DNA of 64,000 nucleotides, taken from Melioribacteraceae bacterium. Its GTDB lineage: Bacteria > Bacteroidota > Ignavibacteria > Ignavibacteriales > Melioribacteraceae. Positions 1 to 64,000 of the stretch are shown here, one piece after another (positions within the stretch are counted from its first letter, which is position 1; the number at the start of each line of letters is the position of its first letter). The DNA lies in NCBI GenBank assembly GCA_016927595.1, contig JAFGMI010000019.1:1-64000 (forward strand), given 5' to 3'. The translations under genes and the position numbers were made by a program. A model generated the notes under the pieces. It did no database searches and was not told the origin of the DNA. It saw only the letters and a list, made by a program, of their open reading frames with translations.

Positions 1-150
1 TACCCTTCTGTTCTGATCTAACGGACTAATTACACCGGGTCCCGTATTCAAAACATGCGTATAAATCATTGTTGTTTTAACAGATTTATACCCGAGTAAT
101 TCCTGAACGGTTCTTATGTCGTATCCTGCCTGAAGCAAAATAAGAGTATG
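1..150 (-). pseudogene. C-terminal remnant of a tyrosine recombinase (integron-integrase-like), truncated, continues past window edge
   Basis: Reverse-strand translation [51 protein letters not shown] matches the C-terminal signature of IntI-type recombinases ([31 protein letters not shown]). In-frame stop (taa) immediately upstream of YHTLI. Confidence 0.8.
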
Positions 151-319
151 ATATTATTTATTCAATATAAAAATATTCAATTTCTGGAATGATGATCGTG
201 GATAAGGGATGAGACTAAGATCAGGATCTGGATTAGGTGATAGATTTTGACAGGAGATGAATTTAATTAAACCCGTGTAATTTCTTGAGGTTTTTTTAGT
301 TAATAAGTGCACGGTGTGA

Positions 320-1525
320 TTATTTCTTTGCGAGCCAGACATCGGGATTCTGATAGTTGCGCGAGTTCCAGATCTCAAAATGTATTATGTTTCCTTCCAG
401 ACTTTCGTTAACCGTACCGAGCAGATCACCAGCATTTACTTTTCGGTTTTCCTCAACGAGTATATCTGAGATATGTCCGTACACCGTTCTATACTTATCT
501 TTATGAGTAAGTATTATAACGCTTCCGTAGCCTGGTATCCACTCGATAGCCGATACAACCCCTTCGGCAACTGCTCTTACCTTGGTCCGGGGTCTGGTTT
601 GGATATCAATGCCGTAATTAAGTGTTACCGTATTTAGTTTGGCATTCCGGTTTTCGCCGAATGTTCTTATAACCGATCCGTTATCTACAGGCCAGTTCAT
701 GGTTCCGCGCAGTTCGCTGAAATCCTGGAATGATGCGTAATTGAAAGACGGCAGTTTACTTTCCTCACCGCTTCTGAGCTTTTCTTCGAGCCGTTTCCTC
801 TCGCGTTCGCGTTCTTCTTCTTCCAGCCGTGCAATAAGATTTTTTATCTCGATTTCCGCACGCCTCTTTTCTTCTATTTCCTGCCCGATATTAATCTCGT
901 CAGCTAGCAGATTCCTGAGAAGCTTTTCTTTCTCATTCCTGCTGCTATTTAATCTACCGAGCTGCTCGTTCTTTTGTGTAATAAGGTTGTTCTTTCTTTT
1001 AATTTCCTCTTCATGCCGTGCACGCAGGTTTTCTATCCCCGCTTTTACAATTTTGAGCTCGTCATGCGTCTTTTCGCTTCTTTCGCTTATCAGTTCGAGA
1101 TACTTATATCTCATAACCGCCTGGTTCAGCGAGCGCGAACCGAAAAGCAATTTAAACTTTGATTCCTTTCCATACATAAACAACCATTTAATATAACCAG
1201 CGTATTCATCCTGTAGTTCTTTTATTTTACCACTGTAATATTTTATACTGTCGTCGAGTCTTTTGATTTCTGCGGAAGCATACTGCTCCTGTATTTTGAG
1301 GTTGTTGATAGCGCGGTTGAGAAGAAGGTTTTCTTCATCAAGTTTTTTCAGGACTTTGCGGGACGAGCTTTCTTCCTTACGGATTTCAGCAAGATCCTTT
1401 TCCATTTCTGATATTTGTTCCCGGAGAAGATTCAACTCAGAACTTCTTTGTTCAATCTCACCGTTATTCTGCGACTGAATTGTTGATAATCCAATGAGTA
1501 ATAATATACTAAGTAATCTTACCAT
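320..1525 (-). CDS. EnvC-like murein hydrolase activator / M23-family peptidase with N-terminal coiled coil
   Basis: Signal peptide, long coiled coil, C-terminal LytM-like domain (YGIDIQTRPRTKVRAVAEGVVSAIEWIPGYGSVIILTHKDKYRTVYGHIS...GNIIHFEIW). Confidence 0.9.
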   Translation of the reverse strand: MVRLLSILLLIGLSTIQSQNNGEIEQRSSELNLLREQISEMEKDLAEIRKEESSSRKVLKKLDEENLLLNRAINNLKIQEQYASAEIKRLDDSIKYYSGKIKELQDEYAGYIKWLFMYGKESKFKLLFGSRSLNQAVMRYKYLELISERSEKTHDELKIVKAGIENLRARHEEEIKRKNNLITQKNEQLGRLNSSRNEKEKLLRNLLADEINIGQEIEEKRRAEIEIKNLIARLEEEERERERKRLEEKLRSGEESKLPSFNYASFQDFSELRGTMNWPVDNGSVIRTFGENRNAKLNTVTLNYGIDIQTRPRTKVRAVAEGVVSAIEWIPGYGSVIILTHKDKYRTVYGHISDILVEENRKVNAGDLLGTVNESLEGNIIHFEIWNSRNYQNPDVWLAKK

Positions 1526-2307
1526 GATATAACATTCACGTCATTCGGCAGCCGGAGTGTTAACTTGTTTATATCTTTGTTTATTTCAATATTCCTGTAC
1601 TCAAGACTCAGCCTCTGGTTAAGTCTGGTGTATTTCACATCGGTTTTATAAGGTACGGGAACGTCGTCGAATAATTTAACATCTTTATAAGTGCTTTCCA
1701 GTATAATCCTGTTGTCGGAATCCAGCTTTTCAAAACTTTCGAGGGCTAAATTCTCCGCATTAACGTTGAATACACTTTTATTATTGCCGCCCGGCTCATT
1801 GTAGCTCAGTTTGTAAAGGGATGCTCCGGCTTGGTATTCGTCGGGTTCTCTCAGTAACTTATCCGTTAGGTTAACAGAACCGGAAAAAGCATCGATAAGA
1901 TCATCAAAGGAGAGATCGACTTTGAATATTTCCCTTAGAATGTTATCACTGCTTCTGCCCTGATAAAGCCTGTTCTTCATTACATCATAAAATTTGAAAT
2001 CATTCTTTGTTACAATGCTGTGGGCGAGATCAATGCCGAACGGACCATATATAGAAACTTTTATCGAATCGGGTTTTTTAAGCAGCACTTCAAAATTAGC
2101 GGTTCCCGAAAAATTGCTGCTCTCGACATTAATAACACCTGTTCCCCTGAAAGTTTTTATCTTTCTCCTGTTACCTTCAATTTTTTTTATAAGTCTGTCG
2201 GCCGGTATTATTCTTTCCTCATTTGTTTTTGCAACCGGAGCGGCGCAGTATTGAAACATAATAAGGGTAAATACCGGTAATACAATTCTGATCAGTGTCT
2301 GTTTCAC
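1519..2307 (-). CDS. LolB-like / DUF4292-type lipoprotein
   Basis: Lipobox-like N-terminus (FQYCAAPVAK), LolB/LolA-like beta fold pattern; overlaps neighbouring genes, operon with TPR gene and envC-like gene. Confidence 0.65.
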   Translation of the reverse strand: MKQTLIRIVLPVFTLIMFQYCAAPVAKTNEERIIPADRLIKKIEGNRRKIKTFRGTGVINVESSNFSGTANFEVLLKKPDSIKVSIYGPFGIDLAHSIVTKNDFKFYDVMKNRLYQGRSSDNILREIFKVDLSFDDLIDAFSGSVNLTDKLLREPDEYQAGASLYKLSYNEPGGNNKSVFNVNAENLALESFEKLDSDNRIILESTYKDVKLFDDVPVPYKTDVKYTRLNQRLSLEYRNIEINKDINKLTLRLPNDVNVISW

Positions 2308-4112
2308 ATCATTTCCTGTTCTAATTTCTGTTTTACTTTATCAAGTTTACTGTTGAGACTTAGTGCCTTCTGCCATAATTCAATTGCTTTTTCCTTATCA
2401 CCCGTTTTATAATAGACATCTGCGAGATGATCTAAAAGCGTTGCATTATCTGGTTCGGCTTCAATTGCTTTTTGAATATACTTCTTGGCATCGCTGTAAT
2501 TGCCGAGCTTATAATGAATCCATCCGAAAGTATCCAGATAAGATGAATTTTCCGGATCGGCGTTTAAAGCCTTTTCAGACATTTCAAATGCGCGCTGCAA
2601 AGCGGTATCTCTTTCAGCCAGTGAATAGGCAAAGTTATTCAGTATCAGTGCATCTGTCGAGTCGATGCTCAACGCAGCTTTATAGATCGAATCGCTCTTC
2701 GAAAAGTTTTGCATCGATTCATAAACAAGTCCCAGCGTACCCATAACCTGAATATTGTCCGGATCAAGTATGATGGCGTTCTCTAAATATTTTATCGCGT
2801 CGTATTTCTTGTCGAGCTGCTGAAGAGTATATCCGTACGCATGAAGCGCCATAAGATCGCCAGGATTAAGATTAACCGCTTTGTAGAGATAATTCTCAGC
2901 CTCGGCATGTTTGTTTACCTGCGATAAGGAAAGTCCGAGTATAATATTAATTACAAAATCATCGGGAAATTTATTAACAATCGGACTCAGTTCTTCTATA
3001 GCCTCATTATAGCGTTGTGAATCGAACAGCAGAATTCCAAGTCTCTGGAACAACTGCGAGTTCCAGGCTGCTTCAGCGGCAGCTGCTTTAAAATAACCGA
3101 CCGCTGCGGAATCATCATTTTCCTTAAGTGCGGTCTCAGCCTGTAACAGCCGAAGCTGCCAGTCCGTTGAATCACGGCTTATGGTATTCAAAACCGATTT
3201 AACATAAGGAAGCAGCGTGGAATCCTTGCTGCTTTCATTAAGATATGCTGAGGCAATTCTTACTTTTGCATCATAAGGAAGTTTATCGCTGCTTACGATT
3301 TTAAGATACTCTTTAGTGCCCTCTTCCCATTGTTTAAGCTCCACCAGGGCTTTCGCCTTATATTCAATCAGGTTAAGATCATCCGGGAATAATGTGATAG
3401 CATCGTCGGTATACTGCAGACTTTTTTCGTAATTACCAACTTTCAGAAGAGACTCAATAAGCAGTTTAGCCAGCTGAAGATTGGAAGGATTGAGTTCAAG
3501 CAGTTCTTCAATCGTGGAAATTGTTTTTTCGATATTACCCATTCTCTCATTCAATTCGGCTATCCGGACGAGTATACTCCACTCGGGACCTGTTTTATTG
3601 ATGAGATTCTCGTAAATACCGAGAGCTTTTAAAGGCTGATCCGGTTCATAAAGCTGAGCCAGGCTAAACTGCGCCTGGAAGTTTTGTGGATCATTTTTCA
3701 ATATCCTCTCATAAGCATATGCAGAAGAATCCGTAAGCCTGGCTGAAGAATAAATCCCAGCCAGTAGCATCATATATTCGTTATTCAGGGAATCGAGTTC
3801 TACCGAACGGCGCGAATGCTTAAGTGCTTTGGAAAGCTTATCGATACGGAAATAATTTTTTGCCAGTGCAAAGTGAATTCCCGCCGATTCTTTAACATTC
3901 AGCGCCTCCTGATATTCAAGAATCGCTTCGGCAGTATTACCCTTCATCTCCGCAATATTTCCCCTGATGAAATAGTCCATAGCCCTGTTGCTTGCAGATA
4001 GAGAATCGGAGTAGTTTTGACTGCTATTATTACTGACATCAGTAATCTCCTGGCTCGACGAGCAGCCTGCCAGCACAATCAAAAGAATAATATATATATA
4101 AAATATTCTCAT
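2304..4112 (-). CDS. TPR-repeat lipoprotein
   Basis: Many TPR motifs; internal Met at 4112 gives lipoprotein signal MRIFYIYIILLIVLAGCSSSQ, a better start than the track start at 4169. Confidence 0.85.
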   Translation of the reverse strand: MRIFYIYIILLIVLAGCSSSQEITDVSNNSSQNYSDSLSASNRAMDYFIRGNIAEMKGNTAEAILEYQEALNVKESAGIHFALAKNYFRIDKLSKALKHSRRSVELDSLNNEYMMLLAGIYSSARLTDSSAYAYERILKNDPQNFQAQFSLAQLYEPDQPLKALGIYENLINKTGPEWSILVRIAELNERMGNIEKTISTIEELLELNPSNLQLAKLLIESLLKVGNYEKSLQYTDDAITLFPDDLNLIEYKAKALVELKQWEEGTKEYLKIVSSDKLPYDAKVRIASAYLNESSKDSTLLPYVKSVLNTISRDSTDWQLRLLQAETALKENDDSAAVGYFKAAAAEAAWNSQLFQRLGILLFDSQRYNEAIEELSPIVNKFPDDFVINIILGLSLSQVNKHAEAENYLYKAVNLNPGDLMALHAYGYTLQQLDKKYDAIKYLENAIILDPDNIQVMGTLGLVYESMQNFSKSDSIYKAALSIDSTDALILNNFAYSLAERDTALQRAFEMSEKALNADPENSSYLDTFGWIHYKLGNYSDAKKYIQKAIEAEPDNATLLDHLADVYYKTGDKEKAIELWQKALSLNSKLDKVKQKLEQEMM

Positions 4113-4198
4113 ATATTTGTAATTATAAGGTGTAAAAAATATTATTAACTGGTTAGAATAACAAGACAATTCATTTTACTGAAAGTCCGGAACCTCAA

Positions 4199-5101
4199 AT
4201 GCACAAATTTGATCTCGCAATAGCATATAAATGGTTTTATGATAAAGAGCTGACCGTTCTTATAGAAAATTTGTTCCAAAGGAACGGTTTAACAACATTT
4301 ATTGTTGATTTGAACAACCTTTATGAAGTAACATCGATGCTGAAAGAAGGCACGCTTTTCTTCAAGGCTGTACTCGACCGCGGATCGGATGAAGATGAAC
4401 GCTTCACAGAAATGGCAAAAATACTTTCGACAAACGGTACCCTTGTCATAAACGAATATTCTAAGGTGGAACAATCGATAGATAAAGCTCAAATGCACAA
4501 AAAACTTATTGAATTAAAAATGCCTGTACCGGAAACCATAATCTTACCGGCGTTTGACAAGGAGGAAAAGCTCAGCATAAACAAATTTGATCTTGAAAAA
4601 CTCGGTAATCCGTTCGTTATAAAACCTTCATACTACACAGGCGGCGGAGAAGGGGTAATAGTTAATGCCACTTCAATCCAGCAGATAGAAAATTCACGTT
4701 TGATTAATAAAGATGACAGGTATCTAGTACAACGGAAAATCTTCCCGAAAATAATTAATGGTAAGAGGGCATGGTTCAGACTTTTCTGGTTCTTTGATGA
4801 AGTCTTCCCTGCCTGGTGGGACGACAACACGCACATTTTCCATCAGATCTCCGAAGAGGAATACAACATTATTGAGTTGGAAAGAATGAAAGATTATACA
4901 AGAAAAATAGCTGAAGCGACGGGTATGGATTATTTTTCTACCGAGATTACAATCGACGTCAACGACAAAATGTATATAATAGACTATGTAAATGATCAAT
5001 GCGACTTCAGAAGGAAATCACTTCATGTTGACGGTGTACCGGACGTGCTTGTTTACAAGTTCGTGGAAAAAATGTATTACAAGGTAAAATCACTTCAGTA
5101 G
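4199..5101 (+). CDS. ATP-grasp fold protein of unknown substrate
   Basis: NPFVIKPSYYTGGGEGV, YLVQRKI and IDYVNDQCDF motifs resemble ATP-grasp enzymes. Confidence 0.7.
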   Translation: MHKFDLAIAYKWFYDKELTVLIENLFQRNGLTTFIVDLNNLYEVTSMLKEGTLFFKAVLDRGSDEDERFTEMAKILSTNGTLVINEYSKVEQSIDKAQMHKKLIELKMPVPETIILPAFDKEEKLSINKFDLEKLGNPFVIKPSYYTGGGEGVIVNATSIQQIENSRLINKDDRYLVQRKIFPKIINGKRAWFRLFWFFDEVFPAWWDDNTHIFHQISEEEYNIIELERMKDYTRKIAEATGMDYFSTEITIDVNDKMYIIDYVNDQCDFRRKSLHVDGVPDVLVYKFVEKMYYKVKSLQ

Positions 5102-5967
5102 ATCATGTCGTCCTCAACAGTATCAAGTATACTGATGTAGCTTTCATATCTTTCACAGGAAATATAACCGTTTTCAACTGCTGCTATAACAGCACATGCC
5201 GGTTCGTGATGATGCGTACAAGTATTAAACCTGCAATCATTTATATATGGATTGAAATCTATAAAGTAATGCGCGAGGTCTTCTTTTTTTATGCCATAGG
5301 GATCTATTTCACGTATGCCGGGTGTGTCGATAACAAAAGTGCCTCCGCTTACTTCTATCATCGAGGTAGTTACCGTTGTATGAGTTCCTTTATTTGAATA
5401 ACTGCTGATATCTCCCACCCTGAGGTTTAAACCCGGGAACAGAGCGTTTAACAGACTTGATTTACCCACCCCCGAAGCACCCCATACAATACTGGTTTTA
5501 CCGGTTAATGTTTCGTAAAGTTCACCGAAACCCCTTTTTTGAGTTACACTGGTTTTTATTACCCTGTAACCTATACTTTCGTACAAACTGATCCAGCTGT
5601 CAATTTTATTTTTATCCAAATCAATTTTATTGATAACAATTACAGGCATTACAGATGAACTTTCTGCGATGACCAGTATTCTATCCAGTAGTTTATTGTT
5701 AAAGGCAGGTTTCTTTACACTTCCGATAATAATTAAATTGTCGATGTTGGCAGCTAATAATTGTTCCAGCCGTTCACCACGGAACGAAGCACCTTTTATC
5801 CTGGGTGCTTTACGGGATATATAATTTTTTCTCTCGCGTATTTTTATAATTGTCCCGGTCCCGTCTTCATTAAGTTTTAAATCAACATAATCACCTACAG
5901 CAGCTACATCAAGCAAGTATTGCTTATCCTTCTTTAATGCGAAATCCTTTTTAAATTTGCCTCTCAA
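5095..5967 (-). CDS. rsgA: Ribosome small-subunit-dependent GTPase A (N-terminus probably extends to about 6045, see findings)
   Basis: Circularly permuted GTPase motifs NKID, GASGVGKSSLLN, DTPGIRE and C-terminal CRFNTCTHHHEPACAV zinc site. Confidence 0.95.
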   Translation of the reverse strand: MRGKFKKDFALKKDKQYLLDVAAVGDYVDLKLNEDGTGTIIKIRERKNYISRKAPRIKGASFRGERLEQLLAANIDNLIIIGSVKKPAFNNKLLDRILVIAESSSVMPVIVINKIDLDKNKIDSWISLYESIGYRVIKTSVTQKRGFGELYETLTGKTSIVWGASGVGKSSLLNALFPGLNLRVGDISSYSNKGTHTTVTTSMIEVSGGTFVIDTPGIREIDPYGIKKEDLAHYFIDFNPYINDCRFNTCTHHHEPACAVIAAVENGYISCERYESYISILDTVEDDMIY

Positions 5968-6115
5968 ATTACAGCGGATAACCGAGCCGTCGCCGGTGCG
6001 GACGTAATAATCCTTGCTCTCTATTCTTATGACCTGTGCTGTTATAACTACCTCGTTCCTAATACTAAAAATAAGATGCTTTTCTGATCATAACAACAGA
6101 GAATAAACCTAAAAT

Positions 6116-7552
6116 TCAGATGCCGTATGTAAAGGTGACAAGCAGGTTGTTTCTTGTTATATCCTGATATGTTCTGCTTTCGTCAACACCGTAATTATCG
6201 CCGTAAGTTTTCCACCAGCCGTGGACATATGTTATATCAATTCCCAGAACACTGCTGGCTACGAAACCGATTCCGGCAGTTAAATACTTTTTATCAAACT
6301 CAGAAGGATCATTCTTGAATGCCGAGGGCAGGTTAATGAAACCGGCTCTGATCTTCATGTCAAAAAACGGGATATTGTATTCGGCACCGATACTGTAAGA
6401 AACTACCGAACGGAAATTTTCATTAATTAACCTGTTATTATCCACACGTTGAGAGGCACTCAAACCTTCTGAAAATTCCATTTGCGTATAATCAACCAGA
6501 GTCAACTGACCCGCAGCTTTCAAGCCGGCAATCTCATAAGCTAATCCACCGCTTAATTCAAATGGCGTTGTGATATCGTATTCAATTTCACTTATGTAAG
6601 GATCAATAGAATAAACTACACTGTTTCCGAAATAACTTGATGCATTAACGTAGTAGTCTTCCCTTATCGTATAATGTGTAGGGAGTTTTATAGATGCGCC
6701 GAACTGTGAAAACCTGTTTATCCTGTATAGCAACCCGAATTTAACATCCCAACCGACAAGGTCCCAATCAATCGCTTCGCGGAATTCAAATGATTCGAAA
6801 TTTTCGGAGAAACCATCGGTTACAAGCGGACCGGTATAATAATTCCGGGTATCATCTTCGTAATATTCCCGTTCTCTTTTAAATGTGCCTGAATAAATAT
6901 TAAGCGTTGCACCGAAGAACAGATTCTTTGCGATCTCTACCGCGCCCGATAAATTCCAACTATCGATTCCGCCCTTATCGATAATTGAACCACTTTGATT
7001 AAGCATTCCATCAACAATTGTTGAATCGTACAACCAGTTATCATTAAAATCAAAAACGCCGAAGCTAAGATATAGATCATAAGCGATATCGTCGTTATTC
7101 CATGTTAAATTCTGTATCATCGAATTGTTGCCAGGATTAAACCCGTCAAACCTGACAGTATTATTAAAATCTTTTACTCTTGAATAACCTGCTGCGAAAA
7201 CCATGCTGCCTCTTTTTGCCGGCATTGGTATTATCAAACCAAACTGCGAAAAATGATTTGAATTGTTTGAGAAATTAGTCTGATTGCTGAAAAATGTTAC
7301 ATTATTTTCGAGTGTATTGTAAAAAAAGCCGCCGGTTAACTGTGCTTTTTTTGACAGTGCAAATGAAGCCGGATTTAGTAAACCGGATCCGTAATCACCA
7401 CCGAGAGCTATACCGCTGTTTCCCATTGCCAGTATTGATGCGTTTGTAAAAATACCCGATTCACTCAGCCTCAATGCATCATTCGGATTCTGTGCACTGA
7501 CAAGTCCTGTAAATAATACTGCAACCAATGAGTATTTTATTAAGCGTTTCAT
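6116..7552 (-). CDS. Outer-membrane beta-barrel protein (OmpP1/FadL-like)
   Basis: Signal peptide; N-terminal GNSGIALGGDYGSGLLNPASFAL typical of this family; beta-barrel pattern. Confidence 0.7.
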   Translation of the reverse strand: MKRLIKYSLVAVLFTGLVSAQNPNDALRLSESGIFTNASILAMGNSGIALGGDYGSGLLNPASFALSKKAQLTGGFFYNTLENNVTFFSNQTNFSNNSNHFSQFGLIIPMPAKRGSMVFAAGYSRVKDFNNTVRFDGFNPGNNSMIQNLTWNNDDIAYDLYLSFGVFDFNDNWLYDSTIVDGMLNQSGSIIDKGGIDSWNLSGAVEIAKNLFFGATLNIYSGTFKREREYYEDDTRNYYTGPLVTDGFSENFESFEFREAIDWDLVGWDVKFGLLYRINRFSQFGASIKLPTHYTIREDYYVNASSYFGNSVVYSIDPYISEIEYDITTPFELSGGLAYEIAGLKAAGQLTLVDYTQMEFSEGLSASQRVDNNRLINENFRSVVSYSIGAEYNIPFFDMKIRAGFINLPSAFKNDPSEFDKKYLTAGIGFVASSVLGIDITYVHGWWKTYGDNYGVDESRTYQDITRNNLLVTFTYGI

Positions 7553-7866
7553 TTGTTACCCCTTTTCTTGATATTCCTGTCTCCCCCGTTATTCCGTATA
7601 TCCGTTCCCGATCGCTTACGTTCTTTATTGATACCGTTATTTCCATCAGTGGTTCTTTCCGGTCTATACTTAATCCCCGGATTGCTTTCCGGTGGCGGAT
7701 TATATATAGGCACAAAAGGTTCGGGATCAGGATCTTCAATTATTACAACTATCTCTGTTTCAATTATTGTTGTTTCTGCATTCCGGCTGTACTTCTGAAC
7801 ATAGCATCCATGCAGAAAAACAGTTGCAGCTACCACAACCGGTAATATTTTTATTTTTAATTTCAT
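7549..7866 (-). CDS. Small putative lipoprotein
   Basis: MKLKIKILPVVVAATVFLHGCYVQ lipobox; 4-bp overlap with upstream gene. Confidence 0.55.
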   Translation of the reverse strand: MKLKIKILPVVVAATVFLHGCYVQKYSRNAETTIIETEIVVIIEDPDPEPFVPIYNPPPESNPGIKYRPERTTDGNNGINKERKRSGTDIRNNGGDRNIKKRGNK

Positions 7867-9017
7867 CTCCTGCTTTTCCCGCTTGAACTGCTTCTGCTTG
7901 AACTGCTTCTGCTTCCACTGCTTCTCGTTCCGCTGCTTCTGCTCGAGCTGCCCGATGAACTTCTGCCGTATGATTTAGATGATGATGAACTTCTGCTCGG
8001 GCTATAAGATTTTGAACTGGAACTACTCTTCGATTTCGGAGAATATGATGGTCTTGTTGAACTGGAACGGCTCTTCGAAGTATTTGATCTGCTAGGCTTT
8101 GAATAGGATTTACCGGAAGAACTTCCCGAACCTGATTTAGATCTGTACTTCCTGTAGTCCGCCGATTTACTGCCGGATGATGATTTACTTTTCACCTGGG
8201 GAGTGCGGTCGCTTTCCGATGAATTTCTGGCACCGGTATTGCTTCTTGCCGATGTTCTGCTCCCTGGGTTCCGGGTTGAAGCAGCGGACTTGCTGATTGA
8301 CCTGGTACTTCTGGAACCGCTGCTGGTACTAACCCTGCTGCCTGAGTTTTCTGTACTAACCCTGCCGCTTCGCACTGTTGATCCGCTTGTAGTTCCGCTT
8401 TCAGAGACTGTATTCCTGCTTACGCCGCCGCTGTATGAACTGCTGCTGCCACTTAATCTGGTTACCGACCCTCTTTCACCGGAATCGCTGGTTCTTGTTC
8501 TGCTTGAATATCCTCTGCCGCCATCGTTGTCGCGGAGTCTTGTTGAGTGCGTTCTGTATTTATATAAGTTTCCGTAACTATTACCGCCGTAGTAATAATA
8601 CGAAGGATAACCCCACCAGGAATCATAGTAGGAATAATATCTCGGATAATAATAGTAAGGTGGAATCAGACATGAGCCCGGATAACAGTACCAGTCCCAA
8701 TAGTAATCTGGGTAATACCCGCCCGAAATAGTAAAACCGTAATCGTAGTAATATCCGGGGTAATAACCGCCCCAGTAATATCTTCTGTGCCGCGGGAAGT
8801 AATCAGTTTCTCCGTAGTAAGTTTCGCCGTAATCATTGTATTGCTCCTCCGCACTCAGAGTATCTGACTCATATTCCTGATTTTCATCATAATAATACTC
8901 TTCTTCATAATCGCCGTAGTATTCATCTTCCTCGTAGCCGCGGGTAGCTAATTGCGTGTAACAACCGGTGAGAAACGTGAGAGTAAATATTATTAAAGAA
9001 AGTTTTAATGCGCGCAT
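7863..9017 (-). CDS. Putative lipoprotein with Tyr-rich N-half and Ser/Arg/Lys-rich low-complexity C-half
   Basis: LTFLTGCYTQ lipobox; strongly biased composition across the mature protein. Confidence 0.7.
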   Translation of the reverse strand: MRALKLSLIIFTLTFLTGCYTQLATRGYEEDEYYGDYEEEYYYDENQEYESDTLSAEEQYNDYGETYYGETDYFPRHRRYYWGGYYPGYYYDYGFTISGGYYPDYYWDWYCYPGSCLIPPYYYYPRYYSYYDSWWGYPSYYYYGGNSYGNLYKYRTHSTRLRDNDGGRGYSSRTRTSDSGERGSVTRLSGSSSSYSGGVSRNTVSESGTTSGSTVRSGRVSTENSGSRVSTSSGSRSTRSISKSAASTRNPGSRTSARSNTGARNSSESDRTPQVKSKSSSGSKSADYRKYRSKSGSGSSSGKSYSKPSRSNTSKSRSSSTRPSYSPKSKSSSSSKSYSPSRSSSSSKSYGRSSSGSSSRSSGTRSSGSRSSSSRSSSSGKSRR

Positions 9018-9154
9018 GATCTTCTCCTTTCTGAGATATCTGTAAGAATATCACCAAAAACCATGCCCGATAAATCGTTATTTATACACCATATACAATA
9101 ATTAGGCGGGAAAAATGTATAGTATTTAATAAAGAGTGTTTAGAAAATTACACA

Positions 9155-9925
9155 CTAAAAAATGGACTTAATATACTCAACGAATAAACCCCTGTCGGCT
9201 CTGGCGCTGTTCAGTTTTTTATTATCCAGCAAATCCCTCAGGTTCATACCGATGGTGAACCCTTCCCCTACAGACCATCTGACGCCGATATTGAGATAAC
9301 CATTCCCATCACCGAAAGAGAGAGGGTTATTATCATTAATTGCAAAATCATATTCCGCAACTGCAGAGACCTTCCCGCCGACGGTCTTTTCCAGACCAAC
9401 TCCAAGATTCAGATCCTTATCGTTATCATCCCGCTCAAAAGAATAATTTACCACACCATGCAGCGAAAGGTAACCGAAGAATTCGAAATTCTTTGATGCT
9501 GCCGCATAGAAGCCTGGTGATTTGATCTGCCATCTATTAATATCATCATCAAATGTGCCTTTCCCCTGCATATCGAAACCCAACGTTAAAGCCGGTAACC
9601 CTTCCGTTTCATCCATCACCCTTAATTTCAGATTCACGCCGGGAAGTTTATAAAAATCGATTTCCCCAGATCCTATAATATTCGAACCTCCGTAAGAAAT
9701 ACCAAAGCTGAAATTATCGAATACGCCCACTTCGATTTTTGATACCATAACTCCGAGCGGCATCACATCCAGGGAAATCCCTACATAACCTTTCTCAAGC
9801 ACCCCTGCTGACGGTAAATCAATTAAAGAACGATATTCAAATTTTGCATTCGTGCCGGCAGTTCCCTGTGCATATGATAAACTTGATATGATTGTAATAA
9901 TTATAAATACTTTTAGATTTTTCAT
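9155..9925 (-). CDS. Putative outer-membrane beta-barrel protein
   Basis: Signal peptide, alternating beta-strand pattern (GVGLEKTVGGKVSAVAEYDFAIND..., YLNIGVRWSVGEGFTIGMNLRD). Confidence 0.55.
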   Translation of the reverse strand: MKNLKVFIIITIISSLSYAQGTAGTNAKFEYRSLIDLPSAGVLEKGYVGISLDVMPLGVMVSKIEVGVFDNFSFGISYGGSNIIGSGEIDFYKLPGVNLKLRVMDETEGLPALTLGFDMQGKGTFDDDINRWQIKSPGFYAAASKNFEFFGYLSLHGVVNYSFERDDNDKDLNLGVGLEKTVGGKVSAVAEYDFAINDNNPLSFGDGNGYLNIGVRWSVGEGFTIGMNLRDLLDNKKLNSARADRGLFVEYIKSIF

Positions 9926-9999
9926 CAGCTGCCCGGTTTTTCTTTTTTAACGAAATATTTAAATCAAATTTACTTAAAAAACTTTATTACAACACAAAT

Positions 10000-10338
10000 T
10001 TATTGTATCTCTATTACAGATGGGAAAACATTTAAATCGGTAATTGCTTTTAATTTAATTGCAGAGCCGGTATCAGCCGACAATTTAAAACTTATTGTAC
10101 TCTCACTGCGGGCTATTTGGGAAATTCTCTCCTCACCGGTTGTAAAATAATAACTGCATTTAAGATTTCTGAATGGAACTCTTTTTCCCAATGAATTAAC
10201 CGGGATGCACGAAACTGTAACAGCTCCATCCAAATTTTCAACTTCGAAGCGAACCTCGTAAATACTAAATAGATATAACCATGAAATGGCTGCAAGCAGA
10301 ATTACGGTTGTCAATCCAAACAACATTTTAGTTTTCAT
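10000..10338 (-). CDS. Hypothetical membrane-anchored protein
   Basis: N-terminal TM segment; adjacent to and same strand as cysS. Confidence 0.5.
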   Translation of the reverse strand: MKTKMLFGLTTVILLAAISWLYLFSIYEVRFEVENLDGAVTVSCIPVNSLGKRVPFRNLKCSYYFTTGEERISQIARSESTISFKLSADTGSAIKLKAITDLNVFPSVIEIQ

Positions 10339-10343
10339 TCCCT

Positions 10344-11747
10344 TTAATTAATATTATAAGTTGTACCTTCTTTGCCGTCTTTCAGTGATATGCCGAGAGC
10401 AGTTAGTCCATCTCTTATTTTATCGGCTAATGTATAATTTTTATCAAGCTTCGCTTCTGTTCTTACATTAATAAGCAGTCTGATCAGCTGATCATCAAGT
10501 CCACTGCGAACAGGCTGATTCTCCTGTTCACTTATAATACCGAAAACATCAATTGCTGAAGCTTTCATAAAACCGAGCACTTCGTTGAGTGATGACTGGT
10601 TTAGGCTGTTTTCCTCAGTTAATTGTTTATTGGTCGATTTTATCAAATCGAAAAGTACCGCTACCGCCTGTGGTGTATTGAAATCATCGTCCATTGCTGC
10701 TTCAAATTTTATTTTAAAAGCATCCAGATCAATATCAAACGGTTTCCCTTCGCTTGAATCAGATAATTTTTCCTTCAATAACCTGTAGTAGTTGGAAATT
10801 TTTTCAGCTCCCCTTGCAGCGGATTCAAGTAAATCCTCGCTGTAATTCAAAGGACCGCGGTAATGTGTCTGAAGAAACAACAATCTTAAAGCCTCGGCTG
10901 AATGACGGTTAAGAATTTCACGTGCAGTAAAAAAATTACCAAGAGACTTCGACATTTTTTCCTTGTTGATATTCAGGAATCCGAAGTGCATCCAGTATTT
11001 GGCGAACTGTTTGCCGCTTGCACCTTCGCTTTGTGCTATTTCATTTTCATGATGCGGGAATATCAAATCGTTGCCGCCACCATGAATGTCGATTGATTCG
11101 CCAAGATGTTTCATACTCATTGCAGAGCACTCTATATGCCAGCCGGGTCTTCCATTGCCCCAGGGACTTTCCCAGAAAGGTTCACCTGCTTTAGCCTTTT
11201 TCCACAATGCGAAATCGAGAGGATTTCTTTTTGCATCGTTTACTTCAACGCGTGCACCGGATTCAAGTTCGTCGAGTTTTTTCCCGCTTAGTTTGCCGTA
11301 TCCGGGAAACTTTGAGACATCGAAAAACACGTCACCGTTTGATTCATATGCAAGATTTTTTAATTCAAGCTGCTTAATTAATTCAATTATTTCCTGAATA
11401 TGCTCGGTTGCTTTCGGATAAATATCGGCTTCTTTTACTTTAAGTTTTTTTATATCGTCAAAAAAAGCCTTCGTAAACTCGTCTGCAACCTTATCGGAGC
11501 CAATCTTCTGATCAATTGATTTCTGTATAATCCTGTCATCAATATCAGTCAGGTTCATTGCAAATTTCACATTATAATTCTTATAAATTAAATACCTTCT
11601 GAAAATATCTGACATTATAAAAGATCTTCCATTACCAATGTGAAATAGGTCGTAAACAGTGGGTCCGCACATATAGAAGGTTACATCGGGCGGGTTCAAC
11701 GGTTCAAATTCTTCTTTCTTACCGCTCAGAGTATTATAAATCTGCAT
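10344..11747 (-). CDS. cysS: Cysteine--tRNA ligase
   Basis: YMCGPTVYDLFHIGNGR, WHIECSAMS, KMSKSLGN motifs; start at MQIYN (11747) preceded by GGAGAG. Confidence 0.97.
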   Translation of the reverse strand: MQIYNTLSGKKEEFEPLNPPDVTFYMCGPTVYDLFHIGNGRSFIMSDIFRRYLIYKNYNVKFAMNLTDIDDRIIQKSIDQKIGSDKVADEFTKAFFDDIKKLKVKEADIYPKATEHIQEIIELIKQLELKNLAYESNGDVFFDVSKFPGYGKLSGKKLDELESGARVEVNDAKRNPLDFALWKKAKAGEPFWESPWGNGRPGWHIECSAMSMKHLGESIDIHGGGNDLIFPHHENEIAQSEGASGKQFAKYWMHFGFLNINKEKMSKSLGNFFTAREILNRHSAEALRLLFLQTHYRGPLNYSEDLLESAARGAEKISNYYRLLKEKLSDSSEGKPFDIDLDAFKIKFEAAMDDDFNTPQAVAVLFDLIKSTNKQLTEENSLNQSSLNEVLGFMKASAIDVFGIISEQENQPVRSGLDDQLIRLLINVRTEAKLDKNYTLADKIRDGLTALGISLKDGKEGTTYNIN

Positions 11748-11941
11748 ATTCTCTCCAAAATGAATAATTAAAATACTAATCATGAGGTGGTAATTCAACT
11801 CACAAATTTATGGAAGTTTTTAATAAATCTAATAAAAGGGTATCTTTAACATATTATGGTCTAACCGGGATTTATTATATTCGCTTAACTTCTCTTTGAA
11901 GTTTCCTAAAATGAATCGATTAAAATACGGATAACGGTTTA

Positions 11942-12814
11942 ATGATATATCTTTTTCTGGTTTCGTTGTTGTGGGCATTTTCCTTCGGATTAATAAAGAA
12001 TTATCTTACCGGCATAGATGCCGGCATTGTTGCAGTTATACGGTTGTTGATTTCATTTCTTTTTTTCATTCCGTTCATCAGATATAATAGTTCAGTCAGA
12101 CCTGTAATTTTAAAGCTTGCAGCTATAGGAGCCGTACAGTACGGTGTTATGTATGTAGCTTATATATATTCATTCCAGTTCCTGGAATCTTATGAAGTTG
12201 CTTTATTTACAATTTTCACTCCGGTATATATAACACTGATCAACGACCGCCTGAACAGAAAGTTCAATAAATTGTTCTTTGCGAGTTCAATGCTTGCAAT
12301 TATCGGAACCGGAATAATAGTATTTAAAAGTATCTCGGATTCAAATCTTTTAACGGGATTTCTGCTTGTGCAAATTTCAAATTTCTGTTTCGCATACGGA
12401 CAGATATTTTATGTAAAACTTATGGAGAAGAACAAAGCGCTTAAGGAGGTGAATCTGTTCGGCTACGTTTATTTCGGGGCATTGATTATCCCAGCAGTGT
12501 TCGTTTTATTCACATCTGAACTAAGTCTGTTAAAATTCTCGATTGAACAGATTATTGTGCTGATTTATCTAGGAGGAATTGCTTCGGGCATCGGATTCTT
12601 TTTATGGAACTATGGTGCGCGCCGAACAAACGTAGGTGCACTTGCGATATTCAATAATTTAAAGATTCCACTGGCTATAACAGTGTCCTTTGCGTTCTTC
12701 AATGAGACTGCAGATATATTTAACCTGTCGATAGGTGGAATAATAGTGTTGTTATCACTATTATTGAATCAATATTTTCTGAACAAAAAGTTATCGGCTG
12801 GGAAAGTTAAATGA
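11942..12814 (+). CDS. EamA/DMT-family transporter
   Basis: About ten TM segments with tandem EamA repeats. Confidence 0.85.
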   Translation: MIYLFLVSLLWAFSFGLIKNYLTGIDAGIVAVIRLLISFLFFIPFIRYNSSVRPVILKLAAIGAVQYGVMYVAYIYSFQFLESYEVALFTIFTPVYITLINDRLNRKFNKLFFASSMLAIIGTGIIVFKSISDSNLLTGFLLVQISNFCFAYGQIFYVKLMEKNKALKEVNLFGYVYFGALIIPAVFVLFTSELSLLKFSIEQIIVLIYLGGIASGIGFFLWNYGARRTNVGALAIFNNLKIPLAITVSFAFFNETADIFNLSIGGIIVLLSLLLNQYFLNKKLSAGKVK

Positions 12815-13731
12815 ACAAAAAGAATATATTTTATTTTCTCCTGGGTGTTTTGAGCACATTTAGTTTAATTTTAATATTGAATTTTACATTCAGTGAAAAT
12901 ATAAAACCTGTCCTTGCGTTTCCGCAGGATTACAGAATCGTTACACCGGAAATGCCGGATGAAATTTCATTCTGCGGAGAACTTGTGCCGTTAAATAATT
13001 CCGAAGTAAGAGAAAGAATAGAACGGGAGTTTATTGTAAATACTTACTGGCACTCTTCTACCTTGCTTGTACTTAAAAACGCAAACAGATGGTTCCCGGT
13101 AATTGAGCCGGTTTTAAAGAAATATAATATCCCCGATGATTTCAAATATATGGCTGTTATCGAGAGTAATCTGACCAATGCAGTTTCACCAATGGGTGCA
13201 GTCGGATTCTGGCAGTTCATGAAAGGCGCGGCGGATAAATACGGGCTTGAAGTAAATAATGAAGTTGATGAAAGATATAATGTGGAGAAATCGACCGAGG
13301 CTGCATGTAAATATTTGCTTGATGCATATAAACAATACGGGAGCTGGACTCTCGCTGCGGGTTCATACAATATGGGAACCAATGGAATCGAAAATCAGGT
13401 GGACAGACAAAAGGCAGATGATTATTATAATCTTGTGCTGAACGATGAAACTAACCGCTTTGTTCCCAGAATAATTAGTATGAAATACATATTCGAGAAT
13501 CCCCCGAATTACGGCTTCGACATTAAAGAGGAGGATCTTTATTCCCCTCTGAAGACTTATGATGTTGAAGTCAGCACAAGGGTTGATCACTTTGCTGATT
13601 TTGCTTCCAGATATGGAATTAATTATAAAATTTTAAAATATTATAATCCCTGGCTGCGCGAAAATTATTTGACCAACAGATCGGGAAAGATTTATAAAAT
13701 AAAAATTCCTGAAGAAAAAACATTTAATTAG
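12811..13731 (+). CDS. Lytic transglycosylase domain protein
   Basis: MAVIESNLTNAVSPMGAVGFWQFMKGAA...YKQYGSWTLAAGSYNMG SLT signature. Confidence 0.88.
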   Translation: MNKKNIFYFLLGVLSTFSLILILNFTFSENIKPVLAFPQDYRIVTPEMPDEISFCGELVPLNNSEVRERIEREFIVNTYWHSSTLLVLKNANRWFPVIEPVLKKYNIPDDFKYMAVIESNLTNAVSPMGAVGFWQFMKGAADKYGLEVNNEVDERYNVEKSTEAACKYLLDAYKQYGSWTLAAGSYNMGTNGIENQVDRQKADDYYNLVLNDETNRFVPRIISMKYIFENPPNYGFDIKEEDLYSPLKTYDVEVSTRVDHFADFASRYGINYKILKYYNPWLRENYLTNRSGKIYKIKIPEEKTFN

Positions 13732-13756
13732 CAGGCTGAATAAAAAATAATCTGAA

Positions 13757-14167
13757 ATGAAAATACTTATTTTATTTTTTGTTTCAACTTCTCTTTTTGC
13801 ACAAATAATTTTAAATGTATCAGATACAACAAAAACTGAAACACCTTTGCATAAACTTAAACCGGCGCTAAGTTTATACGGTATAGAACATCTGTATATT
13901 TCTTCCGATTTCTTCACCGACTTCAATTCATTCCCAGAATTAAACCAATGGTACACTCTGTCACAATACAGTAAAGGCGAGTTGAATTTTAAAGTTGTAC
14001 AATATAATTTGTTGAAGAACGCAAGACAAACTCTGAAATGGCAGGAAAACTACTCGCTCGGGATATTCGGAAAATATCTGGGATATGCTATGTCGGCTGC
14101 TGCAGTGGGATTAGCCGTTAAGCATGTTGTTAAGTACAAAGGCAAAGCATTTTTCAAAAGGAAATAG
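13757..14167 (+). CDS. Hypothetical secreted protein
   Basis: Signal peptide and ORF in phase with upstream cluster. Confidence 0.5.
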   Translation: MKILILFFVSTSLFAQIILNVSDTTKTETPLHKLKPALSLYGIEHLYISSDFFTDFNSFPELNQWYTLSQYSKGELNFKVVQYNLLKNARQTLKWQENYSLGIFGKYLGYAMSAAAVGLAVKHVVKYKGKAFFKRK

Positions 14168-14169
14168 TT

Positions 14170-15159
14170 CTAATCCTCATCTATACGCAGCTCGTTAATA
14201 AGTGTCTCCATATCATCGGGTAATGATGAGTCAAATTGAAGACGGTCATTCGTGCGTGGATGAGTAAAGCCGAGTGTTTTAGCGTGAAGTGCCTGACGAG
14301 GCATTATCTTCAGTAAATTATCTACCCTGCTTTTCATTTTTGAGATGTTCGTTCCGTACACAATCTTCCTTCCACCATAGGTCGGATCACCAAATACAGG
14401 ATGATTTATATACGACATATGCACGCGTATCTGATGTGTCCTGCCGGTTTTAAGGTTAAGTTTAACCAGCGAGGCGAATTCGAATTCTTCAATCAACTCA
14501 TAAAATGTATGAGCATGCTTACCTTCGCTTTCATGCACGCAGAAAAGTTTTCTGTCCTTACTGCTGCGTGTTATATTCCCAATTACCTCGCCTTTCGGTT
14601 TTTTAAACAGTCCCCAGCAAACAGCCAGGTATGTTCTGTCTATTGAATGAGTTGCAAACTGTTTGGCAAGTTGTGAATGTATCCATTCGTCCTTTGCGAT
14701 AAGTAAAAGTCCGCTGGTATCTTTATCGATTCTGTGCACTATCCCGGCGCGACCGGGTGTATTTAAATGACTTAATTTGTTTGTATGATGAAGCAGAGCG
14801 TTAACAAGCGTTCCTGTATGGTTCCCTATAGCTGGATGAACTACAAGTCCGGGAGGTTTATTAATAATAATTATATCTTCATCTTCAAAAACAATATCAA
14901 GGGGAATATCCTCGGGCTCGGCTGATTCGGGTCTGGGCAGATGGGGAATAGTTACATCAATCACATCATCCGGAACGACGAGATAATTGGCTTTAATTAC
15001 TTTGCCGTTGACCTGAACCAGGTTTTTTTTAATTAGCTTTTGTACTTTCGATCGTGTGGAACGTTCGATTGTTTTTGCGAGGTAAGTATCGATACGCTCT
15101 TTTTTCTTCCCCTCGGTAATTACAAACCTAAGTTTCTTTTCTGTTACTAATTTCGCCAT
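14170..15159 (-). CDS. rluD: RluA-family ribosomal large-subunit pseudouridine synthase
   Basis: S4 domain plus GIVHRIDKDTSGLLLIAK catalytic motif; start chosen at MAKLVTEKK (15159). Confidence 0.9.
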   Translation of the reverse strand: MAKLVTEKKLRFVITEGKKKERIDTYLAKTIERSTRSKVQKLIKKNLVQVNGKVIKANYLVVPDDVIDVTIPHLPRPESAEPEDIPLDIVFEDEDIIIINKPPGLVVHPAIGNHTGTLVNALLHHTNKLSHLNTPGRAGIVHRIDKDTSGLLLIAKDEWIHSQLAKQFATHSIDRTYLAVCWGLFKKPKGEVIGNITRSSKDRKLFCVHESEGKHAHTFYELIEEFEFASLVKLNLKTGRTHQIRVHMSYINHPVFGDPTYGGRKIVYGTNISKMKSRVDNLLKIMPRQALHAKTLGFTHPRTNDRLQFDSSLPDDMETLINELRIDED

Positions 15160-15820
15160 CGTGTTTGTCTGACTTTTCAGTACCCGATAATTCAGTTTCT
15201 GTCCTGCTTGTTTCCATTTTTTCTGCAACCGTTATTCCTTCAGAGCTTACTTCAAGAGTCTCCGGACTAACAACTTCATTTTTCTTTTCACTCCTGTGAA
15301 ATATAATCAAAAGGATAACGCCGATTGTAACGGATGCATCAGCAATGTTGAAAATCGGCCATCGCTCATATGTTCTGCCGAATATTGTAAAATCCCAGAA
15401 ATCAACGTTAAAAAAATCGACTACTTTTCCGTAGAAAATGGGAGCATAACCATATATTATACCGTATAGGGTTCTGTCAATTAAATTACCAAAAGCGCCG
15501 GCAAGAATAAGTGCTAGAGAAATTCTGATTATTAATTTTTCATCCCTTAAACTGTACAAATAATAGAAAATACCCAGACTGGCAATAAGTGAGAACAGTG
15601 AAAGAAAAAGTTTTGCATCGGAGCCGACATCAATACCGAAAGCCATACCGGGATTTTCAACAAATGTAATTTTGAAAAACTCGCCTAATAAAGGAATACT
15701 TTCCCCGTAAAACATACCTTTAAATTCGATTCCGATAATAGGAATTGACAGACCTTTAACTAAAAACTTGGTAACCTGATCTGTAATCAGCAGGAAAAAA
15801 GACAAATAAAGAACTCTCAA
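15128..15820 (-). CDS. lspA: Lipoprotein signal peptidase (signal peptidase II) with hydrophilic C-terminal extension
   Basis: DQVTKFLV, ENPGMAFG, GAFGNLIDR, VVDFF, FNIADASVTIG motifs. Confidence 0.95.
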   Translation of the reverse strand: MRVLYLSFFLLITDQVTKFLVKGLSIPIIGIEFKGMFYGESIPLLGEFFKITFVENPGMAFGIDVGSDAKLFLSLFSLIASLGIFYYLYSLRDEKLIIRISLALILAGAFGNLIDRTLYGIIYGYAPIFYGKVVDFFNVDFWDFTIFGRTYERWPIFNIADASVTIGVILLIIFHRSEKKNEVVSPETLEVSSEGITVAEKMETSRTETELSGTEKSDKHDGEISNRKET

Positions 15821-15833
15821 TAATTAATCCTCA

Positions 15834-16472
15834 TTATTTTTTCTGAGCCATCTTTATCTGAACACACATCTGTGTATGGGGCACAGCCATAAGTCTTTCT
15901 TTGGGAATTAGAGGACAGGTAGGGCACAAATATTTTGGTTCATCAATACACTCGATGCACAAACCGTAAGTGCCGTTTTCTATCCTCTGCAGCGCTTCTT
16001 CAAGGTATCCTAAAAATTTATTTTCTCTTTGAGCCCACAAATATAATTTTTCTCTCTCCTGCGCATCTGTGCCTTGCTCTGCCATATGAAGCGAATAAGG
16101 CGAACTTTCATTAACATACTGACCTGTACTCGGATCCATCATCTGGTCTTTTAAATTTTGAAGCTGTTCTATAATTTCTTCCCGCTTTGCCATTATTACT
16201 TTCTTGAACATTTCAAGATCTTTTTTAGAATAACCTTTTATCTTGGCTTTCTTTACAGCTGTTTTTTCACTTTTTACTTCCTTAACAACTTTAGTTTTTC
16301 TACGGGTTGTCTTTGGAGCAGCCTTTGTTATAGTCTTCTTTTCTTTGGTTGCAGTTTGTTTAGCCTTTGCAACAGCCGTCTTTTTTAACTTTGTCGTTTT
16401 TGACTTGGCAGCAGCAGATTTAGATGTTGCAGACTTTCCGGTTGTCTTTTTTTGCTGTGCTTTCTTAGCCAT
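15834..16472 (-). CDS. DksA/TraR-family protein with Lys/Ala-rich N-terminal tail
   Basis: C-terminal ENGTYGLCIECIDEPKYLCPTCPLIPKERLMAVPHTQMCVQIK resembles DksA zinc finger; about 75-residue basic tail. Confidence 0.8.
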   Translation of the reverse strand: MAKKAQQKKTTGKSATSKSAAAKSKTTKLKKTAVAKAKQTATKEKKTITKAAPKTTRRKTKVVKEVKSEKTAVKKAKIKGYSKKDLEMFKKVIMAKREEIIEQLQNLKDQMMDPSTGQYVNESSPYSLHMAEQGTDAQEREKLYLWAQRENKFLGYLEEALQRIENGTYGLCIECIDEPKYLCPTCPLIPKERLMAVPHTQMCVQIKMAQKK

Positions 16473-16501
16473 AACTACCTCCTGTTAAGGAAATGAAACT
16501 T

Positions 16502-19500
16502 TTATGATTTTGAAATCGATAAAATTCCGCTAAACTCATTAATTGTAAAATCCTGTGAATTACCTGAAGCCAGTTTCCCGGAGGAAATGGAATCAGCAAG
16601 TGTTTCAGTCTTAATATAGTCCGAAAACTTGTTAATATTGTCGAAAAATTTCTGATCAGATTCAACTCCGATTTTAATTCTGTCCATAACATCCAAACCT
16701 GAGTCTTTTCTGAAATTCTGAATTCTGTTAACCAGTTCTCTCGATATACCTTCTGCAATCAAATCCTCCGTCAATTCCGAATCAATTGCAACTGTAATAC
16801 CTTCCTCAGATTCAACAACCCAGCCTTCTATTTCGGTACTTTTTATTTCTACATCCTCGATAGAAATTTTTAATTTCTCGCCATCGAGATCGAGAATATA
16901 TGAATTTGTTTTTTCTAATTCAGAAATTTCATCTTTTGTTAAATTGGCAATTGCCGCTGCAAGTTTTTTTACTAGCTTCCCGTGTTTGGGACCTATTACT
17001 TTAAAGTTAGCTTTTGCCGATTTATTTACTAAACTTGAATCGTCTTCAAGTACATCGAGCTGTTTAATATTTACCTCTTCCAGAATAACATCTCTCATAT
17101 ATGAAACCGCATCACGGCGGTTTTTGTCAACCGCAACAAGAATTTTAGACAAAGGCTGCCTTACCTTCAAATTCGACTTGGCGCGCATGGATCTAGTCAG
17201 ATAAACCACTCTCTGCGCAACATCCATTTTCTCTTCCAGTTCCTTGTCCCGGTAAGTAACAGACGGGAAATCGGTCAGATGAACCGATTCGGCTTTTTCG
17301 AGCTTTGTAAATGAATTAAGGTTCTGATACAGTTCATCCGCAATGAATGGTGCGAATGGAGAAGTAAGTTTTGTTACTGTAGCGAGACATTCATACAATG
17401 TCTGATACGCCGACAATTTATTCTCATTTATTTCTGATTTCCAGAATCTTCTTCGCGATCTTCTTACATACCAGTTCGACAAATGGTCAATTGTGAAATC
17501 GGATACCAGGCGTGCTGCCTTCGTAAGTTCGTAATTATCCATTAACTCTTCGTACTCTTCCAAAACCGAGTTAAGTTTCGAAATTATCCAGCGATCGATT
17601 TCAGGACGTTTTTCGTAGGTGATTAAATTGTCGCTGAGATCGAAATTATCTATATTGGCATAAAGTGCAAAGAACGAATATGTATTAATTAACGTACCGA
17701 AGAATTTCCTTTGTACTTCCAGTATACCTTCCTCATCAAAAAGCGTGGGCCGCCACGGAGGCGAAGTTGTAATGAGATACCACCTTGTTGCATCGGCACC
17801 ATACTTATCAAAGAGATTAAACGGATCGACAGTATTTCCTTTTGATTTAGACATCTTCATGCCGTTCTTATCGAGAATAAGTTCGTTCACTACAATATTC
17901 TTGTAAGCTACATTTTCGAACAGCATTGAACTGATCGCATGCAGTGTATAAAACCATCCTCTTGTCTGATCGATACCTTCACAAATAAAATCGGAAGGAA
18001 AATTATTCTCGAAAAGTTCCTTATTATCAAACGGGTAATGGTACTGAGCGAACGGCATAGCTCCTGAATCGAACCATACATCAATCAGTTCAGGAGTTCT
18101 TCTGTAAACTTTTCCGTCTTTTTCAAAGAAAACATCATCAACAAACGGTTTGTGAAGATCAATTTCCGATTCAGGCAGATCTTTTACATTTACCCTTTTA
18201 CCATCACGTTCAATAAATCCCTCTTTCAGTTCGTCAACACTTCCTACTGCAAACATATTGCCATCTTCACTTACCCAGATAGGCAGAGGTGTTGCCCAGA
18301 ATCTGTCGCGCGACAGAGCCCAGTCCTTGTTCTCTTCAAGCCAGTTGCCGAACCTTCCGCTGCCGACTTCGGGCGGATACCAGTTGATCTGCTTGTTCAG
18401 TTCAACCATCCGGTCTGCAATTGATGTTGTTTTTATAAACCAGGATTCACGGGCATAATAAATAACCGGTACATTATCAAAGCGCCAGCTGAACGGATAT
18501 GAGTGAACTATGGTTTCTTTTTTATATAACTGACCCATGCTTTTAAGTTTTTGTATGATATCGGGATCAGCATCTTTAACGAATTGACCTTTAAAGTCGG
18601 TTATTTCATCGGTAAATAAACCTCCGCGTGTTACAGGCTGCAGAAATGGCAGATCGTATTTTTTTGAAAGCTCGTAATCATCAGCGCCGAAAGCCGGAGC
18701 GATATGAACAATACCTGATCCGTCTTCCGTACTAACAAAGTTTCCTTCAACCACATAGAAACCCTTTTTATTTACGGAAAGGTAATCGAATAACTGATAA
18801 TATTCCTTACCGGTGAGATCTGTGCCTTTATATTCCCTGATTATCTCGTATTCTTCTCTAATTACATGCAACCGCTCCCTGGCAAGAATTAAATAAACTC
18901 CCTCGGTTCTTATCTTTACATAGTCAATATCAGGTCCGACTGCAAGAGCAACATTTGAAATAAGCGTCCACGGTGTAGTTGTCCAAACTAGAAAATAAGT
19001 GTCGGTTCCCTCCTCAGTCAGTTCCGATTCTTTCAGTTTCATAAGAACATAAACTGAAGGATCCTTTGTTTCTTTATAGCCCAGTGCAAGTTCATGTGAC
19101 GATAGTACTGTTTCGGATCTCGGACATTGAGGAACAATTTTATAATCCTTGTAAATCAAACCTTTATCGAACATTGTCTTCAACGCCCACCAAACGGACT
19201 CGATATATTCATTAGTGCAGGTTACATAAGCTGAATCCAAATCAATCCAATAACCCATTCGGGTAGTCATTTTTTCCCAAAGATCAGTATATCTGAAAAC
19301 CGATTCCCTGCATGCTGCATTATACCTGGCAACTCCGTACTCAGGAATTTCACTTTTACTTTTAATCCCAAGTTCTTTTTCAACTTCGATTTCTACCGGG
19401 AGTCCGTGTGTATCCCATCCTGCTTTACGGTTAACATGATAGCCTTTTAATGTCTTATACCTGCATACGAGATCTTTCAGGGTTCTTGCCATTACATGAT

Positions 19501-19669
19501 GAATACCCGGTTTACCGTTTGCAGTCGGTGGACCTTCATAAAAGGTAAATGGTTTCGCCTTGTCCTTCTCTGAAATACTCTTCTCAAAGATCTGATGCTC
19601 CTTCCAAAACTCGAGTATTTTTTCCTCAACTTCCGGGTAGTTAAATTTTCCTGTGTATTGCTTGAACAT
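16502..19669 (-). CDS. ileS: Isoleucine--tRNA ligase
   Basis: GPPTANGKPGIHHVMART (HIGH) and KMSKSKGN (KMSKS) motifs; 1055 aa. Confidence 0.97.
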   Translation of the reverse strand: MFKQYTGKFNYPEVEEKILEFWKEHQIFEKSISEKDKAKPFTFYEGPPTANGKPGIHHVMARTLKDLVCRYKTLKGYHVNRKAGWDTHGLPVEIEVEKELGIKSKSEIPEYGVARYNAACRESVFRYTDLWEKMTTRMGYWIDLDSAYVTCTNEYIESVWWALKTMFDKGLIYKDYKIVPQCPRSETVLSSHELALGYKETKDPSVYVLMKLKESELTEEGTDTYFLVWTTTPWTLISNVALAVGPDIDYVKIRTEGVYLILARERLHVIREEYEIIREYKGTDLTGKEYYQLFDYLSVNKKGFYVVEGNFVSTEDGSGIVHIAPAFGADDYELSKKYDLPFLQPVTRGGLFTDEITDFKGQFVKDADPDIIQKLKSMGQLYKKETIVHSYPFSWRFDNVPVIYYARESWFIKTTSIADRMVELNKQINWYPPEVGSGRFGNWLEENKDWALSRDRFWATPLPIWVSEDGNMFAVGSVDELKEGFIERDGKRVNVKDLPESEIDLHKPFVDDVFFEKDGKVYRRTPELIDVWFDSGAMPFAQYHYPFDNKELFENNFPSDFICEGIDQTRGWFYTLHAISSMLFENVAYKNIVVNELILDKNGMKMSKSKGNTVDPFNLFDKYGADATRWYLITTSPPWRPTLFDEEGILEVQRKFFGTLINTYSFFALYANIDNFDLSDNLITYEKRPEIDRWIISKLNSVLEEYEELMDNYELTKAARLVSDFTIDHLSNWYVRRSRRRFWKSEINENKLSAYQTLYECLATVTKLTSPFAPFIADELYQNLNSFTKLEKAESVHLTDFPSVTYRDKELEEKMDVAQRVVYLTRSMRAKSNLKVRQPLSKILVAVDKNRRDAVSYMRDVILEEVNIKQLDVLEDDSSLVNKSAKANFKVIGPKHGKLVKKLAAAIANLTKDEISELEKTNSYILDLDGEKLKISIEDVEIKSTEIEGWVVESEEGITVAIDSELTEDLIAEGISRELVNRIQNFRKDSGLDVMDRIKIGVESDQKFFDNINKFSDYIKTETLADSISSGKLASGNSQDFTINEFSGILSISKS

Positions 19670-19695
19670 TTTTCTTCTGAATTTATTTAATATTA

Positions 19696-20319
19696 TTAAC
19701 TATTGTCTTTATCTTCTTGCTCGTACTGTCGTATAATTTCTTTCTCCATTTGTATCAGTTCTCTCAGTCTTGATTCGAACACTTTAAATTTTTCCTCGCT
19801 TTCCCTGGCATTTTTTTTAGCCTCGAATAGAATTCTATCGGCATTTAACTGTGCTTCCTTCACAAGTAATATGCTCTTCTTTTTAATATCCGATTCCTGA
19901 GTCTCATCATTAAACCCTTTCGATTCTAATGAACTCACTTTATTTTGAAGCAGAAGAGTCTCCGAGACAGTCATACCAAAGAATCCCATAGCACCGAGCA
20001 TAATGGTTCTAAGCGAATATAAGACTAAGTTTTCCGTCAACAGGCGGTCAATTCCAAAGTAACTGTTGAACAATGAAACCATAATCAAACTTATAAAAAC
20101 ACCGGCTATCGATGTTGCAAACACTACTTTACCGCCGTGCTTCCAGCCGAGAGTCTTATTTATAAGCCAACCGCAGACAAAAGAAAACAACGACATCGTA
20201 AACCATACAGAAAAACTGTTAACATCCGATTGGAATATATCAGTGCCAAGAAAATTCGAGCCGAGCATTATAAATGCAAGTAAAGCCGGAACAAGATAAT
20301 ATACAGGCTTTCTTTCCAT
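19696..20319 (-). CDS. 4-TM protein with C-terminal DivIVA-like coiled coil
   Basis: Four hydrophobic segments followed by KKSILLVKEAQLNADRILFEAKKNARESEEKF. Confidence 0.6.
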   Translation of the reverse strand: MERKPVYYLVPALLAFIMLGSNFLGTDIFQSDVNSFSVWFTMSLFSFVCGWLINKTLGWKHGGKVVFATSIAGVFISLIMVSLFNSYFGIDRLLTENLVLYSLRTIMLGAMGFFGMTVSETLLLQNKVSSLESKGFNDETQESDIKKKSILLVKEAQLNADRILFEAKKNARESEEKFKVFESRLRELIQMEKEIIRQYEQEDKDNS

Positions 20320-21140
20320 TAGAGTTTTTTTATCACTTCTTTTATTATAGTTGTCATTTTCGGTTCGGCGCTGACGGCAGCCGCAATAATTTCTTCAACA
20401 TTAACCGGCTGCAGAGAATCCGGGAAACACTCATCAGTGATTATACTGAGTCCCAACACTTTCATTCCCATATGATTAGCCACAATGTTTTCAGGCACGG
20501 TGGACATTCCGACAACATCCGCTCCAATTTCTCTTAAAAATCTGTACTCTGCCCTGGTCTCAAGATTGGGACCTGGCACCGCAACATAAACACCTTTATG
20601 AACTTTTAAGTTATTTTGTAATGCAGCATCCTCAGCAAGTCGAATCAGTTCCTTATTATACGGTTCACTCATATCGGGGAAACGCGTACCGAACTCATCT
20701 TCGTTAGGACCAATTAAAGGATTATCCCCAAGAAGATTAATATGATCTTCCATTATCATAATATCTCCTTTCCTGTAATCAGGATTCATTCCTCCACATG
20801 CATTCGAAACCAGCAGTATTTCCACACCGAGTTTTTTCATCACTCTTACCGGATAAGTGATCTGCTTCATCGAATAACCTTCGTAATAATGGAACCGACC
20901 CTGCATTACAACAACATCTTTATTGTAAATCTTACCAAAAATTAATTTGCCGTTATGAGACTCAACAGTTGAAAGTGCGAAGTTGGGTAACTCATTGTAA
21001 TCGAATTCATGTTCGACGTCAATATCATTTACCAATCCACCAAGTCCCGTACCGAGTATAATCCCAATCTTGATATCCTTCTTGGTTTTCGGGCGTATTA
21101 CCTGCAACGTTTCATCAATCATCTCAGTTAGTTTAGTCAT
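20319..21140 (-). CDS. punA: Purine-nucleoside phosphorylase
   Basis: GIILGTGLGGLV, MQGRFHYYEGY, VSNACGGMNP, MSTVPENIVANHMG motifs. Confidence 0.92.
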   Translation of the reverse strand: MTKLTEMIDETLQVIRPKTKKDIKIGIILGTGLGGLVNDIDVEHEFDYNELPNFALSTVESHNGKLIFGKIYNKDVVVMQGRFHYYEGYSMKQITYPVRVMKKLGVEILLVSNACGGMNPDYRKGDIMIMEDHINLLGDNPLIGPNEDEFGTRFPDMSEPYNKELIRLAEDAALQNNLKVHKGVYVAVPGPNLETRAEYRFLREIGADVVGMSTVPENIVANHMGMKVLGLSIITDECFPDSLQPVNVEEIIAAAVSAEPKMTTIIKEVIKKL

Positions 21141-21673
21141 AGCAGCTTCTCCACTATCTCATCAACATCAGGCTCCGTCTCTTCTTTTCTCTGAGTTTGA
21201 GCTGTTGAACTGCTTTTTGACTCAATAATAACAGAAGATGTATCAAGAATTTTGGTTTGAGTTTCAATCATTGCTTTTAATTTGGACAACAGAATTTTTC
21301 TTTCCTCTTTCAAATGAAGAACATCATCATTTATTTTTTCAACTTCTTCTCTTGCTTTTTTAACAATCTGAGAGGCTTTTATCTCAGCCTCTTTAATAAT
21401 CAGTGAGTTTTGTTTTTTTGCGGATTCCAGTGCTTTGCTCGAAGATTCCTGCGCTGAAACCAAGGTGTTTTGAAGAGACTTTTCGAGTTTCTTATACTCT
21501 TTTATTTCCTCCTTATACTCATCGATTTCCTTTTTAAGCCGTTCACTTTCATCGAAGAGCGATGCAAATTCGAGTGACAGTGATTCGAGAAAAGTTCTTA
21601 CTTCTTCCCTGTCATAACCGCGCATCTCGCGGTTGAATTCCTGATTTTTAATATTGTAAGGTGTAAATCTCAT
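21137..21673 (-). CDS. divIVA: DivIVA-domain protein
   Basis: N-terminal FTPYNIKNQEFNREMRGYDREEVRTFLESL DivIVA motif plus coiled coil. Confidence 0.88.
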   Translation of the reverse strand: MRFTPYNIKNQEFNREMRGYDREEVRTFLESLSLEFASLFDESERLKKEIDEYKEEIKEYKKLEKSLQNTLVSAQESSSKALESAKKQNSLIIKEAEIKASQIVKKAREEVEKINDDVLHLKEERKILLSKLKAMIETQTKILDTSSVIIESKSSSTAQTQRKEETEPDVDEIVEKLL

Positions 21674-21678
21674 TTTAC

Positions 21679-22362
21679 TCAGCTATAGTTTCTTTCACCA
21701 AATATTGCCGTGCCTATTCTTAAAATCGTTGATCCTTCCTCGATGGCTGTTTCAAAATCATTGGTCATGCCCATCGATAATTCAGTTAATGCGTAACCTC
21801 TGCTGTTTATATAATTCCTGACTGTTCGTAACATACTGAAACATTGACGTATTATCACCTGATTATCGGTAAAAGGAGCCATCGTCATCAGACCTTTTAC
21901 ATTAACATTGCGGAGATTTATGCAGTACTCAACCAGAGCGAGTACATCCTCCTCACTTTTCAATCCATGTTTAGACTCTTCTCCCGATGTATTAACTTCA
22001 AGCAGAATGTTCTGGATTTTGTTAATCGAAGCAGCCCTTTTATTTATTTCTTCTGCAATAGTCTCAGAGTCAACAGAATGAATAAGAACAGAAGGTTTAA
22101 TTACGTACTTTACTTTATTTTTCTGAAGATGACCAATAAAATGCCAGTTAATATCCGAATCACATTCACCGGACTTATCTCGCAATTCCTGTGCTTTATT
22201 TTCACCGAAATCAGTTATACCTGCACCGTAAGCTTCCTTAATCACGGACAATGGATTAGTCTTTGAGACTGCAACAACAGTAATCTCAGAAGGATTTCGA
22301 CCTGTTTTCTCACAGGTTTTATTAACCTTCTCCTTCAATATTTTTAAATTTTCAGCGATCAT
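21679..22362 (-). CDS. yggS: YggS-family PLP homeostasis protein
   Basis: VAVSKTNP, FGENKAQEL, WHFIGHLQKNK, LSMGMTNDFETAIEEGSTILRIGTAIFG motifs. Confidence 0.93.
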   Translation of the reverse strand: MIAENLKILKEKVNKTCEKTGRNPSEITVVAVSKTNPLSVIKEAYGAGITDFGENKAQELRDKSGECDSDINWHFIGHLQKNKVKYVIKPSVLIHSVDSETIAEEINKRAASINKIQNILLEVNTSGEESKHGLKSEEDVLALVEYCINLRNVNVKGLMTMAPFTDNQVIIRQCFSMLRTVRNYINSRGYALTELSMGMTNDFETAIEEGSTILRIGTAIFGERNYS

Positions 22363-22429
22363 CTTAAAAAATTAAGATTGAGAATGTATCTCTTTTAGTC
22401 AGAAAAGTCAATTGAATCGGGAATAAAAA

Positions 22430-22452
22430 AGGGGCTATAAAAGCCCCGAATA
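22430..22452 (-). terminator. Rho-independent terminator downstream of nrdJ
   Basis: Inverted repeat ggggct/agcccc (22430-22447), followed on the minus strand by a T-rich tract. Confidence 0.75.
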
Positions 22453-22473
22453 AAAGTTGTAAGGATATTTTTC

Positions 22474-25400
22474 TTAACTACAGCCCGTAGTTGCACCGCA
22501 GGTTGTACATTTTAAACAGGTTCCGTTTCTTACCATGGTCATACTTCCGCATTCCGGGCAAATATCACCGGTATAGCCTCTTTCCCGGGCTTTAACTACT
22601 TCTTTATGCATTGAAAGAGCTTTAGATCTATCGCTGGCTCCGTTATCATTATCAACCATTACCGGCTCATAATCGGGTTCGGTTCTGTCAAGCTCAATCA
22701 TACGTTCACTAACTATTTCTTCGCTTTCGTAATCAGGTTCGACTATGGGCAGATGATCCGAAAACTTTCTTGATAATTCCTCTTCATCGACATGGGCGAG
22801 ATCATTTCTGCCAAGATAACTTACTGCCAGTTCTCTGAAAATATAGTCAATAACCGATGTCGACATTTTAATTCTCTTGTTGCCTGCAACGGGTCCGCTC
22901 GGTTCAAACCGGGTAAATACAAAAGCATCCACAAATTCTTCGAGAGGAACTCCATGCTGTAATCCTAAGGAAATAGATATAGCAAAACTGTTGAGCAGGC
23001 TTCTGAAAGCAGCGCCTTCTTTAGCCATGTCTATAAAAATTTCTCCAAGCTCGCCATTTTCATATTCGCCGGTTCTTATATAAACGGTCTGCCCGTTGAT
23101 TTTTGCTTTTTGGGTGTATCCTCCTCTTCTATCAGGCAGCCTTCTTCTCTTAGCGATGTACCTGTGAATAATTCTCTCGGCAATTTTCACTATATCGTTC
23201 TGTTCTTTCCGTTCTATAAATTCTTCAATATCTTCATCGGTTACAGAATTAAGCGGCTGCGATAGTTTTGAACCGTCTCTGTAAAGTGCATTTGCTTTCA
23301 GACCGAGTTTCCACGATTCAAGGTAGGCATGCTTGATATCATCTATACTGGCATTATTAGGCAGGTTGATAGTCTTTGAAATGGCACCTGAAATAAAGGG
23401 CTGTGCCGAAGCCATCATTTTAATGTGTGCATCGGTCTTAATAAAACGAGTTCCTTTTTTACCGCATTTATTAGCACAATCAAATACCGGATAATGCTCA
23501 TGTTTAAGGAACGGCGCTCCTTCTACTGTCATTGTACCGCACACATAATCGTTGGCAGATGCAATTTCTTCTTTTGTGAATCCCAGAGAAGAAAGCATGT
23601 CGAAGTTTATATCGTCCAGTTCCTCTTCATCGAAGCCGAGTTTATTCTTACAGAAATCCAGCCCAAGATTATATTTGTTGAATGCAAAACTCAGCTCGAA
23701 CACCGATGGAAGCATCGATTCTAATTTATTAATTGCATCTTCCGTGAAGCCTTTCGATTTGAGAGATTCGGGATTGATATGCGGACAACCCTGCAATGAT
23801 CCGGCACCTTTGGCATATTTGATAATTTCAGTAATCTGTTCTTTATTGTAACCGAGTTTTTCCAGCGCCGGGGGAATAGATTGATTGATGATTTTAAAGT
23901 AACCTCCACCCGCTAATTTTTTGAACTTAACGAGTGCAAAGTCGGGTTCTATACCAGTTGTATCACAGTCCATAACCAACCCTATCGTACCTGTCGGAGC
24001 TACTACTGTAACCTGTGCATTTTTGAAGCCGTGTTTTTCACCCAGATTCAAAGCACGGTCTGCATCCTCCCTTGCTGCCTTCAGCAAATCCGACGGACAG
24101 TATTTGGGATTAATGCCGACCGGAAGAATCGATAATCCCTCGTACTCTTCGCGGGGCACATTGTAAGCTGCTCTTCTGTGATTGCGTATTACACGCATCA
24201 TAGCTTCTTTGTTCTTTTCAAAATTCGGAAATGTTCCATGTTCGGCTGCCATCAAAGCTGATGTTGCATAAGCTCTCATGTGCATAATTGCGGTCAGAGC
24301 TCCACATATTGAAGCAGCTTCCTTACTGTCGTAAGGTATTCCCTGCCGCATTAATAAAGAACCTAAATTTGCGTAACCCAATCCCAGTGTTCTGAAATCA
24401 AAACTTTTCTGTGCAACTTCTTTACTCGGATACTGAGCCATGAGAACACTTATTTCAAGCACTACAGTCCAGAGTGTTGTGGCATGTCTGAATGCATTTA
24501 TATCGAATGCCTGCTGCTGTGTATTATAAAACTTAACAAGATTCAATGATGCCAGGTTACAAGCGGTATCATCAAGAAACATATATTCGCTGCAGGGATT
24601 GGATGCTCTTATTCTGCCGTCGTTAGAACATGTATGCCATTCATTAATGGTAGTATCGTACTGAAGACCCGGATCGGCTGATGACCAGGCAGCATATGCA
24701 ATATCATCCCAGAGATCATTGGCTTTTAACGTCTTGGAAGGTTTTGGAACTCTCCCATCTTTGGCAGCATTTTTTTTCTCAATCCGCCAGTATAAATTCC
24801 AGTCGGCATCGTTCAAAACTGCAGTCATAAAGTCATTTGTAACTCTGACGGAATTATTAGAGTTCTGACCCGAAACAGTAGCGTAAGCTTCTGAATTCCA
24901 ATCTGAGTTGTAAGTCGGGAACTCGATAGATTTAAAGCCCAGTTTTGCAAGATGAACAACTCTATCGATATAGTTTTGAGGAATTTTTGCTTTTCTTGCT
25001 TCAAGTACGGCGCGTTTTAGTCTTTTGTTTGCATTCTTATTAAACCTGTCGTTTTCCGGATGCTCCTGATAGCAGGCTTTCATGATATTGTTTAAATGAA
25101 TATTACAGAGCTGCGAGCCTGAGACCAATGCAGCAACTTTCTGTTCCTCTTTAACTTTCCAGTTTATGTATTCTTCTATATCCGGATGATCAATGTCGAG
25201 TGTTACCATCTTTGCAGCTCGTCGTGTTGTTCCGCCGGATTTAATTGCACCGGCAGATCTGTCGCCAATTTTAAGAAAAGACATTAAACCAGAGGATTTA
25301 CCGCCGCCGCTTAAAGGTTCGTCTGCTCCTCTTAATTCCGAAAAATTTGTTCCGGTACCTGAACCATATTTAAAGAGTCTGGCTTCGCGCACCCATAAAT

Positions 25401-26046
25401 CCATTATACCTCCATCGTTAACCAGGTCATCGGTTATCGATTGAATAAAACATGCATGGGGCTGAGGATGAGTGTATGCATCCAGTGATGCGGTTAGCTT
25501 ACCGGTTTTAAAATCGACATAATAATGACCCTGCGCCGGTCCGTTTATACCGTAAGCCCAATTCAATCCGGTATTGAACCACTGCGGACTGTTGGGTGCA
25601 GCGTACTGACTGGCAAGCATATACATGAGCTCATCATAAAATGCCCTGGCGTCTTCCTCTTCATCAAAGTAATTTGCTTTCCAGCCCCAGTATGTCCATG
25701 TACCTGCAAGACGGTGGAATACCTGACGTGAATCCGATTCAGATGAATACCTTTCTTTCTCTGACAGTTCCGATAATCTTTCATCATCTGAAACAGATGG
25801 CTGCAGCCATTTGGGAACACCCTTTTCATTAATTTTCTTTAACAGCTTTGGTACACCGGCTTTACGAAAATATTTCTGCGCAATAACATCAGTAGCAACC
25901 TGCGACCAGCTTTTGGGTACAGTTACATCTTCCATTCTAAATACTATCGATCCATCGGGATTTTTTATCTCAGATGTTCGTTTAACAAATTCAATTGAAG
26001 CAAGTGGATCCTGACCGGCTGAAGTGAAGAGGCGGGTTATTTTCAT
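22474..26046 (-). CDS. nrdJ: Vitamin B12-dependent ribonucleoside-diphosphate reductase (class II)
   Basis: [38 protein letters not shown] motifs and C-terminal [28 protein letters not shown]. Confidence 0.95.
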
Positions 26047-26327
26047 CTATATCTCCAAACTTAAAGTTTTTGGTTTAACAATGAATTTATTAATAGAATT
26101 TTGTTAAAATCATTTAATAAACGATGGAATATCTTCTTTCAAAAAGTAAAACAAATTAAATAAAAAAAATTCTTTAAGCAATTTATTGATGATAATTTAT
26201 AAAAATTGTGCAATCAGTTTATATATTTGTTCTGTTTTTAAAATAGTGAAATTAATTTTATAATAAAGTCTTGATTTTTTCTTTTATTTAACAGCCTCAT
26301 TTTATAAACAAATTTTTTGGAATCATT

Positions 26328-27866
26328 ATGAAACTTGAACGTTCTGCCGGCATACTTTTACACCCAACTTCGTTACCTGGTAAATATGGCATCGGTGATT
26401 TGGGTCACGAGGCATTTGAGTTTATTGACTTTCTTGTCAAAGCCGGACAGAGGCTGTGGCAGGTTTTTCCGCTGGGACCTACCGGATACGGCGATTCACC
26501 TTACCAATGTTTTTCCGCATTTGCAGGAAATCCGCTTCTTATTAGTCCGGAATTATTATATAAGGATGGTTTACTTACGGAAGAACAGGTTAATAACCTG
26601 AAAGAATGGAATCCCTCACACATCGACTTCGGCGAAGTAATTAATTATAAAACCGATTTACTTAAACAGGCATACGAAAATTTTAAATCTAACGACGGAA
26701 AAGTTGAAAATGAGTTTTCGGAATTTATAACTTCAAATGAGTACTGGCTTAAAGATTTTGCACTGTTCATGGCAGTCAAGAATTTTCACAAAGGTGTGGT
26801 CTGGACTGAATGGGAAAGTGATATTGCTTTAAGAAGAAAAGGTTCTGTTGAAAAGTGGACGGACAAATTACTTGATGATTTTTACTATCAGATTTTCGTT
26901 CAGGCAAAGTTCGATGAACAATGGCGCAGTGTTAAAAGTTATGCAAATGAAAACGGCATTAAAATAATTGGCGACCTGCCGATCTTTATCGCTTACGACA
27001 GTTCCGATTTGTGGGCGCATAAATCATTATTCAGTGTCGATGAAAACGGGAAACTTGAAACCGTTGCCGGTGTGCCTCCCGATTATTTCAGCGAGACCGG
27101 GCAACTGTGGGGAAATCCCTTGTACCGGTGGGATGTTATGAAGAAAAATGATTTCATGTGGTGGCGGCAGAGACTAACTAAAATGTACGAGCTGGTTGAT
27201 ATTGTCCGTATTGATCACTTCAGAGGTTTTGAAGCTTACTGGGAGATCCCAGGCGATGCGCCAACAGCAGTTACGGGAAGGTGGGTGAAAGCGCCAGGAC
27301 GTGAATTATTCAATTCAATTAAAAAGCATCTTGGCGATCTGCCGATATTGGCAGAAGACCTTGGCGTAATTACAAAACAAGTAGAAGAACTTCGTGATGA
27401 GTTTGGTTTTCCCGGAATGAAAATTCTTCAGTTTGCTTTCGGCGAAGGAATGGAGAAAAAATTTCTTCCTCACAATCACGTTAAAAACTGCGTAGTTTAT
27501 TCCGGATCGCACGACAACGATACTACACGCGGATTCTTCGGAAAAGAGAAAAGCAACGGTTCGGGAATTTTTGAATGGGCTCAGAATTATCTCGGATACT
27601 ACGGTGACGATATCAGGTTCGAGGTGATACGATCTGCGTATAAATCGGTTGCCGATTATGTTATTATACCGATGCAGGATATACTTAACCTCGGGAGTGA
27701 CGCAAGAATGAATTTCCCTGGCAAGCTTGGAGGCAACTGGACATGGCGCTTCAGAAAGGAGGATGTGAATGATCAACTGGCTGAAGCTTACAAAAGAATG
27801 ACTGATATATACGAAAGACCTCCGAAACCGGTTGAAGTTAGCGATATTGAAGTTAATGATAAATGA
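26328..27866 (+). CDS. malQ: 4-alpha-glucanotransferase
   Basis: GILLHPTSLPGKYGIGDLG, GDLPIFIAYDSSD, VRIDHFRGFEAYW, YSGSHDNDTTRGFF. Confidence 0.95.
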   Translation: MKLERSAGILLHPTSLPGKYGIGDLGHEAFEFIDFLVKAGQRLWQVFPLGPTGYGDSPYQCFSAFAGNPLLISPELLYKDGLLTEEQVNNLKEWNPSHIDFGEVINYKTDLLKQAYENFKSNDGKVENEFSEFITSNEYWLKDFALFMAVKNFHKGVVWTEWESDIALRRKGSVEKWTDKLLDDFYYQIFVQAKFDEQWRSVKSYANENGIKIIGDLPIFIAYDSSDLWAHKSLFSVDENGKLETVAGVPPDYFSETGQLWGNPLYRWDVMKKNDFMWWRQRLTKMYELVDIVRIDHFRGFEAYWEIPGDAPTAVTGRWVKAPGRELFNSIKKHLGDLPILAEDLGVITKQVEELRDEFGFPGMKILQFAFGEGMEKKFLPHNHVKNCVVYSGSHDNDTTRGFFGKEKSNGSGIFEWAQNYLGYYGDDIRFEVIRSAYKSVADYVIIPMQDILNLGSDARMNFPGKLGGNWTWRFRKEDVNDQLAEAYKRMTDIYERPPKPVEVSDIEVNDK

Positions 27867-27876
27867 GGGTTCCAAA

Positions 27877-28338
27877 ATGTTAGAGTTCTTTAAAAATCTT
27901 TTAAACAAAGAACCGATCCGTCAAGAGAATGATAAAAAATCAAGAAGCAGAACCGAGATTGTAACTTGTGCTTTGTTTATTGAACTGGCTTATGCCGATG
28001 ACGAATTCAACGATGAAGAAAGAGAATTTATAATAAATCTGATGAAAAAAGAATTCGACTTGAATGAAGAAGAGGTTCATGAACTCCTGGAATACGCCGG
28101 TGAAAAAATGGAAAAAAATATAAGCCTTTATGAATACACAGATATTATCAATACAAATTTCGATAAGACTGAAAAGTATTTAATACTTAAAAACCTCTGG
28201 AAGTTGATTCTTATTGATGGTAAACTTGATTCACACGAAGAATACTTTATAAGAAAGATTTCAAATAATCTTAATATGGAGCACCGAGACCTTATTTCTG
28301 CTAAGGCTGAAGTTAAAAAAGAGTTTAATCGGGATTGA
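27877..28338 (+). CDS. TerB-family (tellurite-resistance-like) protein
   Basis: ALFIELAYADDEFNDEEREFI...LILIDGKLDSHEEYFIRKI; start at 27877 with upstream GAGGG. Confidence 0.75.
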   Translation: MLEFFKNLLNKEPIRQENDKKSRSRTEIVTCALFIELAYADDEFNDEEREFIINLMKKEFDLNEEEVHELLEYAGEKMEKNISLYEYTDIINTNFDKTEKYLILKNLWKLILIDGKLDSHEEYFIRKISNNLNMEHRDLISAKAEVKKEFNRD

Positions 28339-28342
28339 TCCG

Positions 28343-28371
28343 AAAAACTTATTTAAGTACTATAAGTTTTT
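28343..28371. terminator. Possible bidirectional terminator between convergent genes
   Basis: aaaaactta/taagttttt 9-bp inverted repeat, AT-rich, overlapping the end of the minus-strand CDS. Confidence 0.4.
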
Positions 28372-29590
28372 TAACGCTACTAGAAAGCTCAGAAAAAAAA
28401 CGCATTAAATAAACGCCGCTTGACAGTATTGAGCAATCAACATTAATATTATACCGACCACATTCCAGAAAAGTATTTTTTAAGATATTAAGAACTGCTC
28501 TCCCCTGCAAATCGTAAATGTCAAGGTTTATACTGGATGCCGCCCGAATCTGAAAACATATGACCATACTGGAATTTACCGGATTCGGATAACAACCAAG
28601 AAAGTCTTCCTCCTCATTTATTTCAGAATTAACCGATGCAACTAAGTTGAAGTTTATTTTCAAAACATTGTTGTAGTATTCATAGGAGCCGTCGGTATCG
28701 ATCTGCTTCAGCCTATAAGATAAATTTCCTTCCACAGGATTGTTATCGTAATACTCGTAATACTTATGTGAGCTACTGTTACCGCTGCCCGGAACAAAAC
28801 CAATGCATTCCCACTCACCATATATATTGGAATTAAATGACGCAGAAGCACGTTCTATGTCGAAGCCGTAATTATTAATCTCAGTAGCTGTTCCCCATCG
28901 TAATTGAATACATTTGTCTGATTGTACTGCATCGAAGAAAATCAATTCAACAGGAAGAGCATCGTTATTCGAGCCGTTAAGCCGACCAGGTGTTGCGAGG
29001 TCATAGGATACAACAGACCAGTTGGAACCGCTTCCGGCTTCTTCGGGAGTATCTTCAGTAAAATGAGCTGATTTTCCCGCCCCAACAGGCGTTAGAATAT
29101 CAGCTTCTCCAAACATTGAATCAAAGTATGTTGATGGATTACCGTCGCCGTATGTAATTCCATGAATACCAGTTCCGTCAATCTTCATTAAACCGAAGTT
29201 TTCCCCTGTATTACTCAGACCTGAAAGATTCGAACCGCTTTCCAGAAATGTAGTATTGGTATCGGGTATTATAATAATACCATCGCTAAAATCGAAATCA
29301 TCTGCCGGCAAAATATCATCACGGTATGCCGCGTTATAAATTACAATTACTGAACCTTTGCCAACGATTGAAAAATCAGCGAAGTCTGTTTTCAATTGAA
29401 ATTCAATACTGGAGAAGGAACTGTCATCAGCAAAATATACACCGCGAATATCCTGGTTATCACTCGTTACCACCAATTCAATCCACTCTTTACTACTTTC
29501 TGCACCTTGCGAGAACTCATTAATAATAATATCCTGCGCTACGATTCGGGCTGAAAGAGAAAGAAATAAAACTATAATCTTGATCGGCAT
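28349..29590 (-). CDS. Lamin-tail-like secreted protein with T9SS type A C-terminal sorting domain
   Basis: Signal peptide; IIINEFSQG...KEWIELVV lamin-tail pattern; C-terminal CYPNPVNSSMVICFQI...DIYDLQGRAV...SGVYLMRFF...KKLIVLK. Confidence 0.8.
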   Translation of the reverse strand: MPIKIIVLFLSLSARIVAQDIIINEFSQGAESSKEWIELVVTSDNQDIRGVYFADDSSFSSIEFQLKTDFADFSIVGKGSVIVIYNAAYRDDILPADDFDFSDGIIIIPDTNTTFLESGSNLSGLSNTGENFGLMKIDGTGIHGITYGDGNPSTYFDSMFGEADILTPVGAGKSAHFTEDTPEEAGSGSNWSVVSYDLATPGRLNGSNNDALPVELIFFDAVQSDKCIQLRWGTATEINNYGFDIERASASFNSNIYGEWECIGFVPGSGNSSSHKYYEYYDNNPVEGNLSYRLKQIDTDGSYEYYNNVLKINFNLVASVNSEINEEEDFLGCYPNPVNSSMVICFQIRAASSINLDIYDLQGRAVLNILKNTFLECGRYNINVDCSILSSGVYLMRFFSELSSSVKKLIVLK

Positions 29591-29719
29591 GGTACCCTCC
29601 CCTTAATTGCTTGAATTAACCCGTGAAACAATTAATTGAATTTTACTGCAGTGTTAAATAAGAGCTACAGAACTATTTGGTAATCTGAGAACAGGGATCG
29701 GGGATATATATATATTCAA

Positions 29720-30466
29720 TTAATTTCCAGATAAATAGTTTTCTGAAGTATGAAATGGTTTGTCTGAGCTGACACGAGTAATATCCATAAATAATTTCGG
29801 CGTAGTGACTTTCAATTGTAAACCTGATTCAGCTTTGCAGTCAAGTATTGCATCCGAATTGCCTGCTGTTATAATTAAAGCAGCAGTATGCAAAAGAATT
29901 TTAATGTCAGAAAGAAACGATTTAGTCTCCTCATAAACAGAGTCGTACTTTATTAGCTCAGAAATTCCCTTCCCGCGATTTCCCTTAATTTGCCAGAGTC
30001 CCGTAATTCCGGGTTTCGATTTCAGTTTTGTACGGATAATATGCAAATCGGGAAATTTGTTACTTAGTACTGCAAGATCCTGATGAATCAATGGTCTCGG
30101 TCCTACAAAACTCATCTGCCCAAGTACTATATTTAATATCTGCGGGAGTTCATCAAGTCCGGTTTTTCTGAGCCAGCCTGCAAATGGTGTAATATCTGCC
30201 CCCTCAGATCTTTTAAGAAGAAAATTATCATTTTCAATATTGATAACATAAAATGTATTTCTATTCTTTATCGTTTTTATTTTATAAACACGGAATTGAT
30301 TGCTATGGAGAGTAAGCCTCCTGTATTGTGAATAAAAAGGAAGCTCTTTTAGTTCCAATGAAATAATAAATGCGAAGAAAATTATTAATATAACCGAGGG
30401 AAGAAATAAAAACAGCACCAACAGAAAATCCAGAAGAGCTTTTAATATCTTATACTCTCTTTTCAT
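29720..30466 (-). CDS. Undecaprenyl-phosphate-type bacterial sugar transferase
   Basis: GLDELPQILNIVLGQMSFVGPRPL...KPGITGLWQIKG motifs. Confidence 0.85.
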   Translation of the reverse strand: MKREYKILKALLDFLLVLFLFLPSVILIIFFAFIISLELKELPFYSQYRRLTLHSNQFRVYKIKTIKNRNTFYVINIENDNFLLKRSEGADITPFAGWLRKTGLDELPQILNIVLGQMSFVGPRPLIHQDLAVLSNKFPDLHIIRTKLKSKPGITGLWQIKGNRGKGISELIKYDSVYEETKSFLSDIKILLHTAALIITAGNSDAILDCKAESGLQLKVTTPKLFMDITRVSSDKPFHTSENYLSGN

Positions 30467-30547
30467 TTAGCAATGCTAAATATTTGAATATAAAATAATT
30501 AAATTCTTGCCAATGGCAAAATTAATTTATTAAATGATAATAAAATT

Positions 30548-31324
30548 TTAAAAAATTAATGTCCATAGCAGATAATCGAGAATCAGTATGAGTGCAGACG
30601 AAATAACAAATGAACGGATGGTTGATTGCCCTACACCTTCGGCGCCCCCCTCCGTAAGAAAGCCGATGTGACAACCAAGCAAAGAGGTTACTCCTCCAAA
30701 AGCAATGCCTTTAAGCATGCCAAACAAGAAATCGCCGATGTAGAAAAAACGTTTCACCGAATCAAAGAAAACATCGAATGAAACTCCCAGGAAATAATTA
30801 GATATCACAAAAGCACCTGCAACAGCTATCACATTCGCAATTACAACCAGGACAGGCATCATGAAAACTGCAGCGTAAAATCTCGGCATCGCAAGATACA
30901 TAACCGGACTTATACCCATAACTTCCAATGCATCAATTTGTTCGGTTACTTTCATCGAACCAATTTCCGCCGCAATAGATGCACCGACTCTCCCGGCTAT
31001 AACAATAGCGGTTAATACCGGTCCCAGTTCCGTTATAATTGCCCTGCTGGTTGCTGTTCCTAAAAAAGATAAAGGTGCAATTCCTTTTAACTGGTAAGCA
31101 GCCTGCCATGCAGCAACAGCACCGGTGAAAATTGCAATTATAATCACAAGCGGAAGTGAATTTACTCCGATATGTTCCATTTGGTAAAAAAGCAGATTTC
31201 GCTTTTTAAATAAGTCGGGTGTGAACCTGATTATTGTACCGAACAATTTTCCGAATTGTCCAACTTCCTGAATAAAGTTAAGAGTCTTACTGCCTATTTT
31301 CTGAAACAGAATAGTCATTATCAC
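30548..31324 (-). CDS. mlaE: MlaE-family ABC transporter permease
   Basis: ATSRAIITELGPVLTAIVIAGRVGASIAAEIGSMKVTEQIDALEVMGI. Confidence 0.92.
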   Translation of the reverse strand: MIMTILFQKIGSKTLNFIQEVGQFGKLFGTIIRFTPDLFKKRNLLFYQMEHIGVNSLPLVIIIAIFTGAVAAWQAAYQLKGIAPLSFLGTATSRAIITELGPVLTAIVIAGRVGASIAAEIGSMKVTEQIDALEVMGISPVMYLAMPRFYAAVFMMPVLVVIANVIAVAGAFVISNYFLGVSFDVFFDSVKRFFYIGDFLFGMLKGIAFGGVTSLLGCHIGFLTEGGAEGVGQSTIRSFVISSALILILDYLLWTLIF

Positions 31325-31480
31325 ATTTTTTATTTACCAAAATATAATAATTATTAAAACAGAAATAAGTGGTTGTTTACAGTTAAGATTTTAAAAATAT
31401 ACTCTGAACAGACTTTTTATAAAAATCTTAAACGAAAATGAGTAATATTAATTCACTTTATCTGAGTAAATATTTTTAAC

Positions 31481-31488
31481 TATATTTG
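31481..31488 (+). promoter_or_regulatory. Candidate TAnnTTTG -10 element of ilvE leader transcript
   Basis: TATATTTG exact match to the Bacteroidota-type -7 motif; no clear -35. Confidence 0.4.
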
Positions 31489-31526
31489 CACTATAATTTA
31501 TAAATCGAACATTTTAATTGTGAAGA

Positions 31527-31637
31527 ATGTTTTATTATATCCTTTACGGTAACTTTGATTTGACGACGACTATATGTCGCAAATCATATATGATGCCCGG
31601 TATGCCCTCCACCGGGCATTTTTATTTCTTTTATTAA
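31527..31637 (+). promoter_or_regulatory. Candidate leader peptide ORF upstream of ilvE (MFYYILYGNFDLTTTICRKSYMMPGMPSTGHFYFFY*)
   Basis: Short ORF with run TTG ACG ACG ACT ATA (Leu-Thr-Thr-Thr-Ile), extends through the terminator hairpin. Confidence 0.4.
31593..31632 (+). terminator. Intrinsic terminator/attenuator in ilvE 5' leader
   Basis: Perfect 9-bp stem atgcccggt (31593-31601)/accgggcat (31611-31619), 9-nt loop, followed by tttttatttcttttatt. Confidence 0.8.
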
Positions 31638-31653
31638 TAAGAATGGTGGAAAT

Positions 31654-32724
31654 ATGTCAGAAATAATATTTGAAACTCTGGAAACTGATACCGAAGTAAA
31701 AATTCCTGAAAAATTAATATTCGGGAGAACGTTCACAACACATATTTTCGAAATGGATTATGATGTTTCTCTTGGCGGCTGGAACAGTCCTAAAATAAAA
31801 AAACTCGAATCTCAGCATATGAGTCCCGCTGCAATGGTACTTCATTACGGTCAGGCAATATTTGAAGGATTAAAGGCATTTAAACAAGCCGATGGAAAGA
31901 TTGCAATGTTTCGACCGGATAAAAATATCGAGAGAATGAATAACTCTGCCAGACGTTTATGTATGCCCGAACTCGACCCGGATTTATTCATGGAAGCGTT
32001 GACCGAGCTTGTAAAGATTGATAAGAAATGGGTCCCGACAGAACCGGGTTACTCGCTTTATATAAGACCATTAATGTACGCTTACGATCCTTTCCTTGGA
32101 GTAAGACCAGGTAATAATTACAAATTCATTATCATGCTCAGCCCTGTGGGACCTTACTATCCGGAAGGATTTAAACCTGTCCCAATAATGGTAACCGACA
32201 AGTATGTACGAGCAACCGCAAAGGGAGTAGGCGACTGCAAGTGCGCGGGAAATTATGCCGCCAGTCTGCTCGCTCAGCGCGAAGCTCAGCAGCAAGGTTA
32301 TACACAGGTTCTTTGGCTTGATGCAATTGAACAGAAATATATAGAGGAAGTAGGAACAATGAACATCTTTATTCAATTTAAAGATGAAGTTGTAACACCC
32401 AAATTAAACGGATCAATTCTTCCCGGCATTACAAGATTGTCGGTAATTCAAATCCTTAAAGACTGGGGATATAATATTACTGAGCGGGATGTTGCTATTG
32501 ATGAAGTAGTCGAAGCCTACGAGAAAGGAAATCTTATGGAAATTTTCGGAACTGGCACTGCTGCCGTAATTTCTTCTCTAAGTAAACTAAAATATAATGA
32601 TACAATTCTTATGTTCAATGAAAACGAAGCCGGTGAACTGGGTCAGAAACTTTACAAAGAAATTACTGATATCCAGTACGGTAAAAAACCAGATTCGTAT
32701 AAATGGATGCTATCTATCGAATAA
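31654..32724 (+). CDS. ilvE: Branched-chain amino acid aminotransferase
   Basis: LHYGQAIFEGLKAF, YIRPLMYA, GDCKCAGNYAASL, EVGTMNIFI motifs. Confidence 0.95.
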   Translation: MSEIIFETLETDTEVKIPEKLIFGRTFTTHIFEMDYDVSLGGWNSPKIKKLESQHMSPAAMVLHYGQAIFEGLKAFKQADGKIAMFRPDKNIERMNNSARRLCMPELDPDLFMEALTELVKIDKKWVPTEPGYSLYIRPLMYAYDPFLGVRPGNNYKFIIMLSPVGPYYPEGFKPVPIMVTDKYVRATAKGVGDCKCAGNYAASLLAQREAQQQGYTQVLWLDAIEQKYIEEVGTMNIFIQFKDEVVTPKLNGSILPGITRLSVIQILKDWGYNITERDVAIDEVVEAYEKGNLMEIFGTGTAAVISSLSKLKYNDTILMFNENEAGELGQKLYKEITDIQYGKKPDSYKWMLSIE

Positions 32725-32748
32725 ATTATTATAGCTCTTAAAAATTGT

Positions 32749-32776
32749 TAGCCGGCTTTACGCCGGCTATTTTTTT
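32749..32776 (+). terminator. Rho-independent terminator after ilvE
   Basis: tagccggc/gccggcta stem, tttac loop, T tract. Confidence 0.9.
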
Positions 32777-32824
32777 AAAAACTATTTAAGAAGCGGTAAG
32801 GTTTGAAAAATTTTAAAATTTGGC

Positions 32825-32855
32825 TTGACAAGTGCTCATCCGTACACTATATTTG
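32825..32855 (+). promoter_or_regulatory. lexA promoter: TTGACA - 17 nt - TATATTTG
   Basis: TTGACA 32825-32830; TATATTTG 32848-32855; start codon 32879. Confidence 0.7.
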
Positions 32856-32875
32856 TAGTGTACATAAGGACACTA
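32842..32875 (+). promoter_or_regulatory. Candidate LexA operator
   Basis: Perfect inverted repeat GTACACTA-tatttg-TAGTGTAC (32842-32863) overlapping the -10, plus a third half-site ACACTA at 32870-32875. Confidence 0.65.
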
Positions 32876-32878
32876 TAA

Positions 32879-33514
32879 ATGAGCAAAGAACTAACCGACA
32901 GACAAAAGCAAATTCTTAACTTCATAAGAGGCTATATAGAAACAAACGGTTACCCGCCTACTTACAGGGAAATAGGATTTAATTTCAGCATAGCAAGCAC
33001 TTTTGGAGTTAAAAGGCACCTGGATGCACTCCACAAAAAAGGCTTTATCAGAATGGAGGAAAACTCAAGCAGAACTTTATCTTTAACAAGTCTGTCTTCC
33101 CCTGATAATGAAAGAATCAATGATGATGCAATTGAACTCCCCATCGTTGGTAGAGTAGCTGCGGGATACCCGATTCTTGCAGAGCAAAATATTGAAGGCA
33201 GTATTACAATATCAGCCTCAATGCTGAAAAACAAAACCGGTTCCTTCGGACTAAAGGTTAAAGGTGATAGTATGATAGAGGCTGGGATATTCGAAGGTGA
33301 TGTAGTTATTGTAACTCCTCAAAAATCCGCCAATAACGGTGACATAATAATCGCAATGCTCCAGGATGAAGCTACACTTAAGAGATATGAAAAAAAGGAA
33401 AATACAGTCTACTTAATTCCTGAAAACAAAAACTACAATATAATTGAAGTTAACAATCGTGAAGACTTTTCGATTATTGGTAAGGTTCTCGGGGTCTTCC
33501 GCTGGTATAATTAA
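32879..33514 (+). CDS. lexA: LexA repressor
   Basis: N-terminal wHTH (RQKQILNFIRGYIETNGYPPTYREIG), AAG cleavage-site region, VKGDSM catalytic Ser, EATLKR catalytic Lys. Confidence 0.95.
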   Translation: MSKELTDRQKQILNFIRGYIETNGYPPTYREIGFNFSIASTFGVKRHLDALHKKGFIRMEENSSRTLSLTSLSSPDNERINDDAIELPIVGRVAAGYPILAEQNIEGSITISASMLKNKTGSFGLKVKGDSMIEAGIFEGDVVIVTPQKSANNGDIIIAMLQDEATLKRYEKKENTVYLIPENKNYNIIEVNNREDFSIIGKVLGVFRWYN

Positions 33515-33526
33515 AACGGAGCAGAA

Positions 33527-33775
33527 ATGAAAACCGAATTATTCGAACAGGCAATTAAACAGAGACATAAATTAAAATTTCTTTATAACATGAAAGAAGT
33601 TAACATCGAACCTTATTATATTACTCAGAACAGAGCCGGTAAAAAGGTAATATTTGGTCGTGTCGATTCCTCATTCGAAATAAAAATGTTTGAGTACGAC
33701 AAAATTGTAAATATTAAGGTTTTAGATCACATAAAGTTTTCACCAATTATTCCGATTTTACCCATCGCCAGTTGA
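33527..33775 (+). CDS. Small stand-alone WYL-like domain protein
   Basis: AIKQRHKLKFLYNMKEVNIEPYYITQNRAGKKVIFGRVDSSFEIKMFEYDKIVNIKVL resembles a WYL domain without an HTH. Confidence 0.5.
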   Translation: MKTELFEQAIKQRHKLKFLYNMKEVNIEPYYITQNRAGKKVIFGRVDSSFEIKMFEYDKIVNIKVLDHIKFSPIIPILPIAS

Positions 33776-33791
33776 TAAACTGAGAAGAGAG

Positions 33792-34166
33792 ATGATGATT
33801 TTAAAACATGAAGACAGAGTAGACGCTTTGATAAACCAGTTCTGGAAAAGCGGGTATCTGACCATTAGCAGAAAGCACGGTACTTTTCTACCTGCTCCGA
33901 AACCCGTAGGCAGTTATGAAATCGATGCTGTGGGCAGATACAAAAAAGCCTATGTTTTCGGACTCATTCTAGGAGAACGTGAGATTGCCGATCCTAAACT
34001 GTTAAATAAAATAAAATACTTGTCTTCAAGAAATACCAAGTACTCTAATAAACGAATAAAGTTGTTCTTGGGCGTTCAGAAACATCTTGCCTCCAAATTA
34101 AATTCGATCCTTCAGGAACTCCCTGCCGATAACAGAAAAAATATACAGATACATATCATCAGCTGA
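33792..34166 (+). CDS. Hypothetical protein, possibly PD-(D/E)XK-like
   Basis: ORF in series with lexA and the WYL-like gene; GSYEIDAVGRYKKAYVFGLILGE resembles a nuclease core. Confidence 0.45.
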   Translation: MMILKHEDRVDALINQFWKSGYLTISRKHGTFLPAPKPVGSYEIDAVGRYKKAYVFGLILGEREIADPKLLNKIKYLSSRNTKYSNKRIKLFLGVQKHLASKLNSILQELPADNRKNIQIHIIS

Positions 34167-34307
34167 ATCTTCCATTAAAAATTGATGGTTCCCAAAAAAT
34201 CCTGACACAAAAGTTTAATCCGGTTGTATAAGACTGCGAATCCAAGGTATTAAAATCCGTTAAAGCCTTGAATTTCTTGACTTTGCACGGATGGTAGCCT
34301 ATTTTAG

Positions 34308-35156
34308 TTGGTTCGTAAAAAAATATTTGGGAAAGCTTTGGCAAAGACTTTAAATGCCGCAAAAATCTCTGAAATCGAGAAGGTAAAAGCAAACGGAAAC
34401 ATTCCAAAGCATATTGCCATAATCATGGATGGCAATGGCAGATGGGCTAAAAGGAAAGGTCTGCCTAGAGTTGCAGGGCATCAACGCGGAATCGAAACTG
34501 TAAGAGAGATTGTTGAGGCTTGTATCAGTCTAGGAGTAGATTATTTAACATTATATACCTTTTCAACTGAGAACTGGAAACGTCCCAAAGACGAAGTGTC
34601 TACGCTGATGCGGCTAATTGTAAAAAGTCTCCGCGATGAAACCGACGAATTACATGCCAACAATATCAGGCTTACAACAATAGGCGATATTTCGAAACTT
34701 CCGGATATTGTTCGGGAAGAACTCAATGATGCTTTTGAAAAAACCCGCAACAATACTAAAATGGTGCTTAACCTTGCTTTAAGTTACAGCGGGAGATGGG
34801 AAATAACCGAAGCAGTTAAAAATATCGCCGAATTAGTGAAGAAAGGATTGGATACTTCGGATATAACCGAAGAACTTATCAGTAACAATCTTACTACAAA
34901 AAATATCCCCGATCCGGACCTACTTATCCGAAGCGGAGGTGAACTGAGAGTCAGTAATTTTTTACTCTGGCAGATAGCCTATTCGGAAATATTTGTTACC
35001 AATATACTTTGGCCTGAATTCAATTACTCGACTTTGCTCGATGCTGTTAATGATTTTCAGAACAGGGAAAGAAGATTTGGGTTGGTGAGCGAGCAATTAA
35101 AAAATTATTCCAAACAGGGAAAGAATGAATCTAAATACTCGAAGCAAGTGGTTTAG
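34308..35156 (+). CDS. uppS: Isoprenyl transferase / undecaprenyl diphosphate synthase
   Basis: HIAIIMDGNGRWAKRKG, LYTFSTENWKRP, PDLLIRSGGELRVSNFLLWQIAYSE. Confidence 0.93.
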   Translation: MVRKKIFGKALAKTLNAAKISEIEKVKANGNIPKHIAIIMDGNGRWAKRKGLPRVAGHQRGIETVREIVEACISLGVDYLTLYTFSTENWKRPKDEVSTLMRLIVKSLRDETDELHANNIRLTTIGDISKLPDIVREELNDAFEKTRNNTKMVLNLALSYSGRWEITEAVKNIAELVKKGLDTSDITEELISNNLTTKNIPDPDLLIRSGGELRVSNFLLWQIAYSEIFVTNILWPEFNYSTLLDAVNDFQNRERRFGLVSEQLKNYSKQGKNESKYSKQVV

Positions 35157-37623
35157 TTTATCTATTGTTATTCTGCTGATCCTTGCAACAGCAAATTATG
35201 CGCAGCTGAAAAAAAAGAACTATCAGATATTGGGTATTTCCGTTTTAGGCAATAAGACTGCAGATGCTTCAACTATAATTGCAAACAGCGGCTTGAAGGT
35301 AGGCGGTGAAATTGAAATACCGGGAGATCAGACCCTCAATGCGATTAAAAGACTGTGGGCGCTCGGAATATTCAAACCTAATATAGAAATTGTAGTGGAA
35401 AAGAAAATTGATAATGGTGTTTTCCTTCAAATTAATCTGGAAGAATTTCCAAGAATTGAAAAATGCATTATTATAGGTAATGACGAGATTGATGAAGATG
35501 AAATCCAAAAAAAGATTTCATTCACAACAGGTCAGATACTCAAGTCGCAGGAAATTTACAGGGTTAAAAATAAAATAAAATCTCTCTATGACGAGGAAGG
35601 ATATTTGAACGCCGAAATCGAGCCCAAATTGTATTCATTCTTCAAAGCTGATACATCCGATGATGAGATAACAGTTACATGGAGGTACGAAAACGACTGG
35701 TCTGATGAATACGAAACCGTTTATGATTATGAGCCCGAATCACGCATTGATATAATAAATAAAATAGATCAAAGAAAATTGTTGATCTACGAAATAGATG
35801 AAGGCGATGAAGTTATAGTACAACAGATCCGCTTCAACGGAAATGAAGCTTTTGATGACGATGACCTAAAAAGTGAATTCGAAGAAACTGTTGAGGATGC
35901 ATGGTGGAGATTTTTTTCAAGTGCTAATCTGAACCGGGAAGAATATGAAAAGGATAAAGAATTAATTACAAATTTCTACAGGAAAAATGGTTACAGGGAC
36001 TTTCAGATTCTCAACGATTCTCTTATTTATTCCAGTGACAACAATTATGTAGATATCGTGCTCAACGTTTACGAGGGTCCGCAGTACATAATAAGAAATA
36101 TTGTCTGGGAAGGTAATACAGTTTATGATGATGAAACTCTGAATCAAAGACTCAATTTCAGGCGTGGTGATATATATGATTATGAAAGATTTAATCAGAA
36201 TTTGAGATTCAATGAAAAGCAAACTGATGTATCCTCTCTCTATCAGGATAACGGTTATCTTGGTTTTAACTTAGATGCTAAAGAAGAAAGAATCGGCAAT
36301 GACTCGCTGGATATTATCATTAGAGTAATGGAAAACAACAGATTTAAGATTGGTAAGATTGATATTTCTGGCAATACAAGGACTAAAGACAACGTTATAA
36401 GAAGAGAGTTGTACACAGTTCCCGGAGATTATTTCAGCAGACAAAACACAATTTCATCAATTCAGCAGCTGGCGAATTTGCAGTATTTTAATGTAGAAAA
36501 ACTTTACCAGAATGGTGTTGAACCGCGTCCCGTTAACGACAGTACCGTTAATATATCTTATAACGTAGAAGAAAAGTCAAGTGATTATCTTAATGCTTCA
36601 GTAGGTTACAGCGGCGCATTCGGATTCAGCGGTGCTGTCGGAGTCACATTAACAAACTTTTCAATTACCGAACCGTTCCAGATGGGTGGCGGACAAATTC
36701 TTAATTTTAACTGGCAGTTCGGCGTTGGCAACTTTTACAGAACATTTTCGCTCGGTTTTACCGAACCATGGTTTTTAGATACTCCTACTTCTGTCGGATT
36801 CGATTTATTTGATACCAGACAAAGATACGTTTACGATCTTAGACAATCTGGTATAACCTTAAGAGTAGGAAGAAGACTGACCTGGCCCGACAGATATTTC
36901 TATGTCCAGGCAATGGGGAGATTTCAGTACAATGATGTTATAGACGGAAGAAATTTCTACACAGAGGGTTTGTCAAGACAGTACACTGTAGGAACTACCA
37001 TAAGCAGGAACGATATCGACAATCCTATATTCCCTTCGAGGGGCTCAAAGATATCATTTAATGCCGAGTTATCGGGCGGACCGTTTTTACCGGGTAATGT
37101 TGATTATTACAAACTGGATTTCACTGCAGATTTTTACAGACGGCTTTTGAACTCGAACAGGCTCGCATTATATGCCGGTGTAAGTATGGGATTTCTTGAT
37201 GAATTAACCGCAGGCACCTTAATCCAACCTTTTGAATTTTATTTTATGGGCGGCAACGGGTTGGTTATAGCAACCTCCCCACTGCGCGGTTATGACGATA
37301 GGAGTGTAGGCCCAAAATCTGATTCCGGATTTGAATTGGGCGGCAGAGTTATGACAAAATATACGCTCGAACTGAGAGCCGCACTGGCATTGGAACCAAT
37401 GCCGATCTATGTTTTAGCTTTCGCTGAAGCGGGCAATGTTTACAGAAATTTATCAAATACAGACCTGTTTGATTTGAAAAGGTCTGCTGGCGTGGGGGCA
37501 AGATTATTGGTGAACCCGATTGGGTTAATCGGTTTCGACTTTGGTTACGGCTTCGATCGGATGAGCGTGAATGGGAAAAATCCCGAGTGGCTGTTCCATT
37601 TTCAGTTTGGCAGAGGTTTTTAA
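35125..37623 (+). CDS. bamA: Outer membrane protein assembly factor BamA (POTRA + Omp85 barrel)
   Basis: Signal peptide, POTRA repeats, RGY and GFDFGYGFD...FHFQFGRGF Omp85 C-terminus. Confidence 0.92.
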   Translation: MNLNTRSKWFSLSIVILLILATANYAQLKKKNYQILGISVLGNKTADASTIIANSGLKVGGEIEIPGDQTLNAIKRLWALGIFKPNIEIVVEKKIDNGVFLQINLEEFPRIEKCIIIGNDEIDEDEIQKKISFTTGQILKSQEIYRVKNKIKSLYDEEGYLNAEIEPKLYSFFKADTSDDEITVTWRYENDWSDEYETVYDYEPESRIDIINKIDQRKLLIYEIDEGDEVIVQQIRFNGNEAFDDDDLKSEFEETVEDAWWRFFSSANLNREEYEKDKELITNFYRKNGYRDFQILNDSLIYSSDNNYVDIVLNVYEGPQYIIRNIVWEGNTVYDDETLNQRLNFRRGDIYDYERFNQNLRFNEKQTDVSSLYQDNGYLGFNLDAKEERIGNDSLDIIIRVMENNRFKIGKIDISGNTRTKDNVIRRELYTVPGDYFSRQNTISSIQQLANLQYFNVEKLYQNGVEPRPVNDSTVNISYNVEEKSSDYLNASVGYSGAFGFSGAVGVTLTNFSITEPFQMGGGQILNFNWQFGVGNFYRTFSLGFTEPWFLDTPTSVGFDLFDTRQRYVYDLRQSGITLRVGRRLTWPDRYFYVQAMGRFQYNDVIDGRNFYTEGLSRQYTVGTTISRNDIDNPIFPSRGSKISFNAELSGGPFLPGNVDYYKLDFTADFYRRLLNSNRLALYAGVSMGFLDELTAGTLIQPFEFYFMGGNGLVIATSPLRGYDDRSVGPKSDSGFELGGRVMTKYTLELRAALALEPMPIYVLAFAEAGNVYRNLSNTDLFDLKRSAGVGARLLVNPIGLIGFDFGYGFDRMSVNGKNPEWLFHFQFGRGF

Positions 37624-37648
37624 TTATAATTAAAAAATAGAGGTTATC

Positions 37649-38176
37649 GTGAAACAATTAATATTCTTTTTTATACTTTTAATTTCATCATCAGCATTAT
37701 TCGGACAGATGCAGCAGAAAATAGGCTACGTTAATTCTCAGACTATTCTCGAGCAATATCCCCCTGCAATTAAAGCTCAGAGTGATCTTGATGCACTTGC
37801 TGCAAAGTTTACAAAAGTACGCGATTCTATGGTTACCGATCTTCAGAACTCTTATACAAATTATGAAAAACAAAAAGAAATGATGACACCGGATAAGCAG
37901 CGCGAAACTCAACAGGGTCTTGTACTAAAACAGCAACAGATTCAACGATACGAACAGGAAAAATTCGGTCAGCAGAACGGTGAGTTATTCATGAAGAACG
38001 AAGAAATTTTCGCACCTGTAAAAGCTCAGATTATGGAAGGTATAAACGAAGTCGCTAAATTAGAAGGAATGAATTTTATTTTCGATAAAGCCGGCGACGT
38101 TATATTATTATATGCTGACGATGCTTTCGATATAACGTTTAAGGTTCTCGATCATCTTAAAAGGGGTAAAAAATAA
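37649..38176 (+). CDS. OmpH/Skp-family periplasmic chaperone (copy 1)
   Basis: QKIGYVNSQTILEQYP...; coiled coil; FIFDKAGDVILLYADDAFDIT. Confidence 0.88.
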   Translation: MKQLIFFFILLISSSALFGQMQQKIGYVNSQTILEQYPPAIKAQSDLDALAAKFTKVRDSMVTDLQNSYTNYEKQKEMMTPDKQRETQQGLVLKQQQIQRYEQEKFGQQNGELFMKNEEIFAPVKAQIMEGINEVAKLEGMNFIFDKAGDVILLYADDAFDITFKVLDHLKRGKK

Positions 38177-38193
38177 ATTACTTTGGGGGAACT

Positions 38194-38700
38194 ATGAAAA
38201 GGTTAACTCTCTGTTTATTATTTGTCTCGGGCATTGCGTTTGCTCAACTGAATATCGGATATATTGATTCCGATACAATTATGAAGGAATATTCAGACGC
38301 ACAGGACGCTCAAAAAAAACTTGATGCTCTTATCGCAGAATGGCGGGAAGAAATATCTAAAATGGAACGCGACTTCAACCAGAAATACGATGATTACGAA
38401 AAACGAAAACTCATTATGAGTGAACAAAAACGAGTTGAAGTTGAAAAAGAACTTGTTAAAATGGAAGAGGATATTTCGAAATACAGACAGGAAAAATTCG
38501 GGGTGAACGGGGAGTTGTTCAAGAACCAGGAAGAGATTATGAAACCTGTTCAAAATAAAATATTCAATATCATCCAGGAAATTGCCGAAGAGGATGATCT
38601 TGATTTCGTGTTTGACCGAAGCGGTGATATTTTGTTTCTTTATGCCAAGGACGAATACGACATAACTAATCGTGTTCTGGAAAAATTAAAAACGCAATAA
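38194..38700 (+). CDS. OmpH/Skp-family periplasmic chaperone (copy 2)
   Basis: LNIGYIDSDTIMKEYSDAQ...; FVFDRSGDILFLYAKDEYDIT, tandem paralogue of previous gene. Confidence 0.88.
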   Translation: MKRLTLCLLFVSGIAFAQLNIGYIDSDTIMKEYSDAQDAQKKLDALIAEWREEISKMERDFNQKYDDYEKRKLIMSEQKRVEVEKELVKMEEDISKYRQEKFGVNGELFKNQEEIMKPVQNKIFNIIQEIAEEDDLDFVFDRSGDILFLYAKDEYDITNRVLEKLKTQ

Positions 38701-39759
38701 ATGAAATTAACGGTAAAAGATGTCGCCGACTTAGTCGGCGGCACTATTAATGGTGATCCGGATTGTGAGATATCGAATGTCTCTAAAATTCATGAAGCTG
38801 CTAAAGGCGATTTAACCTTCCTGTATCTGTCATCATATGAAAAATACATCGACACCACTTCTGCTTCCGCTGTTATTGTAAAGAAAGGTCAGGCAAAAAA
38901 AAGAGACGATTTAACACTAATTGAAGTTGATAAACCTGAACTGGCATTTCAAATTGTAATCAGGAAATATTTTACCTATAAACTAAAAATTAACGGGATT
39001 GACCCTTCAGCATCTATAGACGAAGGTGTTGTGCTGGGTAAAAATGTCAGTATCGGAAAAAATGTGGTCGTTTCAGCTAATTGCTCCGTGGGTGATAATT
39101 CTACAATAATGCACAATACTGTTCTTCTCGATAATGTTAAAATTGGTGCTTCGACTTTGATCTACCCGAATGTAACAGTACGGGAGAATTGTATTATAGG
39201 CAATGAAGTAATAATTCATTCCGGAACTGTGATAGGTTCAGACGGATTCGGATACGCACCGCGAAGTGAAGGCGGTTACGATAAGATTCCTCAAATCGGG
39301 AATGTGGTACTGGAAGATGAGGTTGAGATCGGTTCAAATGTATCAATAGACAGAGCTGCTATCGGATCGACAATAATTAAAAAAGGGACAAAGATTGATA
39401 ACCTGGTACAGATTGCACACAACGTTGAAGTGGGTGAAAATACAGCCATTTCGGCTCAGGCCGGAATAGCAGGAAGCACAAAATTAGGTAAAAATTGTAT
39501 ACTGGCAGGTCAGGTGGGAATAACGGGACACATCGAAATAACAGACGGAGTAATTATCGGTGCCCAGAGCGGTATTTCGAAAACCATTACCAAACCAGGA
39601 AAGTATTTCGGCTACCCGGCAAAGGAATTGGGTCAGAGTTTAAGACTGGAAGGACATTTTAGAAATTTTCCTCTGTATGTTGAGAGAATAAAAAAGCTCG
39701 AGACTGAAATTGATTCACTAAAAAAGCAACTGGATAAAATAACCGAGGGTGATAAATAA
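38701..39759 (+). CDS. lpxD: UDP-3-O-(3-hydroxymyristoyl)glucosamine N-acyltransferase
   Basis: Hexapeptide repeats; GSDGFGYAPRSEGGYDKIPQIG, IDRAAIGSTII...HNVEVGENTAISAQAGIAG. Confidence 0.95.
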   Translation: MKLTVKDVADLVGGTINGDPDCEISNVSKIHEAAKGDLTFLYLSSYEKYIDTTSASAVIVKKGQAKKRDDLTLIEVDKPELAFQIVIRKYFTYKLKINGIDPSASIDEGVVLGKNVSIGKNVVVSANCSVGDNSTIMHNTVLLDNVKIGASTLIYPNVTVRENCIIGNEVIIHSGTVIGSDGFGYAPRSEGGYDKIPQIGNVVLEDEVEIGSNVSIDRAAIGSTIIKKGTKIDNLVQIAHNVEVGENTAISAQAGIAGSTKLGKNCILAGQVGITGHIEITDGVIIGAQSGISKTITKPGKYFGYPAKELGQSLRLEGHFRNFPLYVERIKKLETEIDSLKKQLDKITEGDK

Positions 39760-41180
39760 TGCTACAAATGCAGCGAAGTATTAAGAAACCGATTTCAATT
39801 TCAGGTGCAGGTCTGCATACCGGAACTTCCTGTACCATGACATTCAAACCGGCTCCTGAAAATTACGGAATCAAATTCGTAAGGACTGATATGGGCGCCA
39901 GTCCGGAAATTCCTGCTACAACTGATTATGTTATAGACACATCCCGCGGCACGACGCTTGGTATTGGTGATGCTAAAGTGCACACGGTTGAACACGTGCT
40001 CTCTGCTGTGGTAGGTTTACAGATAGACAATATTAGAATTGAACTCGATGGCATTGAACCTCCGGTCGGTGACGGTAGCGCTATGCCGTATGTTGAAAAA
40101 TTGCTCGAGAGTGGTTTTGTGGAACAGGCTGAACCGAAAGACTATCTCATAATCGATGAAACTGTAATGTATCATGATGAGGATGCTCAAATTGATATAG
40201 TCGCTCTTCCTATGGACGATTACAGAATAAGCGTGATGGTCGACTATAAAAATCCTGCTCTAGGCAGTCAGCACTCCGGTTTATTCAGCCTGGAAAAAGA
40301 ATTTGTAAGCGAGTTTGCGCCTACCAGAACATTTTGTTTCCTGAGCGAAGTTGAAGCTCTCGCCGATCAGGGTCTTATAAAGGGAGGCAACCTTGATAAC
40401 GCAGTTGTTATTGTAGATCATGAAGTTAAGCAGGACCGTCTGGACGCATTAACAAAAAAGTTAGGTTTAACCGATTCAATATCAGTTGGTAAAAACGGAT
40501 TCCTTAATGAGAAAAGTCTTCGTTTTAAAAATGAACCTGTAAGACACAAGTTGCTCGATATGATCGGCGATTTAGCATTGATAGGCGCTCCGATAAAAGC
40601 GCAAATTCTTGCAGCCCGCCCCGGACACAAAGCAAATATCGAGTTTGCAAAAAAAATAAGAAAGCTTTATCAGCAAAAAAAACTTGTTAAGAAATATCAG
40701 AATGTTAAAAAGGAAGGCGTTGTTTTAGATACAAATGCGATCATGAAAATTCTTCCGCATCGCTATCCTTTCCTTCTGGTAGATAAGATAGTGGATCTTC
40801 AATTCGATAAAAAAGTAACCGGTATAAAATCTGTAACAATGAACGAATTATTCTTCCAGGGACACTTCCCTGGTCAGCCTGTTATGCCGGGTGTATTAAT
40901 TATTGAAGCAATGGCACAATGCGGCGGTATACTTCTTTTAAATTCTTTCCCGGATCCGTCTGAAAAACTTGTGATGTTCATGAAAATTGATAATGCAAAA
41001 TTCAGGAAACCCGTCGTACCCGGCGATCAGCTTGTAATGGAAGCTGAATTAGTCGAGAAAAAATCAAAATATGTTTCAATCAGGGGGAAAGCTTTTGTAG
41101 ATACTAAAATTGTCGCAGAAGCTGAATTTATGGCTGCGATAGTGGATAAAGAAAATAAGGAAGCTCAACAGTATGATTGA
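39759..41180 (+). CDS. lpxC/fabZ: Bifunctional UDP-3-O-acyl-N-acetylglucosamine deacetylase / 3-hydroxyacyl-ACP dehydratase
   Basis: LpxC N-half (SGAGLHTG, VHTVEHVLSA, KGGNLDNAVV, HKLLDMIGDLAL) fused to FabZ (IMKILPHRYPFLLVDKI, FFQGHFPGQPVMPGVLIIEAMAQ). Confidence 0.95.
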   Translation: MLQMQRSIKKPISISGAGLHTGTSCTMTFKPAPENYGIKFVRTDMGASPEIPATTDYVIDTSRGTTLGIGDAKVHTVEHVLSAVVGLQIDNIRIELDGIEPPVGDGSAMPYVEKLLESGFVEQAEPKDYLIIDETVMYHDEDAQIDIVALPMDDYRISVMVDYKNPALGSQHSGLFSLEKEFVSEFAPTRTFCFLSEVEALADQGLIKGGNLDNAVVIVDHEVKQDRLDALTKKLGLTDSISVGKNGFLNEKSLRFKNEPVRHKLLDMIGDLALIGAPIKAQILAARPGHKANIEFAKKIRKLYQQKKLVKKYQNVKKEGVVLDTNAIMKILPHRYPFLLVDKIVDLQFDKKVTGIKSVTMNELFFQGHFPGQPVMPGVLIIEAMAQCGGILLLNSFPDPSEKLVMFMKIDNAKFRKPVVPGDQLVMEAELVEKKSKYVSIRGKAFVDTKIVAEAEFMAAIVDKENKEAQQYD

Positions 41181-41949
41181 ACAACATCCTACTGCCATCA
41201 TTGCTAGAAATGCGCAACTGGGTAGTAATATTTCCGTAGGACCATTTGTTTATATTGAAGATGATGTTGAAATAGGCGATAATTGTAAGATTGGTCCTCA
41301 TGTATGTATTTACAGCGGGGCAATAATCGGCAATAATGTAAATATTCTCCAGGGCGCTTCAATATCCAACATTCCCCAGGACCTTAAGTATGCCGGTGAA
41401 AAGGCTCAATTTTATATCGGCGACAATACGATTATCAGAGAATTTGTTACGCTGCATAAGGGTACTTCGGAAACAGGTTTTTCAAGAATCGGCAGCAATT
41501 GTCTTCTTATGGCTTATACACACGTAGCTCACGACTGTATCGTCGGCGATAATTGTATTATAGCAAATTCCGTACAAATAGGCGGACACGTTGAAATAGA
41601 AAGCAACGTGATTATCGGAGGAGCTACACCAGTTCATCAGTTCAGCAAAATAGGGCAGCATGCAATGATTGGCGGCGGCTTTAGAGTAATTGCTGATGTT
41701 CCGCCGTATGTACTGGCAGCCGGTGAACCGTTAAAATATTCCGGTTTGAATGTTGTGGGTTTACGAAGAAGAGGATTTTCAAATGAAGATATTGCCTCAC
41801 TGAAAGATGCATACAACCTTCTTTACAGTTCGGGGCTGAATATTTCACAGGCTAAAATAAAAATTGCAGAAGTTTATATAGATCATCCTTTAGTAAAAAA
41901 CATTCTAGACTTTCTGGAAAGAAGTAACAGAACCATAATAAGAAAATGA
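41173..41949 (+). CDS. lpxA: Acyl-ACP--UDP-N-acetylglucosamine O-acyltransferase
   Basis: Hexapeptide repeats; LMAYTHVAHDCIVGD, IGGHVEI, FSNEDIASLKDAYNLLYSSGL. Confidence 0.95.
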   Translation: MIEQHPTAIIARNAQLGSNISVGPFVYIEDDVEIGDNCKIGPHVCIYSGAIIGNNVNILQGASISNIPQDLKYAGEKAQFYIGDNTIIREFVTLHKGTSETGFSRIGSNCLLMAYTHVAHDCIVGDNCIIANSVQIGGHVEIESNVIIGGATPVHQFSKIGQHAMIGGGFRVIADVPPYVLAAGEPLKYSGLNVVGLRRRGFSNEDIASLKDAYNLLYSSGLNISQAKIKIAEVYIDHPLVKNILDFLERSNRTIIRK

Positions 41950-42695
41950 TTTGGCACTTAATATCAGATGGTGAGAAATCCGGCAGTTACAATATGGGAG
42001 TCGACATTGAGCTCGCAAAAAACTGCCCGGACGATGAGGCTTTCCTAAGGCTTTATCGGTGGAAACCTTATTGCATTTCATTAGGAGCCAATCAGGATAA
42101 AAGTGATCTGGATATTGCGAAGGTTGAACGTGACGGACTCGAAATAGTAAAACGACCAACCGGCGGCAGAGCTGTACTTCATGCAGAGGAACTTACTTAC
42201 TCAGTAAATTTACCGACAAGCATCGGTCTAACAGCAAAAGAAATATACAATAAAATCTCGGTTTCGATTATAAAAGGGCTTCAGCTTTTCGACCCGGCAT
42301 TTAATGATCTTACATTGGAGGATGAAACACCGTTTTTCCCTGCCTTATTAAAGAAACCCGAGGGTATACTGTGTTTCAGCACTACATCGAAAAATGAAAT
42401 TAAGTACAGAAACATGAAGCTGGTAGGCAGTGCACAAAGAAAATTGAACAACGTTATTCTTCAGCACGGATCAATACTATGCGGTAAATATCACAGAAGA
42501 CTAACCGGATATTTAAACCCGAGCGGTGTAAAAGAGAACCACCTTGATTCAGTAACAACCGAAATCGAATCTGTTACCGGTAAAAATGTTGACTACAGTA
42601 TTTTGAGAAAATGTATCGTTGAAGGCTTCAAACAAACATGGCAAATAGAAGAGATGATAATATTAAATTACTCTCTGCTGCCGGAATACAATTAA
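41946..42695 (+). CDS. Lipoate--protein ligase A / biotin-lipoyl ligase family
   Basis: KRPTGGRAVLHAEELTYSV, KLVGSAQRKLNNVILQHGSIL. Confidence 0.85.
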   Translation: MIWHLISDGEKSGSYNMGVDIELAKNCPDDEAFLRLYRWKPYCISLGANQDKSDLDIAKVERDGLEIVKRPTGGRAVLHAEELTYSVNLPTSIGLTAKEIYNKISVSIIKGLQLFDPAFNDLTLEDETPFFPALLKKPEGILCFSTTSKNEIKYRNMKLVGSAQRKLNNVILQHGSILCGKYHRRLTGYLNPSGVKENHLDSVTTEIESVTGKNVDYSILRKCIVEGFKQTWQIEEMIILNYSLLPEYN

Positions 42696-42712
42696 ATAAA
42701 CCCGCTTAAAAA

Positions 42713-43792
42713 ATGAAATTTTATTTTTTATTACTATATATCATCACAACTCTATTCGTGTACGCTCAGAACAATCTTAAAATAGTAAAACATCTGGAGG
42801 GAATTACTGTCTATGATGTCTGCGGAGATGGTCAGAACATCTGGGCAGCCACCAACGGCAACGGTGTATTTGCGTATTCGGAGAAAAATCAGAAATGGAC
42901 CAATTACTCAACTATGAATAATAGATTACAAATAGATTTTTTTTATTCGATAGATGCTAGTAAGGATTACGTTTTTGCCGGTTCTACAGACGGCATATTT
43001 ATTCTGAACAAAAAAAGAAATAACTGGAGTAAAAGAAAATTCGGCAAAGGCGGACAGTTAAGCAACTGGATACGTTCAGTAAAATATGATGAAATAGATA
43101 ATGTTGCCTGGATCGGCAGATTTAAGTATTTGTCGAAGTTCGATATTAAAAACAGGCGTTTTGTTGATTACGACTTAACCGCAAACGGGGACGAAAAGAC
43201 CAATACTATAAAAGTTATTCAGGTGGACGGTGACAGTCTGGTCTGGTTCGGAACGGAAAACGGTCTCCATAAATACGATAAATCCCGAAGTCTTGAAGAA
43301 CCGGGAACCGTTACGTTTTATGACAACAGTAAAAACTATTTCCGTGGCGAAGGCGATGCAGTTTCAATCTCTGCAATTCTGATTGAACAGAATTATGTAT
43401 GGATCGGTCTTGATGAATTTATAACTAAATTGAAACCTGAGTATAATGTGGGTGGAGTTTACAGATTCGACAGGCGCAACGAGTGGCTCCGCTTTGATGT
43501 CAGTTCTGGTCTGGGAGGAAATGGTATTTCGGATATTGTAAGAACAGGTAATTTTTTGTGGGTGTCGCTTTACCAATTCAGCATGAATTCGAAAGAACAA
43601 TACGGAAGGGGTCTTGCGCTTATAAACAGGTTAACCGAGGAAGTGATCCCTTTACGTGAATCTTCGCTGCCAACTACTGTTTTTGCAATGCATTACGACG
43701 GGAAATATATTTGGTTTGCTGCCGATAATGGTTTGTATCAGTTAGATTTATCCAATACTTTTGTAAGTGAGATTAAGAACTTGCAGGAATAA
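42713..43792 (+). CDS. Secreted beta-propeller (two-component-regulator-propeller-like) protein
   Basis: Signal peptide and repeated NIWAATNGNGVFAYSEKN / VWFGTENGLHKYDKS / IWFAADNGLYQLDLS units. Confidence 0.75.
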   Translation: MKFYFLLLYIITTLFVYAQNNLKIVKHLEGITVYDVCGDGQNIWAATNGNGVFAYSEKNQKWTNYSTMNNRLQIDFFYSIDASKDYVFAGSTDGIFILNKKRNNWSKRKFGKGGQLSNWIRSVKYDEIDNVAWIGRFKYLSKFDIKNRRFVDYDLTANGDEKTNTIKVIQVDGDSLVWFGTENGLHKYDKSRSLEEPGTVTFYDNSKNYFRGEGDAVSISAILIEQNYVWIGLDEFITKLKPEYNVGGVYRFDRRNEWLRFDVSSGLGGNGISDIVRTGNFLWVSLYQFSMNSKEQYGRGLALINRLTEEVIPLRESSLPTTVFAMHYDGKYIWFAADNGLYQLDLSNTFVSEIKNLQE

Positions 43793-43794
43793 TT

Positions 43795-44790
43795 ATGATT
43801 AAATTCACAAAAAGTGAAATCAAAAATATTAAAGATATATTCGCCGGGAAAAAGATTGCAATCATCGGTGATATGATGCTGGATGGTTATTACTGGGGTG
43901 ATGTAAAAAAAATTTCACCTGAAGCTCCTGTACCCGTAGTTGAAATTGAAGATGAGTTTTTCAGGTTCGGCGGTGCCGCAAACGTAGCATTAAACATAAA
44001 TGCGCTCGGCGGTATCCCCTATCCAATCGGTGTGATCGGAGATGATCAGGAGGGGAAAATTTTTACCGGACTTATCAACAATAACAATATTATTGACGAT
44101 GGTATTGTTATAACCGACAAAAGACCAACAACTGTTAAAATAAGAGTTATAGCAAACAGCCAGCACCTGGTAAGAATCGATAAGGAACTAAAGGATTACC
44201 TGAACCCTGAAATTGAATCCCTGATCCTCAATAGGTTTAATGAAATAATCGATGAAACAGATGCTGTTATTTTACAGGATTACAACAAAGGTGTTTTAAG
44301 CAGGAAAGTTATTGAAAGTATTATCGGGACCGCTAAAAACAAAAATAAAATCGTTAATGTCGATCCTAAGTTTCTAAACTTTTTCGCTTATAATAATGTT
44401 GATGTATTTAAACCGAATAAAAAGGAAACTGAAGACGCTTTAAATATCCGAATAGTTGATGATACTGACATTGAGAAAGCCGGAGAATTGATTATTCAGA
44501 AATTAGGTGCCCAAAACATATTGCTGACGCTTGGTTCTAAAGGCACAGCATTGTTTGACAGAAATGGCGGAATTCTCAGAATACCCACGAGAGCCCGGAA
44601 GGTTGCTGATGTTTCGGGTGCAGGTGATACAGTAATCGCAACACTAACGATGGCTATGTCGGCTGGATTTTCAGTGGAAAAAAGTGCTTACCTTGCTAAT
44701 TTTGCCGGCGGTCTGGTATGCGAAGAAATGGGGATAGTCCCTATTGAACTTGACCACTTTATAAATGAGTTGACTGAAGAATACAAATGA
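43795..44790 (+). CDS. rfaE1: D-glycero-beta-D-manno-heptose-7-phosphate kinase (PfkB family)
   Basis: IIGDMMLDGYYWGDVKKISPEAPVPVVEI; DVSGAGDTVIATL. Confidence 0.92.
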   Translation: MIKFTKSEIKNIKDIFAGKKIAIIGDMMLDGYYWGDVKKISPEAPVPVVEIEDEFFRFGGAANVALNINALGGIPYPIGVIGDDQEGKIFTGLINNNNIIDDGIVITDKRPTTVKIRVIANSQHLVRIDKELKDYLNPEIESLILNRFNEIIDETDAVILQDYNKGVLSRKVIESIIGTAKNKNKIVNVDPKFLNFFAYNNVDVFKPNKKETEDALNIRIVDDTDIEKAGELIIQKLGAQNILLTLGSKGTALFDRNGGILRIPTRARKVADVSGAGDTVIATLTMAMSAGFSVEKSAYLANFAGGLVCEEMGIVPIELDHFINELTEEYK

Positions 44791-45269
44791 ATAATATAAT
44801 TACAGACAGAAACAAATTGATAGAACTCAGAAAAAAGTTGAAGTCTGACGGTAAAAAAATTGTGTTTACTAACGGTTGCTTCGATATTATTCATGCCGGA
44901 CATATTGATTACCTTACTAAAGCAAAGGCTTTGGGTGACGTTTTAATAGTTGCATTAAATTCGGATGAGTCGGTTAAAAGAATAAAAGGAAAAAACAGAC
45001 CTATCGCTGAATTGAGCGAAAGGCTTTTTGTTGTCTCGCAGATAAAAGCTGTTGACTATGTAACGGTATTTGAAGAAGATACGCCCGGCGAAATAATTGC
45101 GCAGCTCGTTCCGGATATACTAGTAAAAGGTGCCGACTGGGATATAGATAAAATTGTGGGACGCGATATTGTAGAGAAACACGGCGGTATTGTAAAAAAT
45201 ATCGAGTTTAAGTATAATCAATCAACAAGTACAATAATCAGCAAAATTATTGATTTACAAAAAGATTAA
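44787..45269 (+). CDS. rfaE2: D-glycero-beta-D-manno-heptose 1-phosphate adenylyltransferase
   Basis: VFTNGCFDIIHAGHIDYL; KGADWDIDKIVGRDIVEKHGG. Confidence 0.93.
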   Translation: MNNIITDRNKLIELRKKLKSDGKKIVFTNGCFDIIHAGHIDYLTKAKALGDVLIVALNSDESVKRIKGKNRPIAELSERLFVVSQIKAVDYVTVFEEDTPGEIIAQLVPDILVKGADWDIDKIVGRDIVEKHGGIVKNIEFKYNQSTSTIISKIIDLQKD

Positions 45270-45271
45270 AA

Positions 45272-48200
45272 TTGCAGAAGAAAAAAAAAGAACGGACCAT
45301 ATTCCACAAAACTGTGAATGGGGTTATACTATTCGCTCTGGGTGCTATTTTTTTAATTACTCTGTTGTTCGGTTTTTCTCAGACAAAGACATTTCGTGAA
45401 TACCTTCGTGAATCCATAATAGAAAATGTCAATTCATCAATTGACGGCAGGCTGTCGATAGAAAATATTGAAGGTTCGATTTTTACGTCGCTTAAATTAA
45501 TAAACGTAACTCTTGAATCGAATTACGATACAGTCTTAAACACAGATAAAATTGTGATGCATTTCAGTCCCTTGCATCTGTTGCTCAAAAAATTGTACTT
45601 CCGGAAAGTTTCAGTAAACAATTTATTTTTTAACTATAGGGAAATTGAAAAAGGCACCTGGAATCTGAACAGTCTTGCCAAAGCTGAAACAAACGATACA
45701 GTTGCAATTGGTCCGGAGGTGAAAATTGCAGAACCTGAAGAATCCACTTTTCCCTTCACAATTCAAATCAATAGTCTTTCGTTAGCCAATCTGAATTTTT
45801 CGCTTCAAAGCTACGAAAATTTATATTCGAAAGACATTTACAGCAAAGCTGATTTTAATAATATACAAGTCCTCAATTTGAATTTAGAAGCAAGGACATT
45901 TGCTGACTTTTCATCAAAGGATATTCAATTTGTATTAAACAATCTTTCGTTCGATTCAAACATCAAATTACTTGATCATGTTCACCTGTCGGGAGCTTTT
46001 CATCTTACCGATGAAATGACTTCGATTAATAAATTGAATCTCGAAACAAGTCACACTAACCTGAAAGTAGATACAAAAATTGATGGTCTTAACCTTTTCG
46101 AAAAAGTGGAATATGAAAATTTTGAAAACTATCCGGTTGAATTATATGTTAAGGCTGAACCTTTTTTATTTGAGGACATGTCAAGTTTGCTCGAAAGCAC
46201 TTCACTGCTGAGAGGCAAGGTTAATTTTGAATTAGAAGCTGAAGGTAATTACGGTGATCTTATTATTACTAATTTAATTGCAAATTATGAAAACACTGAA
46301 CTAATCGGCGAAGGAACACTAAAAAATTTACAGCACCCGGATGATCTGTTTATTAAATTCAGATTTAATAATTCCCGGGTTCAATACGACGACATTATTC
46401 AACTCCTGCCTGATCTTGAACTGCCTGATTTCGAGGATCTTGAGCTGAGTAGATTTGATTTGTCCTTTGAAGGTTCTCCCCTGAATTTTTCAGCAGATTT
46501 AGATGCTGATGTGTCTGAAGGCAGTTTAAGTCTTCAGGCTGAATTGGATCTGGCATCAGTAATACCTCTTTATAACATCAGGTTCAAGACCGATAATCTT
46601 AATCTTGAAAATATTATCAGCATCAATTCTGCGATAAATTCGGAAGGCAGATTGGTTGGTTCGGGATTCGATCCGTCGGACCTTAACAGCAATTTAAATT
46701 TCATTGCGCATAAGAGCAGTATCAACGGATATGATCTTGATTCTCTGAACCTGCAACTCACTTCTGAATCAAAGAATATCGAACTTGATTTCAGTGGAAT
46801 TATAAACGATGCACGAAGCGAAGTAGCTGGTAACCTTGACTTGCAGGATATTAATAGTCCTGTATACAATCTTACCGGCAATGTAAGACAACTGGATATT
46901 TCAAAATTTACTGATGAAAGCAAAGATCTCTCATTCCTGAACTTTACCTTTACATCTGAAGGTGAAAATTTTTCGCTCGATGATATAAATGGCGACTTCA
47001 CGCTGGAATTTGATGAATCGACGTATAGTGATAAATACTTCGATCACGCTTCCGTTGAATTGCAACTTGCAAAGAACCAGAACCATCGTGAAATAAATCT
47101 CCGTTCGAATCTGATTGATTTTAATATTGAAGGCGAATTTTCTCTCGAAGATGCCATAAGTGTTATCTCCTATCAGTCAGAAACTATAGGGGAAATAATG
47201 TCATCCAAAGTCGATGAGCTGAATCCCGTTATAAATTCTGAAGAACCGGATACGGATATTATTATCTCAGTAAATAATGATATCGTTAGCAAAAAATTAG
47301 CTTTTAACTACGATTTTGAATTTAAAAGTTTTGATCTAATAGCGGCCTTAATGGGCGAAGATGATTTTGGCATTAAAGGCGGCGGAAGCGGATTTGTAAA
47401 TAACGATTCGTCAAATTTTTCGGTTAATATGGATTTGGAATTCGATCATTTCTATACTCTCCGGAATAATGAAATTTTATATTTATCCAACCTTGAAAGT
47501 AATATCAATTTCAGCAGGGACAATAGAATTAACGCGTTTGATAATCTGTTCGGCGCTCTTTCGATTAGCTCCGACAGAATTATCGCCGGTTCGAAAGTAA
47601 AGAATTTCAATGCCGACTTCATATTTAACGACAGCAGATTATTTTATAACGTAGATACTGAAATTGATACATTTCTCACCTCCAGCTTCGACGGCTCAAT
47701 TTTATTAAGCCCCGGAATGCAGAGAGTTATAATTAACAGCGCTCTGCTGAACTACAAAGATGTTCAGTGGAAAAACAAACAACAGGCTTTAATCGACTTT
47801 TCTCCCGATTCTCTGGAATTTGTAGATTTTAAACTTTACAATGACTCAACCACCATTTCGATAACCGGACTTTTTACAAGCATCGGCGAAAACGATCTTA
47901 ATTTTTCTATTGATAATATTCCCGGTGATCTGCTGAGTTATTATTTGTTTGATGATAAAAACAGAGGTATTGAATCCACGGGCAATATAACCAGCAGTTT
48001 AACCGGAACTATACAAGATCCCAAATTGGTATTTGATTTCACTGTAAGCGAAATAAAATTAAATAATACGGTGCTGGGAAATTTCCTTCTGTCTGGCAGC
48101 TATTTTAGAGATAATCTGGATTTAAGCATTAAATTTATCGAAAGAAAATCCGACATTAATGAGCCTCAATTCCTGGTTACAGGAAATTTTCCCGTAACTC

Positions 48201-49771
48201 TTTTCCCCGATGAGGGTAATTCATTTATTGATTCGTCACGTTCCTTAACAGTTTTATTGCAGGCAGACGAATTTGATATCGCCTCATTCGGAAGTCTTAT
48301 CCCGATGATTAGTAAGCAGCAAGGCTATTTGAATGGCAACGTAAATCTTAATGGTACAATAGATGATTTAAATTACGACGGATCATTATCATTAAGTAAG
48401 ACAAAATTCTTATCATTGCTTAATAACCTTGAATATAAAGTAGCAGCTTCACTTACTTTCAACGGCAAGGATATTACTGTTGACTCTGTAAAAATTGCAA
48501 ACCTGATCGGGTCCAGATTGAACGGTGAATTAGTAGGTAACGGAAAAATTAAACTTGATGGATTTTTACTCAATGAAATCGACATGAATGTTAGCGGTGG
48601 ACTCGGTGTGCTTGGGAATAGAAGTAAATCGGTTAGCCCTGCTATTTACGGCAATCTCTTCGTACAGGCAAAAGATAAATGGAATTTCACGTATAAACAA
48701 AATAAGAGCAAATTTACAGGAACATTTTTACTTAGAGAAGCCGACTTAACATTTTCTCCTCTGCAAAATTCCTATACATCTTCGGATATAATTTATACGT
48801 TTAAAATAGATTCATCAAAATTGGATAAAGAAGAAATTAAATTTGCAAAACTTGTAAATTCGAAATCATCCGTTAAAGGTAATAAATCCCTTCAAAAATT
48901 TTTCAATTTTGATTATTCGATAAATGTTGAAATTGAGAACGAAGCAAAAATTGAATTCATTCTGTCTCCCTCGTTTAATCAAAAACTTATTGTACTTGCT
49001 GATGGGAACATGCGCTACGAATCGCTGGGAGAAGATTTAAGAGCACAGGGTCAGTTCAACCTGCTTGAAGGATCTAAACTGGAATTTTTCAAAGTCCTCG
49101 ATGCTGAAGGGTACATCCGTTTTGAAACAAGCATTTCTGATCCGTTCCTGAATATTATCGCAACATATACTACTGACTACTACACTACTGTTGATTCACC
49201 TCCCACACCCGTTGCAGTTAAAATGAAAATCAATGGCAGTTTTTCGGAACTCGGCAAGAATCTTACTGCAAGTAAAGATAATATTCTTGTTTACGTAGGC
49301 AGTAAAAATATTTCAGATAATATACCTGATTACAGGTACAGCGAGGTAGACGCTTTGTCGTTTATTCTTATAGGGAGTCCCGCCAACGATCTCAGTAAAG
49401 ACAAGGGAGCTTTTTCAGGATTCGCACAGGAATTATCAGATTCATTTTTAGGCTCTGCTCTTACATCGCTGGTAAATTCAAGAGTCGGTGATGCAATTAA
49501 TGATATAAAATTAAGCACTACCGGACAGGAAACAAGATTAAGTGTTTCAGGTAAAATCGAAAATGTAAGGTATTCGGTCAGTTCCGCATTAAACGATAAG
49601 GATCAGAATACTAATCTGTTTAAGAATATTAATAAAGCAAACATAAGGATTGAATATTTGTTCAGTCCGAAATTTCTTATTAGAATGGAGCGTAAAAATT
49701 CAATCACTGACTTTAGCGGAACAGAAGACAATATATACGAACTTGGTTTAAAATATTTAATAGTGTTTTAA
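45272..49771 (+). CDS. tamB: TamB-like translocation/assembly module protein
   Basis: Single N-terminal TM, about 1500 aa of repetitive beta structure, C-terminal DUF490/TamB-like segment (SDPFLNIIATYTT...YSEVDALSFILIGSP). Confidence 0.82.
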   Translation: MQKKKKERTIFHKTVNGVILFALGAIFLITLLFGFSQTKTFREYLRESIIENVNSSIDGRLSIENIEGSIFTSLKLINVTLESNYDTVLNTDKIVMHFSPLHLLLKKLYFRKVSVNNLFFNYREIEKGTWNLNSLAKAETNDTVAIGPEVKIAEPEESTFPFTIQINSLSLANLNFSLQSYENLYSKDIYSKADFNNIQVLNLNLEARTFADFSSKDIQFVLNNLSFDSNIKLLDHVHLSGAFHLTDEMTSINKLNLETSHTNLKVDTKIDGLNLFEKVEYENFENYPVELYVKAEPFLFEDMSSLLESTSLLRGKVNFELEAEGNYGDLIITNLIANYENTELIGEGTLKNLQHPDDLFIKFRFNNSRVQYDDIIQLLPDLELPDFEDLELSRFDLSFEGSPLNFSADLDADVSEGSLSLQAELDLASVIPLYNIRFKTDNLNLENIISINSAINSEGRLVGSGFDPSDLNSNLNFIAHKSSINGYDLDSLNLQLTSESKNIELDFSGIINDARSEVAGNLDLQDINSPVYNLTGNVRQLDISKFTDESKDLSFLNFTFTSEGENFSLDDINGDFTLEFDESTYSDKYFDHASVELQLAKNQNHREINLRSNLIDFNIEGEFSLEDAISVISYQSETIGEIMSSKVDELNPVINSEEPDTDIIISVNNDIVSKKLAFNYDFEFKSFDLIAALMGEDDFGIKGGGSGFVNNDSSNFSVNMDLEFDHFYTLRNNEILYLSNLESNINFSRDNRINAFDNLFGALSISSDRIIAGSKVKNFNADFIFNDSRLFYNVDTEIDTFLTSSFDGSILLSPGMQRVIINSALLNYKDVQWKNKQQALIDFSPDSLEFVDFKLYNDSTTISITGLFTSIGENDLNFSIDNIPGDLLSYYLFDDKNRGIESTGNITSSLTGTIQDPKLVFDFTVSEIKLNNTVLGNFLLSGSYFRDNLDLSIKFIERKSDINEPQFLVTGNFPVTLFPDEGNSFIDSSRSLTVLLQADEFDIASFGSLIPMISKQQGYLNGNVNLNGTIDDLNYDGSLSLSKTKFLSLLNNLEYKVAASLTFNGKDITVDSVKIANLIGSRLNGELVGNGKIKLDGFLLNEIDMNVSGGLGVLGNRSKSVSPAIYGNLFVQAKDKWNFTYKQNKSKFTGTFLLREADLTFSPLQNSYTSSDIIYTFKIDSSKLDKEEIKFAKLVNSKSSVKGNKSLQKFFNFDYSINVEIENEAKIEFILSPSFNQKLIVLADGNMRYESLGEDLRAQGQFNLLEGSKLEFFKVLDAEGYIRFETSISDPFLNIIATYTTDYYTTVDSPPTPVAVKMKINGSFSELGKNLTASKDNILVYVGSKNISDNIPDYRYSEVDALSFILIGSPANDLSKDKGAFSGFAQELSDSFLGSALTSLVNSRVGDAINDIKLSTTGQETRLSVSGKIENVRYSVSSALNDKDQNTNLFKNINKANIRIEYLFSPKFLIRMERKNSITDFSGTEDNIYELGLKYLIVF

Positions 49772-51867
49772 TGAAAAAAGAAATTAAAGAATACTTTAAG
49801 AAAAATCCCGGTCACAAAATTAAGCCGAGAGAACTTGCAAAAAAACTTTCGATGCTAAATGAAGAGAATTATGCATCGCTTAAGCAAATGCTCCACGATC
49901 TCTCAAATGAAGGATACCTGGACAAACAGGGAAAAAGATATTTTCTTTCATATCAGCCCGACAATAATCTTATAGGCACGTTTCAATTATCGCGTGAAGG
50001 GACATACGGATTTGTAATCATTAAAGACTACGACGTTCCGGATATATTTGTCCCAGAGAAATTTTTCAATACGGCAATTCATGGAGATCTCGTAAAGGTT
50101 GAATTACAGTCCAGGCAGCGCGGTAAAAATATAGAAGGAAAAATTATTGAGGTGCTGGAGAGGAAACATGCAGAGATTATTGGCGATCTGGTAAAAAGAA
50201 AGTCTGCTTATTTCGTATTCCCCGATAATAACGAAATTCAAACAGATATTTATATTCCGCATGAACACCTGCATGATGCTGGAGTGGGTGATAAGGTTGT
50301 TGTAAGCAATATCTTATGGGAAAGTAACGGTGTTAATCCCGAAGGTATAATCGTAGAGGTGCTCGGTAAAAGCGGATCTTACGAAGTTGAAAGAAAACTG
50401 GTGATGAAGGAATACCATCTTCCTCTCAGTTTTTCCAGGGATGCGATGGCGGAAGCGGATTGCATGACCGAAGATATAACCAATGATGAGATAAACAAGA
50501 GAATAGATCTTCGGCATAAAATAGTTTTTACGATTGATCCCGAAGATGCCCGGGATTTTGATGATGCCGTTTCGATTGAAAAGCGCAGTGACGGTAATTT
50601 TGAAATAGGTATACATATAGCAGATGTAAGCCATTTCTTAAAAAAAGGTACTGCAGTTTATAAGGAAGCGGCAAAAAGAGCAACGAGTGTATACCTCGTT
50701 GGAAATGTTGTGCCGATGCTGCCGGAAAAATTGTCAAATAATATCTGTTCGCTTGTTCCTTTTAAAGACCGGCTGACATATTCAGTAATTTTAACGGTTA
50801 CGCCGGAAGCTGCAATTGTTGATTACAGGATTGGAAAATCAGTAATAAATAGTAAAAGACGATTCACATATGAAGAGGTTCAGGATATCCTGAATAATAA
50901 AAACGGTGAATTTTTCTGGGAGCTAAATGAATTGAATAAAATTGCAAGAATTCTTCGCAGCAGGAGAATACAGAAAGGCAGTATTAATTTTATTCGACCG
51001 GAGGTGAAATTTGAACTTTCCGATGACGGGAAGCCGTTTAATATTGTTATAAAAAGAATTCAGGAAAGCAACGAATTAATTGAGGAATTGATGCTGCTGG
51101 CGAACCAAACAGTTGCATCGCATGTTAAGAAAATTTCAGGTAAAAATCTTTTATCTTTTATTTACAGGGTGCATGATGTTCCCGAAGAGGAGAAAATGAG
51201 CGAGTTTGCCAGATTTGTAACTTCGTTAGGTTATAAATTCAATACCAGGATTAAAAATAAATCTAAAGAACTTCAGAAATTACTGGATCAGGTAAAGGGA
51301 ACTGTGGAAGAGGCAGTAATTAATGAAATTGCAATCAGATCAATGGCAAAAGCGGTCTATTCAACAGAAAATATAGGCCATTACGGGTTGGGTTTTAAAA
51401 ATTATACACATTTTACGTCGCCTATACGCCGTTTCCCGGATTTAATTGTCCATAAATTACTATATAAATACCTTGAAAATAATTCGGCAGAATCATATTC
51501 TGCAAAGGAGTTAGAAAATATTTGCAGTCATTCCTCGAGCATGGAAAGAAATGCAGTTTCTGCTGAAAGAACTTCGATTAAGCTGAAACAAATTGAGTAC
51601 TTGAAGAATAAAATTGGTTATGAATATGATGGAATTATTTCGGGTGTTACAAATTTCGGGATTTTTGTCGAACTGAATGAAAATCTTGCCGAAGGTTTAA
51701 TACGGCTGAGAGACATAGAAGATGATTATTATATTTTGGATGAGAAGCATTACTCGATTATAGGAAGGTCGAGTAAACAGATATATAGATTGGGGGATCG
51801 CATACGTGTTAAAGTAGTAAGAGTAGATGAAGAAAAACAGGAAATTGATTTTATTTTAATTAATTAG
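49771..51867 (+). CDS. rnr: Ribonuclease R
   Basis: TIDPEDARDFDDAVSIE, YTHFTSPIRRFPDLIVHKLL, C-terminal S1 domain. Confidence 0.95.
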   Translation: MKKEIKEYFKKNPGHKIKPRELAKKLSMLNEENYASLKQMLHDLSNEGYLDKQGKRYFLSYQPDNNLIGTFQLSREGTYGFVIIKDYDVPDIFVPEKFFNTAIHGDLVKVELQSRQRGKNIEGKIIEVLERKHAEIIGDLVKRKSAYFVFPDNNEIQTDIYIPHEHLHDAGVGDKVVVSNILWESNGVNPEGIIVEVLGKSGSYEVERKLVMKEYHLPLSFSRDAMAEADCMTEDITNDEINKRIDLRHKIVFTIDPEDARDFDDAVSIEKRSDGNFEIGIHIADVSHFLKKGTAVYKEAAKRATSVYLVGNVVPMLPEKLSNNICSLVPFKDRLTYSVILTVTPEAAIVDYRIGKSVINSKRRFTYEEVQDILNNKNGEFFWELNELNKIARILRSRRIQKGSINFIRPEVKFELSDDGKPFNIVIKRIQESNELIEELMLLANQTVASHVKKISGKNLLSFIYRVHDVPEEEKMSEFARFVTSLGYKFNTRIKNKSKELQKLLDQVKGTVEEAVINEIAIRSMAKAVYSTENIGHYGLGFKNYTHFTSPIRRFPDLIVHKLLYKYLENNSAESYSAKELENICSHSSSMERNAVSAERTSIKLKQIEYLKNKIGYEYDGIISGVTNFGIFVELNENLAEGLIRLRDIEDDYYILDEKHYSIIGRSSKQIYRLGDRIRVKVVRVDEEKQEIDFILIN

Positions 51868-51881
51868 CAACGGTGCAGGTT

Positions 51882-54800
51882 ATGAATAAAATAATGGTTT
51901 TATTACTACTGGTCGTTTCATCTGTGTCTGTACTCGGACAGTTCGGAATGAACAGAGTTCAGTATAAAAATTTTGACTGGTATTTCATACAGACAAAACA
52001 CTTCGACATATATTTTTCACAGGAAGGAAGAAGCTCGGCTGAATTTGCAGCCAAGGCAGCTGAAGAATCACTTGAGGATCTTCAAAAACGGCTGGATTAC
52101 ACAATAAATAATCGGATTTCACTAATACTTTACAACTCACATAATGATTTCCAGGAAACCAACACTACCGATGGATATCTGAGTCAGGGCGTAGGAGGAT
52201 TTACAGAACCCTTTAAAAACAGAGTTGTATTCCCTTTCGAAGGTTCCTTCGAAAAATTCAGACACGTTATTCATCACGAGCTCGTTCACGCTGTTATGCG
52301 TGACATGCTATACGGCGGCACTGTTCAGAATATAATTGCAAAAGGAATAACGTTAAATCTTCCACACTGGTATCATGAAGGTATGGCAGAGTATCTTTCA
52401 TCGGGATGGGAAACGAAATCCGATCAGTTTATAAGAAATGCAATTATTAATGAATTCCTGCCTGATATCGACCAGTTATACGGCTATTTTGGATACCGCG
52501 GCGGTCAATCGGTTCTTCAGTACATTGCTGAAAAATATGGCGATCCGAAAGTAGGTGAGATTCTTACAAAAATTAAAAACAGCGGAAGTCTGGAGGAAGG
52601 ATTAAAAGGTGCAATCGGTTTAACCCTTGAAGAACTGAATGAACGCTGGAAGAAAGATCTTAAAGTTAGATACTGGCCGGAAATTGCCGAAAGAGATGAG
52701 CCTGACGATTTTGCAGAGAGGATTACTGACAATAAAAAAATAATCGGTTTTTACAATACGAGTCCTGCTATTTCTCCTATGGGCGATAAACTTGCGTTCA
52801 TTTCAGACAGGGATATTTACTTCGATGTTTACATAATGGATTTGAGTAACAAAGAAAATATAAAAAAGATTATTAGCAGCGGACGAACGAATGACTTTGA
52901 AGAATTAAATGTTTTATTCCCTGCTTTAACCTGGTCTCCCGATAATATACATGTGGCTCTATCAGTTAAGAGCAGCGGGTACGATGTAATTTCCGTTATA
53001 AATACGGAGACAGAAGAAAGTAAGGAATTACCATTGAAGTTCGACGGGATTGAATCAGTAGCATGGTCTCCGGACGGCGAAAAAATTGCATTTGTAGGAA
53101 GCAACGCTGTTCAGTCCGATATTTATATATATAATTTTAAAGATCAATCAGTTACGAATCTGACTAACGATATTTTCTCCGATAATGATCCGGCGTGGTC
53201 GCCAGATAATATGAAAATAATTTTTAGTTCTGACAGGGGTGAATATGTAAGCAAAGATATGATACCTAAAGATTTCAGCATGTATGGACATAATTACCAT
53301 CAGATTGACTTATTCCTTATTGATACCGATAATAAAAAAATCGACAGGGTTTCAAACTGGCAATACAGTGACGAAAAGACCCCTGTGTTCTCTGCAGACG
53401 GAAAAGAAATAATATTTGTTTCCGATAGAAATGGGATAAACAACCTGTATAAAAAATCCGTCGTCTTAAGTGAGAATGACTCAGTGGATACAATAGTTGA
53501 GCTGGAAGCTGTTCCTTTAACAAATTCTTTAAATGAAATCAGCCAATTATCATTATCACAGGATGCTAAAAAACTTGTATTCACTTCACTATACAAGCAG
53601 GGTTATAATATATTTATGATTAAAAATCCTTTCGGGATGGAAGCTGAAGGTAACGAATTAAAACTGACTGAGTATATGGCAAGCGTTGTAAACGAAAAAC
53701 CGTTAGTAAATCTGGATCAGTATGCTTTTTCGAATGAGGTTACAGATTCGGTTATTCATGCATCGGCGATAGATACAGAAAATACGGAGGAGCAGAAGAA
53801 CCCGGGTAAGTTTTTCAGCGGCAAACTTGTTGATGAATCTTCCAGGGACAAAGATACTACTAAAGAAAATGTTGATTACAGCAACTATGTTTTCGGCAGT
53901 GAAGAATTCAGAATAGACAGCAGCCAATACTTGGCGAGTAAGGAAAATCTCTTTAATGAAAAACTTGATGATAACGGCAATTATCTTGTTAACCGCTACA
54001 AAATTAATTTTACACCGGATTTGATATATGCCAACGCAGGTTACAGCACCCTTTATGGTTTGCTTGGAACAACTGTACTTTCATTCAGTGATATTTTAGG
54101 AAATCACAGACTCATAGGCGTAACAAGTTTACAGATTGATCTTAAGAACAGTGACTACGGCTTGGCATACTATTATCTGGGCGACCGGATCAACTTCGGA
54201 ATTGAAGGATTTCATACTGCAAGGTTTGTTTACCTTACAAGGGGATTCGGTTCTAATTTATTCCGTTTCAGAAACTACGGATTGGTTGCATCAGCAAGTT
54301 ATCCGATCAATAGATTTTACAGGTTCGATTTCGGTTTGAGTGCAATGAATGTATCGTCAGAAAACCTTGATAATTTTAATGAGAAAACCCAGTCGAATTT
54401 CTATTTTGTTCCTACCTTCAGTTTTGTAAGAGATAATACGATGTGGGGTTATTATTCACCGATTCAGGGTGAGCGCTATAACCTGACCTTATTCGGCGAC
54501 CCCGGTATAAGCAGGTCTGCACAGAGTTTTATTTCAATGGTATGGGATTACAGAAAATATTTTAGATTTTTTTATGATAATTCTTTCGTTGTCAGATTCT
54601 CAGGTGGATATTCAGGCGGAGCCAATCCGCAACGATTCTTTCTCGGCGGCACCGAAAATTGGATCAACCGGGAATTTGCTACGGGCGATATACCGTTAAA
54701 TAATGCATCTGATTTTGCTTTCCTCTCACCTGCTCTTCCCTTACGAGGATACAATTACGCTGAAAAGATTGGAACACGCTATTCATTGTTAAATCTTGAA

Positions 54801-55097
54801 TTGAGATTACCTGTAATAAGATACTTGTTAACCGGACCGCTTCCTATTTTCTTCCAGAATATACTGGGTGCTGCATTTATTGATGCGGGTACTGCCTGGG
54901 AAAACAATAAGAGTCTGAGATTTTTCAACAGGGATGAGAAAGGCAGAAGAGTTACGGATGATCTGCTTATAGGAACAGGTTTCGGCGCAAGAACATATTT
55001 CCTATTCTTTCTCTTACGATTTGATGTAGCGTGGGCGTATGATATCAAAAGTTTTTCAAAACCTAAGTATTATTTTTCAATAGGAACTGATTTTTAA
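51882..55097 (+). CDS. Fusion: MA-type metallopeptidase + TolB-like PD40 propeller + Omp85-like C-terminal barrel
   Basis: HHELVHAVMRDML...HEGMAEYLS (HExxH + E); WSPDGEKIAFVGS / WSPDNMKIIFSSDRG propeller repeats; FFLGGTENWINRE...LPLRGYNYAEKIGTRYSLLNLELRLPV...FIDAGTAW...GFGARTYFLFFLLRFDVAWAYD. Confidence 0.8.
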   Translation: MNKIMVLLLLVVSSVSVLGQFGMNRVQYKNFDWYFIQTKHFDIYFSQEGRSSAEFAAKAAEESLEDLQKRLDYTINNRISLILYNSHNDFQETNTTDGYLSQGVGGFTEPFKNRVVFPFEGSFEKFRHVIHHELVHAVMRDMLYGGTVQNIIAKGITLNLPHWYHEGMAEYLSSGWETKSDQFIRNAIINEFLPDIDQLYGYFGYRGGQSVLQYIAEKYGDPKVGEILTKIKNSGSLEEGLKGAIGLTLEELNERWKKDLKVRYWPEIAERDEPDDFAERITDNKKIIGFYNTSPAISPMGDKLAFISDRDIYFDVYIMDLSNKENIKKIISSGRTNDFEELNVLFPALTWSPDNIHVALSVKSSGYDVISVINTETEESKELPLKFDGIESVAWSPDGEKIAFVGSNAVQSDIYIYNFKDQSVTNLTNDIFSDNDPAWSPDNMKIIFSSDRGEYVSKDMIPKDFSMYGHNYHQIDLFLIDTDNKKIDRVSNWQYSDEKTPVFSADGKEIIFVSDRNGINNLYKKSVVLSENDSVDTIVELEAVPLTNSLNEISQLSLSQDAKKLVFTSLYKQGYNIFMIKNPFGMEAEGNELKLTEYMASVVNEKPLVNLDQYAFSNEVTDSVIHASAIDTENTEEQKNPGKFFSGKLVDESSRDKDTTKENVDYSNYVFGSEEFRIDSSQYLASKENLFNEKLDDNGNYLVNRYKINFTPDLIYANAGYSTLYGLLGTTVLSFSDILGNHRLIGVTSLQIDLKNSDYGLAYYYLGDRINFGIEGFHTARFVYLTRGFGSNLFRFRNYGLVASASYPINRFYRFDFGLSAMNVSSENLDNFNEKTQSNFYFVPTFSFVRDNTMWGYYSPIQGERYNLTLFGDPGISRSAQSFISMVWDYRKYFRFFYDNSFVVRFSGGYSGGANPQRFFLGGTENWINREFATGDIPLNNASDFAFLSPALPLRGYNYAEKIGTRYSLLNLELRLPVIRYLLTGPLPIFFQNILGAAFIDAGTAWENNKSLRFFNRDEKGRRVTDDLLIGTGFGARTYFLFFLLRFDVAWAYDIKSFSKPKYYFSIGTDF

Positions 55098-55120
55098 ATC
55101 CGGTTTTCACCGGATTTTTT
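55096..55120. terminator. Bidirectional Rho-independent terminator between convergent genes
   Basis: aaatccggt/accggattt 9-bp stem, 4-nt loop, T-rich tract on the plus strand; AAA-rich 5' side gives Ts on the minus strand. Confidence 0.8.
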
Positions 55121-55397
55121 ATTTGCTTTTCGAAGTGTTGTCAGACGATTTACTATCATTCGTCTTACCCGTTGAGGCTGAGGCGGATTTTGATGTATCT
55201 GCAGCAGAACTGACACCGGATTTATAATCTGTCTGGTAAAAACCCGATCCTTTAAAAATAGGACCGATACCTGCACCGATTAATCTCTTCAATTCACCAC
55301 CGCAATTTTTACATTCCTTTAATGGTGCGTCAGTCATTTTTTGAAAACACTCAAATGTATCGCCGCACTTGGTACATTTATAATCATATGTCGGCAT
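55119..55397 (-). CDS. FmdB-family zinc-ribbon protein with Ser/Lys-rich tail
   Basis: MPTYDYKCTKCGDTFECFQKMTDAPLKECKNCGGELKRLIGAGIGPIFKGSGFYQTDYK. Confidence 0.92.
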   Translation of the reverse strand: MPTYDYKCTKCGDTFECFQKMTDAPLKECKNCGGELKRLIGAGIGPIFKGSGFYQTDYKSGVSSAADTSKSASASTGKTNDSKSSDNTSKSK

Positions 55398-55570
55398 TTA
55401 TTCCTCTTAAATTTTTTCTAATCAAACCGCAAAAATAAATACTAACAATCATAAAACAAACTTATGCACAATAAATTATTTTTTTACTTAACTTTGAACG
55501 TATAATAAAATTAGATGATAATACCATCAAATCAGTCGTACTTTCACTGCTAATTGTTTTATCAGGATGC

Positions 55571-56182
55571 TTGAATTATGAGCAAATCACAAAGCTGAAA
55601 ACAGACGGCTCGGGTGAAATGTTCGTGCATTACTGGACAAATTTCAGCATACAGACGGATTCTTTACTTATTTCAAAATTCGGAATTTTTGAACCTGATT
55701 CGCTGAAAAAACTATTTTCTGCCAGTTTTACTGCAATCGAGAAAATTGAGGTTTATAAAAATTACAAGGACTCTACAATTCATGCAAAAGTAGAGCTTGA
55801 TTTTAACAGGGTTGATTCGCTTAATTTTCTCAATCCTTTCGCTAATTACAGGTATGCGTTTATAAAAACTGACGATGAAAATGAGATTATATTTTCGCAC
55901 GACGTAACGCCGATATCGACAGGATTTGGATTTGAAGACAGCTCCTTAACACTTGAATACACTTATTACATCCCGGGAAAAATACTCGAACACAATGCTG
56001 ATAAAAGAACAAACAACAAATTATATTGGATTTTTAATCAGTCGGAAGTAGGAAAAGGCAAAGAGATTTACGTTAAGTTTACCCCATATAAAATTAAAGA
56101 AACACCCGATTGGATATATTTTAGCGCTTTATTCGTATTAATAGTTGTATTAATATTTATCTTTAAAAAAAGAATCACCTAA
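55571..56182 (+). CDS. Putative lipoprotein with C-terminal TM (5' end unresolved)
   Basis: In-frame upstream sequence encodes KSVVLSLLIVLSGC lipobox; C-terminal TM DWIYFSALFVLIVVLIFIFKKR. Confidence 0.55.
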   Translation: MNYEQITKLKTDGSGEMFVHYWTNFSIQTDSLLISKFGIFEPDSLKKLFSASFTAIEKIEVYKNYKDSTIHAKVELDFNRVDSLNFLNPFANYRYAFIKTDDENEIIFSHDVTPISTGFGFEDSSLTLEYTYYIPGKILEHNADKRTNNKLYWIFNQSEVGKGKEIYVKFTPYKIKETPDWIYFSALFVLIVVLIFIFKKRIT

Positions 56183-56218
56183 GTTATTGTTTTTTAGGTA
56201 ATTACAAAGATTCATAAT

Positions 56219-56249
56219 TTGACATACCAGATCGGATTACTTATATTTG
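56219..56249 (+). promoter_or_regulatory. prs promoter: TTGACA - 17 nt - TATATTTG
   Basis: TTGACA 56219-56224; TATATTTG 56242-56249; prs ATG 56269. Confidence 0.7.
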
Positions 56250-56268
56250 AAATCTTTCTTTTTTTAGT

Positions 56269-57225
56269 ATGTTTGACGATATGACTTTCAGAAAGGATTT
56301 AAGAATATTTTCGGGTAATTCCAACCCGAATTTCGCAAAAAAGATTTGCGAATATCTCAATATAGACCAGGGTCAGATTGAATTAAAGAAGTTCAGCGAC
56401 GGTGAAATCTGGGTTAAATTTAAAGAGAATATTCGTGGTCGTGATGTTTACATCGTTCAGTCAACTATGCCCCCTGCTGAAAATCTGATGGAAATGCTGA
56501 TAATGATCGATGCAGCGAAGAGATCATCGGCAAAAAGAGTAACTGCAGTAATACCCTATTTCGGATATGCCAGGCAGGATAGAAAAGATCAGCCCAGGGT
56601 TTCAATAACAGCAAAAATGGTGGCAAATTTACTTACCGTTGCAGGCGCTGACAAAGCCATTACAATGGATCTGCATGCAGCTCAAATTCAGGGCTTCTTC
56701 GATATTCCTGTCGATCATTTGTATGCATCACCGATTTATACGAGTGAATTCATGAATAAAATAGATAACCTCGCTATAGTTTCGCCTGATATCGGCGGTG
56801 TAAAAATTGCGCGTTCTTATGCGAAGCGTCTGGATGCAAAACTTGTAGTAATTGATAAAAGAAGACCTGAACCGAACAAAGCTGAAGTTATGAATGTAAT
56901 AGGTGAAGTTGAAGGTAAAAATGTTATAATTGTGGATGACCTTATAGATACAGGCGGCACTTTTGTTTCGGCAGTTAAGGCACTAAAAGAAAGAGGAGCT
57001 GAAAAAATTTTCGGTGCCGTTACACACCCTCTGTTATCGGGTACAGCTACTAAAAATATTGAGAAATCGGAAATAGACAAACTCTATGTTACCGATACAA
57101 TTCCTCTTCACGAGAGTAGTTCCAAGATCGAAGTAAAAAGTGCGACTCAATTATTTGCCGAGGCAATTATCAGGTCGCATAATAATGAGTCTATAAGCTC
57201 GTTGTTCGATGTTGATAAGAGTTAG
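56269..57225 (+). CDS. prs: Ribose-phosphate pyrophosphokinase
   Basis: FSDGEIWVKFKENIRGRDVYIVQS, YFGYARQDRKDQPR, VDDLIDTGGT. Confidence 0.96.
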   Translation: MFDDMTFRKDLRIFSGNSNPNFAKKICEYLNIDQGQIELKKFSDGEIWVKFKENIRGRDVYIVQSTMPPAENLMEMLIMIDAAKRSSAKRVTAVIPYFGYARQDRKDQPRVSITAKMVANLLTVAGADKAITMDLHAAQIQGFFDIPVDHLYASPIYTSEFMNKIDNLAIVSPDIGGVKIARSYAKRLDAKLVVIDKRRPEPNKAEVMNVIGEVEGKNVIIVDDLIDTGGTFVSAVKALKERGAEKIFGAVTHPLLSGTATKNIEKSEIDKLYVTDTIPLHESSSKIEVKSATQLFAEAIIRSHNNESISSLFDVDKS

Positions 57226-57260
57226 AATTTTAGAATAATATCATTTGGAGTAAAGCAAAA

Positions 57261-57902
57261 ATGGCAGAGATAAGCTTAAATGCACAAAAAAGAGAAATAA
57301 CTACCAAAGGTGCTGTTAAACAGATGCGGAGAAACGGAAACGTTCCCGGCACTTTGTATCTGAAAGGATCGGAACCAATATCTTTCTCAGTAAACGAAGT
57401 GGCATTAAACCCATTGGTTTTTACTGCAGAAACCAGCATTATAAATTTGAAAATTGATGGAACCGAGCAGAGATGCATAATTAAAGATGTTCAATTTGAT
57501 CCGGTGTCAGACAGAGTAATTCATGTCGATTTTCAGGGTGTTACAGTCGGTCAGAGCCTGCAACTGCAGATTCCTGTTCAGATAACTGGAAATGCTGTCG
57601 GTGTTAAAGAAGGCGGTCACCTTCAGACATTCCTGCATAAACTTGATGTTGAATGTCTGCCACGTCATATTCCCGAGCATATTCAAATTGACGTGACAAA
57701 GCTCAGCGTAGGAGATATGATTCATGTCCGGGATCTTGGTATTGAAAACATTTCTATCCTGAATGCTGAGGATACTGTTATAGTTGGTGTTGTTGCCGCC
57801 CGGGGTACAACTGAGGAAACTGTTGAAGAGCTTAAAACTGAAGGTGAAGAACAAGCAGAACCTGAAGTTATATCAAAAGGTAAATCTCAAGAAGACGAAT
57901 AA
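57261..57902 (+). CDS. rplY: 50S ribosomal protein L25 / Ctc
   Basis: RNGNVPGTLYLKG; IKDVQFDPVSDRVIHVDFQ; L25/TL5 C-terminal domain. Confidence 0.94.
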   Translation: MAEISLNAQKREITTKGAVKQMRRNGNVPGTLYLKGSEPISFSVNEVALNPLVFTAETSIINLKIDGTEQRCIIKDVQFDPVSDRVIHVDFQGVTVGQSLQLQIPVQITGNAVGVKEGGHLQTFLHKLDVECLPRHIPEHIQIDVTKLSVGDMIHVRDLGIENISILNAEDTVIVGVVAARGTTEETVEELKTEGEEQAEPEVISKGKSQEDE

Positions 57903-58511
57903 TTGCGTGCTATTCTTGGAATAGGTAATCCAGGCAGTAAGTATGAAAATACGCGGCACAATATCGGGTTTAAAATACTCGATAAATTTGCTGAAAGACA
58001 TAAACTTGTATTTAAGTCATCATCGGATGATTACTATTATGCGGGAAGCTTTATAAAGGCTTCCCCTTTTATTTTAATCAAGCCGACAACATTTGTTAAT
58101 TTAACGGGTCAAGCTGTTATTCAGCTTTTAGAAAAATATAAAATCGATTTGAAAAACCTGCTTGTCGTTCTCGATGATGTTAATCTTCCACCGGGAAAAT
58201 TGAGAATTAGAAAATCGGGCGGCGATGGTGGACATAACGGATTATATTCGATTATTTATACCGTAATGTCGAATGAATTTCCGCGCCTGCGTTTTGGAAT
58301 AGGGAATGATTTTGAGTACGGAACAATGGCAGATTATGTCCTAACTCAATTCAACAAAGAAGAGACTGATTTGATAAATGGAAGTATTATTTCATCTGTA
58401 AGGCTTATTGAAAAATTTATTGAAGGCGGTATAGAGCTTATGCTGTCTGAGTTTAGTAAATCCAATATTACTAATGTGCATAACTCCAATAATATTAATG
58501 AGGGTAATTAG
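57903..58511 (+). CDS. pth: Aminoacyl-tRNA hydrolase (TTG start)
   Basis: [44 protein letters not shown]. Confidence 0.95.
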
Positions 58512-58519
58512 GAGCTAAT

Positions 58520-60586
58520 ATGAATTTATTGATATACTTAATTCCAGTTGCCGGATTACTGGCATTGCTTTATAGTTTATTGAAAAATAACTGGATTAGC
58601 AGACAAAGTGCAGGCACCGAAAAAATGGAGGAAATTTCCAGGAATATCCGTGATGGTGCAATTGCTTTTCTGCGTACCGAGTACAAGGTTCTCGCAGTGT
58701 TTGTAATAACGGTTGCTGTTCTGCTTGCAATCTCAAACAGCTCTAACGCTGAATCTTCATGGTTAATTTCGGTTTCGTTCGTTGTAGGCGCTTTATGTTC
58801 AGGACTTGCTGGGTATTTAGGTATGATGGCAGCTACAAAAGCAAATGTCAGAACTACTCATGCCGCTCGTACAGGTTTGGGACCAGCATTAAAAATAGCA
58901 TTTTCCGGCGGTTCGATAATGGGCATGAATGTCGTGGGACTCGGCGTGCTGGGTTTAAGTGTTCTGTTCATCATTTATTCGAACCTGCATTGGGATATTT
59001 ATAAAATAATTAACGTAATTTCAGGCTTCTCACTTGGAGCTTCTTCCATAGCACTGTTTGCAAGGGTAGGCGGTGGTATTTATACGAAAGCCGCTGATGT
59101 CGGCGCTGATCTGGCTGGTAAAGTTTATGAAGGAATACCTGAAGATGATCCGAGAAATCCAGCTACTATTGCAGATAACGTAGGTGATAATGTGGGTGAT
59201 GTTGCCGGTATGGGAGCGGATCTTTTCGAATCCTTTGTTGGTGCAATAATCGGTGCAATGGTACTCGGAGCATTATTTTACAGCCCCGATGTACCTGAAT
59301 TAAGCCTTGAAGCCGTGCTGCTTCCTTTAGTTCTTGCGGGAACTGGTATAATCCTTTCCATAGTCGGTACTTTCTTTGTTAACGTAAAAGAAGGGGGAAA
59401 TCCTCAAAAGGCATTGAACATGGGAGAGTTTGGTACATCAGGATTGATGCTGGTCGCTTCGTATTTCATAATTCAAAATTTGCTTCCTGAAAACTGGATT
59501 CATAATGAATTCGAATATACTAACGATGGTGTTTTCTTTGCGACTATTATCGGACTGGCTGCTGGAACACTTATTGGATTAATTACGGAATATTACACCG
59601 GTACTGGTTATAAACCGGTCGCTAAAATAGCAAATCAATCAGTCACTGGTTCGGCAACCAACATTATTGCCGGATTGGGTGTCGGAATGATGTCAACAGG
59701 ATTACCGATTATAATTATTGCAGCAAGTATTATCGGAGCCTTCGAATTTGCAAATCTTTATGGTATAGCTATAGCAGCTCTTGGAATGCTTTCGACGACA
59801 GGAATTCAACTTGCTGTAGATGCATACGGTCCGATCTCCGACAATGCGGGCGGTATAGCAGAAATGGCTGAATTACCGAAAGAGGTTAGAGAACGCACCG
59901 ATAAGCTTGATGCGGTTGGAAATACCACCGCCGCCATCGGGAAAGGATTTGCAATTGGATCAGCAGCATTAACAGCTTTAGCACTTTTCTCGGCTTTTAT
60001 GACTCAAGCCGATATTGTGTCGATAGACCTTGCAAAACCGGTTATAATGGGCGGTTTATTCATCGGGGCAATGCTTCCTTTTGTTTTTTCAGCATTGTCA
60101 TTGAATGCTGTTGGACGTGCCGCCAAGCAGATGATAATTGAGGTCGGCAGACAGTTTAGGGAAATAAAGGGTTTAAGAGAAGGAACTGCTAAAGCAGAAT
60201 ACTCTAAATGTGTTGAAATTTCGACAAAGGCAGCAATCGTGGAAATGATTTTACCGGGTCTGATGGCGGTATCAGTTCCTGTAATTGTAGGTCTGATCAG
60301 CAAGGAAATGCTGGCAGGTCTGCTCGCAGGTGTTACCGCCAGCGGTGTATTAATGGCTATTTTCCAATCGAATGCCGGTGGAGCCTGGGATAATGCAAAA
60401 AAACTGATTGAAAGCGAAATAGAGATAGACGGTTTCAAATACGGAAAAGGTTCTGACGCGCATAAGGCATCGGTCGTGGGGGATACAGTCGGCGATCCGT
60501 TTAAGGATACATCAGGACCGTCCATAAATATACTTATTAAGCTTATGTCTGTTGTTTCATTAGTTATTGCACCATTGATTAAATAA
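58520..60586 (+). CDS. hppA: Membrane-bound ion-translocating pyrophosphatase (GNTTAA signature, K+-dependent type)
   Basis: [65 protein letters not shown]. Confidence 0.95.
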
Positions 60587-60612
60587 TTTTATATTTACAG
60601 GTTATTTTTTAA

Positions 60613-60660
60613 CCCTGCTTCCGATCAGTTGACCGGAGGCCATTAAGTCCATAGGGAGGA
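60613..60660 (+). promoter_or_regulatory. Candidate rpsF leader (S6:S18-binding-like hairpin)
   Basis: GCUUCC-GAUCAGUUGACC-GGAGGC hairpin 60617-60640; CCCU (60613-60616) complementary to AGGG (60653-60656) in the SD region. Confidence 0.45.
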
Positions 60661-60664
60661 ATTA

Positions 60665-61063
60665 ATGAAAACAAACCACTACGAGAGCGTGGTTATCATA
60701 AACGCCGCACTCGAAGACGAACAAATCGATTCGATCATATCCCGGATTGAAGAATTTATTAAGTCAAATGAGGGAAGTATAACCGATATTGACAAATGGG
60801 GGCGTAAAAGACTGGCATACCCCATTCAGAAATCAAAATCCGGTTATTATGTTGTCCTCAGATTTAAGTCCGAACGGGATTTTATTGCAAAACTCGAGAG
60901 AACATTCCGACTCGACGAAACAATTATTCGCTATTTAACAGTTGTTCTCGATAAGAGAGCTCTTCAGTATATTGAAGATGAAAAAAATCGTCAGGAAGGC
61001 GAAACTGCAAGTTCTGATGGTCAGGAGAAATCAACACAATCAAATAATGAAAGCACAGAATAG
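60665..61063 (+). CDS. rpsF: 30S ribosomal protein S6
   Basis: NHYESVVIINAALEDEQIDSII...DKWGRKRLAYPIQKSKSGYYVVLRF. Confidence 0.95.
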   Translation: MKTNHYESVVIINAALEDEQIDSIISRIEEFIKSNEGSITDIDKWGRKRLAYPIQKSKSGYYVVLRFKSERDFIAKLERTFRLDETIIRYLTVVLDKRALQYIEDEKNRQEGETASSDGQEKSTQSNNESTE

Positions 61064-61078
61064 TATGGAGGTTACGAT

Positions 61079-61579
61079 ATGGCTGATTTGAAAATGCCTG
61101 AATTAAACAGTGTTATAGTTGCTGGTAATTTAACGAAGGATCCCGTTTTTAGAGAAACATCCAATAATACACCTGTAGTTAATTTTCATATTGCTGCTAA
61201 CAGAAGATATAAAGACAGCAGCAATCAATGGCAGGAAGATGTATGCTATGTTGGTGTTGTTGCCTGGAATAAACTTGCAGACAGTTGCAGGGACAGGCTG
61301 AGAAAAGGAAGTGCAGTGTTAATTGATGGTGAACTTCAAAGCCGTACTTTTAAGACAGAAGACGGTAGAAACAGAACTATAGTTGAAATTAAAGCCAAAA
61401 GAATCCAGTTCCTGAATAAACTTCAGAAAAATGATTCGGATTTTGTTGATGAAGAATCCGATGTTGTTTCAGAAGATAATGACGATTCGAACAGCGCAAG
61501 CTACGAAGATAATTCGTTCGATAAATTTTTAACCGATGAAGAATCCGACCTTATCAATGGCGGTAAGGATAATAATTAG
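61079..61579 (+). CDS. ssb: Single-stranded DNA-binding protein
   Basis: LNSVIVAGNLTKDPVFRETSNNTPVVNFHIAANRRYKD OB fold; position between rpsF and rpsR. Confidence 0.93.
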   Translation: MADLKMPELNSVIVAGNLTKDPVFRETSNNTPVVNFHIAANRRYKDSSNQWQEDVCYVGVVAWNKLADSCRDRLRKGSAVLIDGELQSRTFKTEDGRNRTIVEIKAKRIQFLNKLQKNDSDFVDEESDVVSEDNDDSNSASYEDNSFDKFLTDEESDLINGGKDNN

Positions 61580-61591
61580 AAGGAGTCTTAA

Positions 61592-61801
61592 ATGAAAACA
61601 AAAAGAGTAAGAAGAGTAATAGAAGATTATATAGATTATAAAGACGCAAAGAGACTTCAGAAATTTGTAACCGACCAGGGTAAAATTATCCCCAGAAGAA
61701 TTACTGGGCTCAGCGCAAAACAGCACAGAGAATTGGTCACTGCAATTAAAAGAGCCAGGCAAATTGCCATTATGCCTTATATTTCTGAAGCAGTTAAGTA
61801 A
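61592..61801 (+). CDS. rpsR: 30S ribosomal protein S18
   Basis: [50 protein letters not shown]. Confidence 0.96.
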
Positions 61802-61815
61802 TAAGGAGTTTAAAG

Positions 61816-62259
61816 ATGAAAGTTATATTAAGAAAGAATTTTGAACAACTCGGAAAAATCGGCGAAGTGGTTTCCGTAAAAGACGGATATGCCCGAAATT
61901 TCCTAATTCCCAGAAAAATTGCATATCCTGCTATTGCAGGCAATATCAGGGCTCTTGAAGAAGAAAAGATACAACTTGCCAAGAAACAGTCGAAGGAACT
62001 CGAAGATGCTCAGGCACTTGCTGCCGAACTGGAAAAAGTATCAATCACTATTTCTGTTAAGGTCGGTGAAGAGGATAAAATATTCGGCTCAGTTACATCG
62101 CAGATGATAGCCGAATCTCTTAAGGAAAAAGGTTATGATATCGACAGACGAAAAATTGAAATCGACGAACCGATAAAAGCGCTGGGCATATACAGCATTA
62201 ATATCAAAATTCATTCGGACGTTACGGCTATTGTTAAAACCTGGGTTGTTCGGGAATAG
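61816..62259 (+). CDS. rplI: 50S ribosomal protein L9
   Basis: MKVILRKNFEQLGKIGEVVSVKDGYARNFLIPRKIA. Confidence 0.96.
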   Translation: MKVILRKNFEQLGKIGEVVSVKDGYARNFLIPRKIAYPAIAGNIRALEEEKIQLAKKQSKELEDAQALAAELEKVSITISVKVGEEDKIFGSVTSQMIAESLKEKGYDIDRRKIEIDEPIKALGIYSINIKIHSDVTAIVKTWVVRE

Positions 62260-62266
62260 TTTGATT

Positions 62267-62287
62267 ACCGGCATTGCCGGTTTTTTA
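62267..62287 (+). terminator. Rho-independent terminator between rplI and secD
   Basis: accggc-att-gccggt stem-loop followed by tttttt. Confidence 0.8.
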
Positions 62288-62325
62288 TTAATACGATTAA
62301 TTACTAACAAGACACAGAAAATAGA

Positions 62326-64000
62326 ATGAAAGAATTTAGATTTAAATTAATATTGATAGCTGCATTCGTTGCTTTAAGCGTGTACTTACTGTACCCTACT
62401 TATGCCGATTATTCATTTACAAATGAAATTGAATCCGAGCTGACTTCAATTACCGACAGCATCAGAGCATCTAATCCTACCATTTCTGACGCTAAACTTA
62501 GTCAGATAATTGAATTGAAAGAAGACAGTATAAGGATATCAAACCCTGCTATAAAGAACGCGCGTGAAAAACGCGTAAAGCTCGGCTTGGACCTTCAGGG
62601 CGGCATGTATTTGGTTATGGAAGTTAATACTGCTAAACTGCTCGAGAATCTGGTAAAAAATCCAGATGAAGATTTTATGAATCTTTTAAAGGAAGCTGAA
62701 GAGGAATCAAGAATTTCTGAAGAAAATGTCGTTTCTATTCTTGCTTCGAAGATACAGGCTCAGGGTAAAAGATTAAGCAGGTATTTCGGATCGATACGGG
62801 ACGAAGACGAAGATATAATTGCCAGGCTGGAAGAACAGGAATCTGATGCTGTCACCCGCGCAATTGAAATTATTAACAATCGTGTTAATCAATACGGAGT
62901 ATCGGAACCTAATATTCAGAAACAGGGTGCGAGAAGAATTATTGTAGAGCTGCCGGGTATTGCAAAAGAGGAAGAAGCCAAGCGGCTGCTGCAAGGTAGT
63001 GCATTGCTTGAGTTTAAGCTAACCAAAGAACCGGATTTTGCTATTCCAATCATGAACAGAATAGATGAAATCCTTGCCGGTAAAACCGGTGAAGAAGCTG
63101 ATTCGCTGAATACACAGGACAGCGCGGATGTTGCAGATATGACTGAGGAAGAATTTGCAAAGGAGCATCCTTTCTATTCGATAGCCCTTGTAAGTACGAA
63201 TTATCCTTATCCTCTTGTAAAAGAAAATGATAGAGATAAGATAATGTCTTATCTCAGCCGTCCGGAAGTAATGAATGTAATTCCGGATAATGTTGAATTT
63301 TTATTCGGTGCCAAACCTGCCATCACTCAGGATAATGAGAATTATTTTGCTCTTTACCTAGTAAACAAAGAAGCTGAACTTACAGGCGGTGTAATTACGG
63401 ATGCTCAAGCGAATATCGATCCTCAAACTACACAAGCTATTGTGTACATGTATATGGATTCGGAAGGTGCGAGAGAATGGTCGAGAATTACCGGCGCCAA
63501 TATCGGAAAGAATTGTGCAATAGTACTCGACGGTGCGGTATACTCCGCTCCGAGAATCAACACAAAAATTCCAAATGGAAGTTCAGTGATTGAAGGTATG
63601 GAAGACTTAAACGAAGCCAAACTGCTTGAAATAGTTTTGAAAGCCGGCGCTCTTCCCGCTCCCGTTGACATAATTGAGGAAAGAACAGTAGGACCTTCGC
63701 TTGGTCAGGATTCCATCAACCAGGGGTTCAACTCAACTCTGATCGGATTCATACTCGTCGCTATTTTCATGATATTCTACTACAGAAGAGCCGGCACGGT
63801 TGCCGATTTAGCTTTGTTCTTTACAATCATATTCATAATGGGTATTCTCGCCGGTTTCCAGGCTACACTTACACTGCCGGGTATAGCTGGTATTATACTT
63901 ACTATAGGTATGGCTGTGGATGCAAACGTTATTATTTATGAAAGGATAAGAGAAGAAATTGCTACAGGAAAAACCATTAAAGCAGCGATTGAAAGCGGTT
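62326..64000 (+). CDS. secD: Protein translocase subunit SecD (or SecDF), partial, runs off window end; absent from the ORF track
   Basis: KLGLDLQGGMYLVMEV; RAIEIINNRVNQYGVSEPNIQKQG; GMAVDANVIIYERIREE. Confidence 0.92.
   Translation, partial: MKEFRFKLILIAAFVALSVYLLYPTYADYSFTNEIESELTSITDSIRASNPTISDAKLSQIIELKEDSIRISNPAIKNAREKRVKLGLDLQGGMYLVMEVNTAKLLENLVKNPDEDFMNLLKEAEEESRISEENVVSILASKIQAQGKRLSRYFGSIRDEDEDIIARLEEQESDAVTRAIEIINNRVNQYGVSEPNIQKQGARRIIVELPGIAKEEEAKRLLQGSALLEFKLTKEPDFAIPIMNRIDEILAGKTGEEADSLNTQDSADVADMTEEEFAKEHPFYSIALVSTNYPYPLVKENDRDKIMSYLSRPEVMNVIPDNVEFLFGAKPAITQDNENYFALYLVNKEAELTGGVITDAQANIDPQTTQAIVYMYMDSEGAREWSRITGANIGKNCAIVLDGAVYSAPRINTKIPNGSSVIEGMEDLNEAKLLEIVLKAGALPAPVDIIEERTVGPSLGQDSINQGFNSTLIGFILVAIFMIFYYRRAGTVADLALFFTIIFIMGILAGFQATLTLPGIAGIILTIGMAVDANVIIYERIREEIATGKTIKAAIESG

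Follow-up and report, generated by a model that had tools for sequence, protein, structure and literature searches.

The ilvE gene of a Melioribacteraceae bacterium (genome G000; GenBank assembly GCA_016927595.1) lies downstream of a 329 bp intergenic region that separates it from an mlaE-family gene and contains a GC-rich hairpin with a T-rich tail. What does an intrinsic terminator do directly in front of a gene for amino acid metabolism? The locus is part of a 64 000-nucleotide stretch of contig JAFGMI010000019.1 (positions 1–64 000, forward strand), referred to here as the window. Since the mlaE-family gene is divergent, the hairpin is not its gene-end terminator. An earlier note on this DNA had proposed a transcription attenuator with a leader peptide; the hairpin, the T-tract, both candidate reading frames and the TATATTTG box were all found in the sequence where it had placed them, and the divergence of mlaE (30548–31324, minus strand) from ilvE (start at 31654) was confirmed. 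The ilvE product scores 465 bits with the NF009897 profile, which has a cut-off of 307, and is also above the cut-off of TIGR01123 (ilvE_II). The features of the locus are as follows.

30548–31324, minus strand: mlaE-family ABC permease gene, the divergent neighbour (TIGR00056 above cut-off)
31481–31488, plus strand: TATATTTG, a Bacteroidota-type −7 promoter-like element (from sequence)
31517–31550, plus strand: H1, the 5′ leader hairpin (predicted, minimum free-energy fold)
31520–31552, plus strand: alternative GTG mini-ORF VKNVLLYPLR*, a rival leader (from sequence) that stops just 5′ of H2
31527–31637, plus strand: leader ORF (ATG) of 36 codons passing through the terminator; homologous start in genomes G054 and G045
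31556–31586, plus strand: H2, the hairpin immediately 5′ of the terminator, which holds the putative control-codon region (fold and covariation)
31557–31623, plus strand: core two-hairpin RNA element (H2 and terminator), as matched by model R1, built from Ignavibacteriaceae only
31563–31574, plus strand: codons ACG ACG ACT ATA (Thr-Thr-Thr-Ile), with codon ends at −29 to −20 from the terminator stem
31592–31620, plus strand: intrinsic terminator stem-loop with a T-rich tail at 31620–31634 (from sequence); position shared by 29 family members and by Ignavibacteriaceae
31604–31610, plus strand: terminator loop GCCCTCC, conserved in two families even where the stem or the reading frame is altered
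31654–32724, plus strand: ilvE, branched-chain amino acid aminotransferase, the putatively regulated gene (profile matches)

The terminator consists of a 5′ arm ATGCCCGGT (31593–31601), a loop ATGCCCTCC (31602–31610) and a 3′ arm ACCGGGCAT (31611–31619), followed by TTTTATTTCTTTT. Its stem ends 34 nt before ilvE, which leaves scant space for a further promoter. Upstream, the motif TAnnTTTG occurs in eight of 21 leaders against 3.4 expected, and the TATATTTG box lies 111 nt 5′ of the terminator in both G000 and G054 and 118 nt 5′ of it in G045; this lends modest support to a promoter-like role of the box, and transcription is predicted to start at about 31495. The leader ORF would be translated as MFYYILYGNFDLTTTICRKSYMMPGMPSTGHFYFFY and stops 40 nt beyond the start of the terminator stem. 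On the 3′ side of ilvE lies lexA, apparently in several relatives as well (lexA starts in L036–L059), and the lexA promoter (window 32820–32880) contains a palindromic TAGTGTAC...GTGNNCACTA-like box that is probably the LexA operator of the group.

The leader RNA is structured well beyond chance. Folding of 31490–31632 gives z = −5.4 relative to shuffled sequences, and H2 plus the terminator (31555–31625, z = −6.1) accounts for most of this structure. Among ilvE upstream regions gathered from 96 genomes, a terminator is located 31–78 nt from ilvE in 29 Melioribacteraceae, with two imperfect ones recognized by eye (G023 and G039); about 30 of some 70 ilvE genes in the family have a terminator directly 5′. 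The window terminator together with its loop motif is found in eight of 77 family genomes, in one copy each and always at ilvE, and is single in the window genome, immediately 5′ of the gene. A class-wide scan of 393 genomes located the combination in 12, all upstream of ilvE, with one genome having four additional copies elsewhere. The covariance model R1 matches the window at 31557–31623 with E = 1.5e-5, a score of which a large share is due to the terminator; this is the sole match in its genome, and the model also hits the corresponding site in seven further Melioribacteraceae. Each of the 11 base pairs of the H2 helix has changes on both sides in the joint alignment, with 97% paired, a result somewhat favoured by the fitting of the alignment to the model; sliding the partners as a control destroyed the pairing. 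At one locus (L351) the terminator stem is altered by compensation and the loop CCUCC is unchanged. Conservation of the loop for an encoded peptide was ruled out by the close relatives G075 and G079, which read it in different frames. On this comparative evidence, the terminator, its GCCCTCC loop and H2 form an RNA element that is conserved, with covariation, 5′ of ilvE in two Ignavibacteriales families. The earlier note had suggested comparison with the amino acid leader families of Rfam; a search of the window and its sister loci against these, T-box, riboswitch and 6C families gave no relevant match at the gathering score. In the window the terminator loop and arm can also pair perfectly with the ribosome site of ilvE (UCCACC, 31608–31613, with GGUGGA, 31645–31650); this pairing was discarded because relatives do not preserve it.

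In the sister family Ignavibacteriaceae the element reads GAUUCAUUAAG-[UUCUACCCCCC]-CUUAAUGAAUC-UUCCCC-AU-GCCCGGU-[AGCCCUCC]-ACCGGGC-U tract. It starts directly after a promoter-like box upstream of ilvE, a leader ORF is not evident in it and, by eye, another promoter-like box lies between it and the gene. This two-hairpin RNA (L216–L226 and L334–L352), with a C6 loop and a CCCUCC terminator loop, is not in Rfam and reaches six copies in G108, the highest number per genome, and four in G433; it resembles an sRNA whose loops are C-rich. 6C RNA and other small RNAs with C-rich loops are found in Actinobacteria and Staphylococcus. The Ignavibacteriaceae version resembles them in its C6 loop, UUCCCC linker and CCCUCC terminator loop, but it matches no Rfam family and differs in hairpin order, length and lineage, and the window version lacks the C6 loop.

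The leader peptides of the family point to isoleucine. When the longest ORF is taken irrespective of its content, Ile makes up 26.4% of Melioribacteraceae leader codons against 13.5% in dinucleotide shuffles, with Leu and Val near expectation and Phe, Ala, Lys and Arg low, so that neither a generic hydrophobic peptide nor A+T content accounts for the enrichment. The leader ORFs are predictions and many of the genomes are draft metagenome assemblies; some tests chose ORFs by Ile/Leu/Val content, with the shuffles handled identically. The Ile/Leu/Val count exceeds the shuffle mean in 28 of 29 leaders with a terminator; examples of Ile-rich leaders are MKKILEINIIILGLIVIII* (G021), MNFLIQNLILILVLPLIIIV... 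(G009), LYIDFLLLIIISNLVIIKIIT... (G063) and MSGINLYIILNILGIIMTFSDF* (G047). Between close relatives the leaders differ, by eye, mostly by synonymous changes or by exchanges among Ile, Leu and Val. The single leader below the mean is that of the window, with four Ile/Leu/Val codons against 6.2 (p = 0.92, dinucleotide shuffles). Its ATG frame is conserved in G000, G054 and G045, and the aligned peptides of the latter two contain LITI and IIISRLIV; FDLITISS of the sister G054 corresponds to FDLTTTIC in the window. The Thr run (ACG ACG ACT), which the earlier note had singled out together with the following Ile, is confined to the window genome, where it occupies the exact position of the relatives' Ile codons; Thr or Thr-Ile as control codons was therefore rejected. 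Likewise, no counterpart of the GTG mini-ORF with a conserved start was seen in relatives, and it was set aside as the leader, though retained as a rival candidate. The RNA structure and the single genomic occurrence of the motif bear out part of the original observation; the Ile/Leu/Val content of the window itself is not beyond chance. The hairpin without its codon run, which had been named as a pattern that would count against attenuation, is what the window displays but not what the family displays.

The Ile codons are also positioned with respect to the terminator. With the terminator's first G-C pair as the zero point, the Ile share of leader codons is 5% at 0–17 nt, 51% at 18–29 nt and 30% at 30–71 nt, and the shuffles are flat at 15–16%. 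In the window, Ile codons are present only at −53 and −20; the latter is the conserved position, and the three Thr codons directly precede it. The ORF extends to at least −19 in 21 of 22 non-redundant ilvE leaders, compared with 51% of shuffles, and of all 29 leaders 13 end before the hairpin, five inside it and 11 after it (16/29 in or after). An ORF running through the terminator, considered atypical at the outset, is common in the family and is key to the probable mechanism. In G009 and G078 the ORF crosses the terminator and its TGA overlaps the ilvE ATG (ATGA), an arrangement that would also couple translation. In an E. coli test system, a ribosome close upstream represses an intrinsic terminator: about 10 nt are protected past the ribosomal A site and 10–15 nt of free RNA are required, repression is nearly complete with a stop codon a few nucleotides from the terminator and is relieved beyond about 27 nt, and ribosomes within 27 nt are modelled as repressing termination (PMC4824070). 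By these distances, a ribosome held at the Ile cluster would just about clear the hairpin, and one that moves on would cover it.

Classical attenuation would additionally call for an antiterminator, which the earlier note could not make out convincingly by eye. In 23 ilvE leaders, pairing of the terminator 5′ arm with the leader had a mean z of about 0 at 30–75 nt, and a classical antiterminator is not supported. The identical test on 27 his leaders of the same order gave a mean z of 2.2–2.9 at 45–75 nt, so the method is able to detect antiterminators and the ilvE result is still negative. Throughout the order, hisG is preceded in nearly every searched genome by ORFs with 3–9 clustered His codons; the stop codons of these leaders lie between −22 and −49 and their last His codon at about −58, and the window genome has one of its own (L247, G000:C7), MKIRTHLHHHH.... 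The hisG leaders of nearly all searched Ignavibacteriales (L227–L256 and L247) combine the His run with a terminator and a classical antiterminator pairing. Classical attenuation thus appears to be used for his, and the ilvE device appears to be built differently. Two ilvE candidates, GGUAAC:GAUGCC around H2 and strand-2 pairings made by the 3′ arm of H2 once it is freed, were found in single sequences only and did not exceed shuffles. Relatives support a leader-peptide attenuator at ilvE by the conserved position of the terminator, the ATG frame and the Ile-rich leaders of the family; they do not support the Thr codons or a classical antiterminator.

The distribution of the attenuator is linked to ilvC. 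Among carriers, 24 genomes lack ilvC and four have it, compared with six and 35 among non-carriers (Fisher p = 3e-9, or 2e-7 when restricted to the more complete genomes), p-values that overstate independence because the members are related; all the evidence is comparative. On the IlvE tree, about 5.6 phylogenetically independent pairs are concordant and 0 to 0.1 opposite (median sign-test p of 0.03). With ilvC missing from most carriers, IlvE can hardly serve branched-chain amino acid (BCAA) synthesis from pyruvate or threonine there, so that switching the gene on when isoleucine is at hand would be sensible. The window genome has ilvC and ilvD and is one of the four ilvC-bearing carriers; a long BCAA leader, separate from that of ilvE, belongs to its ilvD operon. 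The ilvD leaders (L259, G000:C16, and L257–L282) are about 50–60 codons long with a conserved Ile/Leu/Val tail, ...ILLGIIIISLL...LIG*, which in the window genome is NNIIILGIIVILSLLGLNILVG*; their CTAGGGAT stretch, which encodes Leu-Gly-Ile, is complementary to a GATCCCTA-like strand further 3′. The final hairpin lacks a U-tract, so this may be an unusual switch.

We suggest, with a probability of about 0.45, that the ilvE leader is a compact ribosome-occlusion attenuator of the pyrBI type that is on when isoleucine is available. The premature terminator would be under translational control. With isoleucine available, a ribosome would pass the Ile codons, trail RNA polymerase closely and cover the 5′ arm of the terminator, and the polymerase would read on into ilvE; with a ribosome stalled at the Ile codons, or with none, the hairpin would be free and transcription would end. 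In the leaders whose ORF stops within or beyond the hairpin, a ribosome in motion must still be on the RNA when the hairpin forms and when polymerase arrives at the T-tract; without an antiterminator, termination would then be expected only on stalling or in the absence of translation. We infer from this the sign of regulation (ilvE on with isoleucine). The 27 nt figure also allows the reverse: termination could be relieved by a ribosome held up between −19 and −28, which would give the opposite sign.

That opposite sign is what feedback attenuation of the classical kind would produce: starvation for isoleucine (or for Thr or BCAA) would stall the ribosome and let ilvE be read through, by way of an antiterminator such as GGUAAC (31548–31553) with GAUGCC (31592–31597) or because the stalled ribosome would itself extend as far as the hairpin, which would agree with the reported test system, where ribosomes at distances of up to 27 nt repress termination (PMC4824070). 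The window genome does use leaders of this kind for his, plausible antiterminators can be drawn by eye for single leaders (GGUUUAGUUU:AAACUAAAGCC in G074 and GGCAUUA:UGAUGCC in G047) and the mini-ORF VKNVLLYPLR* stops on the would-be strand 2. We nevertheless consider it unlikely, given the absence of an antiterminator signal above shuffles in the 23 leaders, the extension of the ORFs to or through the terminator and the absence from most carriers of a biosynthetic pathway to derepress. Quite improbable is a separate small RNA gene (31495–31630) that ends at the hairpin and acts in trans through the CCCUCC loop, with no attenuation of ilvE. The Ignavibacteriaceae version, with its C-rich loop, begins at the first hairpin after its own promoter-like box, solitary extra copies exist in G108, G433, G093 and G100, and the CCUCC loop stays constant while the stem changes by compensation; however, the 34 nt gap in the window is too short for an ordinary second promoter, and the Ile-rich leaders of relatives would be left unexplained.

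The window itself counts against an isoleucine-gated occlusion attenuator: it lacks the Ile enrichment and is among the four exceptions that keep ilvC. As judged from its sequence, the architecture is intact and the Ile cluster is eroded; with ilvC and ilvD still present, regulation here may be weak or altered. The window attenuator may be weak, shifted towards Thr plus Ile, or in the course of being lost, as in the sister genome G053, a congener without a terminator of this kind. Taken further, it would be a decaying relic whose terminator merely lowers ilvE expression constitutively. In favour of this are the lowest Ile/Leu/Val score of the 29 leaders, the prototrophy of the genome for the ilvC/ilvD pathway, the absence of the terminator from G053 and the degraded terminator of the ilvC-bearing G025; but the terminator, loop, H2 and leader start of the window are all intact and its RNA is strongly structured, and we regard a mere relic as rather unlikely.

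The classical his, trp, ilv and leu attenuators share with the ilvE leaders an ORF with cognate codons that follows a promoter and precedes an intrinsic terminator, with an amino acid gene behind it; the window has the short ORF 5′ of the terminator, and the family the cognate codon run. Unlike them, the ilvE leaders have no detectable antiterminator, their ORF enters the hairpin instead of stopping clear of it, their codon cluster lies 18–29 nt from the terminator instead of about 58 nt, most carriers have no biosynthetic pathway and the window has no cognate run. The pyrBI attenuator of E. coli is translation-coupled and of the occlusion type. The ilvE leaders resemble it (it is also mentioned in PMC4824070) in an ORF that runs to or through the terminator hairpin, where a trailing ribosome would block folding, and in the absence of an antiterminator; the signal would be charged isoleucyl-tRNA read through clustered Ile codons, as opposed to UTP sensed through polymerase pausing in pyrBI. 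Among the papers searched, none described leader-peptide attenuation in Ignavibacteria, whether at ilvE or at other genes.

Also rather unlikely is a unified reading in which the roughly 65 nt RNA of H2 and terminator, with its invariant CCCUCC loop, would be a new Ignavibacteriales RNA family with two roles: a trans-acting small RNA in Ignavibacteriaceae, where the C-rich loops could bind Shine–Dalgarno-like targets, and, in Melioribacteraceae, the RNA released by termination at an isoleucine-gated, positive ilvE attenuator. If so, the amount of the small RNA would report isoleucine supply. The codon-position signature described here could be used to find such occlusion attenuators elsewhere, and the conserved RNA element adds to this a structure absent from Rfam. 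If the sign of regulation is as proposed, these bacteria would use an amino acid leader peptide in reverse, with readable codons permitting expression and unreadable ones shutting the gene. Such a leader would work without an antiterminator and accompany the loss of a biosynthetic pathway, and it would show how a feedback device is rewired as an anabolic enzyme turns catabolic.
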